64,000 bases of DNA from Planktothricoides raciborskii GIHE-MW2 (GTDB lineage Bacteria; Cyanobacteriota; Cyanobacteriia; Cyanobacteriales; Laspinemataceae), in assembly GCF_040564635.1 (NCBI RefSeq), contig NZ_CP159837.1, positions 6,249,001 through 6,313,000 on the forward strand. The letters run 5' to 3'. The notes under the pieces were generated by a model. It saw nothing but the letters and a program-made list of their open reading frames with translations, was not told the DNA's origin and did no database searches. Below, one piece after another: positions 1 through 64,000 of the stretch. Positions within the stretch are counted from its first letter, which is position 1. Each line of letters opens with the position of its first letter. Made by a program: the position numbers and the translations under genes.

Positions 1-1987
1 TACCGTTAAGATGCGAGCCAGCAAAATGTCCATACATTGCTTGGTTATGCAAAAGATTTACGGTCAAAACTTAGAAGAATGGTTAGGCGATCGGGGCAAC
101 TACCCAATCACTCAAGAAGAAGCCATTGACTGGCTCAAACAAATGACCGATATTTTGCAAGAAGTTCACCGCTGGCAATTTTTCCATCGAGATATCAAAC
201 CCACCAATATCATGCTGCAACCCAATGGTCAATTAGCATTAATTGACTTTGGTTCAGTGCGCGAAGTCACCGGCACTTATTTAGCAAAAATGGGCGTGGG
301 ACATCGCGGAACGGTGATTGCTTCCAAAGGCTATGCGCCCCCAGAACAAGAAAATGGTCATCCCGTCCCCCAATCAGATTTTTTTGCTTTGGGACGGACT
401 TTTGTGCATTTACTCACGGGTAAACATCCCCTGGAATTTTATGACCCCTGCACTGATACTTTGCAATGGCGAAATTCGGCTCCGAAAATTTCTCCATTCT
501 TGGCAGATTTTATTGACTATCTGATTTCTCGCTTGCCCGGAAATCGGCCTCAAAACACCCATGTTATTCTCCAGCAATTAACAGAAATTGAAAAAAATAT
601 AACAGTCAAAAACAACTTTTTATTTTATTATCCTTTATTATATCAAGGTTTGCCAAAAGCAAAACCCTGGAAAAAACCGAACCTAAAATCTAAAAAATTG
701 GCTGTTGCCACAGTTTTATTAATTGGTATAGTGGGCTACTTAGAAGTCAATATATATAAATATATCCGGGCTAATTTAACTGAAAATAATTCGACAGAAT
801 CGCCATTGTCAACATCACCGTTGCCGCATAAAAATGATAATAAATTTGAGACAATTCAACCTCCTCAGATGCCGGAAAAAAGTCTCACAGATAACCGGGA
901 AGTTTCTCCGGTTAAAACTGCGCCTTTGGCTAGGGCAATGCTTAATGTCACGGCGGCAATATCGCCCCAAAAACCGGGTTCTGAATCTAATAAAAAACCA
1001 GCGATTGCCAAAAGTATTGCTTCAGCAATTACCCCCAATTTATCAGACAAAAATATTTCTTTATATAAAACCTTATCTGGACACGATCAAGATGTTCAAT
1101 CGGTGGCAATTACCCCCGATGGCACAGAAATTGCCAGCGGCAGTTTTGACGGCACGATAAAAATTTGGAACCTGAAAACCGGCGAACTGATGCAAACGCT
1201 AACCGGACATTCTGATGCGGGGGAAATTGTTTCTTCCATTGCCATTAGTCCTGATGGTAAAATATTAGTCAGTAGCACTAATAGTTACGGAGGCAATATT
1301 AAAATTTGGGATTTATCCAGTGGCTTGTTATTAGCGACTTTAAACGCCCAACAAGTTGGGGTTTCTGTGGTGGCGATTAGCCCGGATAGCCAATTCTTAG
1401 CTAGTGGGGGGTATGATGGCACAATTCAACTTTGGAACTTGGCATTAGGCGAAGAAATTGGCACATTTTCGGGGCATTTGGGCCGGGTATTTTCCGTGGC
1501 GTTTAGTCCCAATGGTCAAGTCCTCGCCAGTGGGGCAGAAGATGGTTCCGTTCATCTATGGAATTTAAACCAAATTCAAGGAAAAGTTGGCTTTAATCTT
1601 CAGCCCGATCGCCGCTTATTGGGACATATTGGTATCGTGCATTCGGTTGTATTTAGTCCCGATAGTCAGCGGTTAGCCAGTGGCAGTGCGGATAAAACTA
1701 TTAAACTTTGGCAAGTAGAAACCGGAGAAGCGATCGCCACTTTAGCTAGTCATTCTGGCAGTATGCTATCCGTTGCCATTAGTCCCAATGGGCAAATTTT
1801 AGCCGGTGGCAGCTTACTCGGTCGCATTAAATTGTGGAATCTTGATACTGGAGAAGTGATTGATACTTTATCGGCGCATTCCCGATGGGTGGAATCGGTA
1901 GTTTTTAGCCCCGATGGTCATATCCTTGCCAGTGGCAGCAGCGATCGCACCGTAAAAATTTGGGACTTAGAAAAATCTCCTCGTTAA
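1..1987 (+). CDS. Serine/threonine protein kinase with C-terminal WD40 propeller (5' partial)
   Basis: The gene enters from the left edge: the frame is open to base 2, and the glycine loop and ATP-binding lysine of the kinase N-lobe are missing, so the first ATG in the window (11) is internal. Numbering from that ATG, the catalytic HRDIKPTN lies at residues 59-66, DFG at 79-81 and APPEQ near 110, so the C-lobe looks active. A single membrane segment (about 229-246) follows, then a low-complexity linker, then seven WD40 repeats (about 354-658), enough for one complete propeller. The architecture suggests a membrane-anchored cyanobacterial Hanks-type kinase that phosphorylates Ser/Thr of unknown partners, with the propeller as a protein-docking platform. 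Kinase and WD40 assignments are certain; the substrate is unknown. Confidence 0.93.
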   Translation, partial: TVKMRASKMSIHCLVMQKIYGQNLEEWLGDRGNYPITQEEAIDWLKQMTDILQEVHRWQFFHRDIKPTNIMLQPNGQLALIDFGSVREVTGTYLAKMGVGHRGTVIASKGYAPPEQENGHPVPQSDFFALGRTFVHLLTGKHPLEFYDPCTDTLQWRNSAPKISPFLADFIDYLISRLPGNRPQNTHVILQQLTEIEKNITVKNNFLFYYPLLYQGLPKAKPWKKPNLKSKKLAVATVLLIGIVGYLEVNIYKYIRANLTENNSTESPLSTSPLPHKNDNKFETIQPPQMPEKSLTDNREVSPVKTAPLARAMLNVTAAISPQKPGSESNKKPAIAKSIASAITPNLSDKNISLYKTLSGHDQDVQSVAITPDGTEIASGSFDGTIKIWNLKTGELMQTLTGHSDAGEIVSSIAISPDGKILVSSTNSYGGNIKIWDLSSGLLLATLNAQQVGVSVVAISPDSQFLASGGYDGTIQLWNLALGEEIGTFSGHLGRVFSVAFSPNGQVLASGAEDGSVHLWNLNQIQGKVGFNLQPDRRLLGHIGIVHSVVFSPDSQRLASGSADKTIKLWQVETGEAIATLASHSGSMLSVAISPNGQILAGGSLLGRIKLWNLDTGEVIDTLSAHSRWVESVVFSPDGHILASGSSDRTVKIWDLEKSPR

Positions 1988-2632
1988 TCATTCCCCAACC
2001 GCTGAAATATCCACTAATTTTTTCTGATTCATATCCACCACATAATGTAAACCATAATAACGATTTGACCAGCGATCGAATGCCAAATATTTCTCATCAG
2101 TCCAAGCTAGATTCGTAAAAGGACGCCAAGACAGAGGAATTCCTTGAATCTGATAAAATTTGCCCGTAGTCATATCTTCAATAAATATCTGTTCTTGGCA
2201 GCCCTTACCGTCAGACAAAGCTTGACAAATCGTAAACGCTTGATAAGTCTGTTCTGGATTCACCGTAATATTATCCCGTTCCTGGTTGGGTAATAAGGAA
2301 ATTTCCACAATTTTTATCTCTTGTTGTATCTCTTGTTGTATCTCTTGTTGTATCTCTTGTTGTATCTCTTGTTGTATCTTTTGTTCTATCTTTTGTTCTA
2401 TCTTTTGGGTCAGGGCTTCAAACCCTTGGCTACTCTGTACCGGAATCGCCGATAAGTCATTCGGGTTAATGCCCGGGGTCAACGTCGCCGAAGCCTCACT
2501 CCCATAGAGAACCAAGAGAAAACACCTGAACAACAACAACCCGCATAACCCCCAGGGGATAAATTCAATCCGGTGAAAAATTTGATCAAAGTCAACATGG
2601 TCTTGTCGGTGGAAAAATTTTAAATTCATCAC
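1988..2632 (-). CDS. Hypothetical protein with hydrophobic N-terminus and IQQE coiled-coil repeat
   Basis: The 214-residue product has a hydrophobic stretch at about residues 29-42 that could be a signal anchor. Around residues 76-106 it carries a run of IQKE/IQQE tetrapeptides made by a 12-bp DNA tandem repeat, predicted to form a short coiled coil. The C-terminal half has alternating hydrophobic and aromatic residues ending near YYGLHYVVDMNQKK, suggesting a small beta-rich periplasmic domain. It converges with the kinase gene, with its stop directly after that gene's end. I do not recognise the family. The repeat number is likely to vary between strains. Confidence 0.6.
   Translation of the reverse strand: MMNLKFFHRQDHVDFDQIFHRIEFIPWGLCGLLLFRCFLLVLYGSEASATLTPGINPNDLSAIPVQSSQGFEALTQKIEQKIEQKIQQEIQQEIQQEIQQEIQQEIKIVEISLLPNQERDNITVNPEQTYQAFTICQALSDGKGCQEQIFIEDMTTGKFYQIQGIPLSWRPFTNLAWTDEKYLAFDRWSNRYYGLHYVVDMNQKKLVDISAVGE
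2300..2405. repeat. 12-bp in-frame tandem repeat (IQQE units)
   Basis: Units close to TCTTGTTGTATC repeat about seven to eight times inside the 214-residue gene on the minus strand. Each unit encodes four residues, so changes in copy number keep the frame. Confidence 0.85.
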
Positions 2633-2795
2633 AATTCACCAGCACATTCAGATCGATCGCATCCATTTTATCGATTCTGCCGCCGATCTTGATATTGAGC
2701 GATCGCTCTCGATCGGGTTCGCCTCTCAGCCACCCCGCTGACAGTGCTATCTTGACAGAACAACCGATCGCTCACCCTGAATTATCATCTGTATT

Positions 2796-3470
2796 ATGAA
2801 TGGACATATCCTGCTGGTAGAAAATGAAGTAAAGCTGGCTCAGTTCATTGAACTAGAACTAAAATATGAAAACTACCAAGTCACTGTAGCCCCAAATGGC
2901 ATATCAGGACTGAAAGCCGCCCAAGAATTGAACCCGGATCTGGTGATTCTGGATTCCATGTTGTCGGGACTCTCAGGATTAGAACTGTGTCGCATTTTGC
3001 GAACCAACGGCAATATGGTGCCGGTAATTTTATTAACCCCTAAAGATGATGTACCCGCTCGCGTAGCGGGTTTAGATGCGGGGGCTGATGACTATATACT
3101 CAAACCCGTCAGCACAGAAGAACTCCTAGACCGAATTCGGACTTACCTCCGACGCACTCAAGAAGATGACCCAGACAGATTAACCTTTGCGGATCTGAAT
3201 CTCAACCAACGAACTCGTGAAGTGTTTCGCGGCGGCAGATTAATCGAACTGACGGCCAAAGAGTTTGACCTGTTAGAATACCTCATTTCTCATCCCCGCG
3301 AAGTCCTCAGCCGGGAGCAAATTCTCGCAAATGTCTGGGGTTATGATTTTATGGGCGATTCTAATATTATTGAGGTCTATATTCGCTATTTGCGATTGAA
3401 ACTAGAGGCCAAAAATGAAAAGCGTCTGATTCAAACCGTGCGGGGAATCGGCTATGTGTTGCGAGATTAG
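2796..3470 (+). CDS. OmpR/PhoB-family response regulator
   Basis: A 224-residue two-domain regulator. The receiver domain (1-120) has the phospho-acceptor Asp53, Thr81 and Lys103. A winged-helix DNA-binding domain (about 128-224) contains the typical ELTAKEFDLLEYL and TVRGIGYVLRD segments. The acidic pocket reads E9-N10 where the family normally has E-D, and the residue after Thr81 is Pro, so Mg2+ binding and phosphorylation may be altered. No histidine kinase gene is adjacent, so it is an orphan regulator here. It resembles cyanobacterial regulators of the NrrA/ManR type, but I cannot tell which orthologue it is. Confidence 0.93.
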   Translation: MNGHILLVENEVKLAQFIELELKYENYQVTVAPNGISGLKAAQELNPDLVILDSMLSGLSGLELCRILRTNGNMVPVILLTPKDDVPARVAGLDAGADDYILKPVSTEELLDRIRTYLRRTQEDDPDRLTFADLNLNQRTREVFRGGRLIELTAKEFDLLEYLISHPREVLSREQILANVWGYDFMGDSNIIEVYIRYLRLKLEAKNEKRLIQTVRGIGYVLRD

Positions 3471-3478
3471 GTAAATCG

Positions 3479-3535
3479 GGATATTTTCGAGATATTTTCG
3501 GAATATTTTCGGCGTATTTTCGGGGTATTTTCGGC
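3479..3535. repeat. Tandem ATATTTTCGG repeat
   Basis: Five imperfect 11-12 bp copies built on ATATTTTCGG directly follow the response regulator stop. The rest of the gap up to 4025 is AT-rich; I see no gene or clear terminator in it. Confidence 0.8.
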
Positions 3536-4025
3536 GGTTTATGACAGATCCGTGCTGATTTTTTTGCCCTAAAGTCTAGTTAAGCAAATAAATTTTACTC
3601 AGTTCTGGTTTTTTCCCAACCTTCAGGCTATCGATAGGAAAAATTATGGGAAAAAGCCGGTTTCTTTTTTTGGCTCTAATTTTTATAGCAGTTATTTAAT
3701 ATATGAGTTTTAAATCACTATCTATAAATATGCAAATATTTTCATATTCATAGTTTTTAAGAAATTTAAGCAGAAAAATAATCACCAAAATTTCTAAAAG
3801 TTAAATCTTTATAAAAATTCAGCAGTTCAGGTAATTTTTGCTGTTAGGCTACTAAATCAGGCAGAATCAAAAAATTGCTCCCCAAATCATTGCTCACCAA
3901 ATCATTATCGGCCAAAGCAATCAGAGAAATTTTGGCTCGATCCTGTAGAAAGATGAAAGGGCGATTTCACCAAAATCTGTCAGATAGTTCCAGTAGTTTT
4001 TATTAATAGATTGTTCAGGAAGTTT

Positions 4026-5945
4026 ATGGCACCAATAAATTCGCTTCCTAATTTTAAGTTACCTCCAGAACTGATCGATATTCTCCAATCCTGCCCCGGT
4101 TTTACCTTTGCCTCAAACGTCGAGGAACTGATCGACTTGGCGGTTCGGGATGCGGAGTTCAATATCTTAATGCCCGGTTATCACGAAGTAGCATACGAAG
4201 TTCCCAATCGGGGCAAAGTAGTTGAAGCGGTGGTATGCAAAGTTAAAAATGGTATCTGCGCTAACTATACCGAGCCCTATATGCGACGGCGCGATCCCGA
4301 TTGTATGGTGATTGGTGACGACCAACCCACCAATAAAAAGACCTTTAATTCCCGGTATGGCTTTGATTTTGACACCCTGCGATCGCAGACTTTTGAATGG
4401 CTGAAAACCCAGGAACTGGCCTTATTTGTTTTCGTGGCTGGGGTTCAAGGCAAAGGACCGGAGATCGTAGTTGTGGCACCGGCCAATGCAGGCTTTTTTG
4501 CCTTTGGACTATCCTTGCTCCAAGGGATTCACGACCCAGCCAGCTTAGGCCCAGAATTTTCCCTGGGAGGGGTAATCTATGTGGCTCCGCCTTTCCGCCA
4601 TACAGTCTTTGGCGGCAAACAAGTGGTGGTCCACAATCGTTGTCCTGGTTTACACGAAATATTTAGCTACAACCTCTATCCTGGGCCTAGTGCCAAAAAA
4701 GGGATTTACGGCATTCTGTTAACTTTGGGCGAACAAGAAAACTGGATTACCGCTCACGCTTCCACCGTCAGAGTCGTCACTCCCTACGATAATCACATCA
4801 CCTTGATGCATGAAGGGGCAAGTGGCGGCGGTAAAAGCGAGATGCTGGAGCAAATTCACCGTCGGTTTGACGGTAGCCTGCTGCTGGGGAAAAATATCAT
4901 CACTGGAGACGAGCGCACCTTAATCTTGCCCAGGGGCTGCGAACTGCATCCTGTCACCGATGACATGGCATTGTGCCATCCCAGTCTCCGTAGACCGGAA
5001 AATCAAGATAAACTGGCGGTGATGGATGCAGAAAATGCCTGGTTTGTTCGCCTGAACCATATCACTCGCTACGGCACAGACCCCGCCCTGGAAGAATTGA
5101 CCATCCATCCCCCGCAACCCCTGCTATTCCTGAATATTGATGCGCCTCCCCATAGCACTGCCCTGATTTGGGATCATGTTGAGGACGCACCGGGTCAACC
5201 TTGCCCCAACCCCCGTGTGGTAATTCCACGAGCAATTATCCCGCAAGTGGTGAACCGCCCTGTAAGTGTGGATATTCGCAGCTTTGGGGTACGCACTCCT
5301 CCCTGTACTAAGGAATTGCCCACTTATGGAATTATCGGCCTACTGCATTTTCTGCCACCAGCCCTAGCTTGGCTGTGGCGACTGGTTGCTCCTCGCGGCT
5401 ACGCCAACCCCAGTATTGTGCAAAAAGAGGGGATGACTTCTGAGGGGGTCGGTTCTTATTGGCCTTTTGCCACGGGTCGGCGAGTGATTCAAGCGAATTT
5501 AATTCTGCAACAAATTATTTCTACTCCTAAAGTGCGTTATGTTTTATGTCCCAATCAGCATATTGGGGCTTGGGAAGTGGGCTTTATGCCTCAGTGGATC
5601 GCACGGGAATATCTCGCTCGTCGTGGTGGCGCTCGAATTAGTCGAGAGCAAGCGGTGGCTTCTCGTTGTTCCCTGTTGGGCTATACTCTGCGATCGATGA
5701 TTGTGGAAGGCCAAACTATTGGTAATTGGTTTTTTCGGGTCAATTTACAGCCGGAGGTCGGAGATGAAGCTTTCGATCGCGGTGCAGAAATTCTCAAGGA
5801 ATTTTTTGACCAGCAAATTAAGCAGTTTCTCGAACCGGATCTTGACCCCGTAGGTCGAGAGATTATCGATTGCTGTTTATCGAATGGCACTCTGCAAGAT
5901 TATGAACGCTTGATTCCTTATCCCGTGGTGGTGAACGAAAGTTAA
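4026..5945 (+). CDS. DUF4914-family P-loop protein
   Basis: A protein of about 639 residues. I chose ATG 4026 (MAPINSLPN) over the upstream 4011 because the extra residues (MFRKF) look unrelated. A glycine-rich nucleotide-binding loop, GASGGGKSE, lies near residues 264-272, and the loop type resembles those of HPr kinase and PEP carboxykinase. The overall sequence matches my memory of the uncharacterised DUF4914 family, which has about this length. No signal peptide is evident, and it is probably cytosolic. It stands alone between two long non-coding gaps. Likely an ATP-dependent enzyme of unknown substrate; the family call is moderately sure and the function is not known. Confidence 0.75.
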   Translation: MAPINSLPNFKLPPELIDILQSCPGFTFASNVEELIDLAVRDAEFNILMPGYHEVAYEVPNRGKVVEAVVCKVKNGICANYTEPYMRRRDPDCMVIGDDQPTNKKTFNSRYGFDFDTLRSQTFEWLKTQELALFVFVAGVQGKGPEIVVVAPANAGFFAFGLSLLQGIHDPASLGPEFSLGGVIYVAPPFRHTVFGGKQVVVHNRCPGLHEIFSYNLYPGPSAKKGIYGILLTLGEQENWITAHASTVRVVTPYDNHITLMHEGASGGGKSEMLEQIHRRFDGSLLLGKNIITGDERTLILPRGCELHPVTDDMALCHPSLRRPENQDKLAVMDAENAWFVRLNHITRYGTDPALEELTIHPPQPLLFLNIDAPPHSTALIWDHVEDAPGQPCPNPRVVIPRAIIPQVVNRPVSVDIRSFGVRTPPCTKELPTYGIIGLLHFLPPALAWLWRLVAPRGYANPSIVQKEGMTSEGVGSYWPFATGRRVIQANLILQQIISTPKVRYVLCPNQHIGAWEVGFMPQWIAREYLARRGGARISREQAVASRCSLLGYTLRSMIVEGQTIGNWFFRVNLQPEVGDEAFDRGAEILKEFFDQQIKQFLEPDLDPVGREIIDCCLSNGTLQDYERLIPYPVVVNES

Positions 5946-5987
5946 AGATTCAGCGATCAGGAGCGGAGGAGCGGAGGAGCGGGGGAA

Positions 5988-6036
5988 AATAATTGATAAT
6001 TGACAATTATCAATTGTCAATTATCAATTGTCAATT
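5988..6036. repeat. Heptanucleotide TAATTGA-type repeat, palindromic
   Basis: Alternating AATTGATAATTGAC and AATTATCAATTGTC units form overlapping inverted repeats after the DUF4914 gene. The same heptamer family recurs at 34523-34614. Confidence 0.8.
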
Positions 6037-6037
6037 A

Positions 6038-6106
6038 GGGCGAAGCATTGGCCAATATAAATTTGGGCAGGGATGCAAATATTTTTGTGGCCAATGCTGT
6101 CGCCCC
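6038..6106. repeat. Palindromic interspersed element (GGGCGAAGCATTGG arms)
   Basis: The left arm GGGCGAAGCATTGGCCA is answered by TGGCCAATGCTGTCGCCC about 33 bp later. A relative with GCGAAGCATTCGCG arms lies inside the dehydrogenase gene at 59852-59916, so this is a mobile palindromic repeat family. Confidence 0.7.
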
Positions 6107-6178
6107 TACAAACCTCTGCCCGGAGAGCCCCTCATCCCCTCCTCCCCTCCTCATTCCCTCTGTGTTCTGCGATCGCAA

Positions 6179-6499
6179 TTACTCTAGTTTTTCCAAAGTC
6201 TCCCGGACGTCAACTAGGTGGTTGTTAAACACTTCCAAAGCTGCATCGAGCACTTTAAAAATCGCCAAATCCCGGATTGAGTAAAACACCTGGTTGCCTT
6301 GCTTGCGAGCGATCACCAAGTTACTGCGACGCAACACCGTCAGTTGTTGAGAAACTGAAGATGCTTCTAACTCTAGATAGTGAGCAATATCATTGACGTT
6401 TTTTTCTCCTGTACGCAGGGTATCCAGAATTTGAATCCGGATCGGATTAGAAAGCACCTTGAAAAAATCTGCCTTAAAGTAACTTGCTGGAAAACGCAT
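6179..6499 (-). CDS. ArsR/SmtB-family winged-helix transcriptional regulator
   Basis: Starting at ATG 6499 (MRFPASYFKADFFKVL) the product is 106 residues; the ORF could begin at 6547, but those 16 residues are polar and unlike the family. The ArsR core is clear: LSNPIRIQILDTL, then the recognition helix ASSVSQQLTVLRRSNLV, and the wing KQGNQVFYSI. The usual metal-binding Cys motif (ELCVCDL) is absent from the helix; it reads ELEASSV. It may therefore sense a non-metal signal or work as a simple repressor. It sits alone, so its target cannot be read from context. Confidence 0.88.
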   Translation of the reverse strand: MRFPASYFKADFFKVLSNPIRIQILDTLRTGEKNVNDIAHYLELEASSVSQQLTVLRRSNLVIARKQGNQVFYSIRDLAIFKVLDAALEVFNNHLVDVRETLEKLE

Positions 6500-6557
6500 T
6501 TCAATATTTGAGGATGTTATTTTTTTATTTTTATCGGACTGCCGCACTCAGGTAATG

Positions 6558-6585
6558 CGGGGCTTTTTCTCGGAGAGAAGCCCCG
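6558..6585. terminator. Hairpin, possible terminator
   Basis: Stem CGGGGCT/AGCCCCG with a U/A-containing loop lies just upstream of the ArsR-like gene. The rest of 6586-6957 contains only a doubtful 65-codon ORF and nothing else I can assign. Confidence 0.4.
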
Positions 6586-6957
6586 ACAAAATCCTAGATA
6601 GAGAGTAGCGACCTAAGTCCTACTGTATTTTCCAAGATTTGCCATCTACAGGAGAGGGCGGCGTTGCATTTCGGTATATATGTTATAGCTGTCAAGGCAG
6701 AAATTTCCTGCCGAAATGCGCGGGTCCCTACTCCCTGAACAAGATTAAACGAAAAAATCCCCCCGTGTGGTATTCAACTTTACTTCAAGGGCTGAATTGG
6801 CAAAAAGCTGAATTGGCAAAAGAAGATATTTTATAGGCGATCGCTTTTAGTCGCTTTTGATCGGAGATATTTCCCTCAGCCAAAGTCACGGATCTTGTTT
6901 TCTATTTTCTATTCCCTGTTTCCTTTTACATCTCTAATAAAAAATGCTATATTATAG

Positions 6958-7509
6958 TTAACCCAAATAAGGATATTGTGGCGGCTTCATTTTCAGCAAA
7001 ATACTCCAGTAGTGACTGGCATACTCAGCGGTCATTTCCAAGTCTCGTAACTTATGGATTTTGCAGATTTTCACTAAATCATAACTCACTTGTATCGCTG
7101 GGATTAAATTAATCCATCCTAAAGATTTAAAATGTTGTAAAAATAAATGTATCGCCACTTTTAACTTTTGTTTATGGCGAAAATAAAGCCACCATTTCAT
7201 TTGATGTTCGGCGATACTTTCTGGTAAACCTAAATGAGCTTCTGCTTCTAATAATTTATCCTTAACCTGATGATAAAACTGCATTTCTAAATCAAAATCA
7301 CCGGCTTGATAAGCCAAATCAGCCGGATCCGCTAATTGATAAGCTTGACTAATTAAATTGCCAACAGTTTCGGCGGTTTTTGCGTCATAACCTAAACATT
7401 GATAAATTTCGGCGGCACTTTCTGCCAATTCAGTAAATTTTTCCGCATCATGTAGCCAATAAATTTGCGCTTGTAACTTTCCTAACTTCAAAGCCAGATA
7501 ATCATTCAT
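6958..7509 (-). CDS. Conserved-looking hypothetical protein (helical, TPR-like)
   Basis: The 183-residue product is mostly alpha-helical, with alanine- and aromatic-spaced helices (for example FTELAESAAEIYQCLGY and AYQAGDFDLEMQFYHQVKDK) that look like degenerate tetratricopeptide helices. There is no signal peptide and no catalytic motif I recognise. It is flanked by repeat-rich gaps on both sides. The start at 7509 (MNDYLALKL) is the only reasonable one. No function assigned. Confidence 0.6.
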   Translation of the reverse strand: MNDYLALKLGKLQAQIYWLHDAEKFTELAESAAEIYQCLGYDAKTAETVGNLISQAYQLADPADLAYQAGDFDLEMQFYHQVKDKLLEAEAHLGLPESIAEHQMKWWLYFRHKQKLKVAIHLFLQHFKSLGWINLIPAIQVSYDLVKICKIHKLRDLEMTAEYASHYWSILLKMKPPQYPYLG

Positions 7510-7683
7510 GCCTGTTTAAACCCTTTGGTTAGCATTGACTTAGATAGATTATATCCCAAAGTAATCAACCAGAATTTTTTATCTTCTCATAGTTCCACTG
7601 CTTCTAGTCTGACGTTTCTAGGTTCACTGCCAATTAAATATTGAATTGATTGGAAATAATACCATTTACAAAAATTTAGGCAA

Positions 7684-7866
7684 CAATAAGTATTTATATT
7701 GTAGGGTGGGCAAAAATCCACACACATCGGAGGATGCATAGGATAGAGGATAGAGGAAATAGGATAGAGGATGCTGATCAAATAGGAAAAAGTCCTCTCC
7801 CCTCTCTTTTCTCCCCTCTCTTTTCTCTCCTCTCTTTCCTCTCTTCATAGTAGCCCACCCTACGAA
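7684..7866. repeat. Interspersed GTAGGGTGGGC inverted pair with purine heptamer array
   Basis: GTAGGGTGGGCA (about 7699) and TAGCCCACCCTAC (about 7850) form a long-range inverted pair. Between them lie GGATAGA heptamers (about 7739-7772) and CCCCTCTCTTTT runs (about 7796-7848). This fills most of the gap before the NACHT gene; there is no gene in it. Confidence 0.6.
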
Positions 7867-8024
7867 TGTTAGGGGCTGTTGGATGAATTTTTGAAATTGG
7901 TATAAATATGCTAAAATAAAAATCAGCCACTTTTCTGAGTCTCTTGACTCCCCTCTCCCGAATTGGGAGATGGAACCGCGATCTTGAGGGATTTTGTCTC
8001 AGTCTAAAAAAAGGAAATTTAGCT

Positions 8025-11000
8025 ATGTTTGGAATTGACGATGTTATTAATGCCATCCTAGCTGGGTCTAAGGGTGCCATACCTTTGGCGGTAAAGCAAG
8101 CTCAACGTCAAGAGTTATTTATTACAATACTAAAAAAATTTAATCTCGATCCAGAGCATCCCCCAGCCGACTTTACTGGGGTTTATCAATATGCTTTGGT
8201 CGAGTATGGGGCGAATCAATTAGGAATATTGAATCAGGAAGATTTGCGGTTGATTCTGGAACTATTTCGCCAAAAAGAAATAAAAGAAGCATTTCACCAG
8301 GCGTTCAATGGAGACAATCCAAGATTTTTTTTAAATCAAGTAGAAAAATATATTGAAGAATATGCCCTCGGAGATGAAATCCGCGATCGCCGCATAAATA
8401 TTTTGCCCGAATTGGCTAAATTTAGCGATATTTTTATTGAGATAGTTAAACGCACTCGCAACCCCGCAGAAGTGCGACGCGATCAGACAATCGATCGCTT
8501 ATACGCAGAGTTCAAAAGCGCGATCGCTCAACTTAACCAACGATTCGAGAGTCTGCATAGTTTACCACCAGGCGATCGCCCCGCATTTTCTAATAGCAAT
8601 TTTACCCAGCAATTACATAACTGGTTTGATGCTTTATATGATTTCGAGAGAGAAGATGTTTGGGAATCAGACTATTTTGAATGGATCATTCAAGTTCCCG
8701 CAAGGCGAAGATATGACCGAATTTTAGTGAGAGGCATTGAAGGGGAAGCAAATATTAATGATTTAAAAGCTTTAGAGGAATCCGTAGAAAAACATCAGAC
8801 TGATGAAGGGTGGTTAGTGGCGCCGAGTCGGGTGAGTCAAGCGGTTAGAGATGCAGTAGAGGGCGATCGCCGTTTATTTTGCTATACCTTTGATGAATTG
8901 ATTGATGAAGCCGTAAACTTTAGCGGTTATTTGAATTGGTTAGAAACTGAGGTTAAACGCCAAAAAATCGATACATTATATGTACCCCTTGCTTGTACTA
9001 AAGAAGAACTCGACCCAAAAACTCAGCAAAGTCTGGGAAAAAGTCGCTATGACCAACGCAATGGTTGGATAGATCGCTACATTAATACTTGGTTAAACGA
9101 TTCTGCTAAAGAACATTTATCGATTTTAGGGGAATTTGGCACGGGCAAAACTTGGTTTGTTTTGCACTATGCGTGGCAAGCGGTGCAAAAATATCGGACA
9201 GCAAAAGCAGAAGGGAATAAACTGCCTCGTTTACCTTTGGTGATTCCTTTGCGAGACTATGCCAAAGCAGTATCAGTGGAATCGCTGTTTTCCGAATTTT
9301 TCTTTCGCCAACATGATGTAGGTTTGCCCAATTATAAAGCCTTTGAACAACTCAACCGTATGGGTAAATTGTTGTTAATTTTTGATGGCTTTGACGAAAT
9401 GGCAGCCAAGGTCGATCGCCAGAAAATGATTAATAACTTTTGGGAATTGGCTAAAGTGGTGGTGCCCGGTTCCAAGGCTATTCTCACTTGTCGCACAGAG
9501 CATTTTCCCGAAGCCAAAGAAGGGCGGGATTTACTCAATGCGGAACTGCAAGCCTCAACATCCAAATTAATCAGACAACCCCCACACTTTGAAGTGTTGG
9601 AGTTAGAAAAACTGAATAATGAGCAAATTCGAGAAGTATTGTGCAAACGAGAAGCCAAGCCCGAAACTATCGCGAAAATTATGGCTAATCCTGAATTAGT
9701 GGACTTAGCCCGTCGTCCGGTAATGGTCAATTTAATTTTGGAAGCATTACCAGAGATTGAATCAGGAAAGCCCATCGATTTAGCCAGAATTTATCTCTAT
9801 GCGGTGCGGCGCAAAATGGAACGGGATATTAAAACCGATCGCACCTTTACCTCAATGACGGATAAGCTTTATTTTCTTTGTGAGTTAGCTTGGGAAATGC
9901 TTTCTACTGACCAAATGAGCCTCAACTATCGCCTATTTCCCGACCGGATTCGCCGCTGTTTTGGTCCAGTGGTGCAGGAACAAAAAGATTTAGATCATTG
10001 GCATTATGACATGATGGGTCAAACCCTATTAATTCGCAATGCTGATGGTGACTATTCCCCAGCCCATCGTTCTTTATTAGAGTTTTTTGTTGCCTATAAA
10101 TTCGCCGTGCAATTGGGGATATTAGCGCCGGACTTTGCGGAAATCGCTACTATTTCATTTGCGGATAACTTGCGCGAAACCTTTGGCCAAGCCCCTCTGA
10201 CTAAAGCCTTGCTGGATTTATTGCTGCCCATGCTAAATCTGGAAATCGCTAAACAGCGATTACTTGATTTAATTGCTGCCACGAAAGGGAAAACTGAAGC
10301 GGAAGTGGGTTATCTGGGTGGCAATGCGGCAACGGTATTGTTAAAAGTTGATCCAACCAGTCTGCAAAATCGTGATTTCAGCAATACGGTAATTTTAGGC
10401 GCTGATTTTACTACAGCTAATTTACGCAATGTTAATTTTACCAATGCTAATCTGAACGAATCTTTATTTGCCAAGGCTTTTGATTTTGTTTTATCAGTCG
10501 CCTTCAGTCCCGATGGCAGATTCTTAGCCACGGGTCACGATAATGGAGAAGTTCGTCTTTGGGAAGTGGCGGACGGCGAGCAAATAGCCATCTATCGCGG
10601 GCATAGCAATTCCGTAAGGTCGGTGGCCATCAGTCCCGACGGCAATATTCTGGCCTCTGGCAGTGATGACCAGACCATAAAACTCTGGGATCTCCATAGC
10701 GGCGACTGCCTGCAAACCTTGCCGGGACATAGCAATCCGGTAAAGTCGGTGGCCATCAGTCCCGACGGCAAAATTTTGGCCTCTGGCAGTTATGACAATA
10801 CGATCAAACTCTGGGATATCGAGAGTGGAGAATGTCTGAAAACTTTACAGGGGCATAGCAATTCGGTATTCTCGGTGGCAATCAGTCCCGACGGGAATAT
10901 CCTGGCCTCTGGCAGTTATGACAATACGATCAAACTCTGGGATCTCCATAGCGGTGACTGTTTGCAAACTTTGCCAGGGCATAACAATTGGGTCAGGTCG

Positions 11001-12332
11001 GTGGCCATCAGTCCCGACGGGAAAACTCTAGCCTCTGGCAGTAATGACCATACGATCAAACTCTGGGATCTCCATAGCGGTCACTGCCTGCAAACTTTGC
11101 CGGGACATAGCGATTGGGTATGGTCGGTGGCCATCAGTCCCGACGGGAATATTTTGGCCTCTGGCAGTGTTGACAATACGATCAAACTCTGGAATCTCCA
11201 TAGCGGCCAATGCCTGCAAACTTTGCAGGAGCATAGCAATTCAGTATGGTCGGTGGCAATCAGTCCCGACGGGAAAACTTTGGCCTCTGGCAGTGTTGAC
11301 AATACGATCAAACTCTGGGATTTCCATAGCGGCGACTGCCTACAAACTTTGCAGGGGCATAGCAATTCGGTATTCTCGGTGGCCTACGCTCCCGACGGGA
11401 ATATTCTGGCCTCCGGCGGTTCTGACAAAACGATACAACTCTGGGATCTCCATAGTGGCGACTGCCTGCAAACTTTACCGGGGCATAGCAGTTTGATATG
11501 GTCAGTGGCTTACGCTCCCGACGGGAAAACCCTGGCCTCTGGCAGTTATGACAATACGATCAAACTCTGGGATATTGATAGTGGCGACTGTCTTCAGACC
11601 TTTGAGGGGCATAGCAATTGGGTATTTTTGGTGGCCTACGCTCCCGACGGCAATATTCTGGCCTCTGGCAGTGATGACAATACGATCAAACTCTGGGATC
11701 TCCATAGCGGCCACTGCCTGCAAACCTTGCGGGGGCATAGCCATTCGTTATGGTCGGTGGCAATCAGTCCCGACGGCAATATTCTGGCTTCTGGCGGTTC
11801 TGACAATACGATCAAACTCTGGGATCTCCATAGCGGCGAATGCCTGCAAACTTTACCGGGGCATAGCAATTGGGTAAGATCGGTGGTATTCAGCCCGGAC
11901 GGCAATATTCTGGCTTCTGGCAGTGATGACGAAACCATAAAACTCTGGGATCTCCATAGCGGCAAGTGTTTGCAAACCTTACGGGGGCATAGCAATTCGG
12001 TATGGTCGGTGGCAATCAGTCCTGACGGCAATATCCTGGCTTCTGGCAGTGATGACCAAACCATAAAACTCTGGGATATTCATAGCGGCGACTGTCTGCA
12101 AACCTTGCGGGGACATAGAAGCGTGGTATGGTCGGTGGCAATCAGTCCTGACGGCAAAACCTTGGCCTCTGGTAGTTCTGACGGAACGATTAAGATTTGG
12201 GATTTGCAGTCCGGTGAATGTCTGAAAACCATTAGCAATAAACTCTATGCCGGGGCGAAGATTGCCGGAGTCACCGGGTTGACGGCAGCCGAGAAAGCCT
12301 CGTTGATTGCGTTGGGGGCGGTGGAGTTTTAG
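8025..12332 (+). CDS. STAND NTPase: nuclease-like region, NACHT, pentapeptide and 14 WD40 repeats
   Basis: About 1435 residues from ATG 8025, which follows a purine-rich ribosome site (AAAAAAAGGAAA); an earlier in-frame start at 7944 is less likely. Order: a helical N-terminal region (1-170); a segment at about 216-300 (EWIIQVPARRRYDRILVRG) resembling restriction-endonuclease-type domains; a NACHT ATPase with Walker A GEFGTGKT (about 369-376) and Walker B LLLIFDGFDEM (about 448-458); a short pentapeptide stretch (about 781-815); and 14 WD40 repeats (about 819-1405), each 42 residues, forming two seven-blade propellers. The tail GVTGLTAAEKASLIALGAVEF is typical of cyanobacterial NACHT-WD40 proteins. 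Such STAND proteins act as ligand-triggered switches in immunity or cell death. The nuclease call is tentative. The repeats differ mainly at a few surface positions. Confidence 0.9.
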   Translation: MFGIDDVINAILAGSKGAIPLAVKQAQRQELFITILKKFNLDPEHPPADFTGVYQYALVEYGANQLGILNQEDLRLILELFRQKEIKEAFHQAFNGDNPRFFLNQVEKYIEEYALGDEIRDRRINILPELAKFSDIFIEIVKRTRNPAEVRRDQTIDRLYAEFKSAIAQLNQRFESLHSLPPGDRPAFSNSNFTQQLHNWFDALYDFEREDVWESDYFEWIIQVPARRRYDRILVRGIEGEANINDLKALEESVEKHQTDEGWLVAPSRVSQAVRDAVEGDRRLFCYTFDELIDEAVNFSGYLNWLETEVKRQKIDTLYVPLACTKEELDPKTQQSLGKSRYDQRNGWIDRYINTWLNDSAKEHLSILGEFGTGKTWFVLHYAWQAVQKYRTAKAEGNKLPRLPLVIPLRDYAKAVSVESLFSEFFFRQHDVGLPNYKAFEQLNRMGKLLLIFDGFDEMAAKVDRQKMINNFWELAKVVVPGSKAILTCRTEHFPEAKEGRDLLNAELQASTSKLIRQPPHFEVLELEKLNNEQIREVLCKREAKPETIAKIMANPELVDLARRPVMVNLILEALPEIESGKPIDLARIYLYAVRRKMERDIKTDRTFTSMTDKLYFLCELAWEMLSTDQMSLNYRLFPDRIRRCFGPVVQEQKDLDHWHYDMMGQTLLIRNADGDYSPAHRSLLEFFVAYKFAVQLGILAPDFAEIATISFADNLRETFGQAPLTKALLDLLLPMLNLEIAKQRLLDLIAATKGKTEAEVGYLGGNAATVLLKVDPTSLQNRDFSNTVILGADFTTANLRNVNFTNANLNESLFAKAFDFVLSVAFSPDGRFLATGHDNGEVRLWEVADGEQIAIYRGHSNSVRSVAISPDGNILASGSDDQTIKLWDLHSGDCLQTLPGHSNPVKSVAISPDGKILASGSYDNTIKLWDIESGECLKTLQGHSNSVFSVAISPDGNILASGSYDNTIKLWDLHSGDCLQTLPGHNNWVRSVAISPDGKTLASGSNDHTIKLWDLHSGHCLQTLPGHSDWVWSVAISPDGNILASGSVDNTIKLWNLHSGQCLQTLQEHSNSVWSVAISPDGKTLASGSVDNTIKLWDFHSGDCLQTLQGHSNSVFSVAYAPDGNILASGGSDKTIQLWDLHSGDCLQTLPGHSSLIWSVAYAPDGKTLASGSYDNTIKLWDIDSGDCLQTFEGHSNWVFLVAYAPDGNILASGSDDNTIKLWDLHSGHCLQTLRGHSHSLWSVAISPDGNILASGGSDNTIKLWDLHSGECLQTLPGHSNWVRSVVFSPDGNILASGSDDETIKLWDLHSGKCLQTLRGHSNSVWSVAISPDGNILASGSDDQTIKLWDIHSGDCLQTLRGHRSVVWSVAISPDGKTLASGSSDGTIKIWDLQSGECLKTISNKLYAGAKIAGVTGLTAAEKASLIALGAVEF
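10492..12230 (+). repeat. 126-bp WD40-coding tandem repeat array, 14 units
   Basis: Fourteen consecutive 42-codon units share the cores SPDGNILASGS and TIKLWDLHSG almost unchanged at the DNA level. Variation concentrates at the residue before SVA (R, K, F, W), the residues after GHSN, and the two residues after ASGS. This indicates recent duplication or gene conversion between units. Confidence 0.95.
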
Positions 12333-12475
12333 AAACCGGGTTTCTGCGACAATTTAGGCAAGCCCAAAATTAACTAAAGAAACCCGGTTTCTCGCACCCA
12401 AGCGACAATTTAGGCAAGCCCAAAATTAACTAAAGAAACCCGGGTTCTCGCAGGAAAGAAACCGGGTTTCTATGA
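12330..12475. repeat. Cluster of GAAACCGGGTTTC palindromes with a duplicated spacer
   Basis: Four copies of the near-palindrome AGAAACCGGGTTTCT lie here, and the stretch GACAATTTAGGCAAGCCCAA recurs about 54 bp apart. The same palindrome appears throughout the window, for example near 15312, 16574, 19098, 23771, 57830 and 61078. Confidence 0.85.
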
Positions 12476-12814
12476 CAAGGTTGGTGCGGTGACAGAGATG
12501 CGATCGCTCGTACCCGGTTTCTGCCTAAAAATTGGTCAAAAGCAATAGTTAAATGGGGATATTTTATCGTCGCCCTTACTGCCCGGTTTGGCGATCGCGA
12601 TCGGGGATATTTTCCAGTAATTTCAATATAGCAATTCTCATAGTTATGAAGTACAAAAAAACCTGTCATTCCCGCGCAGGCGGGAATCCAGAAAAGCTCT
12701 GTACTTCCGAAGGGACAATAACCGCTATAAATAGCCAATCGGTGTAAAGATAGGCGATCGGTCTGTTGGCGTTCTGCTTCAGTCGGTTGCTGACTGTTTT
12801 TTTCCGGTTATATG

Positions 12815-12943
12815 TAAGTAGGTGAACATAATTAATTGCACTTTTCGTTTCCCGCCGATAGACTGTGGATTCCCGCCTTCGCGGGAATGACAGTTTTTCT
12901 TCTGATATGGCCTGTGGTGTATTTATTTCTGCCCACCTACTTA
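12815..12943 (-). mobile_element. MITE, family 1, copy A (129 bp)
   Basis: Ends are TAAGTAGGTG and CACCTACTTA with imperfect inverted repeats of about 26 bp (roughly 21 matches). It has an internal hairpin ATTCCCGC-CTTCG-GCGGGAAT type and no coding capacity. It is near-identical in reverse orientation to copy B at 26521-26649. The TA at each end fits a TA target duplication. A separate short copy of the internal hairpin (CATTCCCGCGCAGGCGGGAA) lies at about 12667-12686. Confidence 0.85.
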
Positions 12944-13002
12944 TAATCAATTTATCGCCAGTATAGAAAGCTTGTCAATGAAAGATAATCAGAGGTTAAA
13001 TA

Positions 13003-13251
13003 ATGCCAAAATCACGTCATATTTCTCTATCAAAAAAGGGAGAATATCAAGTTCTGGTCATTCCCCACGAATTTGCTTTATCGGGGACAGAGGTTTTGCT
13101 ACGTCAAGAAGGCGATCGCTTAATTATTGAACCGATCGCTTCTACTTCTCTGCTTGATCTGCTGAATACATTGCCAGATATTGCCGATGAGTTTCCTGAC
13201 ATTGATGAAGCACTACTCTTGATGATATTAAATTTTAGTCCGAGCGAATGA
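13003..13251 (+). CDS. VapB-type antitoxin (SpoVT/AbrB fold)
   Basis: The 82-residue product has an N-terminal swapped-hairpin AbrB-like domain (KKGEYQVLVIPHEFALSGTEVLLRQEGDRLIIEPI), the DNA- and toxin-binding form common in VapB antitoxins. Its stop overlaps the next start as ATGA (13248-13251), the usual coupling for vapBC pairs. The toxin gene that follows is truncated, so this antitoxin is probably orphaned. It may still repress its own promoter. Confidence 0.82.
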   Translation: MPKSRHISLSKKGEYQVLVIPHEFALSGTEVLLRQEGDRLIIEPIASTSLLDLLNTLPDIADEFPDIDEALLLMILNFSPSE

Positions 13252-13382
13252 CCTATCAATATCTCCTCGATACCAATATTTTGTCAGACTTGGTTAAACG
13301 GCTCAGTGCGATTAAATTGAGAGATGCGATTTTCTTGGATTGCTGTAATTGTTCCGGCATGATTAATCCTCCTGTTTCATAG
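13248..13382 (+). pseudogene. Truncated VapC-type PIN toxin
   Basis: The 44-codon frame begins MTYQYLLDTNILSDLVKR, the first strand and helix of a PIN-domain ribonuclease including the first catalytic Asp (LLDTN). After that the sequence departs from the family and stops. The remaining acidic residues of the active site are missing, so no active toxin can be made. It overlaps vapB by four bases. Likely a 3' deletion remnant. Confidence 0.75.
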
Positions 13383-13385
13383 CAT

Positions 13386-13939
13386 TCAGACTGGTTGGTA
13401 ATTTTCGTGATTATCGATAATTTCGGATAAATCACTTAGTCTGGGTAAATCTTTTAGGGCGGATTTGAATGAATCACTTTCAGTCAAAATATCCTCAAGA
13501 GTTAAATAATGAACGATCGCCCGATTTATTTCAGGATATTGCGATCGCCGTGGGATAAAGGTTCTCTTATACCCAACTCCTGCCAAAATAATGCCAATAT
13601 CAGCTTCGGTTTCTGTGATTTTTTGGTAGAATTCATCTGCATCACTTTGAGGTAATGGCTTGCCCCTTAACTTACATTGAAAATAAATTTTTTGCTGATT
13701 AGACCTCTTGCAAAATAAATATTTCGACCCCCCCAACCCCCCTTTTTAAGGGGGGCTTTTAGGAATTTTGCAAGAGGTCTATTTTCATTGTAGCCACTGC
13801 CATCAACCCCACCATCGGGTCCGAGAGACCCTGCTTCCAGTCCTAGTTCGACCGCAAAACAGCGACCCAGCCGCTGTTTTGCTTGATTATCTGAATTCAA
13901 ATATCCAGCAATTAATGCCCTAATTTGAGTTGCATCCAT
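13386..13939 (-). pseudogene. PD-(D/E)XK restriction-endonuclease-like gene interrupted by a MITE
   Basis: Two overlapping minus-strand frames (13939 to about 13782, and about 13699 to 13386) are halves of one gene. Removing the 78-bp element plus one TA restores a continuous 157-residue frame across the junction, GYNEN/NQQKIYFQCKL. The restored product has the nuclease signature DGGVDG followed by FQCKL, matching the D and QxK catalytic elements of Mrr-like PD-(D/E)XK enzymes, then ADIGIILAGVGYKRTF and a helical tail. It is last in a minus-strand trio with a small ORF and a ParA-like gene. As it stands the gene cannot make the full protein. The specific target is unknown. Confidence 0.85.
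13702..13779. mobile_element. MITE, family 2 (78 bp, TA duplication)
   Basis: Perfect inverted ends GACCTCTTGCAAAAT/ATTTTGCAAGAGGTC flank a C-run/G-run core, with TA on both sides (13700-13701 and 13780-13781). It sits inside the nuclease gene, and its exact removal restores that reading frame. The TA duplication points to a Tc1/IS630-type transposase acting in trans. Confidence 0.92.
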
Positions 13940-13962
13940 TAGATAGATTAAGATTGTTAACT

Positions 13963-14409
13963 TTATGCTTCAGTTTTATATTTTTGAGGAATCAATTTTT
14001 CATACAATAGATTGATTCCAAGTATGGCACATTCATTTTCCTTTCCCTTCATATCATATTGTGCTATTTTTGCCAATGTCTTAGTATCAAGTTGAACCGT
14101 GACTTCTGACCTTTGTGATGTTTTTTGAGAATCTTGATTAGTTTGACTATTGTTTTTAATTTTATTCAGATAATCTTGCTCTTTTTCTCCATAGGCTAAA
14201 GCGTACTTAATTGCTTGAGGAATAATTTGTTTCATCGGCACTCCCAGCCAAATAGAACAAAGTTCATCAGCTTTTCTTTTTTCTTCAGTTTCAAAACAAA
14301 ATCTAAATCGATCTTGTTCTAACATGGAATCGGATTTCTGTAACCCAATTGATAAGGCTCGTTCTTTGATTCCATCGGTTGTTTGATCCTGGCTGACTGT
14401 CATAGACAC
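13963..14409 (-). CDS. Hypothetical protein between ParA-like ATPase and nuclease
   Basis: The 148-residue product is charged, with an N-terminal region (RFRFCFETEEKRKADELCSIWLGVPMKQIIPQAIKYAL) that could be a short helix-turn-helix or ribbon-helix-helix-like segment. A Gln/Ser-rich linker follows, then a second helical part. Its start lies only three bases after the ParA-like gene's stop, and 23 bases separate its end from the nuclease start, so the three form one transcription unit. By analogy with ParA partners it may be a DNA- or ATPase-binding adaptor; this is inference only. Confidence 0.6.
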   Translation of the reverse strand: MSMTVSQDQTTDGIKERALSIGLQKSDSMLEQDRFRFCFETEEKRKADELCSIWLGVPMKQIIPQAIKYALAYGEKEQDYLNKIKNNSQTNQDSQKTSQRSEVTVQLDTKTLAKIAQYDMKGKENECAILGINLLYEKLIPQKYKTEA

Positions 14410-14412
14410 CTC

Positions 14413-15121
14413 CTAGATTATTAAACATTCATGGCAAAGATTATAAAAATATTCATAAGTAGATGCAAATCCTGGACAATCCCAAATATACTTATTTTGC
14501 TCTAGAGCACTATCTATTTCATCTTGAAAATTCTCCATTGCTGGGGCAACTTGACAATTTTTAGGTTTGGGATTTGCTGCCTCTAATTTAGAAATTACTC
14601 GATCTTGTTCAATGCCAAGAGGTACAACTAAAAATATCGGATAGTAATTAATTCCTGGTTCGCGGTTGGCTCTTATTTCTATATCCGCAGCCGTATCTAA
14701 GAAGCTGGGCAAGTCGTTGAGCGATCGCTTTTGCGATTTATTAATTGGAATCACAATGGTATCTGGATAGTTATTACTCATCATTGTCACCATATCTTCT
14801 GGGGGGCTATCAGTATCAATGACGATATAATCATAAGTCGCCAAATCTGCCTTCTTTATTTGCTTAAATTGACGGTTAAAATCGGGAGGATTCCAGAGGA
14901 TATCTAACCAGCCATCGATTGAACTTAAAAATTCTTGATATTTTGGGCGTCTACCTTTGTAGAAACTCCAGGCATCAGGACGCGGATCGCAATCAACGAG
15001 AAGGATTTGCCCTAATTGTTCTTTTCTAAGAACCCCAGCGATATGCACCGCTAAGGTAGTCTTGCCTACTCCACCTTTGTCGTAATGACAAAGAATAATG
15101 TGAGCCCTTAGTTATCTCCAT
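14413..15121 (-). CDS. ParA/MinD-like ATPase with probable start-proximal frameshift
   Basis: The deviant Walker A motif KGGVGKTT, then ILLVDCDPRPDAW (A') and YDYIVIDTDSPPED (Walker B), define a ParA-type ATPase of about 230 residues. A GTG at 15048 would leave out the Walker A motif, so the real start is upstream. The correct frame is open only to 15111, where an in-frame TAA stands, and it holds no ATG or GTG before the Walker motif. An ATG at 15121 with purines upstream is one frame off; losing one G from the GGG at 15106-15108 would join it as MEITK-AHIILCHYDKGG. So there is either a one-base lesion or a rare ATT start. First gene of the ParA/ORF/nuclease trio. Confidence 0.8.
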
Positions 15122-15204
15122 CACACTTGACATTTTCTATTATATAGCATTTTTTTATTTTCATGTGTGAAATGTTTGGGCTAGGCAGACAAATTAACCA
15201 TGAG

Positions 15205-15310
15205 TTAATTATGAGAAAAAAACCAGGGTTTTTCCTCATCATTGAACTTCTTTTTGGTTTGGGAATGGCGCGATCGCATTCTCTGGCAGTTTCGACATAT
15301 AAATTCAGCT
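15205..15310 (-). pseudogene. HicB C-terminal remnant
   Basis: Reading the minus strand gives ETARECDRAIPKPKRSS followed by a KNPGF-like tail. This parallels the ETAKECDRPIPEPKRR segment of the HicB-like gene at 16034-16342. Only the C-terminal part is present, so it is a duplicated and degraded copy. Confidence 0.7.
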
Positions 15311-15411
15311 AGAAACCCGGTTTCTTGAAGAAACCGGGTTTCTACGCCAAGAATTAAAGTTATCTGTTTTTTGCCAAAATATCTGCGTGCCTAACCCACC
15401 CTACCCCACTA
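15311..15411. repeat. GAAACCGGGTTTC hairpin plus copy of a 70-85 bp repeat
   Basis: AGAAACCCGGTTTCTTGAAGAAACCGGGTTTCT-type hairpin (two facing palindromes) is followed by a copy (15342-15411) of the repeat found twice at 16403-16570, ending in CTAACCCACCCTACC. Confidence 0.75.
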
Positions 15412-15435
15412 GGTAAGATTTAAAGATTTAGAAAT

Positions 15436-15783
15436 TTAGATATTTAGAGAATTCCTCAGTGCCTCTTGCACCAAAGTCAAAATATCCGTGGGCAAAATAC
15501 CCAACTGCCTTTGAAATACGGACTCATCAACAGTGGCAATTTTATCAGCCCTAATTAAAGATGTCTTTTTTAGTCCAGTTTGGGCAAAATCAGGATAATT
15601 ATCCTCTAGCAAAACCCAAGTATCTCGCAATTGCCCGGAGGGAATTTTGGAAAAAATGCCCAAAATAATTAGCTCTTGGCGATGACGGGCTATCACTAAA
15701 GCTGGTCGCAGCTTATTAGAGGCTAAATCGCTAAAAGGAAAGCGAACTAGCCAAGTTTCATAACAGTTAGGCTGGTTCGTCAT
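15436..15783 (-). CDS. PemK/MazF-family endoribonuclease toxin
   Basis: The 115-residue product shows the MazF/PemK beta-barrel pattern: ETWLVRFPFSDLASNKLRPALVIA at the N-terminus, the core LIILGIFSKIPS, and KTSLIRADKIATVDE with the RxDK region near the end. Members cleave mRNA in single-stranded regions. It begins 17 bases inside the preceding small antitoxin-like gene, giving a classic antitoxin-then-toxin order on the minus strand. The gene looks intact. Confidence 0.82.
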   Translation of the reverse strand: MTNQPNCYETWLVRFPFSDLASNKLRPALVIARHRQELIILGIFSKIPSGQLRDTWVLLEDNYPDFAQTGLKKTSLIRADKIATVDESVFQRQLGILPTDILTLVQEALRNSLNI

Positions 15784-15943
15784 TATATATATCTTCTTCT
15801 GGGTCGTTCCACTCTGAAAAACCTGTTTCTGCCAATTTCATCATCACTGTAGCTGCGATTTTTTCTGATATTTCTTCATCTAGGGCGATCAGTTCGTCCA
15901 AGGGCAAATTAAAAATGATTTGTTTGATTTCGGCTACTGTCAT
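15767..15943 (-). CDS. Small antitoxin partner of the PemK-like toxin
   Basis: A 58-residue acidic product (MTVAEIKQIIFNLPLDELIALDEEIS at the start) overlaps the toxin start by 17 bases. Helical content and acidity fit the small toxin-neutralising proteins found beside cyanobacterial PemK-like toxins. No separate DNA-binding domain is obvious. The assignment rests on size, overlap and order. Confidence 0.72.
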   Translation of the reverse strand: MTVAEIKQIIFNLPLDELIALDEEISEKIAATVMMKLAETGFSEWNDPEEDIYNDEPA

Positions 15944-16033
15944 ACTGTTTGTCCAATCAAGATTTGTATTCCTTCGTTAACCAATGGAGTTTGGTCAGTC
16001 CAGAAAATATAATTTTATTTGGGATATGACTTA

Positions 16034-16342
16034 TTATAGCATCTTACTTTTGCATCGGCTTTTGCAGAAACCGGGTTTCTGCAAAAGCCTCCCTGTGGAG
16101 ATGCCAAAATTATCGCAGAAACCCGGTTTTTTTCTTATCATTAAACGTCTTTTTGGTTCGGGGATGGGGCGATCGCATTCTTTGGCAGTTTCTATCCATT
16201 CCTGCATAATTACCTCTACATTTTGCACCGCTTCTTGATAGGTTTTTCCGTCAGCGGCACAACCCGGTAATTCTGGAACTTCAGCGATAAATGCTTGGTA
16301 TTCTTGACTCCAATAGAGGATTATTTTATAATGAAGCATCAT
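16034..16342 (-). CDS. HicB-family antitoxin-like protein with repeat-derived tail
   Basis: I start at ATG 16342, six bases after GAGGTG, giving 102 residues. The HicB core is YKIILYWSQEYQAFIAEVPELPGCAADGKTYQEA, a partial RNase H-like fold that binds HicA. No hicA gene adjoins it, so it is solitary. After PEPKRRLMIRK the tail (KPGFCDNFG and LLQKPGFCKS) is translated from GAAACCGGGTTTC palindromes that have landed at its 3' end, so the natural C-terminus has been replaced. Possibly a regulator without a toxin. Confidence 0.82.
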   Translation of the reverse strand: MMLHYKIILYWSQEYQAFIAEVPELPGCAADGKTYQEAVQNVEVIMQEWIETAKECDRPIPEPKRRLMIRKKPGFCDNFGISTGRLLQKPGFCKSRCKSKML

Positions 16343-16402
16343 TTTCACCTCATACTTAGGTTCTTTCGGCATTAGGGAGAAAAATGTATTTGATACATAA
16401 TT

Positions 16403-16570
16403 TCAGTCGGTGAGCTACGGCACGAATTAAAGTTATCTGTTTGTGGCCAAAATATCTGCGTGCCTAACCCACCCTACCCTTAATATGTCAGTCGGTGGGC
16501 TACGGCACGAATTAAAGTTATCTGTTTGTGGCCAAAATATCTGCGTGCCTAACCCACCCTACCCCTGATC
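16403..16570. repeat. Two direct copies of an 85-bp-period repeat
   Basis: Each copy starts TCAGTCGGTG(A/G)GCTACGG and ends CTAACCCACCCTACC, with period 85 and nearly identical sequence. A third, shorter copy is at 15342-15411. They lie between the HicB-like gene and ilvB. Confidence 0.88.
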
Positions 16571-16573
16571 TAA

Positions 16574-16606
16574 AGAAACCGGGTTTCTTCAAGAAACCCG
16601 GTTTCT
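16574..16606. terminator. GAAACCGGGTTTC hairpin after ilvB
   Basis: AAGAAACCGGGTTTC faces GAAACCCGGTTTC, forming a strong stem just beyond the ilvB stop (minus strand). It may serve as a terminator as well as being a member of the interspersed palindrome family. Confidence 0.5.
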
Positions 16607-16630
16607 GATTAATCAATTATTACAGTATCA

Positions 16631-18466
16631 TTACAGTTTTGTGCCACATTCAGAACAGCATTTATGGCTGGAAGGATTAACCGTATGGCAACTGGGACAT
16701 TCTAGGATACTGTTAGCCAGCACCTCGGTTGCCGTCTGGGGTAAACCCATCATTTCGGTGTTGCTCTTTCCGGGGGCAACCATTGGGTAACAGTTTTCTG
16801 CCCGCTTCACATGGACATCTAAAATTACCGGGCCATTATGAGCTAACATTTGCGCGATCGCCCCTGGCAATTCTTCGCGAGTATTCACGGTAATGCCTTT
16901 AATGCCGTAAACATTGGCTAACTTCACAAAATCCGGGGTGCCTTGTTCCAGGTCAGTGGCTTCATACCGTTCCCCATAAAAAGTTTCTTGCCATTGCCGC
17001 ACCATGCCCAACCAACCATTATTCAGGATGACGATTTTTGCCCCCACTTTGTAATGGGAAATAGTGCCAAGTTCCTGCATATTCATTTGGAAACTGCCAT
17101 CCCCAGAAATGCAGATGGTTTCCACCTCTGGCAGGGCTAATTTCACCCCCACCGCAGCGGGAACACCATAGCCCATTGTCCCCAAACCTCCACTTGTCAC
17201 CCATTTGCGCGGGCCGGTTTTCAGGAATTGGGCTGCCCACATTTGGTGTTGACCCACGTCGGTGGTGTAGTACGCATGAGGGGCTTGGCGACACAACTCC
17301 ACAATCGCTTCTTGGGGGGAAAGGGTTTCCGAAGGATGGGGCTCTTCCAGGGGATATTGTTTTTGCCATTGGGCAATGCGATCGCGCCATGCTTTCGTTT
17401 GTTCTGGGTTCAATCCATTGCCCATTTCGTGATTGCGCCGCAACAGGTCGATCAATACCTGACGCACATCCCCCACAATAGGCACATCGGGTTTACGATT
17501 TTTCCCCACTTCTGCCGGGTCAATATCAATGTGGATTACCTTAGCGTCCTTGGCAAATGTATCTAACTTGCCGGTTACACGGTCGTCAAACCGCGCCCCC
17601 ACCGCAATCAACAAATCACAGTTACTCACTGCAAAGTTGGCATAAGCAGTTCCGTGCATCCCCAACATCCCCAGGGACAGAGGATGGTGCTCATCAAAAG
17701 CGCCTTTACCCATCAAGGTGGTGGTGACAGGAATTTTGAAATGTTCCGCCACTTCTTGAATTTCCGCATGGGCATTAGAGGCGATCGCGCCGCCCCCCAC
17801 ATACATCAACGGCTTACTGGATTCCCGAATCAATTGCAGGGCTTGATTAATTTGCCGGGGATTTCCTTTCACCGTCGGACGATATCCGGGCAAATGCACC
17901 GTCCCCGGATTAATCGGCTCATAATCACATTCCAAAATTCCCATATCCTTGGGGACATCAATCAACACCGGGCCTGGTCTGCCGGTACTTGCCAAGTGGA
18001 ACGCTTCTGCCACCACGCGAGCAATATCATTAGGATTGCGAATCACATAAGAATGCTTCACCACCGGCAAAGTAATCCCAAAAATATCCACTTCCTGAAA
18101 CGCATCACTGCCAATCAAACCACTGGGAACCTGTCCGGTAATCGCCACAATTGGCACGGAATCGAGATAAGCAGTCGCCAAACCTGTCACCAAGTTGGTT
18201 GCCCCCGGCCCAGAAGTGGCCATACAAACCCCCACTTTTCCCGTAGCCCGGGCGTAGCCATCGGCTGCATGGGCAGCCGCTTGTTCATGTCTAACCAGAA
18301 TATGCTTCAGTTCCCCTGCGGCTTCAGCACGATAAAGTTCATCATAAATCGGCAGGTTTGCCCCACCGGGATAACCAAAAATATGCTGTACCCCGTGACG
18401 TTTCAAGCTATCAATCAAAGCAAAAGCGCCGCTCACTCTTTTAACTGTTACATTTTGCAGTTGCAT
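16631..18466 (-). CDS. ilvB: Acetolactate synthase, large (catalytic) subunit, with zinc-ribbon tail
   Basis: A thiamine-diphosphate enzyme that condenses pyruvate (or pyruvate with 2-oxobutyrate), the first shared step of branched-chain amino acid synthesis. I start at ATG 18466 ([13 protein letters not shown]), giving 611 residues; the eight residues from 18490 look non-native. The catalytic Glu lies in [22 protein letters not shown], and the ThDP motif is [14 protein letters not shown] to NNGWLGMV. The last 25 residues hold two CxxC pairs ([16 protein letters not shown] and SECGTKL), a zinc ribbon absent from enteric IlvB. The regulatory subunit ilvN is not adjacent. Confidence 0.96.
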
Positions 18467-18646
18467 AACTAATCCTCGTAATCTTCGCAAATGTTTTAGC
18501 TGTTGATGAATTCTGATGAATTCGGTTTAGGGATCAAAATTATCATGTCAAAATTTAGATAATTTTTATGTCCTTAATTTATATATAATTTTTCTCATAC
18601 AGCGGGAATTATATAGCCCATATTTTTTATTTTGGTATTTTGACTT

Positions 18647-18730
18647 GATTGGGGATTTGATTGGGGATTTGATTGGGGATTTGATTGGGGATTTGATTGG
18701 GGATTTGATTGAGGATTTGATTGGGGAGAG
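18647..18730. repeat. 12-bp tandem repeat GATTGGGGATTT, seven copies
   Basis: Seven near-perfect head-to-tail copies lie about 180 bp upstream of the ilvB start; one copy reads GATTGAGGATTT. Confidence 0.92.
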
Positions 18731-19215
18731 TTTGTCAGACTTACTCGGTGCAAATTTCCTGGGTAAGTCTGAGATTAGTCAGGTTTTCAGGTTAGTTTGC
18801 TAATCGATTTCCTCTTCCTAGGAACTAATCTCTAATCCATATAAGGTAATGATCTCATGGTTCTTTGATTTGATTTATTAGTCACTCGTTTAAGGGATTC
18901 ACTTATTAATCATGCCCTAAAATTTCGGGATTGGCAATTTTCTTGATATTTATTTAAGAATATTCATATTTAGATAAATTTGTGTCCCGCTATTTCCCTT
19001 CGTGTACCGTTATTTGCCGCATATTGTCAGAAGATTATCACAAAATTTGTCAAAAAAGCTTAAAAAAAAATTAAATTTGTCTCAAATCCTTTCCTTTAGA
19101 AACCAGGTTTCGTAGAAGTTACCCGGTTTCTTTGATCGAGGGACTTTTCTACCTCCTCTCCTCCCTTGGTCGATCGCAGGTGGATCGCTGGTTGGTAAAT
19201 AGACCCTAGTCTATC

Positions 19216-19271
19216 AAAAACCCCCCAAGCATCCGTTTCTCCTGTGGGAAACGAGAAATTGGGGAGTTTTT
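19216..19271 (-). terminator. Probable intrinsic terminator of the 352-residue gene
   Basis: On the minus strand, AAAAACTCCCCAA pairs with TTGGGGGGTTTTT, with an inner stem (CGTTTC/GAAACG), ending in a T run. It is placed 40 bases after the stop at 19311. Confidence 0.7.
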
Positions 19272-19310
19272 ATAGTGAAAAATTCACTCTAAATGAATAT
19301 TATTTCACTG

Positions 19311-20369
19311 TTATTTCACCTGGAACTGAGTGCCACGATAACATCCTTGAAAAGAGGTTAACTGACTGCCGGTTAGCTGCTCCAGTTTAGTGACTAACGA
19401 ACTTGGAGATTGGGATTCCGAGGCATTCCATTCATACATGAAATTACCTAAAGATTGCCCGGTTTCTTCATAGCTATATTCTTGGACTAAGATATTTTCA
19501 ACTCCAAGTACCTGTTGATCGTGGTAGCCATTAACGATAATTTTGGAAATCACTGCACCGGGTTCTGCTTTAATTTTCCACTGTACAGGTTCATAGGCAG
19601 AAAGTGCTAGAACGATCGGTTGTTTTTGTTTGGCAATTTGCACCGTAACTTCCCCGGTTGGGCGGTAGTCAATGCGATGATCTCCACGGGCTTCATAGAT
19701 GCCAATTAGATGCAGGGCAGATTGATTTTTGTTTTGGTTTTTGTAGGCAGAAAAATCTTGACTTCCCCCAGAACCACAAGGACTTTCTGAATTGACTGAA
19801 ATTACAGGATTTGTTGTGATATTGGTTCGGGTTTGGAACTTTTGGCAAGGAATTAATCCAGCCACTATTCCTACAGAGGCGATCGCGCCAATTGCTCCAC
19901 CAATGGGTAGCAGTTTTTTTAAGGATCCGAGTAAATTAACCTGAGTAATTTTCTCTACGGTTTCTTGCACTGCTGCTTTCGTATCTCCCAGGACATCTCC
20001 CAGAAAATTGCTGTTGCCATCAAGTCCTGCTAACATGAGCAAACTTTCCGGGTTTTCCAGCAAGTTTTGGATGACTTTGGCTTCGCCGATATAGAGATTT
20101 CTGCTTTCTCGGTCGAGGAGTAACCAATATTGGTCCGTTTGATTTAGACCATAATCTTGAATTTGGGGTGCAATTTGAGGATGTTGCAGGAAAACTTGCC
20201 AAGCTAAAGCCGAACCAGTCCCGACATTTTTCCCATCGCTATACATTAATTGGTTAATGTCCGGTTCCCAGTGCCACGCCACCCAACGGCGTGGGTATTC
20301 ATAGCCGAGGGATTTTTCCAACCGCGCATGGGCAGTCAGGTTTAAAGGTTGAACTAATGGATTAGACAT
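19311..20369 (-). CDS. Hypothetical membrane-anchored protein
   Basis: The 352-residue product has a soluble N-terminal half (1-155) rich in Trp and aromatic residues, a single hydrophobic segment at about residues 152-172 (LLPIGGAIGAIASVGIVAGLI), and a C-terminal domain with alternating beta-type pattern. The C-terminal part (IYEARGDHRIDYRPTGEVTVQIAKQKQPIVLALSAYEPVQW) resembles beta-sandwich domains exposed outside the membrane. I do not recognise a named family. A strong hairpin follows the stop. It diverges from the RND permease gene. Confidence 0.7.
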   Translation of the reverse strand: MSNPLVQPLNLTAHARLEKSLGYEYPRRWVAWHWEPDINQLMYSDGKNVGTGSALAWQVFLQHPQIAPQIQDYGLNQTDQYWLLLDRESRNLYIGEAKVIQNLLENPESLLMLAGLDGNSNFLGDVLGDTKAAVQETVEKITQVNLLGSLKKLLPIGGAIGAIASVGIVAGLIPCQKFQTRTNITTNPVISVNSESPCGSGGSQDFSAYKNQNKNQSALHLIGIYEARGDHRIDYRPTGEVTVQIAKQKQPIVLALSAYEPVQWKIKAEPGAVISKIIVNGYHDQQVLGVENILVQEYSYEETGQSLGNFMYEWNASESQSPSSLVTKLEQLTGSQLTSFQGCYRGTQFQVK

Positions 20370-20647
20370 CGATATTTCTCGCTGGTTTAAATAAAAAAAA
20401 TTAGACCAAAGTTAGACCAAAGCTGGACAAAACCTAGGCCAAAACTAGATCGCACCCGGAACCGATATAGGCGATCGCCCAACAGAAAAGTTACAATTCA
20501 AAGAATTAACCACAGCCCGAATCGTTATCGGGATGTGTAGGGGCGATCGCCTAAAAATCTGGATTTCAGTAGAAGCCGTGATTTTTGCTAAAAATCTGCG
20601 GATCGGCAAATCAGGCAACACCAATCACTGGCCATAGGAAAAAAACC

Positions 20648-23600
20648 ATGTTTACTCATTTTTTTATTAGGCGACCAGTCTTTGCCTCTGTCTGTTCCCT
20701 AATCATTATTCTGATTGGGATGGTGGGATATACTCGTTTGCCCTTGCAAGAATATCCTAGCATCGACCCCCCAGCAGTCAATGTGTCCACCACCTATCCT
20801 GGTGCCAACCCCAGGGTGGTGGAAACGGAAATCACTGATGTGCTAGAAGATGCCATTAACGGCATTGAAGGGGTGAAAACGATGCGATCGGAAAGTCGCG
20901 AGTCCGTTAGTTCAATTACTGTGGAGTTTGAACTCAGCCGGAACATCGAAGAAGCCGCCCAAGACGTGCGAAGTCGGGTTGACCGTGCGATCGGCAACCT
21001 GCCGGAAGACGCAGAAACCCCCGTTGTCAGCAAACGAGACGGAGACTCATCGCCAATTCTCTGGTTTGCTGTCTACAGCGATAAGTTCAGCACCTTAGAA
21101 TTAAGCGACTACGTTGATCGCTATGTGACTGATATCCTGGAAACCGTTCCCGGAGTCAGCAACATCATCATCAGAGGCGAACGGCGTTATGCCATGCGCG
21201 TCTGGCTCGATCCGGCAAAACTGGCCGCCCGCAACCTCACAGTCCTCGACGTAGAACAAACCCTCAGAGAACAAAACATCGAAATTCCCAGCGGCAGAAT
21301 TGAGGGAAATACTTTAGAATATTCCGTCCGTACCCTCGGTAGACTGCAAACCCCGGAAGAGTATCAACAGTTAGTCATCAGAAAAAATCCTGATGGTTCC
21401 CAAGTTTACTTGCGCGACCTAGGAATAGTGGAAATTGGCGCCGAAGACGATCGCTCATTCGTCAGATTTAACGGCATAAATGCCGTAGGTTTAGGGATTG
21501 TCAAAATCTCTAAATCCAACACCCTGGATGTAGCCAACGGGGTGAAAGCGAAAATGGCTGAACTCGCCCAAAATTTTCCCGAAGGACTGAATTACCAGTT
21601 ATCTTTTGATACCTCGAAATTTATTAGTTTAGCCATCACAGAAGTGTGGCATTCTCTTTATCTTTCAATTTTCCTGGTAATTTTAGTCATCTTCTTTTTC
21701 CTGCGGGACTGGCGAGCCACCTTAGTTCCATCGGTGACAATTCCTGTCTCCTTAGTTGGGGCATTTGGCATCATGTTCGCCCTGGGCTATTCCATTAATA
21801 CCCTCACCTTATTTTCTCTTACCTTAGCCACTGGCTTAGTGGTGGATGACACCATTGTGGTGCTAGAAAATATTGTCCGTTATATCGAAGAAAAAAAGAT
21901 GTCCCCCTATCAAGCGGCAATGGCTGGAGTGGGTGAAGTCGTCTTTGCGGTCATTGCCACTACTGTGGTGTTAGTTGCGGTATTTGTTCCCATTGGATTT
22001 TCCAGCGGCACCATCGGGCGATTACTCACGGAATTTTCCATCACCCTGGCAGGTTCGGTGGTGATTTCTACCATTGTGGCCTTAACTTTAGCCCCGCCAT
22101 TATCCGCGAGAATCTTAAAAAATCCATCGTCTATAACCCGTTCGCCAAGGAAAAGTTTACTCAACATTTTCTTTGGCTATATTGAAGTATTCTTACGCAA
22201 AGTCGAAAGAAGCTATCGCTGGTCACTGATCAAAATCATGCCATTAAAATTTGTCATGGTTGGGGGATTTTTTCTCTCTTTAGTATTGACTTTGATTTTA
22301 TTTCAACAAATTCCTCAAGGCTTTTTACCTACGGAAGATAGAGGATCAATCTTTACCATCGTCAGAGCACCCCAAGGGGTTTCTCTCAGCTATACCGATA
22401 ACCTAATTCGTCAAGTCGAAGAAGTGTATAGCCAAGTACCAGAAGTGGAAACTTATTTTACTGTAGGGGCTTTCGGTCGAGGTACAGCAGGAGAAGTGAA
22501 TCAAGGAATCGCATTTGTTAGACTCAAAGATTGGAGTCAGCGCAAAAATCCCGACCAATCCCAACAAGAAATCATTAATCGATTGCGGCCAAAATTTGGC
22601 GCAATTCCTGATGGAATTGTCTTGGCAACTAATCCCTCTTCTTTACCAGGGGCAGGATTTGGTCAAGCGGTAGAATTTGTCCTCCAAGGCCCGGATTTTG
22701 ACGAATTAGCCCAAGTTTCTGAGGAGTTTACTCGGCGAGCCCAAGAATTACCGCAACTGGTGAATGTTGATACAGATTTAACTATCAATAAGCCGGAATT
22801 AACTATTTCCATTGATAGAAATCAAGCGGCTAACTTAGGAATTTCCGTGCGGGATATTGCGCGAACTATGCAAATTCTTTTAGGCGGGCAAAAAATCACC
22901 AGTTTTAATCAAGGAAACCGCCGCTATGAAGTCGTGGTTCAAGCGGAAAAAGAATTTCGTTCGACTCCCGAAGATATTCGTCAATTATATGTCCGCAATC
23001 GGGAAGGTCAGTTAGTTCCTTTGAGTAATTTAGTCACCATTACCCCCGACACAACGCCGCCCCAAATTAACCACTTTAATCGGTTTCGGGCTGCCCGAAT
23101 TTCCGGAAGTGTAGCCCCCGGATTCAGTTTAGGAGAAGCCTTAGACGCTTTGGACAATTTAGCTAAAGAGGTACTTCCTGCGGATATGCGTACTGCTTTA
23201 TCCGGTCAGTCTTTGGAGTTTAAAGAAGCGGGACAATCCACAATCTTTACTTTTGCCTTATCTTTGGCTTTTATCTTTTTAGTGTTAGCGGCTCAGTTTG
23301 AAAGCTATATTGATCCGATCATTATTTTGCTGGCGGTGCCGTTATCATTATTAGGTGCATTTGTGGCATTAATATGGGCAGGTTTGGAACTCGATATTTT
23401 TAGTCAGATTGGCTTAATTATGTTAATTGGTTTGGCAACGAAAAACTCGATTTTAATTGTGGAGTTTGCCAACCAGTTACGAGAACAAGGAATGTCAATT
23501 ACTAAGGCAGCAATTAATGCGGCAGAACTCCGCTTTCGACCGATTTTAATGACCGCTTTTTCTACCATTTTTGGCATTTTGCCCTTGGCATTTGCTACCG

Positions 23601-23761
23601 GGGCTGGGGCTGCTTCTCGCGTGTCTTTGGGCATGACTGTGGTGGGGGGAATGTTTGTCTCTACCCTGTTAAGTTTGTATGTGATTCCCGTGTTTTATGC
23701 GATCGCGATGCAAGCCCAATATCGCTTAATGCATCATGGTCATAAGGAGAAAGAAGTGTGA
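20648..23761 (+). CDS. RND-family (AcrB/HAE1-like) efflux permease
   Basis: I start at ATG 20648 (MFTHFFIRRPVFASV), the canonical HAE1 N-terminus, giving 1037 residues, normal for the family; the 21 residues upstream are non-native. The proton relay is present: Asp400-Asp401 in GLVVDDTIVV and Lys932 in LATKNSIL. Twelve membrane segments and two large periplasmic loops follow the family plan. Such pumps export drugs, lipids or metabolites across the cell envelope using proton motive force. No membrane-fusion protein or outer-membrane channel gene is adjacent, so the partners must be encoded elsewhere. A palindrome-type hairpin follows the stop. Confidence 0.95.
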   Translation: MFTHFFIRRPVFASVCSLIIILIGMVGYTRLPLQEYPSIDPPAVNVSTTYPGANPRVVETEITDVLEDAINGIEGVKTMRSESRESVSSITVEFELSRNIEEAAQDVRSRVDRAIGNLPEDAETPVVSKRDGDSSPILWFAVYSDKFSTLELSDYVDRYVTDILETVPGVSNIIIRGERRYAMRVWLDPAKLAARNLTVLDVEQTLREQNIEIPSGRIEGNTLEYSVRTLGRLQTPEEYQQLVIRKNPDGSQVYLRDLGIVEIGAEDDRSFVRFNGINAVGLGIVKISKSNTLDVANGVKAKMAELAQNFPEGLNYQLSFDTSKFISLAITEVWHSLYLSIFLVILVIFFFLRDWRATLVPSVTIPVSLVGAFGIMFALGYSINTLTLFSLTLATGLVVDDTIVVLENIVRYIEEKKMSPYQAAMAGVGEVVFAVIATTVVLVAVFVPIGFSSGTIGRLLTEFSITLAGSVVISTIVALTLAPPLSARILKNPSSITRSPRKSLLNIFFGYIEVFLRKVERSYRWSLIKIMPLKFVMVGGFFLSLVLTLILFQQIPQGFLPTEDRGSIFTIVRAPQGVSLSYTDNLIRQVEEVYSQVPEVETYFTVGAFGRGTAGEVNQGIAFVRLKDWSQRKNPDQSQQEIINRLRPKFGAIPDGIVLATNPSSLPGAGFGQAVEFVLQGPDFDELAQVSEEFTRRAQELPQLVNVDTDLTINKPELTISIDRNQAANLGISVRDIARTMQILLGGQKITSFNQGNRRYEVVVQAEKEFRSTPEDIRQLYVRNREGQLVPLSNLVTITPDTTPPQINHFNRFRAARISGSVAPGFSLGEALDALDNLAKEVLPADMRTALSGQSLEFKEAGQSTIFTFALSLAFIFLVLAAQFESYIDPIIILLAVPLSLLGAFVALIWAGLELDIFSQIGLIMLIGLATKNSILIVEFANQLREQGMSITKAAINAAELRFRPILMTAFSTIFGILPLAFATGAGAASRVSLGMTVVGGMFVSTLLSLYVIPVFYAIAMQAQYRLMHHGHKEKEV

Positions 23762-23770
23762 TCATAAAGA

Positions 23771-23801
23771 AACCGGGTTTCGCCGAAGTTACCCGGTTTT
23801 T
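23771..23801 (+). terminator. Terminator-like hairpin after the RND gene
   Basis: AACCGGGT pairs with ACCCGGTT followed by a T run, ten bases after the stop. The rest of the gap to 24107 contains TAGGGTGGG-type interspersed repeats in both orientations and no gene. Confidence 0.65.
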
Positions 23802-24107
23802 AAACTGTTGATGGTTGATGGTTCATTAAATATGATAAAATGTTAGGGTGGGTAATTTTTGCCCGCCCTAACATTTTTTTGACTTTATAAATTATGTCAT
23901 CATTCGCGATCGCACTGAAAATCCTTCGTAGGGTGGGACGAGACGCGGCAGTGATTTTGGGATAAAAGCGATCGCCTTTATTCCGCGTCGTAGCCCACCA
24001 AAACCAGCCTTCGTAGCTTGTAGGGTGGGCAATTCATAAATTAAATTCAAGCATGGGTTAATTTTATTGGTTAATTTTCAATTGCCCACCAGTTCTAGTG
24101 CGAATGC

Positions 24108-25606
24108 TTATGATTGAGTGTCTAACTCAAGCTGCTTAACCACTTCTTTTTGTTTCTCTGCACTTTTCACCACTTCATAGCTTAAACGCATATTTAATCT
24201 GGCTTGATTTTCAATAATATCTTTAACCGTGACAATCTGAATCTTATCATAACTCTGAGTCATGTATTTACTCCGATAAAATTCAGCATATTTTGCCGTT
24301 TTTAGCATATCTTTGGTGGGATTATCTAAGGTGATATGGCAATACTAGCATTTTCTAGGGTCATGGTTCCGATTAAGTGTCGGATATTTCCGGATTTGAC
24401 TTTCCCAGATTTCACTTGGAAAATTATTTTTTCTGGTTCGTTTTTATCCCCTTGAAAATAGACAACGCCATCAACTCCTTGATCTGACTCCTTTTTGGTG
24501 TTAATGACTGCTCGGTTATTGGTGTAAGTTAAAATTGCCCATTTTTCAAATTATTTTCGAGTGGGATCGTCCGCTTTATTGGCTAAGGCTATGGCATTTT
24601 CTATATCTTTGGGAATCCCATTGAGTTTAATTTGTTCTAATACTCCCTTACCAAAGTATTAGTCTAATCTTTTTAATATTAAACTAATACTTTGGTAGGT
24701 AATATCAATGCCGATCCATTGTCGATTTAATCTTTGCGAAACCGCAACTGTTGTCCCACAGCCACAGTAAGCATCTAATACCATATCATTTTCATTAGAA
24801 CTGGCTTGAATGATTCTTTCTAATAATGCTTCTGGTTTTTGGGTTGGATAACCTAACCGTTCTTTAGCTGATGGTGCAATAATTGGAATTTTCCAAACAT
24901 CAGACATTTTCACTCCTTTAGCATCTTCATCTGTTGTTTGTGAAGGTACTCTTTTTCCGCTTTTGTCATGTCGAGAAACAATCTTTTTACTTCCAAACCG
25001 TTTTAAATTTGATGCAGCACGTTACTCTAAAAGTACGTTAAATAAGGATTTTTTATCATTTTTGGTGTAAAATAAAATTATGTCGTGATTTATAGAAAAA
25101 CTTTTTTCTGCAACTGCCCATTTTTTATAACTCCAGATTATTTCATTTTGAAAATTGCCCATATGAACGCAAAAAACAGCATCTAATACTAATTTTAAAT
25201 AGTGACTAGCTGTTGGATCGCAATGTAAGTAAAAACTGCCGGTAGGTTTTAAAACCCGATGAATTTCGGTGATTCTTAAAGTCATGCTGACCAAATAAGC
25301 CAGCAAACTGCCCTCTCTTAAAACATTCCTTAAGCCTGTAATTAAATCAATGCATTGCTGAGTGAATAAGCCATGATAGTTATCAAAAATTTCATGGATT
25401 CCTTGAATAGCGCGATCGTCCCATTCCCAAGTATCAATAAATGCTTGGGCTTGTGCTTTGTCCTCTGAACCAATATTATTGTAGATTTGATTATAATTAC
25501 CTTTAGAGTTAAAAGGCGGATCGATATAACATAAGTCAACGGACTCATTTTTGATGTAGCGTCTTAAAACTTCTAAGTTGTCCCCGTAATAAAGCTGATT
25601 AACCAT
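24108..25606 (-). pseudogene. Decayed DNA methyltransferase fused to a restriction-type C-terminal domain
   Basis: From ATG 25606 the N-terminal part (194 codons) has the N6-adenine methyltransferase motif IV DPPF and continues to a TAA at 25022-25024. The same frame resumes with RAASNLKRFGSKK, then GYPTQKPEALLERII and DAYCGCGTT (motif I), and stops at TAA 24659-24661. Beyond it, still in frame, come another TAA (24551-24553), DQGVDGVVYFQGD and IIFQVKSGKVKSGN, a Mrr-like D/QxK nuclease signature, and a TAG at 24326-24328. A frame change then leads to ITLDNPTKDMLKTAKYAEFY and the C-terminus at 24108. Four lesions make it non-functional. Intact relatives are single-chain methyltransferase-nuclease proteins. 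Confidence 0.88.
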
Positions 25607-25819
25607 ATTTTTTAGCCTACTTGCTTTTGTTGAGATTTCTTAATCTCCACTTTGCTCAATTACCACAATGCCATAAGCATCAGGGATTTAAATAAGCTTA
25701 AAAATCAGATTATGACGGATGTTTTGTGAATAAATATTAACTAAATGTCAGATTATCACGGAAAATGACGGGCATCAACTAAGCTATAATGGTTAAATCG
25801 ATTCGCCTGTCTAAGTTAA

Positions 25820-25939
25820 ATGAATGTAACAGGAGCTTTACAATTTGCCGATCGCTTAGTGTTTCAGCAAACAGAAAAGCACTTAGATGACTCTCAGAAA
25901 ATAGCTGTAGCTACAATAAATCGGTCGGCTGGGTCTTGA
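25820..25939 (+). pseudogene. 5' fragment of a vWA-MoxR-associated/WD40-type gene
   Basis: The frame starts MNVTGALQFADRLVFQQTEKHLDDSQK, which resembles the N-terminal helix-turn-helix of cyanobacterial signalling proteins carrying vWA-MoxR-associated, AAA or WD40 parts. After about residue 27 it runs into sequence belonging to the opposite-strand vapC and stops. Only the first 80 or so bases survive. It joins the vapC 3' end at about 25902. Confidence 0.6.
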
Positions 25940-26219
25940 TGGGGTAGGGAAATCTGGCGACTTAAAATAGCAATGGCATAATTCATCTCTGCTTCACGAG
26001 TTTTCAGTCTTTTCAAAGCTAAGTTAACCCATGTAATCGGGTCAGGATGTAAAGATATCCGGCCTTTTTCTGCTAAAATCAATGTTTCCCAAATGCTAAT
26101 TGGACTCAGCCAAAGTTCAGTATTAGGATCGGCAATTGCAGTTTGAAGTTGGCTTGATAAGCGTTGGTCTCCCAGTAAATACCACAGCCAAATGTGGGTA
26201 TATCTAGCAGCAGTTTCAT
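25894..26219 (-). pseudogene. VapC-type PIN toxin, frameshifted and 3'-truncated
   Basis: The ATG at 26219 overlaps the antitoxin stop and starts MKLLLD, after which two extra bases (GATATACCCAC where the family needs GATACCCAC) shift the frame. In the other frame the gene continues HIWLWYLLGDQRLSSQL, SPISIWETLIL and DPADRFIVATA, which is clear PIN-domain sequence. The C-terminus after VATA is missing. Both lesions would inactivate the toxin. Confidence 0.85.
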
Positions 26220-26446
26220 TCTAACACCTTCCAGGGCTGAGGCTCTGGAGTAATTATATCTCCTAAAATTTCACCGCTTCCCTTCATTGCCCCAAAAGCG
26301 GGGCGGGGATCTGGGGTAGTAGCGGGATAGATAATCACTAAGGGTTTGCCTTCATGGATGACCGTAATCGGGGTTTTAGTCCGTTCGACTTCTATAAATA
26401 GATTCTGGAGAATTTGGGGCAGTTCATGGGTGGTAATTTCTGTCAT
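26216..26446 (-). CDS. Phd/YefM-type antitoxin
   Basis: The 76-residue product (TEITTHELPQILQNLFIEVERTKTPITVIHEGKPLVIIYP) has the Phd/YefM fold, which binds DNA with its N-terminus and toxin with its C-terminus. It ends with a four-base overlap onto the broken vapC. It is probably orphaned. Confidence 0.8.
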   Translation of the reverse strand: MTEITTHELPQILQNLFIEVERTKTPITVIHEGKPLVIIYPATTPDPRPAFGAMKGSGEILGDIITPEPQPWKVLE

Positions 26447-26520
26447 TTGTCACCTCCTAAACCGTGAAATAAACCGTGAAAAATCATGTAAATGCCGCAT
26501 CGCTTACAGCGGTTTTCTAT

Positions 26521-26649
26521 TAAGTAGGTGGGCAGAAATAAATGCACTACAAACCATATCAGAAGAAAAACTGTCATTCCCGCGAAGGCGGGAATCCAAT
26601 GATTTACGGTAGGGAACGAAAAGTGCAATTAATTATGTTCACCTACTTA
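26521..26649 (+). mobile_element. MITE, family 1, copy B (129 bp)
   Basis: Ends TAAGTAGGTG and CACCTACTTA, with the internal hairpin CATTCCCGCGAAGGCGGGAA. Same length as copy A, in the opposite orientation. It lies just upstream of the Phd-type antitoxin and past the 3' end of hsdR. Confidence 0.9.
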
Positions 26650-26748
26650 AATCTACAATACCGATCGCAGCGATCGCTAATCTGGCCAATTCTCCTTCTC
26701 TTAACACCGTTGCGGACTTATACAGATCCTCGTGAGGGGGGCTCCTCT

Positions 26749-29700
26749 CTAGGGCGCGATCGCCTCAAACTCAACCAACAGGGCCGCCTGTTCTAAAACT
26801 AATTCAACGGCCAGCGCCTGCATATCTGGGGGATAACCATACTCTCGCAAAAGACGTTTAACCATAACTTTCATTCTCGCCTGCACACTGCTTTTGAGGT
26901 TCCAGTCAATACTGGCATTTTGGCGAATTCTCTGCACTAAAACAATCGCCAGTTCTCGGAGTTTATCTTTTCCCATCACTTCCCTGGCGCTGTTATTTTG
27001 GGCTAAAGCCTCATAAAAGGCGAGTTCGTAGGGTTCCAGTCCCAATTCTTCCCCCCGTTGTTGGGCGGTCTGGGTTTCTTTGGCGATCGCCAGTAACTCC
27101 TCAAGTACCTCTGCAACGCCGATCGCTTGGTTCTGATAGCGGCGTAGGGCTTCCTCCAGCATGGCCCAGAGGTGACGACTCTGGACTAATTGGGTGCGAC
27201 TTTTTGCCCGGATCTCGTCCTTTAATAACCGCGTCAAGATTTCTACCGCTAGGTTCTGATGTTCCATCCCCCGCACTTCGGCCATGAATTCATCGGAGGT
27301 AATCGAAACATGGGAGTTTTTGATGCCTGCTTCGTCTAGGATGTTCACCACCGCATCGGACACTAACGCCTGATCCACTACCTGACGAATAGCCATCTCG
27401 ATCTCCCCATTGCTCAATCCGCCGTTGCGAGATTCCAGTTTTTTCAGACTCCCTTGGATAGCTTGGAAAAAGGACACCGCCTCAGCCCGACTCAAGGCTT
27501 CAGGATGGGGAACCGCGAGAGAATAGGCTTTAGAGAGGGCGAGGACTGCATCTTGAAAGCGGCTTTTTCGGCTAGGGTGGGCGATGTAGTTGGTGGCGGT
27601 TTTGAGCAGGTTTAGTTTTGCTCTCGTGTCGGCGGTGTAATAACTTTGGTAGTCACAATCTGCCATAATCTGCTCGACCACCTCCAGTTTAGCCAGAAAC
27701 ACCGCTAAGGCTTGGTCTTGGTCGAGGGTGAGGCTACCTTTGCCGCCACTTTGGGAGTAAAAGGCCAGGGCTTCTTTCAAATAGGCGGCTAAACCCAGGT
27801 AGTCTACAATCAAGCCCCCGGTTTTCTCAAAGTAGACTCGGTTAATCCGTGCGATCGCCTGCATGAGATTATGACCTTTGAGGGGTTTGTCAATATATAG
27901 GGTATGGAGGCAGGGCACATCAAACCCCGTTAGCCACATATCGCAGACGATCGCCAACTCTAGGCAGTCGTCCGGGTCTTTCAGCCGTTGAGCCAGAATT
28001 TGCCGTTGGGTTTTGGTGGTATGGTGGCGGACGAGGGAGGCTTCATCGGCAGCAGAAGCGGTCATCACGACCTTAATTTTTCCCCCTTTGAGCGCGTCAT
28101 CATGCCACTGGGGACGGAGTTTGACGATCTGTTCATAGAGATTAGCTGCGATCGCGCGACTCATCGTAACAATCATCCCTTTTCCTCGGTTGGCGGTTTG
28201 CCGTTGCTCAAAGTGGGTGACAATATCTTGGGCAATGATGGCGAGGCGTTGGGTAGAACCTACAATGGCATCCAGTTGAGTCTGTTTCGCCTTGGCTTTT
28301 TGGGTCTGGTCTAGGTCTTCAAAGGCTAAGTCTTCCTCCAGTTCATCGAGGAGTTGGCGGCCCGTTTCGTCTAAATCTACTTTCACGAGGCGGCTTTCAT
28401 AGTAAATGGGAACCGTGGCCCCATCTTTCACCGCACGGGCGATATCGTAGATGTCGATATAGTCGCCGAAGATAGCCGGAGTGTTTTTATCCCCTTGTTC
28501 AATGGGAGTTCCCGTAAAGCCCACAAAAGTAGCATTAGGCAGGGCATCGCGGATATATTTAGCAAAGCCGTATTTAGTCTGTTTGCCGATTTCGTTTCCT
28601 GCTGCATCTTTGAGAGTGACTTGTCGGGCTTTAAAACCGTATTGGCTGCGGTGGGCTTCATCGGCAAGGACGACAATATTGGAACGGTTGCTAATTTGAG
28701 GATAGAGGGTTTCGTTGTCTTCCGGGGCGAATTTCTGAACCGTGGTAAAGACAATCCCCCCCGACCCCACATTCAGGAGTTCTCGCACTTGGGCGCGGTT
28801 GTTGGCCTGTTGGGGGTCTTGGCGCAGGAGTTGGCGGCATCCGGCGAAGGTATCAAACAGTTGGTCGTCTAGGTCGTTGCGATCGGTGAGAATAACCAGG
28901 GTGGGGTTATCGAGACTCAGGACTAATTTTCCCGCTAAAAAGACCATCGACAGGGATTTTCCGCTTCCTTGGGTATGCCAGAGAACGCCGCCTTTGCGAT
29001 TTTTGGGGTCAGAGGCGGCCCGGTGGACGGAATCCAGGGCTTTATTGACGGCTTCATACTGGTGATAGGCGGCAATTTTTTTTATAGTTTGCACCCTGAC
29101 AATTTCGGTTTCTGGGTTGATGGTTTTGGTTTGTTCAAAAACCGTAAAGTGGCGGATCAGGTCTAAGAGGGTGGCGGGGTTGAGAACTCGTTTAATCAGG
29201 GTTTCCAGTTCGTTTTCTGGGGAGTTGGGGTGGTCGGGGTCTTTCCAAGGGAGAAAGCGGTTATAGTCGGCGGAGAGGGACCCCAGGCGGGCGGTGAGGC
29301 CGTCGGAGACGATCAGCAGGGCGTTATAGGTGAAGAGGTTGGGGATTTCTTGTTTATAGGTTTGCAGTTGGTTAAAGGCACTTTTAACGGTAGCTTGGGG
29401 GTCGGCGGCGTTTTTGAGTTCAATCACTACTAGGGGCAGGCCGTTAATAAATAGGACGATATCCGGGCGGCGTGTGTGGTTGTTTTCGCTGACGGTGAAT
29501 TGGTTAACGGCGAGAAATTCGTTATTTTCTGGGTGTTTCCAGTCGATGAGTTGCAGGGGTTCGCCTCTGGTTTCTCCCTCCCGTTGGTATTCTACGGTGA
29601 TGCCTTCGGTGAGGTATTGGTGGCAGGTTTGGTTATTGTTGAGGAGGTCGGGGGTAGCGATGTTGAGGAGTTGTGTTAGGGCTTGTTGTTGGCTATCGGC

Positions 29701-29889
29701 GGGGATGTGGGGGTTTAAACTGTGGATGGCGTTTTTGAGTCGGTCTATCAGGACAACTTGATTAAAATTTTCCCGTTCTGAGTGGGGGCCGTTGGGTTGG
29801 ATATCGTAGCCGTTGCGGTAGTCGTAACCCAAGGTGGTCAGGTGTTCGAGGGCATTTTGTTCTATAGAGTCTTCGCTAAGGTATGACAT
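26749..29889 (-). CDS. hsdR: Type I restriction endonuclease, R (translocase/nuclease) subunit
   Basis: A 1046-residue motor subunit that translocates DNA and cuts it far from the recognition site. An N-terminal PD-(D/E)XK nuclease (about 142-158, RPDIVLFINGLPLVVIELK) is followed by the helicase core with Walker A GSGKS (308-312) and DEAH (410-413), GFTGTPIEQGD (motif III), and later motifs QAIARINRVY. The frame is complete, with no internal stop. It lies downstream of hsdS on the same strand, but about 530 bp of repeat and MITE separate them, so it may need its own promoter. Its start MSYLSEDSIEQNALEHL is canonical. Confidence 0.96.
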   Translation of the reverse strand: MSYLSEDSIEQNALEHLTTLGYDYRNGYDIQPNGPHSERENFNQVVLIDRLKNAIHSLNPHIPADSQQQALTQLLNIATPDLLNNNQTCHQYLTEGITVEYQREGETRGEPLQLIDWKHPENNEFLAVNQFTVSENNHTRRPDIVLFINGLPLVVIELKNAADPQATVKSAFNQLQTYKQEIPNLFTYNALLIVSDGLTARLGSLSADYNRFLPWKDPDHPNSPENELETLIKRVLNPATLLDLIRHFTVFEQTKTINPETEIVRVQTIKKIAAYHQYEAVNKALDSVHRAASDPKNRKGGVLWHTQGSGKSLSMVFLAGKLVLSLDNPTLVILTDRNDLDDQLFDTFAGCRQLLRQDPQQANNRAQVRELLNVGSGGIVFTTVQKFAPEDNETLYPQISNRSNIVVLADEAHRSQYGFKARQVTLKDAAGNEIGKQTKYGFAKYIRDALPNATFVGFTGTPIEQGDKNTPAIFGDYIDIYDIARAVKDGATVPIYYESRLVKVDLDETGRQLLDELEEDLAFEDLDQTQKAKAKQTQLDAIVGSTQRLAIIAQDIVTHFEQRQTANRGKGMIVTMSRAIAANLYEQIVKLRPQWHDDALKGGKIKVVMTASAADEASLVRHHTTKTQRQILAQRLKDPDDCLELAIVCDMWLTGFDVPCLHTLYIDKPLKGHNLMQAIARINRVYFEKTGGLIVDYLGLAAYLKEALAFYSQSGGKGSLTLDQDQALAVFLAKLEVVEQIMADCDYQSYYTADTRAKLNLLKTATNYIAHPSRKSRFQDAVLALSKAYSLAVPHPEALSRAEAVSFFQAIQGSLKKLESRNGGLSNGEIEMAIRQVVDQALVSDAVVNILDEAGIKNSHVSITSDEFMAEVRGMEHQNLAVEILTRLLKDEIRAKSRTQLVQSRHLWAMLEEALRRYQNQAIGVAEVLEELLAIAKETQTAQQRGEELGLEPYELAFYEALAQNNSAREVMGKDKLRELAIVLVQRIRQNASIDWNLKSSVQARMKVMVKRLLREYGYPPDMQALAVELVLEQAALLVEFEAIAP

Positions 29890-30111
29890 CGCTTTGGAAA
29901 AACTAGGTTTGTTGTTGCGCTTGAGTGCATTGGGTGTAAAACCCCAACTTCACTATAAACGAGATGAAAATGTTTGTCGGGTCAGCATTGGGATTCATGC
30001 CATAAACCCCAAAATTGTAGGGGCGTATTGCATACGCCCAAAAGGTTTGTCCGGTAGATTGGGGGTTAAATTAACTCCGAAAAACCCTAACTTATTTTCT
30101 CTGATGCACTC

Positions 30112-30415
30112 TAATTAGGTGGCCAGAAATAAATGCACCACAGACCCCATTAGAGGAGCAGAGGAGCAGAGGCGCAGAGGAGCAGAGGAGAGAGTGAATA
30201 GTGAATAGTGAATAGTGATATTTTTTCAACTTGTAGGGGCGAATGGCCATTCGCCCCTACGACTTTTGTACGGGCGAATGGCCATTCGCCCCTACGACTT
30301 CTCCCCTGCACCCCTGCACCCCTGCACCCCTGCACCTCTGCTCCTTCCTACACGCGGGAATCCAAGGATTTATGGTGGGGAACGAAAAGTGCAATTAATT
30401 ATGTTCACCTACTTA
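30112..30415 (+). mobile_element. MITE, family 1, copy C, enlarged by nested repeats (304 bp)
   Basis: The ends are recognisable (TAATTAGGTG and CACCTACTTA), and the inner flanks match copies A and B. The centre has been replaced or enlarged by GAGGAGCAGAGG runs, two copies of the palindrome GGCGAATGGCCATTCGCC (about 30238-30258 and 30271-30292) and CCCCTGCA repeats. It lies between hsdS and hsdR. Confidence 0.8.
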
Positions 30416-30421
30416 AAAATA

Positions 30422-31618
30422 TTATTCGGGGATTCGGAGTTTTCCACTCATCAGTTCAGGGAGGAGGGTGTCGCGGGTTTTGGTTAGGGTTTGGATTTGT
30501 TTTGAATTATAAAAAATTTTTTCTCGCACAGTATCAACTAGAGCATGAAAATTATTTAATGTTGTTTCATCAGGTAGTAAAATTTCTGCGATTTCAAAAT
30601 GTTCTGGTTTTACCGCCGGGTAAGCACTCCCTGACGCATTAAAAGTTAGATAATCAACAAAGGTATCAGTTGTTACCCAACCGTAGAGATATGATGCAGG
30701 AATTAAATTAGGTGTTAAGGTAATAAATCCGGTTGATACAACTAAATTTGATACTGGATGAGAGATGTAAAGATATGATTTGCGATTAGGTCTAACGCCT
30801 GACCAAATAACATCTCCATGACTTACTAAACGTCTTGCTCTGCTTGGTGAATCCTTCAAAATATAAGGAGTTGTACTTTCTAATGTTCCAACTCCTACAG
30901 AAGAAATGTCTACATATTCAATATTTTTATGTTTGTAATCTTTGTTGATGCTTTTCGCGTTGATTTCCACAACATCCCCCAACTTACCGACGCGCCAACC
31001 TGCGGGGATTGCGCCTAACTCGGAAGGCTGCATCGCCCCACCGGAGGAGCGATAGGGTTGGCCGTTCTCGTTAGGAAACTCAAAGTCAATAAACCAATGC
31101 TTAAACAGCGTCTGCGCGATTTTTTCTAGGGTTTCGTTTTGTTTTCTGAGGTTTTCGATTTTGCGAGTTAAACTATGAATTAATTTTGTGACTCTAATCC
31201 TTTCTTCCCTTTCTGGCATAAAAATTGGAATTGAAAGCAAATTTTGTAAATTTAATTTTGGTTGCACTGCTCCTGTTATAAAGGGATTTATATTTAATTG
31301 CTGAAAATAATAAAAAATAAATTCATTAACTAAATAATCATTCCCTTGGAGAATATGGGCGTGATTATTCACCCAAAACTTTCCCTCCGCGATAAAAGCA
31401 ATAGTAGTCTGTCTACTTCTTAAATTTTCACCATCTTCTGAAATCAAAACATATTGACCATCAAAAAGATAATCATTAACATAATCAACAATTCCTGAAG
31501 CACCGTAATAAGGATATTTTCCCTGTATTTCAAGTCTTTGTCGAGAGTTTAATGGTATCCGTTTTTTGTTATGAATAGTTGCAATGTCTGATAGTTTATA
31601 CTCCTTCCACTCACTCAT
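30422..31618 (-). CDS. hsdS: Type I restriction-modification specificity subunit
   Basis: The 398-residue protein binds two half-sites of the target. Two target-recognition domains (about 1-150 and 190-350) are each followed by a helical spacer; the first spacer contains FKHWFIDFEFPNENGQPYRS, a signature of HsdS. The first region begins WKEYKLSDIATIHNKKRIPLN. Sequence specificity cannot be read by eye. It starts after the remnant of a second xisI copy and ends just before MITE copy C. The last residues, PELMSGKLRIPE, match typical HsdS ends, so it looks intact. Confidence 0.94.
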   Translation of the reverse strand: MSEWKEYKLSDIATIHNKKRIPLNSRQRLEIQGKYPYYGASGIVDYVNDYLFDGQYVLISEDGENLRSRQTTIAFIAEGKFWVNNHAHILQGNDYLVNEFIFYYFQQLNINPFITGAVQPKLNLQNLLSIPIFMPEREERIRVTKLIHSLTRKIENLRKQNETLEKIAQTLFKHWFIDFEFPNENGQPYRSSGGAMQPSELGAIPAGWRVGKLGDVVEINAKSINKDYKHKNIEYVDISSVGVGTLESTTPYILKDSPSRARRLVSHGDVIWSGVRPNRKSYLYISHPVSNLVVSTGFITLTPNLIPASYLYGWVTTDTFVDYLTFNASGSAYPAVKPEHFEIAEILLPDETTLNNFHALVDTVREKIFYNSKQIQTLTKTRDTLLPELMSGKLRIPE

Positions 31619-31629
31619 AAATCCATCTC

Positions 31630-31697
31630 CTTAATCCACAGCCAACCCAGTATGAGGTCGCACCTCTGGAGGATGAAACCCCAAAACAATCTTATCC
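31630..31697 (-). pseudogene. Remnant of a second xisI (3' end)
   Basis: The minus strand gives IVLGFHPPEVRPHTGLAVD, almost the same as the last residues of the intact XisI (IVLGFHPPEVRPYTGFAVG) at 32054. The rest of the gene is missing, replaced by the antitoxin gene and a palindrome. Confidence 0.85.
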
Positions 31698-31706
31698 TAG
31701 TAATTG

Positions 31707-31731
31707 TAGGGTGGGCAATGCCCACCCTACT
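31707..31731. repeat. Palindrome GTAGGGTGGGCA/TGCCCACCCTAC
   Basis: A near-perfect 25-base palindrome in the gap before the antitoxin gene. The same GTAGGGTGGGC core recurs near 7699, 23843 and 24020. It may act as a two-way terminator. Confidence 0.75.
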
Positions 31732-31778
31732 CCTGCGCGACTATAATCAAGGTAGTCCATAACGCTCCTACTGGTGCC

Positions 31779-32015
31779 ATGAACCTATCACTCACCCCAG
31801 AAATAGAACAACGGATTGCGGATCAACTCAACTCAGGACATTATCAATCCGCCCATGAGGTCATCTTAGCCGCCCTAGAACTCCTGAACCAACGCCAGCA
31901 ATACCTGACTGAACTGCGTCAGGAAATCGCGATCGGTGTTACTCAAATTGAACAGGGACAAGTGATAGATGGAGAACAGGTCTTCGATCTCATCAATAAT
32001 TTAGGGAATCCATAA
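31779..32015 (+). CDS. ParD-like (CopG/CC2985) antitoxin
   Basis: A 78-residue ribbon-helix-helix protein (LSLTPEIEQRIADQLNSGHYQSAHEVILAALELL) of the ParD type, which dimerises on DNA and blocks a ParE-type toxin with its C-terminus. No ParE-like gene follows: the last codons (NNLGNP) run into a copied piece of the xisH/xisI junction, so the 3' partner was probably lost in a duplication event. It is on the plus strand, opposite to the restriction locus. Confidence 0.8.
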   Translation: MNLSLTPEIEQRIADQLNSGHYQSAHEVILAALELLNQRQQYLTELRQEIAIGVTQIEQGQVIDGEQVFDLINNLGNP

Positions 32016-32037
32016 CTCCACAACCTCCTGTTGTGCA
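31993..32037 (-). pseudogene. Copied xisH end/xisI start junction
   Basis: On the minus strand this reads VFDAQQEVVELWIP then stop, matching the intact XisH end (VFDAQQEVVESWIP) at about 32374-32418 and including the overlapping xisI start region. It marks the right edge of a duplicated xisHI segment into which the antitoxin gene came. Confidence 0.82.
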
Positions 32038-32053
32038 TCAAAAACTCATAAAT

Positions 32054-32386
32054 TCAACCCACCGCAAACCCCGTATAAGGTCGTACCTCTGGAGGATGAA
32101 ACCCCAAAACAATTTTCTCTGGGGGAATTCCTGCTCGTAACAAATCATCCGCTATCCCATCCTCTAAACCGTCCTCATGAATCCAAACTTTATCCCCCAC
32201 AACCTCCAAATGAACAATACAAGCATGAACCCGCTTTCCATTCACATCTCCCACCGTCAATAACAAATAATTCTGATGGTCTTCTGCAATAACTAGCTTT
32301 CGCTGTAAATTGCCGTGAGCATAAGGTAATTTTGCATACTCTTCTAAAATTTCTTTGATTATTCGATAATAATTTAGGGAATCCAT
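32054..32386 (-). CDS. xisI: XisI-family protein
   Basis: The 110-residue protein belongs to the XisI (fdxN-element excision controlling factor) family, known from heterocyst-forming cyanobacteria as a helper of the XisF recombinase but present in many copies in strains without that element. Characteristic parts are IIKEILEEYAKLPYAHG, QLVGW-like VVGDKVWIHEDGLEDGIADDLL and PPEKIVLGFHPPEVRPYTGFAV. It overlaps xisH by 13 bases, so the two are translated together. Its position within a type I restriction locus suggests a role outside fdxN excision. Confidence 0.9.
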   Translation of the reverse strand: MDSLNYYRIIKEILEEYAKLPYAHGNLQRKLVIAEDHQNYLLLTVGDVNGKRVHACIVHLEVVGDKVWIHEDGLEDGIADDLLRAGIPPEKIVLGFHPPEVRPYTGFAVG

Positions 32387-32790
32387 GACTCCACAACCTC
32401 CTGTTGTGCATCAAAAACTAGCAAATTAAAACGCTGATTTTTTAGTAAAATTTCTCCAATTGGTTCTTGAAAAAGGGTTTCAAAAACATCCTTAGTAATA
32501 GCTAGGTAAAGTCTTCGGTTTGGATCGATATCCCGCATAATATCAGAATATAAAGTATATTGACCCAACGCATTCTCTAAATCATTAACCCGTGACTTGC
32601 CGATAAAACTCTTAATTTCTACTGCAATTTTTTGCTCATCTTTATCGGCAGAAAGTAACTTTTCTGCCCCCAAATCTACAAATAAATCTCTAGATCCGAT
32701 ATTCAAGATATAAGGATCGTTAGTAATAGTCCACCCTTCCTTAATTAAAGCATTTCTCACCGCATCATGGTAAATATCCTTAGCAGGCAT
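32374..32790 (-). CDS. xisH: XisH-family protein
   Basis: The 138-residue protein matches the XisH family: [27 protein letters not shown], then DLFVDLGAEKLLSADKDEQKIAVEIKSFIG, and FLEQALGQY-like DLENALGQYTLYSDIM. The D and ExK spacing (VDLGAEKL, VEIKSF) is that of a PD-(D/E)XK nuclease fold, which fits known ideas on XisH. Its ATG overlaps the hsdM stop (TAATG), and it overlaps xisI at the other end. So hsdM, xisH and xisI are one coupled unit. Confidence 0.92.
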   Translation of the reverse strand: MPAKDIYHDAVRNALIKEGWTITNDPYILNIGSRDLFVDLGAEKLLSADKDEQKIAVEIKSFIGKSRVNDLENALGQYTLYSDIMRDIDPNRRLYLAITKDVFETLFQEPIGEILLKNQRFNLLVFDAQQEVVESWIP

Positions 32791-34406
32791 TAATCCCCCT
32801 CCTCAATTTTAAACCCCACCTTTGCCAACTGCCGCTTAATTTCCTCATCCAAAATTGCCCCCTCCCGCATTTGTTCCCCTAACTCTTGGGTTAACTCTGC
32901 CATCTGCTCCTCAAACAGAATCCCATCGTCCTCCTCATCAGGAATCCCCACATAACGCCCCGGAGTTAAAACAAAATTGTGCTTTTCAATCTCTGCCAAC
33001 TTTGCCGACTTACAAAATCCCTTAATATCGTGATATTTGCCCCCCTTCCGTTTCCATTGATGATAAGTCTCGGCAACCTTAGCGATATCTTCATCGGAAA
33101 ACGCCCGATTGCGGCGATTCACCATATACCCCAACTCCGAGGCATCGATAAATAAAACCTCTCCCCGACGTTCCCGGTTTCGATTGCCGTTTTTGCGACG
33201 ACTCAGCAACCACAAACAGGCCGGAATCCCCGTATTAAAAAATAACTGGGTGGGTAACATAACAATACAATCCACTAAATCCGCCTCTACAATAGCGCGG
33301 CGAATTTCCCCCTCTCCTCCCGTATTAGAAGATAAGGACCCATTGGACAAAACAAACCCCGCGCTGCCTGTCGGTGCCAAATGATAAATAAAATGCTGTA
33401 CCCAAGCAAAATTAGCATTTCCTTCTGGGGGAACTCCATACTGCCAGCGTCCATCTTTCCGCAACAGTTCCCCACTCCAATCACTATCATTAAAAGGCGG
33501 ATTCGCTAAGATAAAATCGGCCTTTAAATCTGGGTGAGCATCATTGAGAAAAGACCCCTCCCCATTCCATTTAATCTGAGAGGTATCAATTCCCCGAATG
33601 GCTAAATTCATCTTGCACAGTCGCCAAGTCGTCTCGTTGCTCTCCTGGCCGTAAATGGAGATATTATCCATTCGGCCTCGATGGTGCTGGACAAATTTTT
33701 CACTCCAGACGAACATTCCCCCGGACCCACAGCAAGGGTCAAACACCCGCCCCTCGTAAGGTTCGACCATCTCCACCAATAATTTCACAATACTTTCTGG
33801 GGTGTAAAACTGTCCCCCTTTCTTCCCTTCTGCGAGGGCAAATTCTCCCAGGAAATATTCATAAACGCGGCCTAATATATCCCCTTGGCTGAGTTTTTGC
33901 GCGTTTTGGTCTAAGTCTAGGTTCAGTTGTTCGGCGGTGGCTTTGTTGTCCCTGACTAATTTAGCACTACCGATGAGGTCGATTAATCCCCCCAAGGAAC
34001 TTTTATCCAGTTTCTGCTGGGCGTAGACTTTGGGTAAAATCCCTTTCAGGTGGGGGTTTTCCTGTTCAATGGCGGTCATTGCGTCATCAACTAACTTGCC
34101 GATATTCGGCTGTTTTCCCTGAGCTTGGAGAAAGAACCAACGGGCCTTTAATGGCACAAAGAATACATTCTCGGCGAGATACTCGTCTTTGTCCTCCGGA
34201 TCCGCGCCTTGATACTCTTCCTCCCCTAAAATGAGTTTTTGGTGCAGCACTTCAAAGGCATCCGAGATATATTTCAGGAAAATTAAGCCCAGAACAATAT
34301 GCTTGTACTCTGCCGCGTCCATGTTTTTGCGGAGTTTGTCGGCAGACTTCCAGAGCTTTTGTTCTAAGGTTTCGTTGGTTTTGGGTTGAGCTTGTTTTTT
34401 CGGCAT
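32790..34406 (-). CDS. hsdM: Type I restriction-modification methyltransferase subunit
   Basis: The 538-residue N6-adenine methyltransferase protects host DNA together with HsdS. The helical HsdM N-terminal domain ([20 protein letters not shown]) is followed by the catalytic domain with motif [12 protein letters not shown] near residue 222 and motif IV NPPF near residue 305. [19 protein letters not shown] precedes motif I as usual. It is first in the minus-strand order hsdM-xisH-xisI-hsdS-hsdR, and its stop overlaps the xisH start. The frame is intact. Confidence 0.95.
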
Positions 34407-34522
34407 CTTTTAGACGATCGCAAGGACAAAAGGCTGTAGTGAACCCTGAATAAAGGGAATTAACGGCAATATTTCCGCCTGTGGGAATCTTAACATTGCC
34501 GTAGCTGCCTTGATCAACTACC

Positions 34523-34614
34523 TAATTGATAATTGATAATTGATAATTAATAATTAATAATTAATAATTAATAATTAATAATTAATAATTAATAATTGAT
34601 AATTGATAATTGAT
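34523..34614. repeat. STRR array, heptamer TAATTGA/TAATTAA
   Basis: About 13 head-to-tail heptamers, changing from TAATTGA to TAATTAA and back again to TAATTGA. Confidence 0.95.
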
Positions 34615-34616
34615 TT

Positions 34617-34776
34617 CCCCTACACCCTACACCCTACACCCCAAAAGCCCCACACTTCCCACACTTCGATGGCGGCTTCCCACACTTCCCACACCCCCAC
34701 ACCCCCACACCCCACACCCTACACCCTACACCCTACACCCTACACCCTACACCCTACACCCTACACCCTACACCCC
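34617..34776. repeat. STRR array, heptamer TACACCC
   Basis: TACACCC and CACACCC/CACACTTCC variants repeat in two blocks; the pure block lies at about 34710-34775. Confidence 0.92.
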
Positions 34777-34847
34777 AAAAGCCCCCCCTGCTCCCCTTTG
34801 CCCGGTTAGTTATAATACACAAATCCTGACTAGCTGTCACCGGGACT

Positions 34848-35075
34848 ATGGTTCAAACTTCTATCCCCCCTTATATCCTTTATCCCGACTCCGATGGTAA
34901 GCCGATCGCGGAAAATACCCTCCAGTATCGCTTAATTGTGCGTTTAGTCACCAATCTGAAACAACTCCTGCAACAACAAGTTGCTTTTTTTGCTGAACGA
35001 GATAAAGCCCAAGAAGAACGCGATCGGGCTTTCGCCAAATTGCGGGAACTGGGAATTGATCCAGAAACCCTTTAA
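34848..35075 (+). CDS. Small protein resembling an internally deleted Uma2-family (DUF820) gene
   Basis: The 75-residue product begins MVQTSIPPYILYPDSDGKPIAEN, as in cyanobacterial Uma2-family nuclease-like proteins, and ends AERDKAQEERDRAFAKLRELGIDPETL, the coiled-coil tail of that family. The catalytic middle is absent. It could be an internal deletion product or a naturally short relative. Translation signals are plausible, so it is kept as a possible gene. Confidence 0.55.
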   Translation: MVQTSIPPYILYPDSDGKPIAENTLQYRLIVRLVTNLKQLLQQQVAFFAERDKAQEERDRAFAKLRELGIDPETL

Positions 35076-35649
35076 AAGTAGGTTCGCTATGCTTTGGTAA
35101 TTAAATCGTGCCAAAGCTAAAAGTTGGGCTAAAATTAATTAATGAACATACAGAAATAAGCGTTACGCTGTCGCTAACGCACCCTACAAATTCATTAATG
35201 AACATATAGAAATTGTGGTGCGTTACTAACCAAGTGCTCACCAAACCGATCGCGCCACTAAATAAGTCTAAATAAGTCCAAATAAGTTACTTACTGCGAA
35301 CAGGGCGCAACCATTGCGCCCCTATTGGCTGGCATGATCTGAAAAAACAAAAATAGCCCGTTTTTTATATATAGGTAAAACCAGGCTATTTATATCAGGA
35401 TAAAACGTGGTTAGGAATGGCACCACAGAGACACAGAGGAAACTTATATATATCTTATTTGTTTTATTTTAAGACTTTTTTAAAATTTAAAATAAAACAA
35501 AATTAAATTCATTATTTTAAGAATATTATTTTGTAATAAATTATATAGTAAATATCATAATTTGCGGTTTATCAAATGATAAACAAGTATTTTTTCCAAT
35601 AAAAATTAACATAAAAAATAAAAAAAAATTAAAATAAGGTACATAAACC

Positions 35650-35702
35650 GCCGGGGGTTACAACCCCCGGCTAATAGCGCAAGTCGGTTAAAACCGACTG
35701 TG
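35650..35702. repeat. Double hairpin (CCGGGGGTTACAACCCCCGG and AGTCGGTTAAAACCGACT)
   Basis: Two perfect stems in a row, separated by about 14 bases. Such pairs resemble subterminal hairpins at ends of IS200/IS605-type elements in cyanobacteria; no transposase gene is attached, so this may be a solo end. Confidence 0.6.
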
Positions 35703-35937
35703 GATTATTTTGAAACTGGTAATAATATTTACAAAAATTCATACAATTTGGGCGCTACGTCCAAGCGCCCAAATAACCATTGGAATTGTAGCAGGAGTTT
35801 TTAAAATTGGTATAAAAAAAGTGTAAAACAAGCGTCACAAAAGCTTAGAAAGAGAAAACAGCCTACCCCCAACAGAGATAGGCTGGAAAGTATCTGATTA
35901 ACTAATTGGGACTAAAACCGAGGCTTTAATTAAGTCA

Positions 35938-36023
35938 GGACTTACGCTCTGACCCTACGGGTAGAGGGAAAATTTTTGCCCGCCCTACGGATAGTATTTA
36001 ATCGCCCGATCTGCGTAAGTCCT
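35938..36023. mobile_element. Short MITE with AGGACTTACGC ends (86 bp)
   Basis: AGGACTTACGC at the left is answered by GCGTAAGTCCT at the right. A relative with TAGGACTTA/TAAGTCCTA ends lies at 45468-45549. Confidence 0.75.
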
Positions 36024-36062
36024 ATAAGTTTCAGAATGAAAACGTATATCTGACACAGCCAA

Positions 36063-36710
36063 TTAGTTCTGGTCGTTACCTCTTTCCTGGTCAAAGTACC
36101 ACCGAATCGGCTGACCGGCACCGGGACCAAGATTACGATAGCCGGTTAATTTATACCGCACCATATCGCCAAGAGTAATTTCAAAATAGCGAATACGTTT
36201 CTTACTGGAAAAATTTCTTGCCCGACGTAGTGGCCAATTGTCAAATATAGAGAGACCATCACTGGACTCAGGGGTGGGCGTGGGCGTGGGCGTAGGCGTT
36301 TCCGTAGGCGTGGGCGTCGGCGTTACCGTAGGTGTCGGCGTCGGCGTTGGGGTTGGCGTTACCGTAGGCGTCGGCGTCGGCGTTGGGGTTGGCGTTACCG
36401 TAGGCGTCGGGGTCGGGGTCGGGGTTGGCGTTACCGTAGGCGTCGGGGTCGGGGTCGGGGTTGGCGTTACCGTAGGCGTCGGGGTCGGGGTCGGCGTTAC
36501 CGTAGGCGTTGGAGTTTCTGTCCCACCCAAGTTAGGATTAAGTGGTGACGTGGGGGTTGTGGGCGCAGGTGACACCGGAGAATTTTGTGCGTTAGCTGGA
36601 GTGGTGGATCCCACTACTGTGGAGATCGCGCCAGCAGCGGCGACTAAACCGCTGATAACCAAGTTTTTGACTGGCGCTTTTAGATTGGAGAATCGCTGTT
36701 GTTTGTTCAT
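36063..36710 (-). CDS. Secreted Thr-Pro repeat protein
   Basis: I start at ATG 36710 ([34 protein letters not shown]), which gives a good Sec signal peptide ending near PANAQ; the frame continues to 36785, but those residues look spurious. The product has about 215 residues. The middle (about 62-150) is built of [10 protein letters not shown] repeats, an extended, probably glycosylated or wall-spanning stalk. A C-terminal domain ([36 protein letters not shown]) is basic and conserved-looking. Likely a cell-surface protein of unknown role. The DNA repeat will vary in copy number. Confidence 0.72.
36270..36515. repeat. Variable in-frame repeat of the Thr-Pro stalk
   Basis: Units of 30-36 bp built on GGCGTTACCGTAGGCGTCGG and GGGGTCGGGGTC lie head to tail, coding TVTPTPTP-type units on the minus strand. 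Confidence 0.9.
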
Positions 36711-37732
36711 AGTCCAAAATCCCGCAATAAACCCAATATGGTTGGGGAGGAAACGAGGCGGGTTGATAGCGTTTCCTGTGGACATTGGTGTCGGGCTTAC
36801 TTGGACATTAGATGGCCAAATAATTCGACGGATCTGGACTCATTCCCTTCGCAAGAATATAAACACTCGTTGAGAGAAAAATACCAAGAACTGAATCACC
36901 CTATCTGAATGAATAATGTTCAGATGCGGTTGTGCGATCGGTTGCCCTAGCTAGATCCTTTGGATGGCTTTGGTTGACTCTTGGATCGCGAAAGATGCAC
37001 GATCGCACATCATTTCCCAGCAAATGTCATTCACCCTATCTTCATCTTCATGGGGTGCGGACAAACTTCAGGAATATTGCTTATTTTTTTGACCCAAGCA
37101 TTTGGTAACTCAAAAAATCAATCTTATTTTGTCAGTAAAGCTTGATTTGGTCGGTTATTCGGAAGCTGGTGGCATCAACTAGCGATCGCTGATCGAGCGG
37201 TTTAAAATTTGTCCTATCATTACAACCTTGACAAATATTTGTTAGTTTATTTGTTAGGTTATTCGTGAGGTAAATTATTGGTTAAGTAAATTTGTCCAGA
37301 AAGGAATGACTACAGAGGTCAACCTCAAACACCAAAGGGTGGAAAGATGGTGTGCGATCGCTCAACTTAAGGCAAAACTTCCTCTGCCTAAGTTACTGAA
37401 TCATTACCGAAAAATATTTAGGATATTTAGGCAAAAATTTAGGACAAACAAAATTGGCGAAAAACATTAGTTGGCGATCTCGTTTGACCTCATGCTTGCC
37501 AAAGATCATTTTTGAAATTTTCCTTAGAGGGAAAATATGTTTTGGGTAGCGATGTAGACAATGAAAGCTTTAAATGAATCTTACTTAGTCAAGAACTTAG
37601 TCAATCTAGGATTTAGTCTCCACTTATAGGGGGGGGTGGGCGATGCCCACCTAAATGGTTAATCGTTACGTTGTATTGCTTTGACAATATCTCCTGGATT
37701 TCAGGTAGTCAAAGGTACACGATTTGGTTTTC
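36711..37732. other. Long gap between two envelope-protein genes
   Basis: About 1 kb with no supported ORF; mixed composition, a few HIP1 sites and a GTGGGCGATGCCCAC palindrome near 37637-37651. The left side should carry the promoter of the Thr-Pro repeat gene. Confidence 0.55.
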
Positions 37733-39694
37733 TTAAAAAGCAATGCTATAGACTAAACTAGCATTGAATCTCATCCCATCCCCGGCAGATCCGGTCACAT
37801 CAATAAATGACGGAGTAAACACTAAAGGAACTTTTTTGAACGGAACCACCGATAATCCCAAGGTCAAGTCTTGACCAGTCCATTCCACAATGCCATTCAC
37901 ATTTTCTGACAAATTAACTGCCGCGCTGCCAAAGACATTAAACGGAGTGCCACCCCAGTCATCATTAGGGCTAAAATCATCTTCAAAACGGTAAATTCCA
38001 TTCCCCAAACCTAAAGATAAGATCGCTAAACTAAAAGGTTCTTTGAGGTTAGGTTTGAGGGGCAGAAGTTTACTCGCTACTACATAGACACTTTCGCCAT
38101 TATCGCTGGCGCCCGATCGCCAAGTCACAATATTTTGGGCGCCAATGCCAATGCCAAAGTTATTCGGCAGGTTACGGCTGAGTTGCAGACTCAGGGAGCC
38201 GCCCCCAGCATTATCTTGTTCTCCCAGATCGTTACTCCAGCCGGTAATTGCTACTGACGCATCTAAACCCACTGAGGTTTCCGGGTCGCCCAAGCCAATG
38301 CTGGCGGCAAAGGAAGCATCGGCTTTTCGGGTAAAACGAGTGCGGTGAACGAAGACGATCCCCGCTGAACCTGTCCGCCAGTAGCCGCCAAAACCAATCG
38401 GGGTTTGAACGCTCACGGAGGGCGCTATACCTGCTCCGCCAATTTCCCGGGTGATTTTCCGCAACTGTGCTTGAGTAAAAGAATCCAGCAATTGCAGTAA
38501 ACCGAGTACCTGCGGGCCAGTGAGGATCACTTCATTGCGTCCCTGGGCTTGTAACTCTTCGAGAACCGGCAACCATTTGTTAATTTCTGCCAGTTGTGCT
38601 GGGGAAAGTTGTTGATTTTTGGCGGCTTGCAAAAAGGCAATTAGCTCATCAAGTTCTTCGATGGTTAAAATTCGACCTGGAGGCAGGTTAGGCAGGGAAC
38701 CTTCTAACTGAGCAATTTGCTCAGGGGTCAAAGAATTAAGTAAGCTATTGACCCGTTCAACTTGGGATAATGAGAGTTCGATCGCCTCTTGCCCTTGGAG
38801 TGCCTGCAATTCAGTGATTAACTGTTGATTTTGCTGACTTTGATCGGCAGTTAAATCCAGTTTTTCCAATGCTTGGAGAATTGAGATTAAATCAGCCAAC
38901 TCGGCGGCGGTTAACCGATAATCTGATGCCGGTAACTCAACGACCTGATTTAAGCGCTCTTCTTCTTCGGGAGTCAAAGAATTGATAATTGCCTGAATTT
39001 CTCTGGCGCGTTCTCCGGTAATTAACACCTCCGCTTGCTCCGTAGCGGCTAGTTGTTCTAGTTCAGAAATCAGAGATTGAATAAGCTGGCTTTGTTGCGG
39101 TCTGAGTCTGAGTTCTTGTATTCCTTTTAATATTGATAGGGTGCTTTGGAGTTCGGCTTGGGTGAACACCGCAACTTCTACAGACTCCTCTCCCAAGGAG
39201 GCATCGATGCGTTCGATTTCCGCTTCGGTGAGGGATTCGAGTAAGGCTTGCACTTGCTCTAACTGCTGGGAGGACAGTTCAACCTGATCCGCCCCTTGGG
39301 TTTGGAGTTGTTTAAGCTGGCGAATTAGAGTATTAATCTCTGTGGTTTGTTGGGGTCGGAGGCGTAATGCTTGAATTTGTTCTAGCACTGAGAGCAGCAG
39401 TTGGAGTTCTTCTTGGGTGTATAGCTGTCCCTGTCCCCCCTGAGCAAGCGGTTGCAGAGCCATCGGTGAGGGTGATGTTGCTGAATTATTATTTTCCAGA
39501 TTATTTTCCAGATTATTTTCCAGATTATTTTCGATTTCGGAAAAGTCAGCCGACCAAACGGCGGGTTTGACCCCCTCTAATTTGTCCGCATTCGCGAGAC
39601 TTACGTCTGGCCGCAAAGCGATCGCAGCACTCACACAGGTAATAAAACCAAGACGTAAAGCAAACTGATTTAAACTCACGCAAAAAGCTCCCAA
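37733..39694 (-). CDS. Four-repeat helical protein with outer-membrane barrel-like C-terminus
   Basis: The 653-residue product has an N-terminal signal region ending near SLANA. It has an NNLENNLE tandem from a 12-bp repeat. Four units of about 80 residues follow (about 91-425), each of the form TxEELxxLLxxLxxLxxLxLxxxQxxxINxLIxxLxxLQ then VxLxxxQxxxIxxLLxSLTxEEIxxL. The last 220 residues are rich in Gly, Ser and alternating hydrophobics (for example SVGLDASVAITGW, GIGIGAQNIVTWRSG) and end in YSIAF, the C-terminal Phe typical of outer-membrane barrels. I know no family with this architecture. Probably an outer-membrane protein with a helical periplasmic domain. Confidence 0.7.
   Translation of the reverse strand: MGAFCVSLNQFALRLGFITCVSAAIALRPDVSLANADKLEGVKPAVWSADFSEIENNLENNLENNLENNNSATSPSPMALQPLAQGGQGQLYTQEELQLLLSVLEQIQALRLRPQQTTEINTLIRQLKQLQTQGADQVELSSQQLEQVQALLESLTEAEIERIDASLGEESVEVAVFTQAELQSTLSILKGIQELRLRPQQSQLIQSLISELEQLAATEQAEVLITGERAREIQAIINSLTPEEEERLNQVVELPASDYRLTAAELADLISILQALEKLDLTADQSQQNQQLITELQALQGQEAIELSLSQVERVNSLLNSLTPEQIAQLEGSLPNLPPGRILTIEELDELIAFLQAAKNQQLSPAQLAEINKWLPVLEELQAQGRNEVILTGPQVLGLLQLLDSFTQAQLRKITREIGGAGIAPSVSVQTPIGFGGYWRTGSAGIVFVHRTRFTRKADASFAASIGLGDPETSVGLDASVAITGWSNDLGEQDNAGGGSLSLQLSRNLPNNFGIGIGAQNIVTWRSGASDNGESVYVVASKLLPLKPNLKEPFSLAILSLGLGNGIYRFEDDFSPNDDWGGTPFNVFGSAAVNLSENVNGIVEWTGQDLTLGLSVVPFKKVPLVFTPSFIDVTGSAGDGMRFNASLVYSIAF
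39487..39537. repeat. 12-bp in-frame tandem repeat (NNLE)
   Basis: CAGATTATTTTC repeats three to four times head to tail within the gene for the helical-repeat outer-membrane protein. Confidence 0.88.
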
Positions 39695-40572
39695 TGCCTA
39701 GTTGATACAAATATCAATCATATAGCCACCCTGCTTGTTTTCCCACCATAAACTTATGGCTGGAGCAATTTTATTTCTCGCCACATTTCTCGCCACAGTT
39801 ATGGCAGATAATGTTCTGGCGTTGCCAGACGTTTGATGCTTATGCCTTTGTTCCCTGTTGGGAAAAATTTAACTAAAACCGGGCAAATCACTTGGAATCT
39901 CGTCGCCCAGGATACAGAAAATTCCTGGAAGCTCATCAAATTTTATTTTTTTATATATTATATCTTATGTCTGATGTATTATGTATTATGTCTTATGTAT
40001 TATGTCTTATGTCTTATGTCTTATGTTTAATTTCTACATCTGTACAAATCGATCTCTAAGACTCTCTCGGTACTGGCTCCAATCATTCTCCCAATAACTT
40101 CACTTTGAGCCAAAGTGATTTTAAGTTCTAAAAAGTGAAATCTCTGATTGTTTTCTGGCTGACTGAAATCCTGTAACTGAGCCGGTATTGACTCAGTATT
40201 TTTACGAAATCACCTCGATTTAATCTGGGGGGAATCTGGCGATCGCTTGAATGCCATCAAAATTTTCCCGAAGCATCCCATATTTGCCAAAAGACTGGTT
40301 GTTACTCCTTGCTTTCCATCTCTTTCCTGTTGCGGCTATGGCTGCCGTGGGGACTGAAAACTCTTTCTTGCTTTCTGCAATCATTTTGCTTACTGCCCAT
40401 TGTCAGTGCTACTGCTTATGATCTCAATCACTGGCAATAGGGATGTGCATCACTGGAGATTCATTACTTGGATTACAAGATGATGACGGAATAATCACGA
40501 TGGATGAATAGCTGATATCACAGCGTTAATAACTTCCTTTTCAGATAATGGTCAAAACAAATATATTTTCCA
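39695..40572. other. Gap with a TTATGTC/TTATGTA heptamer array
   Basis: No gene is supported. A heptamer STRR array (about 39957-40027) stands near the left side. The rest has no clear structure, apart from a possible promoter for the outer-membrane protein gene at the left edge. Confidence 0.6.
39957..40027. repeat. STRR array, heptamer TTATGTC/TTATGTA
   Basis: About ten heptamers in a row with TTATGTC and TTATGTA alternating. Confidence 0.9.
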
Positions 40573-41125
40573 GTGATTAAAAAAATGCTTAAAATTCAAG
40601 GTGAAATCAATAGCAAAACGGTTTTGAATTATTTACGCAATGGTCATATGATGGCGATCGCCCCTGGATCAAAGGGAGGTTTAATTCTCTGTAAACGGTA
40701 TCATGCGGAGTTAGTCGGACCTGGTGCGGCGGTCGGTGGACTATTAGACATAGACTGTAGTGATTATCATTGGAAATATATCTTTTAATCAGTTATTTTC
40801 TTATCAAGAAAGTCATCAAGCATTAGATACTAGACAACAGTGGATTCACTATCTGCAAGATTTAGTCAAATTTTCCGATCCTTTGATGCGATCGCAAAAA
40901 ATTTTACATCTCTTGGATAATTTTTTTCAGAATGAACCAGGGACTTCTCCCCTCCCCGACGATACCTTAGCCATAGCGGGAGTCTTACCCAAAACTATCA
41001 CCCTGGCTAGAAAATATCACAATGTCATGGATCCCTACGCCGCCGATGGCAAAATCCAAAAAAAAGACTCTTATGAAAATTTTGGTTGTAATTTTCTACA
41101 GTCGCCTAAAACCTCTATTAACTGA
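40573..41125 (+). pseudogene. Hypothetical protein, probably one gene with a frameshift
   Basis: Frame one (40573-40788) gives MLKIQGEINSKTVLNYLRNGHMMAIAPGS and ends soon after GLLDIDCSDYHW; it can start at the second ATG (40585). Frame plus-one from about 40760 continues NISFNQLFSYQESHQALDTRQQWI, then DDTLAIAGVLPKTITLARKYH. The two overlap at the DYHW codons, and both parts look like protein-coding sequence without other features, so a single one-base shift near 40765-40790 probably split one gene of about 175 residues. I do not recognise a family; the second part has a helix-turn-helix-like LAIAGVLPKTITLARKY segment. Confidence 0.5.
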
Positions 41126-41257
41126 TAGTATTTACCCATAAAATTTACTCAAAAATCCATCATCCTAGGGTGAGCAGACAATCTACTCGCCCTAATTATT
41201 TGACCATCGACTATACAGTTCTCAGTGAAGCCATAATTACTGTCTTGGCGTCATGGC

Positions 41258-42145
41258 TTAATAAAGCGGTTCATACTCATATTCTTCTCCGGCAAAGGTG
41301 TAGGAACTGCCAATTGGGGACGGAGTATCTGGCTTTTCGGGTTCCGTCTTAGGAATGTCTTGACCAAAGTCTTCGTATTGCTCAAAAGTCTCTTGAATAA
41401 TTGACGATTCTTCGGAATTCGAGGCAATAATATAATCTTGGAAATTCGCCCCCATTGGGTGCTCATAATCCACAGTAGTAGCAACCAGGGCTTTGTTCGC
41501 TCCAATGCCTCTAGTTTCCGGTTGAATCAATGGGCAGAAAATCCCATGAGCATGAAACAGCGGGCTTTTTTGACCAAAGGGTTGTTGGCGAAATTCTGCA
41601 TAAGCTTTTTCTAATTCCACCGTAAACCCACTGACTGCTTGTCCTCCTTTCACCATGCGGTAGGAGTTGCCAAAACTAGCCCCCGCTGCCCCACTAATAC
41701 TTAAGCGTAAGGGCGATTGGTGCAGGAATTTTTTGTCCCGTCCGACAAAGAAAATGAGATGACGGGTAAAGGTTTTAAATTTGAGGCGATCGGCCATAAA
41801 TTCATCATAATGATCCATGAGTCGGCCAATGGTCGCACCAGTTTCCCTATTTTTAATACAAACGGCACCCCGTCGCACAATCACCAGTCTCGGAGTGGTC
41901 GAGATATATAAATTCTCCACATCTCCAGTGCTAAATTCATGTTCTACTTCCTGCCAATTCTCATCAGGAGTAAAACCAATGGCTTCCGCATTGTCCAGTT
42001 TTATGGCCAAACCATAACTGGTCAGTCCATCAGTCCCGGCACGAGGATTGATCATCTGACACCAGGGGAGTACGTCTGAAGGGGGGGCTTGAAATTTCTC
42101 ATCTTCAAAATCAAAAGTTGCAGATGACTTCATAGGTTTTGGCAT
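41258..42145 (-). CDS. Cyanobacterial hypothetical protein, possibly DUF5895
   Basis: The 295-residue product is soluble, beginning MPKPMKSSATFDFEDEKFQAPPSDVLPWCQMINPRAG and carrying alternating beta and alpha pattern through HLIFFVGRDKKFLHQSPLRLSISGAAG. The last 50 residues are acidic and unstructured. I recall a similar cyanobacterial family, DUF5895, but cannot prove the match. No signal peptide. It is flanked by the hypothetical split gene and the degraded WD40 gene. Confidence 0.65.
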   Translation of the reverse strand: MPKPMKSSATFDFEDEKFQAPPSDVLPWCQMINPRAGTDGLTSYGLAIKLDNAEAIGFTPDENWQEVEHEFSTGDVENLYISTTPRLVIVRRGAVCIKNRETGATIGRLMDHYDEFMADRLKFKTFTRHLIFFVGRDKKFLHQSPLRLSISGAAGASFGNSYRMVKGGQAVSGFTVELEKAYAEFRQQPFGQKSPLFHAHGIFCPLIQPETRGIGANKALVATTVDYEHPMGANFQDYIIASNSEESSIIQETFEQYEDFGQDIPKTEPEKPDTPSPIGSSYTFAGEEYEYEPLY

Positions 42146-42465
42146 AGTTGTTTATTGGTGATTTTACAGAAAACAATAAGTCCTCAAGATTCTACGTTGA
42201 GGTTCCTTGACAGACAAGTATCTTGTGGCGTCAAGAGTGCAAAACGTTGGGAAGATGATTCTATCCCATTTGCACGGGTCGGCGCATTCGGGGATTAGAT
42301 TTGGGGGTTAACAAGAGAAATTATTGCCCGAATGCGTTCATCCCCTACGATGGCAGGGTCAGCCAGTGGAAGAGAAAAGATTTTTTCTATTCTCTTCTAA
42401 ACTCTAAACTCTAGACTCTAAATTCTAAATTTCCCAATCGTAAATTTTAGTGAAGTGATGACAAC

Positions 42466-43440
42466 ATGATTCAAACTTGGCAATCTGTAAATACTTTGAC
42501 GGGTCATTCGGCGCCAGTGCTGGGGTTGGCTTTTAGTGCCGATGGTGAGACGATCGCCAGTAGTAGTATTGATGGCACCATCCAACTCTGGAATGCCAGA
42601 ACTGGGAAAGAGGGTAAAACCCCGATCGGTCACGAGGATTTTGTCAATGGGGTGGCTTTTAGTCCAGATGGTCATATTTTAGCCAGTGGTAGTACCGATA
42701 GTGAAACTTTGGGATCCGAAGACCGGGGAGGAGATCCAAACCCTGATGGGACATTCTAAACCAGTGGAAGCGGTGGCTTTTAGTGCCGATCGCGGCGATC
42801 GCCCAATTTTGGCCAGTGGGTAGGGATTCTTTGGGCTAAAACTATTAAATTATGGAATTGGCAAACCGGAGAGGCGATCGCGAAGCGGCGCGGATGCGCC
42901 ATCGCTACCTTCACAGGTCATACCAAACCGATTTTATCCATTGCCATTAGTCCATATGGAGAAATATTAGCCAGTGGGTAGGGATTCTTTGGGATAAAAC
43001 GATCAAACTTTGGCATATCCAAACTGGTGAATTAATTACAACCATGACCGACCATTCTGCCCCGGTAGAATGTGTCGCTTTTAGTCCGCCCCTTATGTGG
43101 CAAAAGAAATCTGAAAAAAAAATAGCATCAGATTTTATCTTAGCCAGTGGGTAGGGATTATTTTAGATGGTAGAATTAAAGGCAAGGAAAAACTGGGAAA
43201 TTAATCCAAAGTTTTACCGATCATAATGACGGAGTTCGAGGTTTAGCCTTTAGTCCTGATGGGGAAATATTCGCCACTGCCAGTGTGGATAAAGCCGTAA
43301 AATTATGGGATTTAACGGGTAAAAATATTGCGACTATTCCCGACAATAATTATGTTTTTGCCGTGGCATTTAGTCCTGATAGTAAAATATTAGCGAGTGC
43401 CGGTGAGGATAAAACGATTCAAGTATTTCAGTTAGATTAA
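42466..43440 (+). pseudogene. Degraded WD40-repeat gene
   Basis: ATG 42466 opens MIQTWQSVNTLTGHSAPVLGLAFSADG and two good WD40 units, then the frame is lost at about 42700 (STDSETLGSEDRGG, where GSTDxTVKLWDPxTGEE is expected). Further units are recognisable in different frames (VAFSADRG, PILASG, LAFSPDGEIFATASVDKAVKLW) up to AFSPDSKILASAGEDKTIQVFQLD at 43440. Three units are broken at the same point, after CCAGTGG, by GGGTAGGGATTCTTTGGG or a variant. It cannot make a full propeller. Confidence 0.85.
42818..42993. repeat. Repeated GGGTAGGGATTCTTTGGG insert in WD40 sequence
   Basis: Exact copies at 42818-42835 and 42976-42993 and a variant (GGGTAGGGATTATTTTAG) at 43148-43165, each directly after CCAGTGG. 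A further copy at 50206-50222 is after mutS2. Confidence 0.9.
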
Positions 43441-43565
43441 AACCAAGTTTAAGTCAGGGACACGGTGAAAGCATCTGTCCCTCGGTTGCCATGTCTTCTT
43501 CCGCTATAATGACAGCCATAATAGGCATAAAAGTGACATTATCTAAGCCAAAAAAGCAAAAATCT

Positions 43566-43579
43566 GTAGCAAAAAATAC
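43566..43579 (+). promoter_or_regulatory. NtcA-type site 1 upstream of amt
   Basis: GTAGCAAAAAATAC fits the NtcA consensus GTA-N8-TAC exactly. It lies in the first of two direct repeats (AAAAAATACGGAATACCAG) before the ammonium transporter. NtcA activates nitrogen-scavenging genes when 2-oxoglutarate is high. Confidence 0.7.
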
Positions 43580-43654
43580 GGAATACCAGGGATAAAATTA
43601 AAATTGGGGCGACAAAAAATTTAATAATTTTATAAACAAAAAAATAGCAATTCT

Positions 43655-43668
43655 GTATCAAAAAATAC
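43655..43668 (+). promoter_or_regulatory. NtcA-type site 2 upstream of amt
   Basis: GTATCAAAAAATAC again fits GTA-N8-TAC, 89 bp after the first. GATAAAATT follows each site at the same distance as a possible -10; its spacing (about 13 bases) is shorter than the classical 22, so the exact promoter is uncertain. Confidence 0.7.
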
Positions 43669-43740
43669 GGAATACCAGAGATAAAATTGCTGCAATGCAA
43701 AGTCATCTATGGAGAAAATTCTATACAAAAGGGTAAAAAA

Positions 43741-45393
43741 GTGATTAAAAAAGTCCTCATGGTTGGGATGATCGCCCTGTGGGCAATAGTTATCCCCCTG
43801 ATCGGAAATGGCTTGTCCCAAGATGAACCAATGCCGGATTCCGCAATGCCGGAAGTCGTCAGTCCCGCAGAACAACCAACTGATGAGATGCCGGTGGAAC
43901 AGCCAACTGATGAGATGCCGGTGGAACAGCCAGCCGATGAGATGCCGGTGGAACAACCAGCCGATGAGATGCCGGTGGAACAACCAGCAAGTGATGGGAC
44001 TCCAGCACCAACCTCGACCCCCGCACCGGCTCCTATAATGGCACCCCAAGCGGCACCGGCATTAGAAACTAACGTGGACAGCAGTACGACGGCAGCCCCA
44101 GAGCCGGAAATCAACAGCGGTGATACCGCCTGGATGCTGGTTTCTACGGGGTTGGTGCTGCTGATGACACCAGGATTAGCATTTTTTTACGGCGGTTTGG
44201 TGCGATCGCGCAACGTGCTCAACACTATGATGATGAGCATGATCCTGATGGCATTAGTTGGAGTGACTTGGGTTCTCTGGGGCTACAGCCTCGCTTTTGA
44301 TGTGTCGGTGCAAGCACCGGAATTTGGTAAAGGTCTGGAAGCGTTTATTGGTGGGTTGGACTGGATCGGTTTAAACAATGTCACCGCTGCAACGCCCGAT
44401 CCCGTTGGCTACGCCCCCACGGTTCCCCACCAAGTTTTTATGGTTTACCAGATGATGTTTGCCATCATCACCCCGGCTTTGATTTCCGGGGCGATCGTGG
44501 AACGCATGAGTTTTAAAGCCTATTTCTGGTTCATTATTCTCTGGTCTACGTTTATTTACGCTCCCTTGGCCCACTGGGTTTGGGGAAGAGGCTGGCTAGG
44601 TGCGATCGGTGCCCTGGATTTTGCTGGCGGAACAGTGGTTCACATTAGTTCTGGGATTTCCGCCGTAGTCGCCGCTTGGATGATCGGCCCACGCAAAGAC
44701 TTTATGATCAAACCCCACGCCCCCCATAACGTGCCTTATGTTTTATTGGGGATTGGTTTGCTCTGGTTTGGTTGGTTGGGTTTCAATGGCGGCAGCGCTT
44801 TGGCTTCCGGTTCTCTGGCCGCCGTTGCTTGTGTCACCACGATCATTTCCGCCGCCGCTGGGGGTCTGACCTGGGTAATTTTAGAATGGATACTTCGCAA
44901 CAAACCAACCGCTGTGGGGATTGCTAGTGGCTTCCTGGCAGGATTGGTGGGTATTACTCCAGCCGCCGGTTACGTTCATCCCATCGGTGCGCTGCTGATT
45001 GGTTCTATTACTTCGGTTTGCTGTTTCTATGCGGTCAGTTTCCGAGCTAAATTGCAGTTTGATGACTCTTTGGATACCTATCCAGTTCACGGTGTGGGCG
45101 GGACAATCGGAGCAATTTTAACCGGGATTTTTGCCACAAAAAGTGTTAACGAATTTGGCAATAATGGCTTGCTATTTGGCAATCCTAGTTTGTTGTTGAT
45201 TCAAATTTTGGGTGTTGTGGCCACCTATATTTTTGCCGCTGTTGGTACTTTTGTTATTCTCAAAATTCTGAGCATTTTTATGGAATTGCGGGTGAAATCT
45301 GCGATCGAAGACCAAGGGATGGATATCAACGAGCACGGCGAAGAAGGTTATGGTAAGGACTTTGCTTCTGGCTTGAGTGTCGATAAGACCTAG
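43741..45393 (+). CDS. amt: Ammonium transporter with acidic-Pro repeat N-terminal extension
   Basis: I favour the GTG at 43741 (VIKKVLMVGMIALWAIV, about 550 residues), which starts with a signal-like hydrophobic segment; the TTG at 43687 is the alternative. Next come five EQPTDEMPV/EQPADEMPV repeats (43867-43990), a Pro-Ala linker, and then the 11-helix Amt core: AWMLVSTGLVLLMTPGLAFFYGGLVR, DFAGGTVVHISSGISAVVAA and GVGGTIGAILTGIF, which line the ammonium pore. The core is intact. Two NtcA-type sites upstream suggest nitrogen-starvation induction. No glnK gene adjoins it. The extended repeat N-terminus is unusual for Amt. Confidence 0.93.
   Translation: MIKKVLMVGMIALWAIVIPLIGNGLSQDEPMPDSAMPEVVSPAEQPTDEMPVEQPTDEMPVEQPADEMPVEQPADEMPVEQPASDGTPAPTSTPAPAPIMAPQAAPALETNVDSSTTAAPEPEINSGDTAWMLVSTGLVLLMTPGLAFFYGGLVRSRNVLNTMMMSMILMALVGVTWVLWGYSLAFDVSVQAPEFGKGLEAFIGGLDWIGLNNVTAATPDPVGYAPTVPHQVFMVYQMMFAIITPALISGAIVERMSFKAYFWFIILWSTFIYAPLAHWVWGRGWLGAIGALDFAGGTVVHISSGISAVVAAWMIGPRKDFMIKPHAPHNVPYVLLGIGLLWFGWLGFNGGSALASGSLAAVACVTTIISAAAGGLTWVILEWILRNKPTAVGIASGFLAGLVGITPAAGYVHPIGALLIGSITSVCCFYAVSFRAKLQFDDSLDTYPVHGVGGTIGAILTGIFATKSVNEFGNNGLLFGNPSLLLIQILGVVATYIFAAVGTFVILKILSIFMELRVKSAIEDQGMDINEHGEEGYGKDFASGLSVDKT
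43867..43990 (+). repeat. 27-bp in-frame repeat (EQPxDEMPV)
   Basis: Five units like GATGAGATGCCGGTGGAACA lie head to tail in the N-terminal extension of amt. Confidence 0.9.
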
Positions 45394-45467
45394 AGAAATT
45401 CCCAATAATGCTGGCTTCCGGTTGGTCTGCCACCTGACAGATACCTGAGAAACGGTTTTTTTGGTAA

Positions 45468-45549
45468 TAGGACTTACAGATAACCTGTAGCATATATTAG
45501 GGGCAATTAATCAATTGCCCCTACATTTAATGTTGATGTTTAAGTCCTA
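45468..45549. mobile_element. Short MITE with TAGGACTTA ends
   Basis: TAGGACTTA and TAAGTCCTA at the ends enclose the palindrome GGGGCAATTAATCAATTGCC. Related to the element at 35938-36023. Confidence 0.65.
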
Positions 45550-45551
45550 AA

Positions 45552-46577
45552 TTAATATCTAATTCGGGGGTCAATATAGGCATTGATAATATCAATCACG
45601 ATACTGGCGATCGCCACAATTGCGGCAAAAAATACCACAATTCCCTGAACCGTGGGATAATCTCGTAAAGAAATCGCCTCATATAATTTATTCCCCAAAC
45701 CAGGCCAAGAAAAAGTCACCTCAGTTAATAGGGCACCGCCTAATAATGCCGCCAAGGTTAAACCCATCACCGTAATCACGGGAATTAGGGCATTTTTCAA
45801 CGCATGACTGACTAAAATTTTCCTTTCAGGAATGCCTCTGGCGCGGGCTGCTTCCACATAATCCGCTTTTAATGTTTGTTTGAGATTAACTCGGACAATC
45901 CGCTCAAAAATACCACTAATTAAAATACCCAAAGTTAAAGATGGCAAAGCCAGATAATGTAAAGTGGTAAAAAACTGACCTAAATTAAAACTTAATAAAC
46001 TATCAATCGTATAAAGTCCCGTCGGCCCTTGGGGTGGAGTTTGGGCAATGGGAAAGCGAGTCCCCAAAGGAAACCAACGCAATGTCACCCCAAAGATTAA
46101 CTGCATCAGCATTCCCACCCAAAACGCAGGCAAAGAGTATGTGAGAATCCCAAACAACCGTCCCCCAGCATCCCAACCCGTATTGGGACGAGAGGCAGAA
46201 AGCATTCCCACACCAATTCCCACCACCAAGGCAACCACCATGCTAAACACCGCAATTTCTAACGTAGCGGGAAAATATTGCTGAATAATTTGCCAAACGG
46301 ACTGCCCGCGAGTGGTCAGGGAAGTGCCTAGGTCAAATGTCAACAAGTCACCCATATAGTTAAGGTACTGTTGCCAGAGGGGATCTCCGAGTCCCAACTG
46401 TTCTCGCAAGGCATTTTTAACCGCTTCTGGGGCTTTTGGCCCTAAAATAGCATCCACTGGATCGCCGGGAGTGGCACGAAGCAATAAAAACACTAAGGTG
46501 GTAATTGTCCATAACATCAGCGGCGCCAGCATGAGACGGATGATGATATAGGACTGGAGGGCTTTAGATCGAGACAT
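45552..46577 (-). CDS. ABC transporter permease, DppB/OppB type
   Basis: A 341-residue integral-membrane permease with the N-terminal signature of the peptide/nickel class (LLLRATPGDPVDAILGPKAPEAVKNALREQLGLGDPLWQQY) and the EAA loop EAARARGIPERKILVSHALKNALIPVI that docks the ATPase. Six membrane segments. It would work with a second permease (DppC), a binding protein and ATPases that are not in the window, so it is either unlinked or the rest of the set is elsewhere. Substrate uncertain: peptide or nickel-like. Confidence 0.92.
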   Translation of the reverse strand: MSRSKALQSYIIIRLMLAPLMLWTITTLVFLLLRATPGDPVDAILGPKAPEAVKNALREQLGLGDPLWQQYLNYMGDLLTFDLGTSLTTRGQSVWQIIQQYFPATLEIAVFSMVVALVVGIGVGMLSASRPNTGWDAGGRLFGILTYSLPAFWVGMLMQLIFGVTLRWFPLGTRFPIAQTPPQGPTGLYTIDSLLSFNLGQFFTTLHYLALPSLTLGILISGIFERIVRVNLKQTLKADYVEAARARGIPERKILVSHALKNALIPVITVMGLTLAALLGGALLTEVTFSWPGLGNKLYEAISLRDYPTVQGIVVFFAAIVAIASIVIDIINAYIDPRIRY

Positions 46578-46656
46578 GGGTGAGGGTTGAAGATGATTAA
46601 GAGAGTGACAGAAAAATTATAAGATAAAAGATTTTGTTGCTAGAGAGATTTGGGAA

Positions 46657-47502
46657 ATGACAGAAACTATTAAAAATTTAGCCACTGCGAGACTGATTGA
46701 ACTGTTTTCCGCCATTCAGGGAGAAGGGCTGAATGTGGGGACTCGACAGATTTTTATTAGATTTGCGATTTGTGATTTACGGTGCCATTTCTGTGATAGC
46801 GCCCATACTTGGCAGCCTTCGGATACTTGTAGGATTGAACAGACTCCGGGAAAACGAGATTTTGTGACTTATGCTAATCCGGTTACTCAGTCTCAGTTGT
46901 TGGGGTGGGTGGAACAGCAAATGTTGCCACCAGGTTTACATGACAGTATTAGTTTGACCGGCGGCGAACCGTTGTTACACGCGCCGTTTTTACAGGAATT
47001 TTTGCCGGTGGTGAAGGAAAAGACTGGTTTACCGATTTATTTGGAAACTGGGGGGCATCGTCCCCAACAGTTAAGGATGATTTTAAAGGATTTGGATTTG
47101 GTGGGGATGGATGTGAAGTTGCCTAGTGTGAGTGGGGAAAATTGCTGGGCTGCCCATGAGGAGTTTTTGCAAGTTTGTGGGGATGGGGGCGTGGAGGTTT
47201 TTGTGAAAATTATTATTTCTCAAGATACGAATCCCGATGAGTTGATTCAAGCTAGGGATTTGGTGGCGGCGCAAAGTCCAATGATTCCAGTTTTTTTGCA
47301 ACCTGTGACTCCGTTGAAACCTTGGGAGATTTTGCCAGGAAAACAGGGTGAGAATTTAGATAAGTTGCAGAAAGATAAGTTACAGAAACCGATGCTGCCC
47401 CCGACTCCAGAACAGGTGCTTGAGTGGCAAGGGTTGATGAAACGCGAGTTGAAGCAGGTGCGGGTGGTGGCGCAAACTCATAAGATGATGAATCAGTTAT
47501 AG
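46657..47502 (+). CDS. queE: 7-carboxy-7-deazaguanine synthase (radical SAM)
   Basis: The 281-residue radical SAM enzyme makes the 7-deazaguanine ring from carboxy-tetrahydropterin, the second step to preQ0 and queuosine. The CX3CX2C cluster-binding motif is Cys39, Cys43, Cys46 in ICDLRCHFC. The family's start LIELFSAIQGEG and the SAM-binding GGEPLLHAPF are present. A Lys/Gln-rich insert (DKLQKDKLQK) is near residue 240. It stands alone, divergent from the ABC permease gene, with a heptamer array after its stop. Confidence 0.94.
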   Translation: MTETIKNLATARLIELFSAIQGEGLNVGTRQIFIRFAICDLRCHFCDSAHTWQPSDTCRIEQTPGKRDFVTYANPVTQSQLLGWVEQQMLPPGLHDSISLTGGEPLLHAPFLQEFLPVVKEKTGLPIYLETGGHRPQQLRMILKDLDLVGMDVKLPSVSGENCWAAHEEFLQVCGDGGVEVFVKIIISQDTNPDELIQARDLVAAQSPMIPVFLQPVTPLKPWEILPGKQGENLDKLQKDKLQKPMLPPTPEQVLEWQGLMKRELKQVRVVAQTHKMMNQL

Positions 47503-47506
47503 ATTT

Positions 47507-47610
47507 GTTGTTTGTTGGTTGTTGGTTGTTGGTTGTTGGTTGTTTGTTGGTGGGTCTGAATAACGAATAACGAACAACGAATAACCAACAACCAACAACA
47601 AATCACTAAT
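47507..47610. repeat. STRR array TTGTTGG/TTGGTTG and facing copies
   Basis: TTGTTGGTTGTTGG heptamers (47507-47550) followed by AACAACCAACAACCAACAAC in opposite sense (47560-47600), so the RNA could fold into a long hairpin after queE. Confidence 0.85.
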
Positions 47611-47727
47611 GTTATCGAAAATTGATATGATGGATTGCTGCGGTGAAAATGTAGTATAATGTAGTATTAAATTTCTGTAGAAAATCAGAATTGTCATTAC
47701 TACTATCGATTTTTGAGTTAAATTAAG

Positions 47728-50190
47728 TTGATCAGTCCCCGAAGTAGCGAAATAGCAGTAAGTCCGTTGATTCAGTCGGAAACCTTAGAACTCCTAGAAT
47801 GGCCTCGCTTGTGCGAACATCTGGCCACGTTTGCCGCCACTAAGTTGGGCGCGATCGCAGCCCGTCAAATTCACATACCTACAAGTTTGGCCGAAACCGA
47901 GCAACTGTTGACGCAAACGAAGGAGGTTTACCATTTGGAAACCGCCTTGACCACCAGTTTGTCTTTTGAGGGGATTCACGATATTGGTGATTCTCTGGAA
48001 AGGGCACAGTTGCACGGGATCCTTAGCTGCGTGGAATTGTTGGCGATCGCCACCACTTTGGCGGGAATGCGTAACCTGCGCCGGGTGATTGATAGCCAAC
48101 CGAGTATCCCGGTTTTGAAAGAGTTGGTGGAAGATTTACGGACTTATCCCGAACTTGAACAAGAGATTCACCATTGTATTGATGAACGGGCAGAAGTTGC
48201 CGATCGCGCTAGTCCTCAACTGGGCGCTATTCGTGGTCAACTGAAGCAAGTCCGCGATCGCATTTACCAAACGTTGCAACAGATTATGCAGCGCCAAAGT
48301 GGGGCAATTCAGCAACAGCTAATTACCCAGCGGTCCGATCGCTTTGTGATTCCGGTAAAAGCGCCCCAAAAAGATTCGATTCCCGGCATTGTTCACGATA
48401 GTTCCACCACTGGCGCCACTCTCTACATCGAACCGAATGCGATCGTGGAGATGAATAATCGGCTGCGCGTGCTATTGCGCCAAGAAAAAGCTGAGGAAGA
48501 AGCAATTCTGCGGGCTTTAACGGAAAAAGTGGCAGCGGTGAATGAAGATTTAGAGCGGTTATTGGCGATCGCCACTACCCTGGATTTAGCCACAGCCCGC
48601 GCCCGCTATAGCTACTGGCTGAAAGCAAACCCCCCTAGATTTATTGACCGCAGCGCCGCTGACTTGATTACCTTACGTCAACTGCGCCATCCGTTGCTCA
48701 TTTGGCAACATCACCACGAACAAGGCCCCGCCGTGGTGCCGATTGATTTAATGATTTCGCCCCATATTCGGGTTGTCGCCATCACCGGCCCGAATACCGG
48801 GGGAAAAACTGTCACCCTGAAAACCCTGGGACTGGCGGCACTGATGGCTAAAATTGGCCTCTTTATCCCCGCTAGAGAACCTGTGGAATTGCCCTGGTTT
48901 GACGAAGTGCTGGCAGATATTGGGGATGAACAGTCCCTAGAACAGAGTTTATCTACTTTTTCTGGACATATCCGCCGGATTACTCGGATTTTGGCGGCTA
49001 TGAGTCAGGAAAGTTTGGTGTTGTTGGATGAAGTGGGCGCCGGGACTGACCCGTCCGAAGGCAGTGCATTGGCGATCGCCTTGTTGCAACACCTGGCAGA
49101 CTATGCGGGACTGACCGTGGCAACCACGCACTATGGCGAACTCAAAGCCTTGAAATATCAGGATGAACGGTTTGAAAATGCGGCGGTAGAATTTGATGAT
49201 GTGAGTCTTTCCCCCACTTATCGTCTGCTTTGGGGCATTCCGGGGCGATCGAATGCCCTGACCATTGCCAGTCGCTTGGGCTTAAGTTCAGAAATTATTG
49301 AAGTGGCGAAAACTCACGTGGCGCCGAGTGGCGGTGCGGAAATTAATCAGGTGATTGCCGGGTTGGAGTCTCAACGACGGCAACAAGAAATCAAAGCGAA
49401 AGAAGCAGCGGTATTATTAGCCCAGGCGGAAAAGTTGAATCAAGAAGTGTCTCAGGCTGCCCGGTCTTTGGAAGAACGAGAACAACTGCTGCGTCAGCAA
49501 CAAGAACAAACCTTATTAAATGAGTTGGCCCAAGCGAAGGCGGAAATTGCCCAAGTGATTCGCCGTTTGCAAGAAGGGAATCAAACGGGTCAAGATGCTC
49601 AAGAAGCAACTAAGGCATTAAATGAAATTTCTGAGCAATATCTCCCGTCCCGGCAGGTGAAGGCTAAACCCAAACCCGGATATCAGCCCAAGGTGGGCGA
49701 TCGCATTAGAATCCCGAAATTAGGCCAAACTGCTGAAGTTCTGGAGGTGTCCTTAGCAGATCAGGAGTTAATTGTCCGATTTGGCATTATGAAAATGACT
49801 GTGGCACTCACGGATATTGAATCCCTCAATGGGGAAAAAGTAGAACCGCCCCCAGTTAAAAATGTTGAACCAAAAATTTTAAAGGCGGCAAAAGTCACGG
49901 TTCCGGCAGCTACGGCTTCTGGATCGTCTTCTGTACCGACAATTAGAACTTCGCGGAATACCGTTGATTTGCGCGGGCGCCGAGTGGCAGACGCGGAGAT
50001 GGAATTAACACAGGCGATCGCTGCCCAAGTCCCGGTGGGTGGCGCTTTGTGGATTATTCACGGCAAAGGTACAGGTAAATTACGGGAAGGAGTTCATCAA
50101 ATTTTAGACCAATCTCCGCAAATTAAAAATTATGAATTAGCCAAAGATAAAGATGGTGGATCTGGTGTCACAATTGCCTATTTAAAATAA
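47728..50190 (+). CDS. mutS2: MutS2-family ATPase/nuclease
   Basis: An 820-residue protein starting at TTG 47728 (MISPRSSEIAVSPLIQSETLELLEWPRLCEHL); I see no better start. The order is a MutS core with the ATPase domain (Walker A GPNTGGKT near residue 354, then DEVGAGTDPSEGSALA), a coiled-coil stretch (about 545-630), and a C-terminal Smr nuclease domain (VDLRGRRVADAEMELTQAI and IIHGKGTGKLREGV). MutS2 does not do mismatch repair; it blocks recombination and acts on stalled ribosomes in other bacteria. The gene is intact. Confidence 0.95.
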   Translation: MISPRSSEIAVSPLIQSETLELLEWPRLCEHLATFAATKLGAIAARQIHIPTSLAETEQLLTQTKEVYHLETALTTSLSFEGIHDIGDSLERAQLHGILSCVELLAIATTLAGMRNLRRVIDSQPSIPVLKELVEDLRTYPELEQEIHHCIDERAEVADRASPQLGAIRGQLKQVRDRIYQTLQQIMQRQSGAIQQQLITQRSDRFVIPVKAPQKDSIPGIVHDSSTTGATLYIEPNAIVEMNNRLRVLLRQEKAEEEAILRALTEKVAAVNEDLERLLAIATTLDLATARARYSYWLKANPPRFIDRSAADLITLRQLRHPLLIWQHHHEQGPAVVPIDLMISPHIRVVAITGPNTGGKTVTLKTLGLAALMAKIGLFIPAREPVELPWFDEVLADIGDEQSLEQSLSTFSGHIRRITRILAAMSQESLVLLDEVGAGTDPSEGSALAIALLQHLADYAGLTVATTHYGELKALKYQDERFENAAVEFDDVSLSPTYRLLWGIPGRSNALTIASRLGLSSEIIEVAKTHVAPSGGAEINQVIAGLESQRRQQEIKAKEAAVLLAQAEKLNQEVSQAARSLEEREQLLRQQQEQTLLNELAQAKAEIAQVIRRLQEGNQTGQDAQEATKALNEISEQYLPSRQVKAKPKPGYQPKVGDRIRIPKLGQTAEVLEVSLADQELIVRFGIMKMTVALTDIESLNGEKVEPPPVKNVEPKILKAAKVTVPAATASGSSSVPTIRTSRNTVDLRGRRVADAEMELTQAIAAQVPVGGALWIIHGKGTGKLREGVHQILDQSPQIKNYELAKDKDGGSGVTIAYLK

Positions 50191-50205
50191 TAGTTATTAG
50201 TTGTT

Positions 50206-50222
50206 GGGTAGGGATTCTTTGG
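50206..50222. repeat. Extra copy of GGGTAGGGATTCTTTGG
   Basis: Same 17-mer as in the WD40 pseudogene, 15 bases after the mutS2 stop. Confidence 0.85.
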
Positions 50223-50239
50223 TTGGTGGTTATTAGTCA

Positions 50240-50590
50240 AACAACTAACAACAGGCAACAGGCAAAAGGCAACAGGCAACAGGCAACAGGCAAAAGGCAA
50301 AAGGCAAAAGGCAAAAGGCAACAGGCAAAAGGCAACAGGCAACAGGCAACAGGCAAAAGGCAAACAACAACCAAAAGGCAACAGGCAAAAGGCAAAAGGC
50401 AAAAGGCAAAAGGCAACAGGCAAACAACAACCAAAAGGCAACAGGCAACAGGCAAAAGGCAAACAACAACCAAAAGGCAACAGGCAACAGGCAAAAGGCA
50501 AAAGGCAAACAACAACCAACAACCAAAAGGCAACAGGCAACAACCAACAAACAACAAACAACAATCAACAATCAACAACCAACAAATAAC
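50240..50590. repeat. STRR array, heptamer GGCAACA/GGCAAAA
   Basis: About 50 heptamers of GGCAACA and GGCAAAA, with a few CAAACAACAACC variants, occupy most of the gap between mutS2 and the DUF4335 gene. All long ORFs here are artefacts of it. Confidence 0.97.
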
Positions 50591-50635
50591 TATTTATCCT
50601 TTCTCCAAAAAATTATCTTTCTTAATTCTCTTTAT

Positions 50636-51388
50636 ATGCCCTGGTCTAACTCAGTTTCTCGAAGGTACAGTTCTCCCACTTGCACTTTAGAAATTAGTCT
50701 GAAACGCTCACCCTGGTCATTTTTGACTGGTGAATTTTTCAGGAAATATATCCGATTTCAGCTAATATTTGATCGCCCACAATCTGCCAGTGAAAAACAA
50801 TTAATTATTCGGGGCGATGGATTAACCCTCGAAGAGTTATATCAAGCAGTCAAGCAGTACAGTGAAGCGTTTTTTCATGGCGATTCGCGAGAGCGGATTC
50901 CTTGCGGGAATAGCACCCCAAGCAATATGGCGACGCAATTTCTGTTAGAAGATTCCTTAGAATCCCGTTTTCATTCTGGGAGTATGGTTCTGCAACCTCC
51001 CTTAGAGAATCAAGAAGTTTCTAGTATTTTAACTTTGAATCAGAATGCATCGATTCAGATTAAACCCCAAGGGGGATTTATTCATCAATTAGATTTGGGT
51101 GTTTTAGCCACGGAAGCATCTAATCATAATATTCAATTAGGCAACCTACAATTATTAGATTTAGTCGCCGCTTTAGAAGAATGTATGGTGGATTTAATGG
51201 CGATCGCTCCACCCCAACCGCCATTAAAACCCGTCTCTGGACATTTGCTGAAATGGATCCTGGGGGCGATCGCCTTTGTGATACTGGGACTGACCGCAGG
51301 GACTACTACTAAAAGCGATCGGCAAGCTTCACCCCCACCCCTGACTCAGCCAACATTGCCAGGGATCCGCCATAGTCAATCTAAATAA
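50636..51388 (+). CDS. DUF4335 family protein
   Basis: The 250-residue product starts PWSNSVSRRYSSPTCTLEISLKRSPWS, the typical beginning of cyanobacterial DUF4335 proteins. One membrane segment lies near residues 208-224 (LLKWILGAIAFVILGLTAG), followed by a short Pro-rich tail, so it is probably tail-anchored. The family's function is not known. Confidence 0.82.
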   Translation: MPWSNSVSRRYSSPTCTLEISLKRSPWSFLTGEFFRKYIRFQLIFDRPQSASEKQLIIRGDGLTLEELYQAVKQYSEAFFHGDSRERIPCGNSTPSNMATQFLLEDSLESRFHSGSMVLQPPLENQEVSSILTLNQNASIQIKPQGGFIHQLDLGVLATEASNHNIQLGNLQLLDLVAALEECMVDLMAIAPPQPPLKPVSGHLLKWILGAIAFVILGLTAGTTTKSDRQASPPPLTQPTLPGIRHSQSK

Positions 51389-51600
51389 ACCGAACTTACC
51401 CAGAGTTCCACTCGTTTTGCGTTCAAATTGCGATCGAATCTTGATAAATTCTCTGGTGGGCATTTGCCCACCATATTTATAGTGCTTAAAACTTTTACCA
51501 CACTATATATAGATTCAAGTAGAGTGGTAGCCCAACGGCTCATCACTTTTTTTATTGCCCCTTGGCTAAAAAATAAATTTTCTGGAAAAATTTTTCTCAA

Positions 51601-51688
51601 ATGAGGGGTATGACCCCTCATTTATATGCTAAGTTAAATTTAGTAGTGTACCCTGATTGCAGACGCCCCTTGTTTGGGCGTTTTTTTT
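51601..51688 (+). ncRNA. Candidate small RNA, unit 1
   Basis: An 88-base unit: a 5' hairpin (GAGGGG/CCCCTC), a conserved single-stranded segment (TGCTAAGTTAAATTTAGTAG), then ACCCTGATTGCAG and a terminator (ACGCCCC/GGGCGT then eight T). The arrangement is that of a short terminated transcript. It could also be a repeat element without transcription. Confidence 0.5.
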
Positions 51689-51800
51689 GGCCATTTTTCC
51701 GGCAACCAACCCAAAGGAAGATCCAGTAGGATCCTGTGCGATCGCCTCCCCATCAAAGCTAAAAAATTTTGACAAAAAATTTTGACAAAAAATTTATAAA

Positions 51801-51889
51801 CTAGGGGGTAATACCCCTCATTGATGTGCTAGATTAAATTCAGTAGATTCACCCTGATTGCAGACGCCCTTAGTTTGGGCGTTTTTTTT
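51801..51889 (+). ncRNA. Candidate small RNA, unit 2
   Basis: Same plan as unit 1: GGGGGTAATACCCCTCA hairpin, TGCTAGATTAAATTCAGTAG, ACCCTGATTGCAG and an ACGCCC/GGGCGT terminator with eight T. Just upstream TTTTGACAAAAAATTT appears twice and TATAAA follows, a possible promoter. Compensating changes in the stem (GGGGGT/ACCCC) keep pairing. Confidence 0.5.
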
Positions 51890-51976
51890 GGCCATTTTCC
51901 CGGCAAGCCAACCAAAGGGGGATCCAGGGAAGAACCCCGCCCATCAAGGCAAAAAATTTTTTTCAAATCCGATTAA

Positions 51977-52064
51977 ATGAGGGGTCATACCCCTCATTGA
52001 TGTGCTAGATTAACTTCAGTAGATTCACCCTGATTGCAGACGCTCCTTGTTTGGGCGTTTTTTT
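51977..52064 (+). ncRNA. Candidate small RNA, unit 3
   Basis: Same plan: GAGGGGTCATACCCCTC hairpin, TGCTAGATTAACTTCAGTAG, ACCCTGATTGCAG and a terminator stem with seven T. One change in the terminator stem (CGCTCC) weakens it slightly. Confidence 0.5.
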
Positions 52065-52265
52065 ATTGGATGCGTTCCCACCTAATCAGTCATCAGCTAT
52101 CACTTATCAGCTAGTAGCTATTATTTGTTAGTTATCAAACAACAATTAATCACCAGCAACTAATAACTAATAACCAACAACTACCAACTAAAAATTAATA
52201 ACTAACAACTATCAATCAACAACTATCAACTAACCCCTGACCTATGACGGCTGAATGCTTAAGAA

Positions 52266-53072
52266 TTACCTAGGATTTTCGGGTGATTTTCGTGATAAAT
52301 AAGTTGTAATCGATTGATATGTCATGTCCTGACTTTGACATTTCTGTAATCGATATTGCACTTCCAAGTGTAGCCAATTTTCAAATAATTTATCTAATAT
52401 TTTTTCCTGAATTTCTGGGGTTAAATCAAGTTGAGTCACTTCTTCCACTAACATCAAATGATACCCAGCGGCAGTTTTCACCGGCGGAATAATTTCCCCG
52501 ACATTTCCATTCAGAATCGCCTCAACGAGTTCTGGATCTAATTCAGCCATAGAAACCCAGCCACTATAACCACAACTTAGTCGGCGGCGCTGGTCGATGT
52601 CATAAAGATGGGCGGCTTCAAAAAAACTTAATTCTTGCTCTTCAATTTGATAAAATAAATCCGTGGCAATTCTTTCAAATGGTACAATAATTTGATACAG
52701 CAATATTTCTTGAAATTCACTTTTATGTTCCATGAAATATGCTTCAACTTGGGATGCAAACAAATGTTTAGCAAGTTTTTTGGCTAATAAGCGATCGCTA
52801 ATTATCTGTTCCCATTCTTCATACAATAATCCGCGACCGACTAACCAAGCAATTAAGTCGGAACTGGTTTCTAGATGATGCTGGGTTCTAAACTGATGAC
52901 ATTCATCTTGAATTTCCTCTAAGGTGATGATCGGGTTGATTTGTTCCGCAAATTCTTTAACAATTTTACCCGATAATATCTTGACAATAACTTCTGGTAG
53001 GGTTTGTTCTTGTTTCAGAAAGTTAATAATTTCTTTGGCAGTAATTCCCGCTGTAATTTGTAAATTAACCAT
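52266..53072 (-). CDS. Parvulin-type peptidyl-prolyl isomerase
   Basis: The 268-residue product has a helical N-terminal chaperone part (1-115, SurA-like) and a parvulin domain (about 120-225) seen in LSFFEAAHLYDIDQRRRLSCGYSGWVSMAELDPELVEAILNGNVGEIIPPVKTAAGYHLMLVEEV. It lacks a signal peptide, so it is probably cytosolic. Similar proteins sit near ribosomal-peptide or secretion clusters in cyanobacteria, but no such genes adjoin it here. Start MVNLQITAGITAKE at 53072 is natural. Confidence 0.88.
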   Translation of the reverse strand: MVNLQITAGITAKEIINFLKQEQTLPEVIVKILSGKIVKEFAEQINPIITLEEIQDECHQFRTQHHLETSSDLIAWLVGRGLLYEEWEQIISDRLLAKKLAKHLFASQVEAYFMEHKSEFQEILLYQIIVPFERIATDLFYQIEEQELSFFEAAHLYDIDQRRRLSCGYSGWVSMAELDPELVEAILNGNVGEIIPPVKTAAGYHLMLVEEVTQLDLTPEIQEKILDKLFENWLHLEVQYRLQKCQSQDMTYQSITTYLSRKSPENPR

Positions 53073-53717
53073 GATAGCCCCTCATTTCTAAGATAATCTG
53101 TAGCGTTTTATGAATTGAACGTAAACCCCGGTGATAAATTTAGTAAAATTTAACTGTAAGCCCTATAATTCAATCGATTAAAATTTCAGACAAATTATTT
53201 AAAAATTTTGAGTAAAAATATCCCAATTCTGTGATTGATAGTGTTGATCGGGGTTTTTCGAGTTTACCTAAGCAATTAAATCTGATCTCACTCATGGCCG
53301 ATCGGCGTATTCATGCAGATTGACTGGTCAATTCAAGATTTTCATTGAGAGATGATTGAGATCCGTGAGATCCTTTCCCTTAGCCTTGTTCGTTCGCTTT
53401 AGCGTGCCGGAGGCAATCGCTCTTATAAGCAGGAATTTGGTTAGCGAGCCAAAATTGTCACCTTGATTGTCACCTAGTTTGTTCCCTTATGTTACATATT
53501 ATCTCTCTTTTTGATAAATAATGCTGCCAATTTGGCAAAATTATTTGATGGCTTCTCCTCACCGGGGCTATGGGGATAAATCTTGTTTGTGAGGATTTCT
53601 CTAGGGCTAAGAGATTTCGGGTCAGGGATTTTTGGTTCTCATCCCTAGCCCACGTTGGCGGATTCAAAAGGGCGCTATAACATAGTCATATTGGTATGGA
53701 TGATCAAATAATCAAAA
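53073..53717. other. Gap of 645 bp without a supported gene
   Basis: It is the divergent promoter region of the isomerase and SPFH genes. A minus-strand 65-codon frame at 53470-53667 has no coding character. I see nothing else in it. Confidence 0.5.
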
Positions 53718-54611
53718 ATGATGCAAGAAATTCCGGCTTTTAAAATCAATGGATTTATCGCTTTGGGGGCGGCGATCGCCGCAGCCTGGGTGGGACTATG
53801 GCTAACCGGGGATATCACCCAGTTAATCAATCAATTAAATCGAGGCGAAGTGGCGCCGCCTGCTTTACTCGGAGTGGTGTTATTGATGGTGGCTACTATG
53901 ACGTTACTGGGTTTGACTACCCTAGAACCCAATCAAGGGCGGGTGCTGATTTTTTTGGGTAACTATAGTGGTACAGTGCGCGATCCGGGCTTTTGGTGGG
54001 TGAACCCATTGGCTTCAAAAGAATTGATTTCTTTGCGCGTGCGTAATTTTAATAGCGATCGCCTCAAGGTAAATGATGCCCAGGGCAACCCGATTGAAAT
54101 TGCGGCGGTGGTCGTTTGGCGGGTGGTGGATTCCGCCAAAGCCCTCTTTGACGTTGAATATTATGAAGAATTTGTGGCGATTCAAAGTGAAACGGCCATT
54201 CGTTCTCTGGCAATTCGTTATCCTTACGATAGCGGCAACGATCAAGAAGCTTCACTCAGAGGTAGTCCTGATGAAGTCGCAGCCGCCCTCAAACAAGAGG
54301 TGCAAGACCGCTTAGGAGTGGCTGGGGTGGAAACGATCGAAACTCGGCTGTCTCATTTGGCTTACGCCCCGGAAATTGCTCAGGTGATGTTGCGCCGTCA
54401 GCAAGCCCAAGCGATTATTGCCGCCCGTCAGCAAATTGTCGAGGGGGCGGTGAGTATGGTGGAAATGGCGATGAACCAGTTGCGCGATCGCCAGATTATT
54501 GCCTTAGATGATGACCGCAAAGCCAAAATGATCAATAATTTGCTAGTGGTTTTGACTTCTGAAAATAATATTCAACCTGTAGTAAATGCCGGTCATTCCC
54601 CAGAAGCTTGA
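53718..54611 (+). CDS. SPFH/band-7 domain membrane protein
   Basis: The 297-residue protein has two N-terminal membrane segments (about 9-30 and 47-68) followed by an SPFH domain: LEPNQGRVLIFLGNYSGTVRDPGFWWVNP is the family's entry and VRNFNSDRLKVNDAQGNPIEIAAVVVWRV its core. The later part (EIAQVMLRRQQAQAIIAARQQIVEGAVSMVEMAM) is a coiled coil used for oligomer rings. Such proteins organise membrane microdomains and quality-control proteases. Intact. Confidence 0.92.
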   Translation: MMQEIPAFKINGFIALGAAIAAAWVGLWLTGDITQLINQLNRGEVAPPALLGVVLLMVATMTLLGLTTLEPNQGRVLIFLGNYSGTVRDPGFWWVNPLASKELISLRVRNFNSDRLKVNDAQGNPIEIAAVVVWRVVDSAKALFDVEYYEEFVAIQSETAIRSLAIRYPYDSGNDQEASLRGSPDEVAAALKQEVQDRLGVAGVETIETRLSHLAYAPEIAQVMLRRQQAQAIIAARQQIVEGAVSMVEMAMNQLRDRQIIALDDDRKAKMINNLLVVLTSENNIQPVVNAGHSPEA

Positions 54612-54629
54612 GGGTTTTGTACTTGACCA

Positions 54630-55045
54630 ATATCATGCCAGCAGCCTATAGAACATTTACGCAAAAAAGCCGTCGATGCTTACGATCATGGCGAACGCAA
54701 AATCCACATCTGTCGAACCTTAAATATTAGCCGCAATACTCTTGACCTCTGGTTAAAGCGTCGAAAAGAAACGGGCAGGGTGGCGGCTAATACCCAGTAT
54801 CGGGGGGTCTCAATCGAAAATCAATGATCTCGAAATTTTTGAGAGTTTGGCGGTCGAGCATGGACATTTGACACAAAAAGAAATGGCTGAAAAATGGCCG
54901 GCACCAGTCAGGTCTTGATGAGAAAAGCAGTCAAGAAAATTAAATTCACTCGTAAAAAAACCTATAGGTACGGGGAAAGAAATGAACAAGCAAGAGCCGA
55001 GTTCCAAAAAGAAATTAGCCGCTATGCTCCCAAGAGACTGGTTGA
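54630..55045 (+). pseudogene. IS630-family transposase remnant (N-terminal part)
   Basis: ATGCCAGCAGCCTATAG opens MPAAY, then one-base shifts give LRKKAVDAYDHGERKIHICRT, LNISRNTLDLWLKRRKETG, KINDLEIFESLAVEHGHLTQKEMAEKW and RKAVKKIKFTRKKTYRYGERNEQARAEF. These are the helix-turn-helix and linker of the IS630 transposase. The DDE catalytic domain is missing. It is a dead copy. Confidence 0.88.
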
Positions 55046-55179
55046 TTGGGGGCGATCGCTAAAGATAATGTGGTTTATCGGTGGCTGTTCTCAAAGTTTA
55101 TATAACTCGCTATGGCAGGATTTGCCGAGAACAGAGTCAATATACTTGAAGTGGTTGTCACCACAGTTGCTAGTTTTAT

Positions 55180-55240
55180 TGCCAGTGTGCTTGCCAGTGT
55201 GCTTGCCAGTGTGCTTGCCAGTTTGCTTGCCAGTTTTCTG
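55180..55240. repeat. 12-bp tandem repeat TTGCCAGTGTGC
   Basis: Four or five head-to-tail copies after the transposase remnant. Coding is not supported on either strand. Confidence 0.85.
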
Positions 55241-55747
55241 GTTAGCCCAAGTCGCATTTCTTGTTTCTACCGTAATTCTTAAAAAAAGAGATTTGCTCTG
55301 ATTAATATCCAACGAGCCAAGGCTATGTTTGTAAATGCACTTTTATGTCAATTGCTGTTTAGTGTATCGAAAAAATCGAGTTAGAGTCATCATTCTTTAT
55401 GAAATTTTCATTATTGGCGGTATTTCTCGCTGAATTATGAATTTTTAGTAAATTTTAGTAAAATTACTTGACATTTTTTTTAACTTATGATTTCCGATTC
55501 CCAATTCTAGGGACAATTCAAAGATCGCCCATACTTCGGCGGGCATATCGGCGGGGAGAAGAGAGGCGATCGCCCTTGTCCCCTTTTTTCCCTTTTTCCC
55601 CCTTTTTCCCTTTTTCCCCCTTTTTCCCTTTTTTTCCCTATTTTTGTAAAATTATCATTAAATTTCTGAGAATGTGTGAGTTTAATCACCCAGTTTACTA
55701 AAATATCTGCCATGATATAAGTAGGACAAAATTACAGGAGAGGCAAA

Positions 55748-55867
55748 ATGAACCACTCACCAGTAGACAGCGAAAAAGACAAAAGTTTTCCCCTGCATAA
55801 ATTTCTGCAAAAATTTATCCATCCGTCGAGGAAAAAACCCCCCAAGAACGAAACACACCGCCTCTGA
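55748..55867 (+). CDS. Possible small protein, 39 residues
   Basis: ATG 55748 is preceded by ACAGGAGAGGCAAA, a strong ribosome site. The frame codes MNHSPVDSEKDKSFPLHKFL and ends in a basic tail (HPSRKKPPKNETHRL). A terminator hairpin follows 80 bases later. This gives a complete mini-transcription unit. The product is basic and without known family. Confidence 0.45.
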   Translation: MNHSPVDSEKDKSFPLHKFLQKFIHPSRKKPPKNETHRL

Positions 55868-55947
55868 ATTCCTCGAATTTTTCTCCGGTTATTGAGTAAA
55901 ACGATCGCCCCTGGGTTGACCAGGATGAGAACACAGATAGGAAAACA

Positions 55948-55984
55948 CCCCGATCCCAACAAGGCAATGGAATCGGGGTTTTTC
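55948..55984 (+). terminator. Intrinsic terminator after the small ORF
   Basis: CCCCGATCC pairs with GGAATCGGGG, followed by TTTTTC. It lies between the small ORF and the chemoreceptor gene. Confidence 0.75.
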
Positions 55985-56275
55985 TTGACTTTTTACCCTG
56001 GATCCAATGAATGATCCAGCAAATTTTTTAAATCCAATTATTGGGTGTACTTACTTCAGTCAAACCATTGTTTTTTTTACAAAACTTTAAAACTTTTTTT
56101 TTGGAAAAATAGTATAATACAAGATCATAATTCAGGGTTTGTTAACGTTTAAGCTTCTTCACAAATTTTAACGTTGGCTCAAACAGATCCGCTTAAATGA
56201 ATCGATGAGTTTTTGACAGGTTCAAGGTTATTTACTCTAGAAAAATATTTTTTAGGCAATTTCAGAGGAAATGTT

Positions 56276-57691
56276 ATGTTGAATTTGACTCAGGTTCGGT
56301 TCCGGTGGCTAATTGTCATCGGCTACTCAGTTCCCATTCTTTTATTGCTACTATCGACTTATTTGATTAAAGGAAGCGTTCAAAGGGCATCTCGTGCAGT
56401 GAGTGAACTCGATGCCTACAATGTCATTGAAAAACAAGGGGATGAAGTTGCTTTTACGGTAGAACACTTGCGAGTGGTGATTCGTTGTTATATGCTGGAT
56501 CCGAATGCGAAAATTTTACAGGAATTAAAACAAAATATTGAACTGTATCACAATTTAGCCGCAGCCTACCAAGCTAAGATTCAAAATTCGGAACAACAAA
56601 AAATATTTACTCAATATAAGAGCCAGGTAGATGCAGAGATCGTATTTGTAGAAACAGAATTAATTCCTTTGATGAATCAAGGAAAGTTAGCCGAATCTCG
56701 CCACAAATGGCATCAAGAATACTATGGAGAGATTCAGAATGAACTGGCAACCTTGATGGATCAGTTTCGCGAAACCGGAGAAATTAAATACGCCGATATC
56801 AAACAAGAACAAGATACCGCATTAAGTCGGATAGATCCATTGATTTTGCAAGTGACTGCCGCCTCGGTAATCGTGGGGATCGCCACAGGTTTTTTGATTA
56901 TTTCTGTTTTGATCCAACGCTTGAATCAAGAAGCGATCGCGATCGCTTCTTCTTGTTCGCAAATTGCCGAAACTTTCACGGAACAAGACCGGACTGCTAG
57001 TGAACAAGCTTCGTCCGTTAATGAAACAACAATTAGTATTGAACAGTTGCGGCGATCCGCAGAAAAATCCGCTTTGCAAGCCGAATCTGCCGCCGTGGGT
57101 GCGCGTCAGATATTACACTTGGCCAGCGGCGATCGGGAACATTCGGAACATGGCAACGGAACCGTTTGTTTACAAAAAGCTTCAGAAGAAATTGCGGACA
57201 AAGTGCAGTCTTTGAGTGAAGAACTCAATCAAATTTATCGCATTACTAATGTAGTGACGGAATTAGCCAGTCAAACGAATATGCTGGCACTCAATGCCGC
57301 AGTGGAAGCGGTTCGTTCTGGAGATCAAGGAAGAGGATTTGCCGTTTTAGCCACAGAAATTCGTAAACTTGCCGATCAAAGTCGCAAGGCTTCTGAACGA
57401 ATTAATCAGTTAATTGAGAATCTGCAAAAATCGGCTAATTCTACGGTGACTATCACAGAAAAAGGCACCCAGGCGGTAGAAAATATGGTCACGGCGATTA
57501 ATGATATTTCTGGAAATGTGCAAGAGATTGCTTCAAATGTTCAGGAGCAAGCCAGTGCCATCAATCAAATTATGATTGCCATGAATACGATTAATACAGG
57601 AGTTCAACAAACTTCTAGCAGAATTAGTCAAACGAAAATCGGAATTGAACAACTGGATAAAACGGCGCAACATTTGAAAGCCTTGGTTTAG
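56276..57691 (+). CDS. Methyl-accepting chemotaxis-type receptor
   Basis: I use ATG 56276 ([26 protein letters not shown], about 471 residues) after GAGGAAATGTT; the upstream ATG 56213 would give 21 non-native residues. Two membrane segments (about 14-30 and 205-222) frame a helical periplasmic ligand domain of the 4HB kind. The cytoplasmic rod has the MCP tip, [42 protein letters not shown], which binds CheW and CheA. I find no HAMP domain between the membrane and the rod. It likely controls phototaxis, gliding or pili; the signal is unknown. Confidence 0.92.
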
Positions 57692-57829
57692 ATTCGTGCT
57701 AGTTTTAGCCATTTTCCCTGGAGTTTATTACCTAACAATTCAAGTAATTCTTGTTTCAATTGTTCTAAATCCTGCGGTTCATCAATCGGGTTTCACTCAT
57801 CTTTTGGGTAGAGAACCCAGAAACCGGGT

Positions 57830-57890
57830 TTTTTTCTGGCGATCGCAGTTAACTTAGGAATCCCAACCAGAAACCCGGTTTATTATGGGT
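57830..57890. repeat. Two GAAACCGGGTTT palindromes after the receptor gene
   Basis: AGAAACCGGGTTTTTTT and AGAAACCCGGTTTATT face each other in the gap to the dehydrogenase gene and may form a two-way terminator. Confidence 0.65.
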
Positions 57891-57893
57891 AAT

Positions 57894-60800
57894 TTAGATT
57901 AACTTTAACAATGCTTGTACCGGATGCAATGGCTGCCAACCGTCAAACCGCTTTACTTGCGATCGACAAGAATATCCGGTAGCTAAAATATAGGCTTGTT
58001 TCTCTACATTTTCTGGCAATTGCCGACCCCAACTCATCTGATAAATGCCTTGAGATTCCCCATAATGTTCCGCTTCATGTCCGTAAATTCCCGCCATGCC
58101 ACAGCATCCAGTTTCTACCAGATTTAATTGTAACCCAATGGCATAAAAAATTTGTTGCCATTGTCGTTGGGAAGCTAAGACAGCGGTTTTTTCGGTGCAA
58201 TGTCCGAATAATTGATAAGACTGAAAATGGTTATTATAATGCTTAACTTTCGGTAATCGATATAATTGGCTGACTAAGAATTCTTGTAATAACTGGACAG
58301 GGAGGTTATTGTCGGTTGGGATAACTTTCTGATATTCGTCTCGATAGGTGAGGACGATGCTGGGTTCAATGCCAATTATGGGGATATTTAAACCAGCGAT
58401 TTGCTGGAAATATTGGGCATTTTTATGGGCGATCGCGCCAAATTCAGTTAAAAATCCTTTCACATGGAGAGGTTTACCACTGGGAAAAAATGGCGACACA
58501 TAAACCGTATATCCCAGTTTAGTCAAAAAGTCGTAAGTATCCAGCACCAAATCAGATTCATAGAAACTGGTAAACGCATCTTGAATTAAGATAACACTAT
58601 TTAATTTTTCACTTTCACTCAGGTTGGCTAATTTCTCTAGGTCAAACTCTGGGGCTTTTCTTGCTGCCAAACCTTGCTGAACTGTCACCGGACTAACTAC
58701 CGGGGGATCGACCATCTTTAGACTATGGCGAATTAACCAGAGACTAACAGGATTTTGGCTTAATAAATTCACCAATCCTGGGGCAAAAGATTGCCATTGT
58801 GCCAAGGTTTCAATATAACCAATGAAGTAATCTCTCAACGGTCGTAAATATCGAGTATAATAGAGAGATAAAAACTTGGCTTTCATCTCTGGAATATCCA
58901 CATGAATTGGGCATTGAGTCGCGCAAGCTTTGCAGGATAAACAACCGTGCATCCCGGCATAAACTTCATGGGAAAAGTCATAAAATTCCAGAGATTTTTG
59001 CAGGGTATTCCAGACTTTAAGTGGGAAATTTGCAGATGGGAACAGGGAACAGGTCTGGGTAGGGTAAGAGGCAATATTCCCCGTTCCCTGATAACCGAAA
59101 CCCGTTCCCTTTTTTCCGATTTCTAATTGCCGTAACCATTCCCGGAGTAAACTAGCGCGACCTTTGGGAGAATGAATGCGATCGCGTGTTTCCTTGGAGG
59201 AAGGACACATCACTTGATCCGGATGATAATTAAAACAAGCCCCATTGCCATTACACTTAAATGCCGCCTCATATTCTAACTGCAACTCCGGGGAAACTTG
59301 GCGATCAAATTCGCCCCGTAGCGGCGATTCTAGGGGGACAACTGCCGCATCACTGCCAAAAGGCGTCACAATTTTACCCGGATTTAATTGATTATATGGA
59401 TCAAAAGCTGCCTTAATTTTCCGTAAATCTTGATAAAGTTCTTCTCCAAAGAATAGGGGAGTATATTCACTTCTAAAACCCTTACCATGTTCACCCCACA
59501 TCACCCCGCCATATTTCCGCACCAAAGCCACCACTCGATCCGACAATTCTCGGATTAAAGCTGCATCTTCTGGCGCTTTCATATCCAAGGCAGGACGCAC
59601 ATGAAGACAGCCCACATCAACATGGCCATACATAGCATATTCTAGATCATATTTACTCAGTAAACTTTTAAATTCCCCGATATAATTGGCTAAATTTTCT
59701 GGTGGTACGGCAGTATCTTCAATCAAAGCAATGGGTTGACGTTTTCCCGGTTTATTCCCCAATAAACCCACCCCTTTTTTCCGCAATTCCCAAAGTTTTG
59801 TCGATTCCTGGGCATTTTTTGCCAAATAATAACCAATAGCAGGTTTTGTAGGGGCGAAGCATTCGCGCAGATAGGCATCGGTTTCTAGCGGAGATTTATC
59901 CGCGAATGCTTCGCCCTCGGTATGGTGAGGCGATTTATTTTTATCGGCTGCGATCGCTGCACAAATTGCCTCTATCTTGTCGTTAACTGCCGATTCATTT
60001 TCCCCCACAAACTCAACTAAATTAATTGCTTTGGCATCCCCAATAAAATCTTTAACCTCATCATAAATTTCATCATTTTTAGCCAATTGTAGAATCGTTT
60101 CATCAATCGTTTCAATCGCTGCGGGTTCTGCCTTTAATAAATTTTCGGCAGCGGATAACGCATCATCAAAACAGCGATAGTGAATCACTAATAACCTTTG
60201 GGCTTTGGGAATCGGGGTTAATCTTAACTTCGCTTCCGTAATTACCCCTAAAGTACCTTCTGACCCGGCTAATAGCCAGTTTAAATTAAAAGTATTTTGT
60301 TCTTTATCATAAACCTTAGCTAAATTATACCCAGTCATAAACCGAGTTATTTTCGGAAAAATATCGGCAATTAACTCTTGTTTAGCAGTCACAATATCAT
60401 CTACTTGGCGATAAATTTCACCCAGCCGTTTTGACTGTTGCTTAACCTGGGATAAATTAGGTAAATTAATAGAGTAGCTGTTGCCCACAGTTCCATCAGG
60501 CAAAACCCACTCTAATGCTAAAATATGATTACTCGTGCGACCATAAATCCGCGACCCTTTCCCACAAGCATCAGTATTAATCATGCCGCCAATAGTAGCC
60601 CGATTACTAGGGGCTAAATTCGGGGCAAAAAATACGCCAAATGGTTTTAAAGCTGCATTCAGTTGGTCTAAGACAACGCCCGGTTGTACCCGCACCCAAC
60701 CCGCTGCTACATTCACCTCTAAAATCTGGTTCATATACTTAGAACAATCAATCATAATTCCCGGAGAAAGGGATTGACCATTTGTCCCCGTCCCCCCACC

Positions 60801-61064
60801 TCTGGGAGAAAAGGTTATCTGACGATAAGCGGGTTGATTGGCTAATTGAAATAGGGTAACTAAATCAGCAGTAGTTTTAGGAAAAACGACCGCTTGAGGT
60901 AAAATTTGATAGATACTATTATCCGTTGAAGCACTTAACCGACTGGCTAATTCGCCGTGAATTTCCCCAGAAAAAGAGGTTTTTTTTAGGGCGGCTAAAA
61001 ATTCCGCATAGTCAGGTTTTAAAGTTTGATTTAAGGTTTGAGTTAGATTTAATCTGGGAATCAT
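57894..61064 (-). CDS. FAD-linked dehydrogenase fused to Fe-S/CCG domain (YdiJ/GlcD-GlcF type)
   Basis: The 1056-residue protein joins an FAD-binding PCMH domain (about 50-270, FSPRGGGTGTNGQSLSPG), the FAD-oxidase C-terminal domain (to about 560), a 4Fe-4S part with GCLSCKACATQCP (about 700) and a C-terminal Cys-rich region (GCCGMAGIYGHEAEHYG). This is the layout of E. coli YdiJ, a D-2-hydroxyacid (2-hydroxyglutarate/lactate) dehydrogenase feeding the quinone pool. Near residue 385-405 (TEGEAFADKSPLETDAYLRECFAP) an in-frame palindromic element adds extra residues. Substrate not provable. Confidence 0.92.
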   Translation of the reverse strand: MIPRLNLTQTLNQTLKPDYAEFLAALKKTSFSGEIHGELASRLSASTDNSIYQILPQAVVFPKTTADLVTLFQLANQPAYRQITFSPRGGGTGTNGQSLSPGIMIDCSKYMNQILEVNVAAGWVRVQPGVVLDQLNAALKPFGVFFAPNLAPSNRATIGGMINTDACGKGSRIYGRTSNHILALEWVLPDGTVGNSYSINLPNLSQVKQQSKRLGEIYRQVDDIVTAKQELIADIFPKITRFMTGYNLAKVYDKEQNTFNLNWLLAGSEGTLGVITEAKLRLTPIPKAQRLLVIHYRCFDDALSAAENLLKAEPAAIETIDETILQLAKNDEIYDEVKDFIGDAKAINLVEFVGENESAVNDKIEAICAAIAADKNKSPHHTEGEAFADKSPLETDAYLRECFAPTKPAIGYYLAKNAQESTKLWELRKKGVGLLGNKPGKRQPIALIEDTAVPPENLANYIGEFKSLLSKYDLEYAMYGHVDVGCLHVRPALDMKAPEDAALIRELSDRVVALVRKYGGVMWGEHGKGFRSEYTPLFFGEELYQDLRKIKAAFDPYNQLNPGKIVTPFGSDAAVVPLESPLRGEFDRQVSPELQLEYEAAFKCNGNGACFNYHPDQVMCPSSKETRDRIHSPKGRASLLREWLRQLEIGKKGTGFGYQGTGNIASYPTQTCSLFPSANFPLKVWNTLQKSLEFYDFSHEVYAGMHGCLSCKACATQCPIHVDIPEMKAKFLSLYYTRYLRPLRDYFIGYIETLAQWQSFAPGLVNLLSQNPVSLWLIRHSLKMVDPPVVSPVTVQQGLAARKAPEFDLEKLANLSESEKLNSVILIQDAFTSFYESDLVLDTYDFLTKLGYTVYVSPFFPSGKPLHVKGFLTEFGAIAHKNAQYFQQIAGLNIPIIGIEPSIVLTYRDEYQKVIPTDNNLPVQLLQEFLVSQLYRLPKVKHYNNHFQSYQLFGHCTEKTAVLASQRQWQQIFYAIGLQLNLVETGCCGMAGIYGHEAEHYGESQGIYQMSWGRQLPENVEKQAYILATGYSCRSQVKRFDGWQPLHPVQALLKLI
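59852..59916. repeat. In-frame palindromic element inside the dehydrogenase gene
   Basis: GGGCGAAGCATTCGCG pairs exactly with CGCGAATGCTTCGCCC 33 bases further. It codes about 22 residues without breaking the frame. A sister element is at 6038-6106. Confidence 0.88.
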
Positions 61065-61069
61065 AAGCG

Positions 61070-61265
61070 ACAGAAAAGAAACCGGGTTTCTGCGTTAACT
61101 TTAATATTATGGCACAACTTATCTAAAGAAATCCGGTTTCTAACCTCTCCAGGTTTAGGGGTTGCTGGTGGGGGCAAGAAACCGGGTTTCTTGCAGGGGC
61201 GAATGGCCATTCGCCCCTACTTGCTGGGTGGCAAGGGTTGACTGAAGAAACCCGGTTTCTAACCT
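61070..61265. repeat. Cluster of GAAACCGGGTTTC palindromes and a 22-base palindrome
   Basis: Copies of AAACCGGGTTTCT in both senses (61080, 61130, 61178 and 61245), the segment CTAACCTCTCCAG(G/T) twice, and GGCGAATGGCCATTCGCC (61200-61217), also found in MITE copy C. Confidence 0.85.
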
Positions 61266-62117
61266 CTCCAGTAGATAATGGCGCTAACATAGAAATATCT
61301 CTCTCTTTTTTTGGGCATTCATCCATGAATAACCCCCAGAGTTTTTCCCTTTGTAATAACGGCAGCACCAAATTAGCCCTAACCTGAAAATCCTCCAGCA
61401 TTTCTTGATGAAAATCACTCAGCCCCCGGCGTAGATATCGGCAATCACCTGCATCCGACCCTGCTGATACTGACTGGCGTACTGTCCGCCAAAGCAATTG
61501 TCGTGAACTTTGAGGGCAATCGTTGAGGGAAACGGTGGCACCACATCCTCGGAAAGGATTTCCCCATCGCTATAGTTAGAATTGGGTTCAAACCGAAAAA
61601 TTGCCACGCGATCGCATTGCAAAAGTTGCCGCACCTCACAAGCGGTGGTCTGAAAAATCGTCGGTAAATCCAGCGATCGGCGAATGCGATTAATAATAGC
61701 CGCCACCGCCTTCTCTCGTCCCACCGCTTGCTCCACCACTGAGGCTAATTTCTCTGATTCCTGGCGTAGTTCTTGCACCGACTCCATTTGCTGCACCGCA
61801 ATTCCTAACTGTAACGCAATATTTTGCGCCAATTTAATCTCTGACTCCTGCCAAGAACGGGGTTGAGAACATTGGTGAACGCAAAGCCAACTCCACGCTT
61901 TTTCCCCGGTTAAAATCGGCAATGTCAGACTCGCCTTTACCTGCAAACGCAGCAGCAGAATTTCCAAATCCCATGATGGTAATCCGGCTTCATAGATATT
62001 ATTTACCGCCCAAATTTCCCCCTGATGATAATTAGCAATTTGGGTTTTAGCCAAACCATACTGTTCGATGGTCATTCCAAAAGCTGAGGGTAAATTTGCC
62101 GCTACATCCTCACAAAT
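61265..62117 (-). pseudogene. Remnant of a multi-GAF sensor protein
   Basis: The minus-strand frame from about 62117 gives EDVAANLPSAFGMTIEQYGLAKTQIAN, then a GAF domain (EIKLAQNIALQLGIAVQQMESVQEL), a coiled-coil linker and a second GAF domain (DRVAIFRFEPNSNY, GRMQVIADIYAGG). One G is missing in the GGGGG at about 61420; the next frame continues GLSDFHQEMLEDFQVRANLVLPLLQREKLWGLF. The N-terminus and any kinase domain are absent, and the 3' end is overrun by palindromic repeats. It is probably a lost phytochrome-like or histidine kinase gene. Confidence 0.82.
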
Positions 62118-63021
62118 AAATTATCCTGGAGGACAAGCGCTTACTCTCAATGGCACTAAATGATTTTACGGCTGATTCATAGGATTTTACCTGACATTAG
62201 CCAGCCGATAAATGGCAGCTTAATCGACCTACATTTAAGCAGTCACGAAATTCGCTGTCTACGGTTTTAAAAATACTCTTTATATTCAGAAAATGTTTAA
62301 TTTTTAAAATTAACACCAATAAAATTTTTTTGATTTTTATGGCAAAATACTGTGGAATAAATACAGCGTTTATTTCTGTTGTTTTAGCATTTAATTATCG
62401 GAGTTTTTTAGGTGTTTATTTTTAAAATATTAATTAAAGTAATTAATATTTTAAAAATAAAAAAATCTGGTAGATCGCGATCAGAAAAAATAATTTTATC
62501 TAAAAGACCGGGGCAATTCATCATTGTCTTTAAGATAGATTGCGTTAGTCCTGACCTGATGGCTAGTTTCAGCATAACATTTTTAACATAATATTATCCC
62601 TGACTAAAACTTACGTCAAATTCAGAGAAAAAAACTGTGAAATCATATTTGTAATTTGTAAAAAGACGGGTTATGGCTTGTTTCAGCCTCTCTCCGGTTT
62701 TCTCTTTCCAGAGAGGCGATCGCGATCCTGTCAGAAGGCAAGGGTCGATCGGGGTTGATGACCCTTGGTTCTTGAAGCTCCTAAAGATCCTCTCTCTGTA
62801 ATCATTCAGTGATATACGGCGGGCGGATCAACCATACTGCGGGAATTTGAGGATTTATGCCAGAATTGTCTCAAGAATCAGTGATAGTGATACGGTGATA
62901 GTGATAAAATGTGAGCGACAACGGATCGAGCGGTAATTTTCCCTCAGAAAAATCATCATTATCTGAGTTGTACTATGATTGCGATCGCTGTCACTCAAAG
63001 TTACAAATTATTAACGATTTT
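62118..63021. other. AT-rich gap upstream of thyX
   Basis: About 900 bp with no supported gene. It is strongly AT-rich around 62280-62480, with a HIP1-like block (GGCGATCGCGATCC) near 62712-62726. The thyX promoter must be in the right part. Confidence 0.55.
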
Positions 63022-64000
63022 ATGGATCGATTTCGTGTAGAGGTGATTGCCAAAACCTCCAATCCTCAGCAAGTCATTTATGGGGCAATGCACCAAGATT
63101 ATTGTGAGGATTTTGTTATAGATCAACGGGATACATGGCCGTCGGAAAGCAAAAGTGGGGAGATTATTGTCAAGCGATTATTGGCAGGCGATCGCGGGCA
63201 CTTTGGGCCTGTTGAACACCCCACTATTGTCTTTAATTGCGGATATTTTCCCCATAGCGTGATGCAACAAATTAGAACTCATCGCGTGGGAATTTCTTTC
63301 GACGTGCAGTGTCTGGCGGGAAATACTGAGGTGACATTTGTTCATGCTAGTGGCAGTTTACGCAAAATCAAAATTGCGGAACTTTACGAGTTGTGGACGA
63401 ATGGAGAAAAAGCGATTCGCCAACGATTAAAACAAGGTCGAAACGGAGAAACCCCTGGAGAATATCGTCGTGATTGCAAAACCCGAATCAAAAAAATGCG
63501 GCTAAGGGTTCTGAATGAAACCACTGGTTTTTTTGATCTCGGACATATTAAGGATGTGATGGCTAAAGGGATTCAACCTGTTTATCGCCTAACTTTAGAA
63601 GATGGTAAAACCTTAGATTGTACGACCAATCACCGCTTATTTACCACATTCGGCTGGCAAACAATGGGGGAAGCGGTCGGTTTAATGACAGCCGAAGATG
63701 GTCAGGTAATCAGCATGACCAAAAATTGCTTGGTCTTATGTAATGGCATGGCAGTGGCAGGCAATAGACTTTATAGGGATAAAGAGTTTCTAGAACAGAA
63801 AAATAACAAAGAGGCGGAGTTTGCCAAACATTATCAACCAATTCTCGAACCAAAAAATTGGCAGCCTAAACCGAAATCACCAGGGAATAAACTCCGATCG
63901 CATCCAATCAAGGTAAAAAGCGTTGAATTCCTGGGGTTAGAAATGACTTATGACCTAGAAGTAGAAGGCCCTTGGCATAATTTTGTCGCCAATGGTATGG
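63022..64000 (+). CDS. thyX: Flavin-dependent thymidylate synthase with an intein (3' partial)
   Basis: From ATG 63022 the N-terminal extein (96 residues) is ThyX: MDRFRVEVIAKTSNPQQV, HFGPVEHPTIVFNCGYFPHSVMQQ and IRTHRVGISFDVQ. Then at 63310 an intein begins, CLAGNTEVTF (block A, Cys1), with block B GKTLDCTTNHRLFTTFGWQ and block F VEFLGLEMTYDLEVEGPWHNFVANGM, where the window ends. The frame has no stop to base 64000. The rest of ThyX (with the RHR motif following the insertion point) lies beyond the edge. ThyX makes dTMP with FAD and NADPH. No homing endonuclease domain fits in the short block B-F spacer. Confidence 0.93.
   Translation, partial: MDRFRVEVIAKTSNPQQVIYGAMHQDYCEDFVIDQRDTWPSESKSGEIIVKRLLAGDRGHFGPVEHPTIVFNCGYFPHSVMQQIRTHRVGISFDVQCLAGNTEVTFVHASGSLRKIKIAELYELWTNGEKAIRQRLKQGRNGETPGEYRRDCKTRIKKMRLRVLNETTGFFDLGHIKDVMAKGIQPVYRLTLEDGKTLDCTTNHRLFTTFGWQTMGEAVGLMTAEDGQVISMTKNCLVLCNGMAVAGNRLYRDKEFLEQKNNKEAEFAKHYQPILEPKNWQPKPKSPGNKLRSHPIKVKSVEFLGLEMTYDLEVEGPWHNFVANGM
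63310..64000 (+). other. ThyX intein (mini-intein, C-terminal end outside window)
   Basis: Visible part about 230 residues. The segment YRDKEFLEQKNNKEAEFAKHY in the middle looks like a leftover of a helix-turn-helix region found in cyanobacterial inteins. Splicing would remove it and join FDVQ to the following extein residue. Confidence 0.88.

Follow-up and report, generated by a model that had tools for sequence, protein, structure and literature searches.

XisH and XisI, which are annotated as 'excision controlling factors' and known as aids to DNA excision in nitrogen-fixing cyanobacteria, have a published role in the excision of the fdxN element (PMC4874684), and their function beyond heterocyst formers has been termed undisclosed (PMC2674450). 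Beggiatoa and other organisms have been reported to carry xisHI without xisF (PMC4853749). A described case of an additional gene within a restriction locus is PrrC, whose gene lies among hsd genes and which is released upon inhibition of the enzyme (PMC3710099, PMC12707154). Papers that mention XisH along with toxin-antitoxin systems do not, in the passages concerned, propose a toxin-antitoxin role for it, and literature searches for XisH together with hsdM, and for fdxN element excision with restriction-modification, returned no match.

Here we analyze an xisHI pair lodged in a type I restriction-modification operon of Planktothricoides raciborskii GIHE-MW2, in a window of 64,000 nucleotides (the whole stretch of DNA that was analyzed). 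The relevant features are the following:

32790..34406, minus strand: hsdM, type I methyltransferase subunit, 538 aa (Pfam N6_Mtase 6.5e-110, HsdM_N 2.3e-24)
32374..32790, minus strand: xisH, 138 aa, putative nuclease toxin with a PD-(D/E)XK-type fold (Pfam XisH 7.8e-55; PDB 2okf/2inb ~1e-33; fold Z 22 to 2okf_A)
32054..32386, minus strand: xisI, 110 aa, proposed XisH inhibitor/antitoxin (Pfam XisI 6.9e-35)
31995..32057, minus strand: second-unit remnant, xisH end with AGGAGG and first codons of a second xisI (92% identity to 32368-32430)
31779..32015, plus strand: ParD-like antitoxin ORF, 78 aa, antisense within the second unit, between the remnants (Pfam ParD_antitoxin 4.2e-07)
31615..31696, minus strand: second-unit remnant, last codons of a second xisI (identity to the xisI end: 80% across 82 bases, 87.5% across 64)
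30422..31618, minus strand: hsdS, specificity subunit, 398 aa (Pfam Methylase_S 1.5e-28)
26749..29889, minus strand: hsdR, restriction/translocation subunit, 1046 aa (Pfam HSDR_N, SWI2_SNF2, T1RH-like_C; PADLOC REase_I 1170.8 bits)

The predicted reading frames and Pfam assignments bear out the layout proposed in a first-pass annotation of this DNA, with overlapping hsdM, xisH and xisI followed by hsdS and hsdR on the minus strand. The hsdM stop and xisH start have one base in common (TAATG at 32790), the overlap of xisH with xisI spans 13 bases (32374-32386), and Pfam and PADLOC predict a complete type I set of HsdM, HsdS and HsdR. PADLOC holds no model matching XisH or XisI, and the Pfam scan assigned no family to the small ORFs near the operon (26219-26446, 25897-26082) or to the ORF behind the xisI array of a relative operon, L415. 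The 13-base overlap is frequent in the family, occurring in all four pairs listed and in 4/8 annotated plasmid pairs, the remaining four of which overlap by 25-34 bases. A close upstream gene is rare: only two of 137 full xisH have a same-strand ORF of at least 80 aa ending 2-3 bp upstream, and three further ones are overlapped by 26-74 bp by upstream ORFs of 84-108 aa that are possibly spurious.

Both proteins match their families over their whole length, XisH to PF08814 (7.8e-55, positions 1-133 of 134) and XisI to PF08869 (6.9e-35, positions 1-110 of 110). The D and ExK motifs of the PD-(D/E)XK fold, recognized at first pass, are confirmed in XisH by its fold match and by conservation at the catalytic positions: D39, E58 and K60 are present in the window protein, together with Q77 and Y81 of a QxxxY motif that had gone unmentioned, and among 138 sequences these residues are retained in 137 (D39), 137 (E58), 138 (K60), 137 (Q77) and 138 (Y81). 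Among the other fold matches of XisH are AF1548 (Z 8.7), EndoMS (7.9) and a toxin of the CdiA-CT type (8.1). The sole sequence with a changed Q77 belongs to a locus, L156, with a frameshifted xisI; we regard this as a single coincidence, because XisH variants D39N (L098) and E58K (L080) are still accompanied by a full xisI. A structure search with XisI recovered XisI structures at Z 12.8-15.0, with the next row at 5.8, and no known antitoxin was found among the matches, which is an absence only. Of the 13 columns that are almost invariant in the XisI family, the window protein departs from the consensus at four (34, 47, 62 and 74), and it may therefore be impaired.

The pair decays in the manner of a toxin-antitoxin module: full xisH is almost never found without xisI, and xisI often outlasts xisH. 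The 140 fetched loci contain 137 full xisH, and a full xisI accompanies 135 of them; in the two exceptions xisI is open but carries an insertion (L071) or is frameshifted (L156). In a set of 30 XisI-anchored loci, each from a different genome, xisH covers more than 85% of the profile at 20 (a tally that includes L299 despite its stop), is missing at three and is a fragment or has a stop at seven; the matched XisH-anchored set has a full xisI in 29/30, a difference (Fisher p 0.006) obtained with slightly unequal coverage cut-offs (0.85 and 0.9). Among the 140 loci, 15 xisI lack a full xisH, and four of these (L185-L188) lie in own-genome loci chosen for XisI or a broken xisH. Neighboring full genes follow the order xisH-xisI in 166 cases, xisI-xisI in five and xisI-xisH in three, with no case of xisH-xisH. 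As expected of a toxin-antitoxin module, the genes are small, overlapping and co-directional, the putative toxin is, the two exceptions aside, not kept without its partner, and its catalytic residues are conserved.

Our results describe xisHI as a dispersed, mobile cyanobacterial module that is seldom found beside hsd genes. XisH matches occur in 317 of the 388 Cyanobacteriales genomes searched, and this genome alone has eight full xisH. Outside this genome, type I hsd genes lie within the fetched 5 kb at just 1/127 XisH-anchored loci, so that from the xisH side a general linkage is rejected and neighborhoods come out as largely random, the outcome that the first-pass annotation had named as contrary to its proposal. 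From the HsdM side, linkage does exceed the chance estimate: xisI, with or without xisH, lies inside 3/59 cyanobacterial hsd spans against 0.08 expected under a uniform model, for loci taken from xisHI-bearing genomes and with two of the three positive spans orthologous; if these count as only two events, enrichment becomes weak (~0.06 under a generous model, by hand arithmetic). In a tree judged by distances without support values, and with L415 and L430 not included, hsd-linked XisI have their nearest neighbors at four separate places, and a single hsd-specific XisI clade is not supported; hsd operons appear to have acquired xisHI repeatedly. The spacers involved also take other cargo. Among 150 ORFs between hsd genes we find PIN (19), NTP_transf_2 (13), Uma2 (8), HepT (7), XisI (3), ParE (3) and HigB (2); PIN, MNT/HepT, Uma2, ParE and HigB genes thus share hsd spacers with xisI. 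On plasmid pAQ6, xisHI is flanked by HigB/HTH and CopG/PIN genes. A phage origin is not supported, with no match in a phage collection (50,697 records, tblastn, 1e-5) and none in viral contigs, where the single-protein query finds close relatives only.

The relative operon L415 has the gene order hsdM-xisH-xisI-xisI-xisI, and its three xisI are mosaic: their 3' halves are almost the same and their 5' halves have diverged (55-56% identity between N-halves, 92-97% between C-halves). The window xisI is of the type of the third L415 copy, with 97.6% nucleotide identity to L415 over 377 bases. The first-pass annotation took a duplicated xisHI copy here as a sign of mobility; the module is indeed mobile, but an intact second copy is rejected, the duplicate consisting of two remnants (32057-31995, 31696-31615) separated by the plus-strand ParD-like ORF. 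In the remnant nearer to hsdS, the second xisI ends about 15 bases before that gene, and the remnant is 83% identical to the equivalent junction in L201. In Planktothricoides SR001 (G212), xisH is broken beside readable hsdM, hsdS and hsdR, and its hsdS differs from that of the window in most parts, with block identities of 80-100% near 31000-31180. The window and SR001 look like alternative collapse products of such an array. The arrangement coupling hsdM to xisH is retained in the window, SR001 and L415, as TAATG, and also in L201.

We consider it somewhat probable (about 0.57) that xisHI is a toxin-antitoxin-like nuclease/inhibitor module carried by a mobile type I operon rather than a subunit of the restriction enzyme, and that its array recombines through the xisI 3' halves. 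XisH would be a PD-(D/E)XK nuclease and XisI a co-translated inhibitor obliged to accompany it. The module would settle at many places; in this lineage it shares with other toxin-antitoxin cargo the spacer between hsdM and hsdS of a type I operon that would have moved horizontally. There it would be read through coupling to hsdM and, as an addictive element, would make loss of the operon costly. Additional xisI units would build up as an array, and recombination between their near-identical 3' halves would swap or collapse a variable block that comprises the core of XisH together with the N-half of XisI.

The best-surviving alternative, though an unlikely one, is that XisH provides the type I enzyme with an additional nuclease, or that XisI restrains the HsdR nuclease, so that the pair tunes restriction. 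ExK and QxxxY motifs resembling those of XisH are known from HsdR, same-strand embedding between hsd genes recurs in four XisI groups and in further cases, and a solo xisI is conserved between hsdS and hsdR. Set against this are the rarity of hsd genes at XisH-anchored loci and the 56/59 HsdM-anchored loci with no xisI within the span. A subunit role fits poorly because xisH is broken in SR001 and in L430, where it carries a stop and lies between hsdS and hsdR, and is absent beside the xisI of L370 and L344, the latter with a split hsdM. Of the first-pass proposal of a partner or accessory role, embedding above the chance estimate and the nuclease fold are supported. XisI alone may regulate the restriction enzyme: between L344 and L370 the solo xisI has a dN/dS of 0.08, part of which possibly predates xisH loss, and such purifying selection could reflect a job of its own.

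That same value, with the same reservation, weighs against a neutral passenger, a chance arrival that confers nothing and is decaying, as do the three spans against 0.08 expected, the conserved XisH motifs and the retained hsdM-xisH coupling. Decayed pairs in L201, SR001 and L430, the remnant in the window, the spread of linked XisI over separate groups and the weak two-event enrichment count in favor of a passenger, and we hold this reading to be quite improbable. Very doubtful, too, is a guardian akin to PrrC, arresting the cell in response to an inhibitor with which a phage knocks out the restriction enzyme: xisHI does lie between hsd genes, as PrrC lies within an hsd locus, but most copies have no hsd genes nearby, and XisH, with 138 aa and the XisH domain only, has a different fold and is no PrrC-type fusion of HEPN anticodon nuclease and ABC NTPase. 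That XisHI helps a serine recombinase to excise an element is scarcely credible here, in spite of its requirement in fdxN-element excision (PMC4874684), since the genome has eight full xisH and one PF07508 large-serine-recombinase match, a family match not assigned to XisF that lies ~55 kb off and outside the window, and since xisHI was reported without xisF in Beggiatoa and others. The first-pass statement that this strain shows no fdxN element here should be read as tentative.

The toxin-antitoxin-like reading admits a wider proposal, to which we would give somewhat short of even odds: XisHI would be an unrecognized toxin-antitoxin family, very numerous in Cyanobacteriales and forming multi-antitoxin arrays; hsd operons would be the places where xisI variants build up and recombine, with the XisH core and XisI N-half swapped as a matched specificity block, and the fdxN role would be a domesticated one. 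As a bolder extension, the solo XisI between hsdS and hsdR might have been co-opted to hold the HsdR nuclease in check. Should XisHI prove to be a nuclease and its inhibitor, many annotations would change, the requirement for xisHI in fdxN excision would gain a testable mechanism, and restriction operons would become places to watch such pairs diversify; in the L415 array, cognate and non-cognate partners occur naturally and would allow specificity to be tested directly.

In comparison with type II toxin-antitoxin modules, xisHI is likewise a small overlapping pair with many copies, plasmid-borne members and orphan or tandem second genes, and it shares hsd spacers with known toxin-antitoxin genes; it differs in that no known antitoxin fold turned up among the structure matches of XisI and that toxicity and neutralization are putative. 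The toxin gene coming first is the HigBA order among type II modules. A typical type I operon has hsdM, hsdS and hsdR with the Pfam domains seen here, whereas this spacer holds xisHI, a second-unit remnant and a ParD-like ORF. The PrrC-EcoprrI, HEPN and RhuM genes reported in restriction operons (PMC3710099, PMC12707154) similarly place a potentially self-harming gene among hsd genes, but PrrC is a HEPN RNase with an ABC NTPase, XisH is of the PD-(D/E)XK type with a separate partner, and XisHI is not specific to hsd operons. In the Anabaena fdxN element, finally, XisH (PF08814) and XisI (PF08869) are of the same families and in the same gene order as here, and the pair in the window is set apart by its position inside an hsd operon.

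As the first-pass annotation had it, xisH and xisI lie within a type I restriction-modification operon on the minus strand, in the order hsdM-xisH-xisI-hsdS-hsdR, and each gene is recognized by Pfam domains of its own:

34406-32790, minus strand: hsdM (Pfam domains)
32790-32374, minus strand: xisH (Pfam domain)
32386-32054, minus strand: xisI (Pfam domain)
32057-31995 and 31696-31615, between xisI and hsdS: remnants of a second xisHI unit
between these two remnants, plus strand: ParD-like ORF
31618-30422, minus strand: hsdS (Pfam domain)
29889-26749, minus strand: hsdR (Pfam domains)

The TAATG at the hsdM/xisH junction has one base common to both genes, and xisH and xisI overlap by 13 bases. 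The annotation had also described a duplicated xisHI copy beside the first; a second unit is indeed present, but it has decayed into two remnants. A DNA methylase seemingly split in two ORFs lies 3′ of hsdR (24659-25606; N6_N4_Mtase, 8.8e-15, in 25022-25606), a short AT repeat array with 14-base spacing lies upstream of hsdM (34523-34599; the alignment with Planktothricoides SR001 has gaps there), and 36063-36785 encodes a protein that has an extended PTPTPTV-type repeat and matches no Pfam family.

This arrangement had been read as the sign of a restriction partner, which linkage does not show, and the survey of neighbourhoods answers differently from its two sides. Anchored on hsd genes, it drew on genomes that carry XisH or XisI and covered 60 loci, each centred on an HsdM_N match (about 15 more that were listed, and unlisted ones, stand outside the set); HsdM was recognized by a profile in 59 loci, two of them from the window's genome. 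Three of the 59 have xisI within the hsd span and in the orientation of the hsd genes: locus L373, on the Euhalothece plasmid pEu2, reads hsdM-xisH-xisI-Uma2-hsdS-hsdR, and L344 and L370 carry xisI between hsdS and hsdR, without xisH; L371, in which the border of the fetched stretch holds an xisH end about 2 kb past hsdS, was left out of the count. A uniform model expects 0.079 such loci (P(≥3) = 8e-5); P rises to 0.008 if a fifth of the genome takes all insertions and the expectation is five times as high. Because L344 and L370 are alike in hsdM, hsdS and XisI type, they were also scored so as to leave two events, with P of about 0.003 under the uniform and 0.06 under the fivefold model. The hsd side gives a linkage signal for xisI. 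In L344 (6610-11030), a short N-terminal hsdM ORF is followed by a 1168-aa ORF ending in HsdM sequence, as if hsdM had been split by insertion.

Linked cases reached from other anchors (SR001, locus L200; L201; L415; L430; L177; L280) stand outside this enrichment test; SR001 is identical to genome G212 (L416) over 3411 bases, and in L280 an hsdS tail alone precedes xisH. Species genomes supplied 80 HsdM relatives, 14 of which are from cyanobacteria; xisHI or a remnant accompanies two (L200, L201), and neither xisH nor xisI was found at 30 HsdM loci examined with 1.5-kb flanks. In the XisI tree, four separate regions hold the nearest neighbours of the linked XisI: one for the window and SR001, one for L177, one for L373, and one for L344 and L370.

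For the xisH side, 140 loci besides the window's own were fetched, mostly of about 10 kb and some ended by contig ends, 13 of them from the window's genome. Type I genes occur near xisH in 1 of the 127 others (L177, where hsdM, hsdS, xisH and xisI are followed by an HsdR-like match, 1e-9), and from this side xisHI is hardly tied to restriction genes. When the 29 loci whose XisH is closest to that of the window were examined, three (L415, L416, L430) had hsd genes in their 1.5-kb flanks. In L164 (4627-8510) and the own-genome L180 (1230-5399), xisHI adjoins, on the same strand, a 959-aa and a 1117-aa protein, respectively, with weak HsdM-profile matches (4e-9 and 7e-9).

SR001 combines readable hsd genes with an xisH that is interrupted by a stop codon and codes for another residue at the catalytic E; the xisH of L430 contains a stop, in L201 an internal deletion runs through both xisH and xisI, and L344 and L370 are left with xisI. 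Judged from such sequences, XisH is apparently expendable to the hsd operon. The xisI genes of L344 and L370 differ by 33 synonymous and 17 non-synonymous changes (dN/dS 0.08), a signal part of which may be older than the loss of xisH.

Among the 140 loci, a full xisI stands beside 135 of the 137 full xisH, the exceptions being L071, where xisI is open with an insertion, and L156 (window's genome; 5001-5800), where a short insertion shifts its frame; the Q of QxxxY is changed in one of 138 XisH, that of L156. XisH with an altered D39 (L098) or E58 (L080) still has a full xisI. Conversely, 11 of the 150 full xisI accompany a partial xisH and four have none, although four of the 15 (L185-L188) stem from loci that had been selected for XisI or for a broken xisH. 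One best locus per genome makes for a fairer comparison: full xisI is present at 29 of 30 XisH loci (the thirtieth being the L071 case, judged by place), and xisH over 85% of the profile at 20 of 30 XisI loci, one of the 20 (L299) with a stop (Fisher p 0.006). Four xisH versus seven xisI are reported from a Thiomargarita genome (PMC4853749). Adjacent full xisI-xisI pairs number five; tandem full xisH were not seen in this survey of adjacent full genes.

L415, from another family, shares 482 of 499 HsdM positions with the window and has, on the minus strand, the order hsdM-xisH-xisI-xisI-xisI, with three tandem xisI (426-1531) behind one xisH; the spacers of the array contain xisH ends with an AGGAGG. 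The third xisI is of the window's type and the first of SR001's; N-halves in the array are 55-56% identical and C-halves 92-97%. Between the window and SR001, hsdM is nearly identical (57-60/60 per block) and the first 60 bases of xisH are fully so. Identity then drops to 73-80% and, from mid-xisH to mid-xisI, to 48-63%; it recovers to 95-100% over the second (3′) half of xisI before dropping once more over most of hsdS. From these three sequences we infer that the two may be alternative collapse products of an L415-like array, via common 3′ halves. High identity across families suggests that the operon was transferred recently.

After 23 mostly short or doubtful ORFs, and those of L200 and L201, were removed by hand, 150 of 173 ORFs between hsd genes were scanned, yielding PIN (19), NTP_transf_2 (13), Uma2 (8), HepT (7), DUF4926 (5) and FitA-like (5) families and, more rarely, XisI (3), ParE (3), RhuM (2) and HigB (2). 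By this content, xisHI is one of many putative toxin-antitoxin-type passengers in cyanobacterial hsd operons. On plasmid pAQ6 (L403), xisHI has HigB/HTH genes on one side and CopG/PIN genes on the other, followed by VapC/AbrB, with a DUF1156 protein and a helicase as flanks.

The window's genome holds eight full-length xisH plus several broken ones; its xisI comprise 11 of full or almost full length, a frameshifted one and fragments. XisH occurs in 63 and XisI in 64 of 194 genomes drawn from the phylum (E 0.001), with at least about 410 and 522 matches, sums added by hand from match columns that include fragments and at most 20-22 scored candidates per genome. The window's XisH is matched in 317 of 388 genomes of the order. 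Xis-type matches occur in 38 of 72,556 plasmid records, all cyanobacterial except one Herpetosiphon, and in none of 50,697 phage records.

The XisH model fits best with XisH structures (2okf, Z 22.0) and, beyond its own family, with PD-(D/E)XK-type proteins (AF1548 8.7, CdiA-CT toxin 8.1, EndoMS 7.9), modest Z values also seen for common arrangements; XisI resembled XisI structures alone. The most economical account would make XisH a nuclease, XisI its inhibitor and the hsd operon their host. The pair seems to behave like toxin-antitoxin cargo, diversifying inside hsd operons, so that the original observation is of interest as such cargo rather than as a restriction partner. A toxin survey lists XisH and XisI among domains near injection-system genes (PMC11297309), xisHI of Lyngbya is described as co-transcribed with the unrelated gene hoxW (PMC2674450), and restriction operons with HEPN and RhuM genes have been described (PMC3710099).
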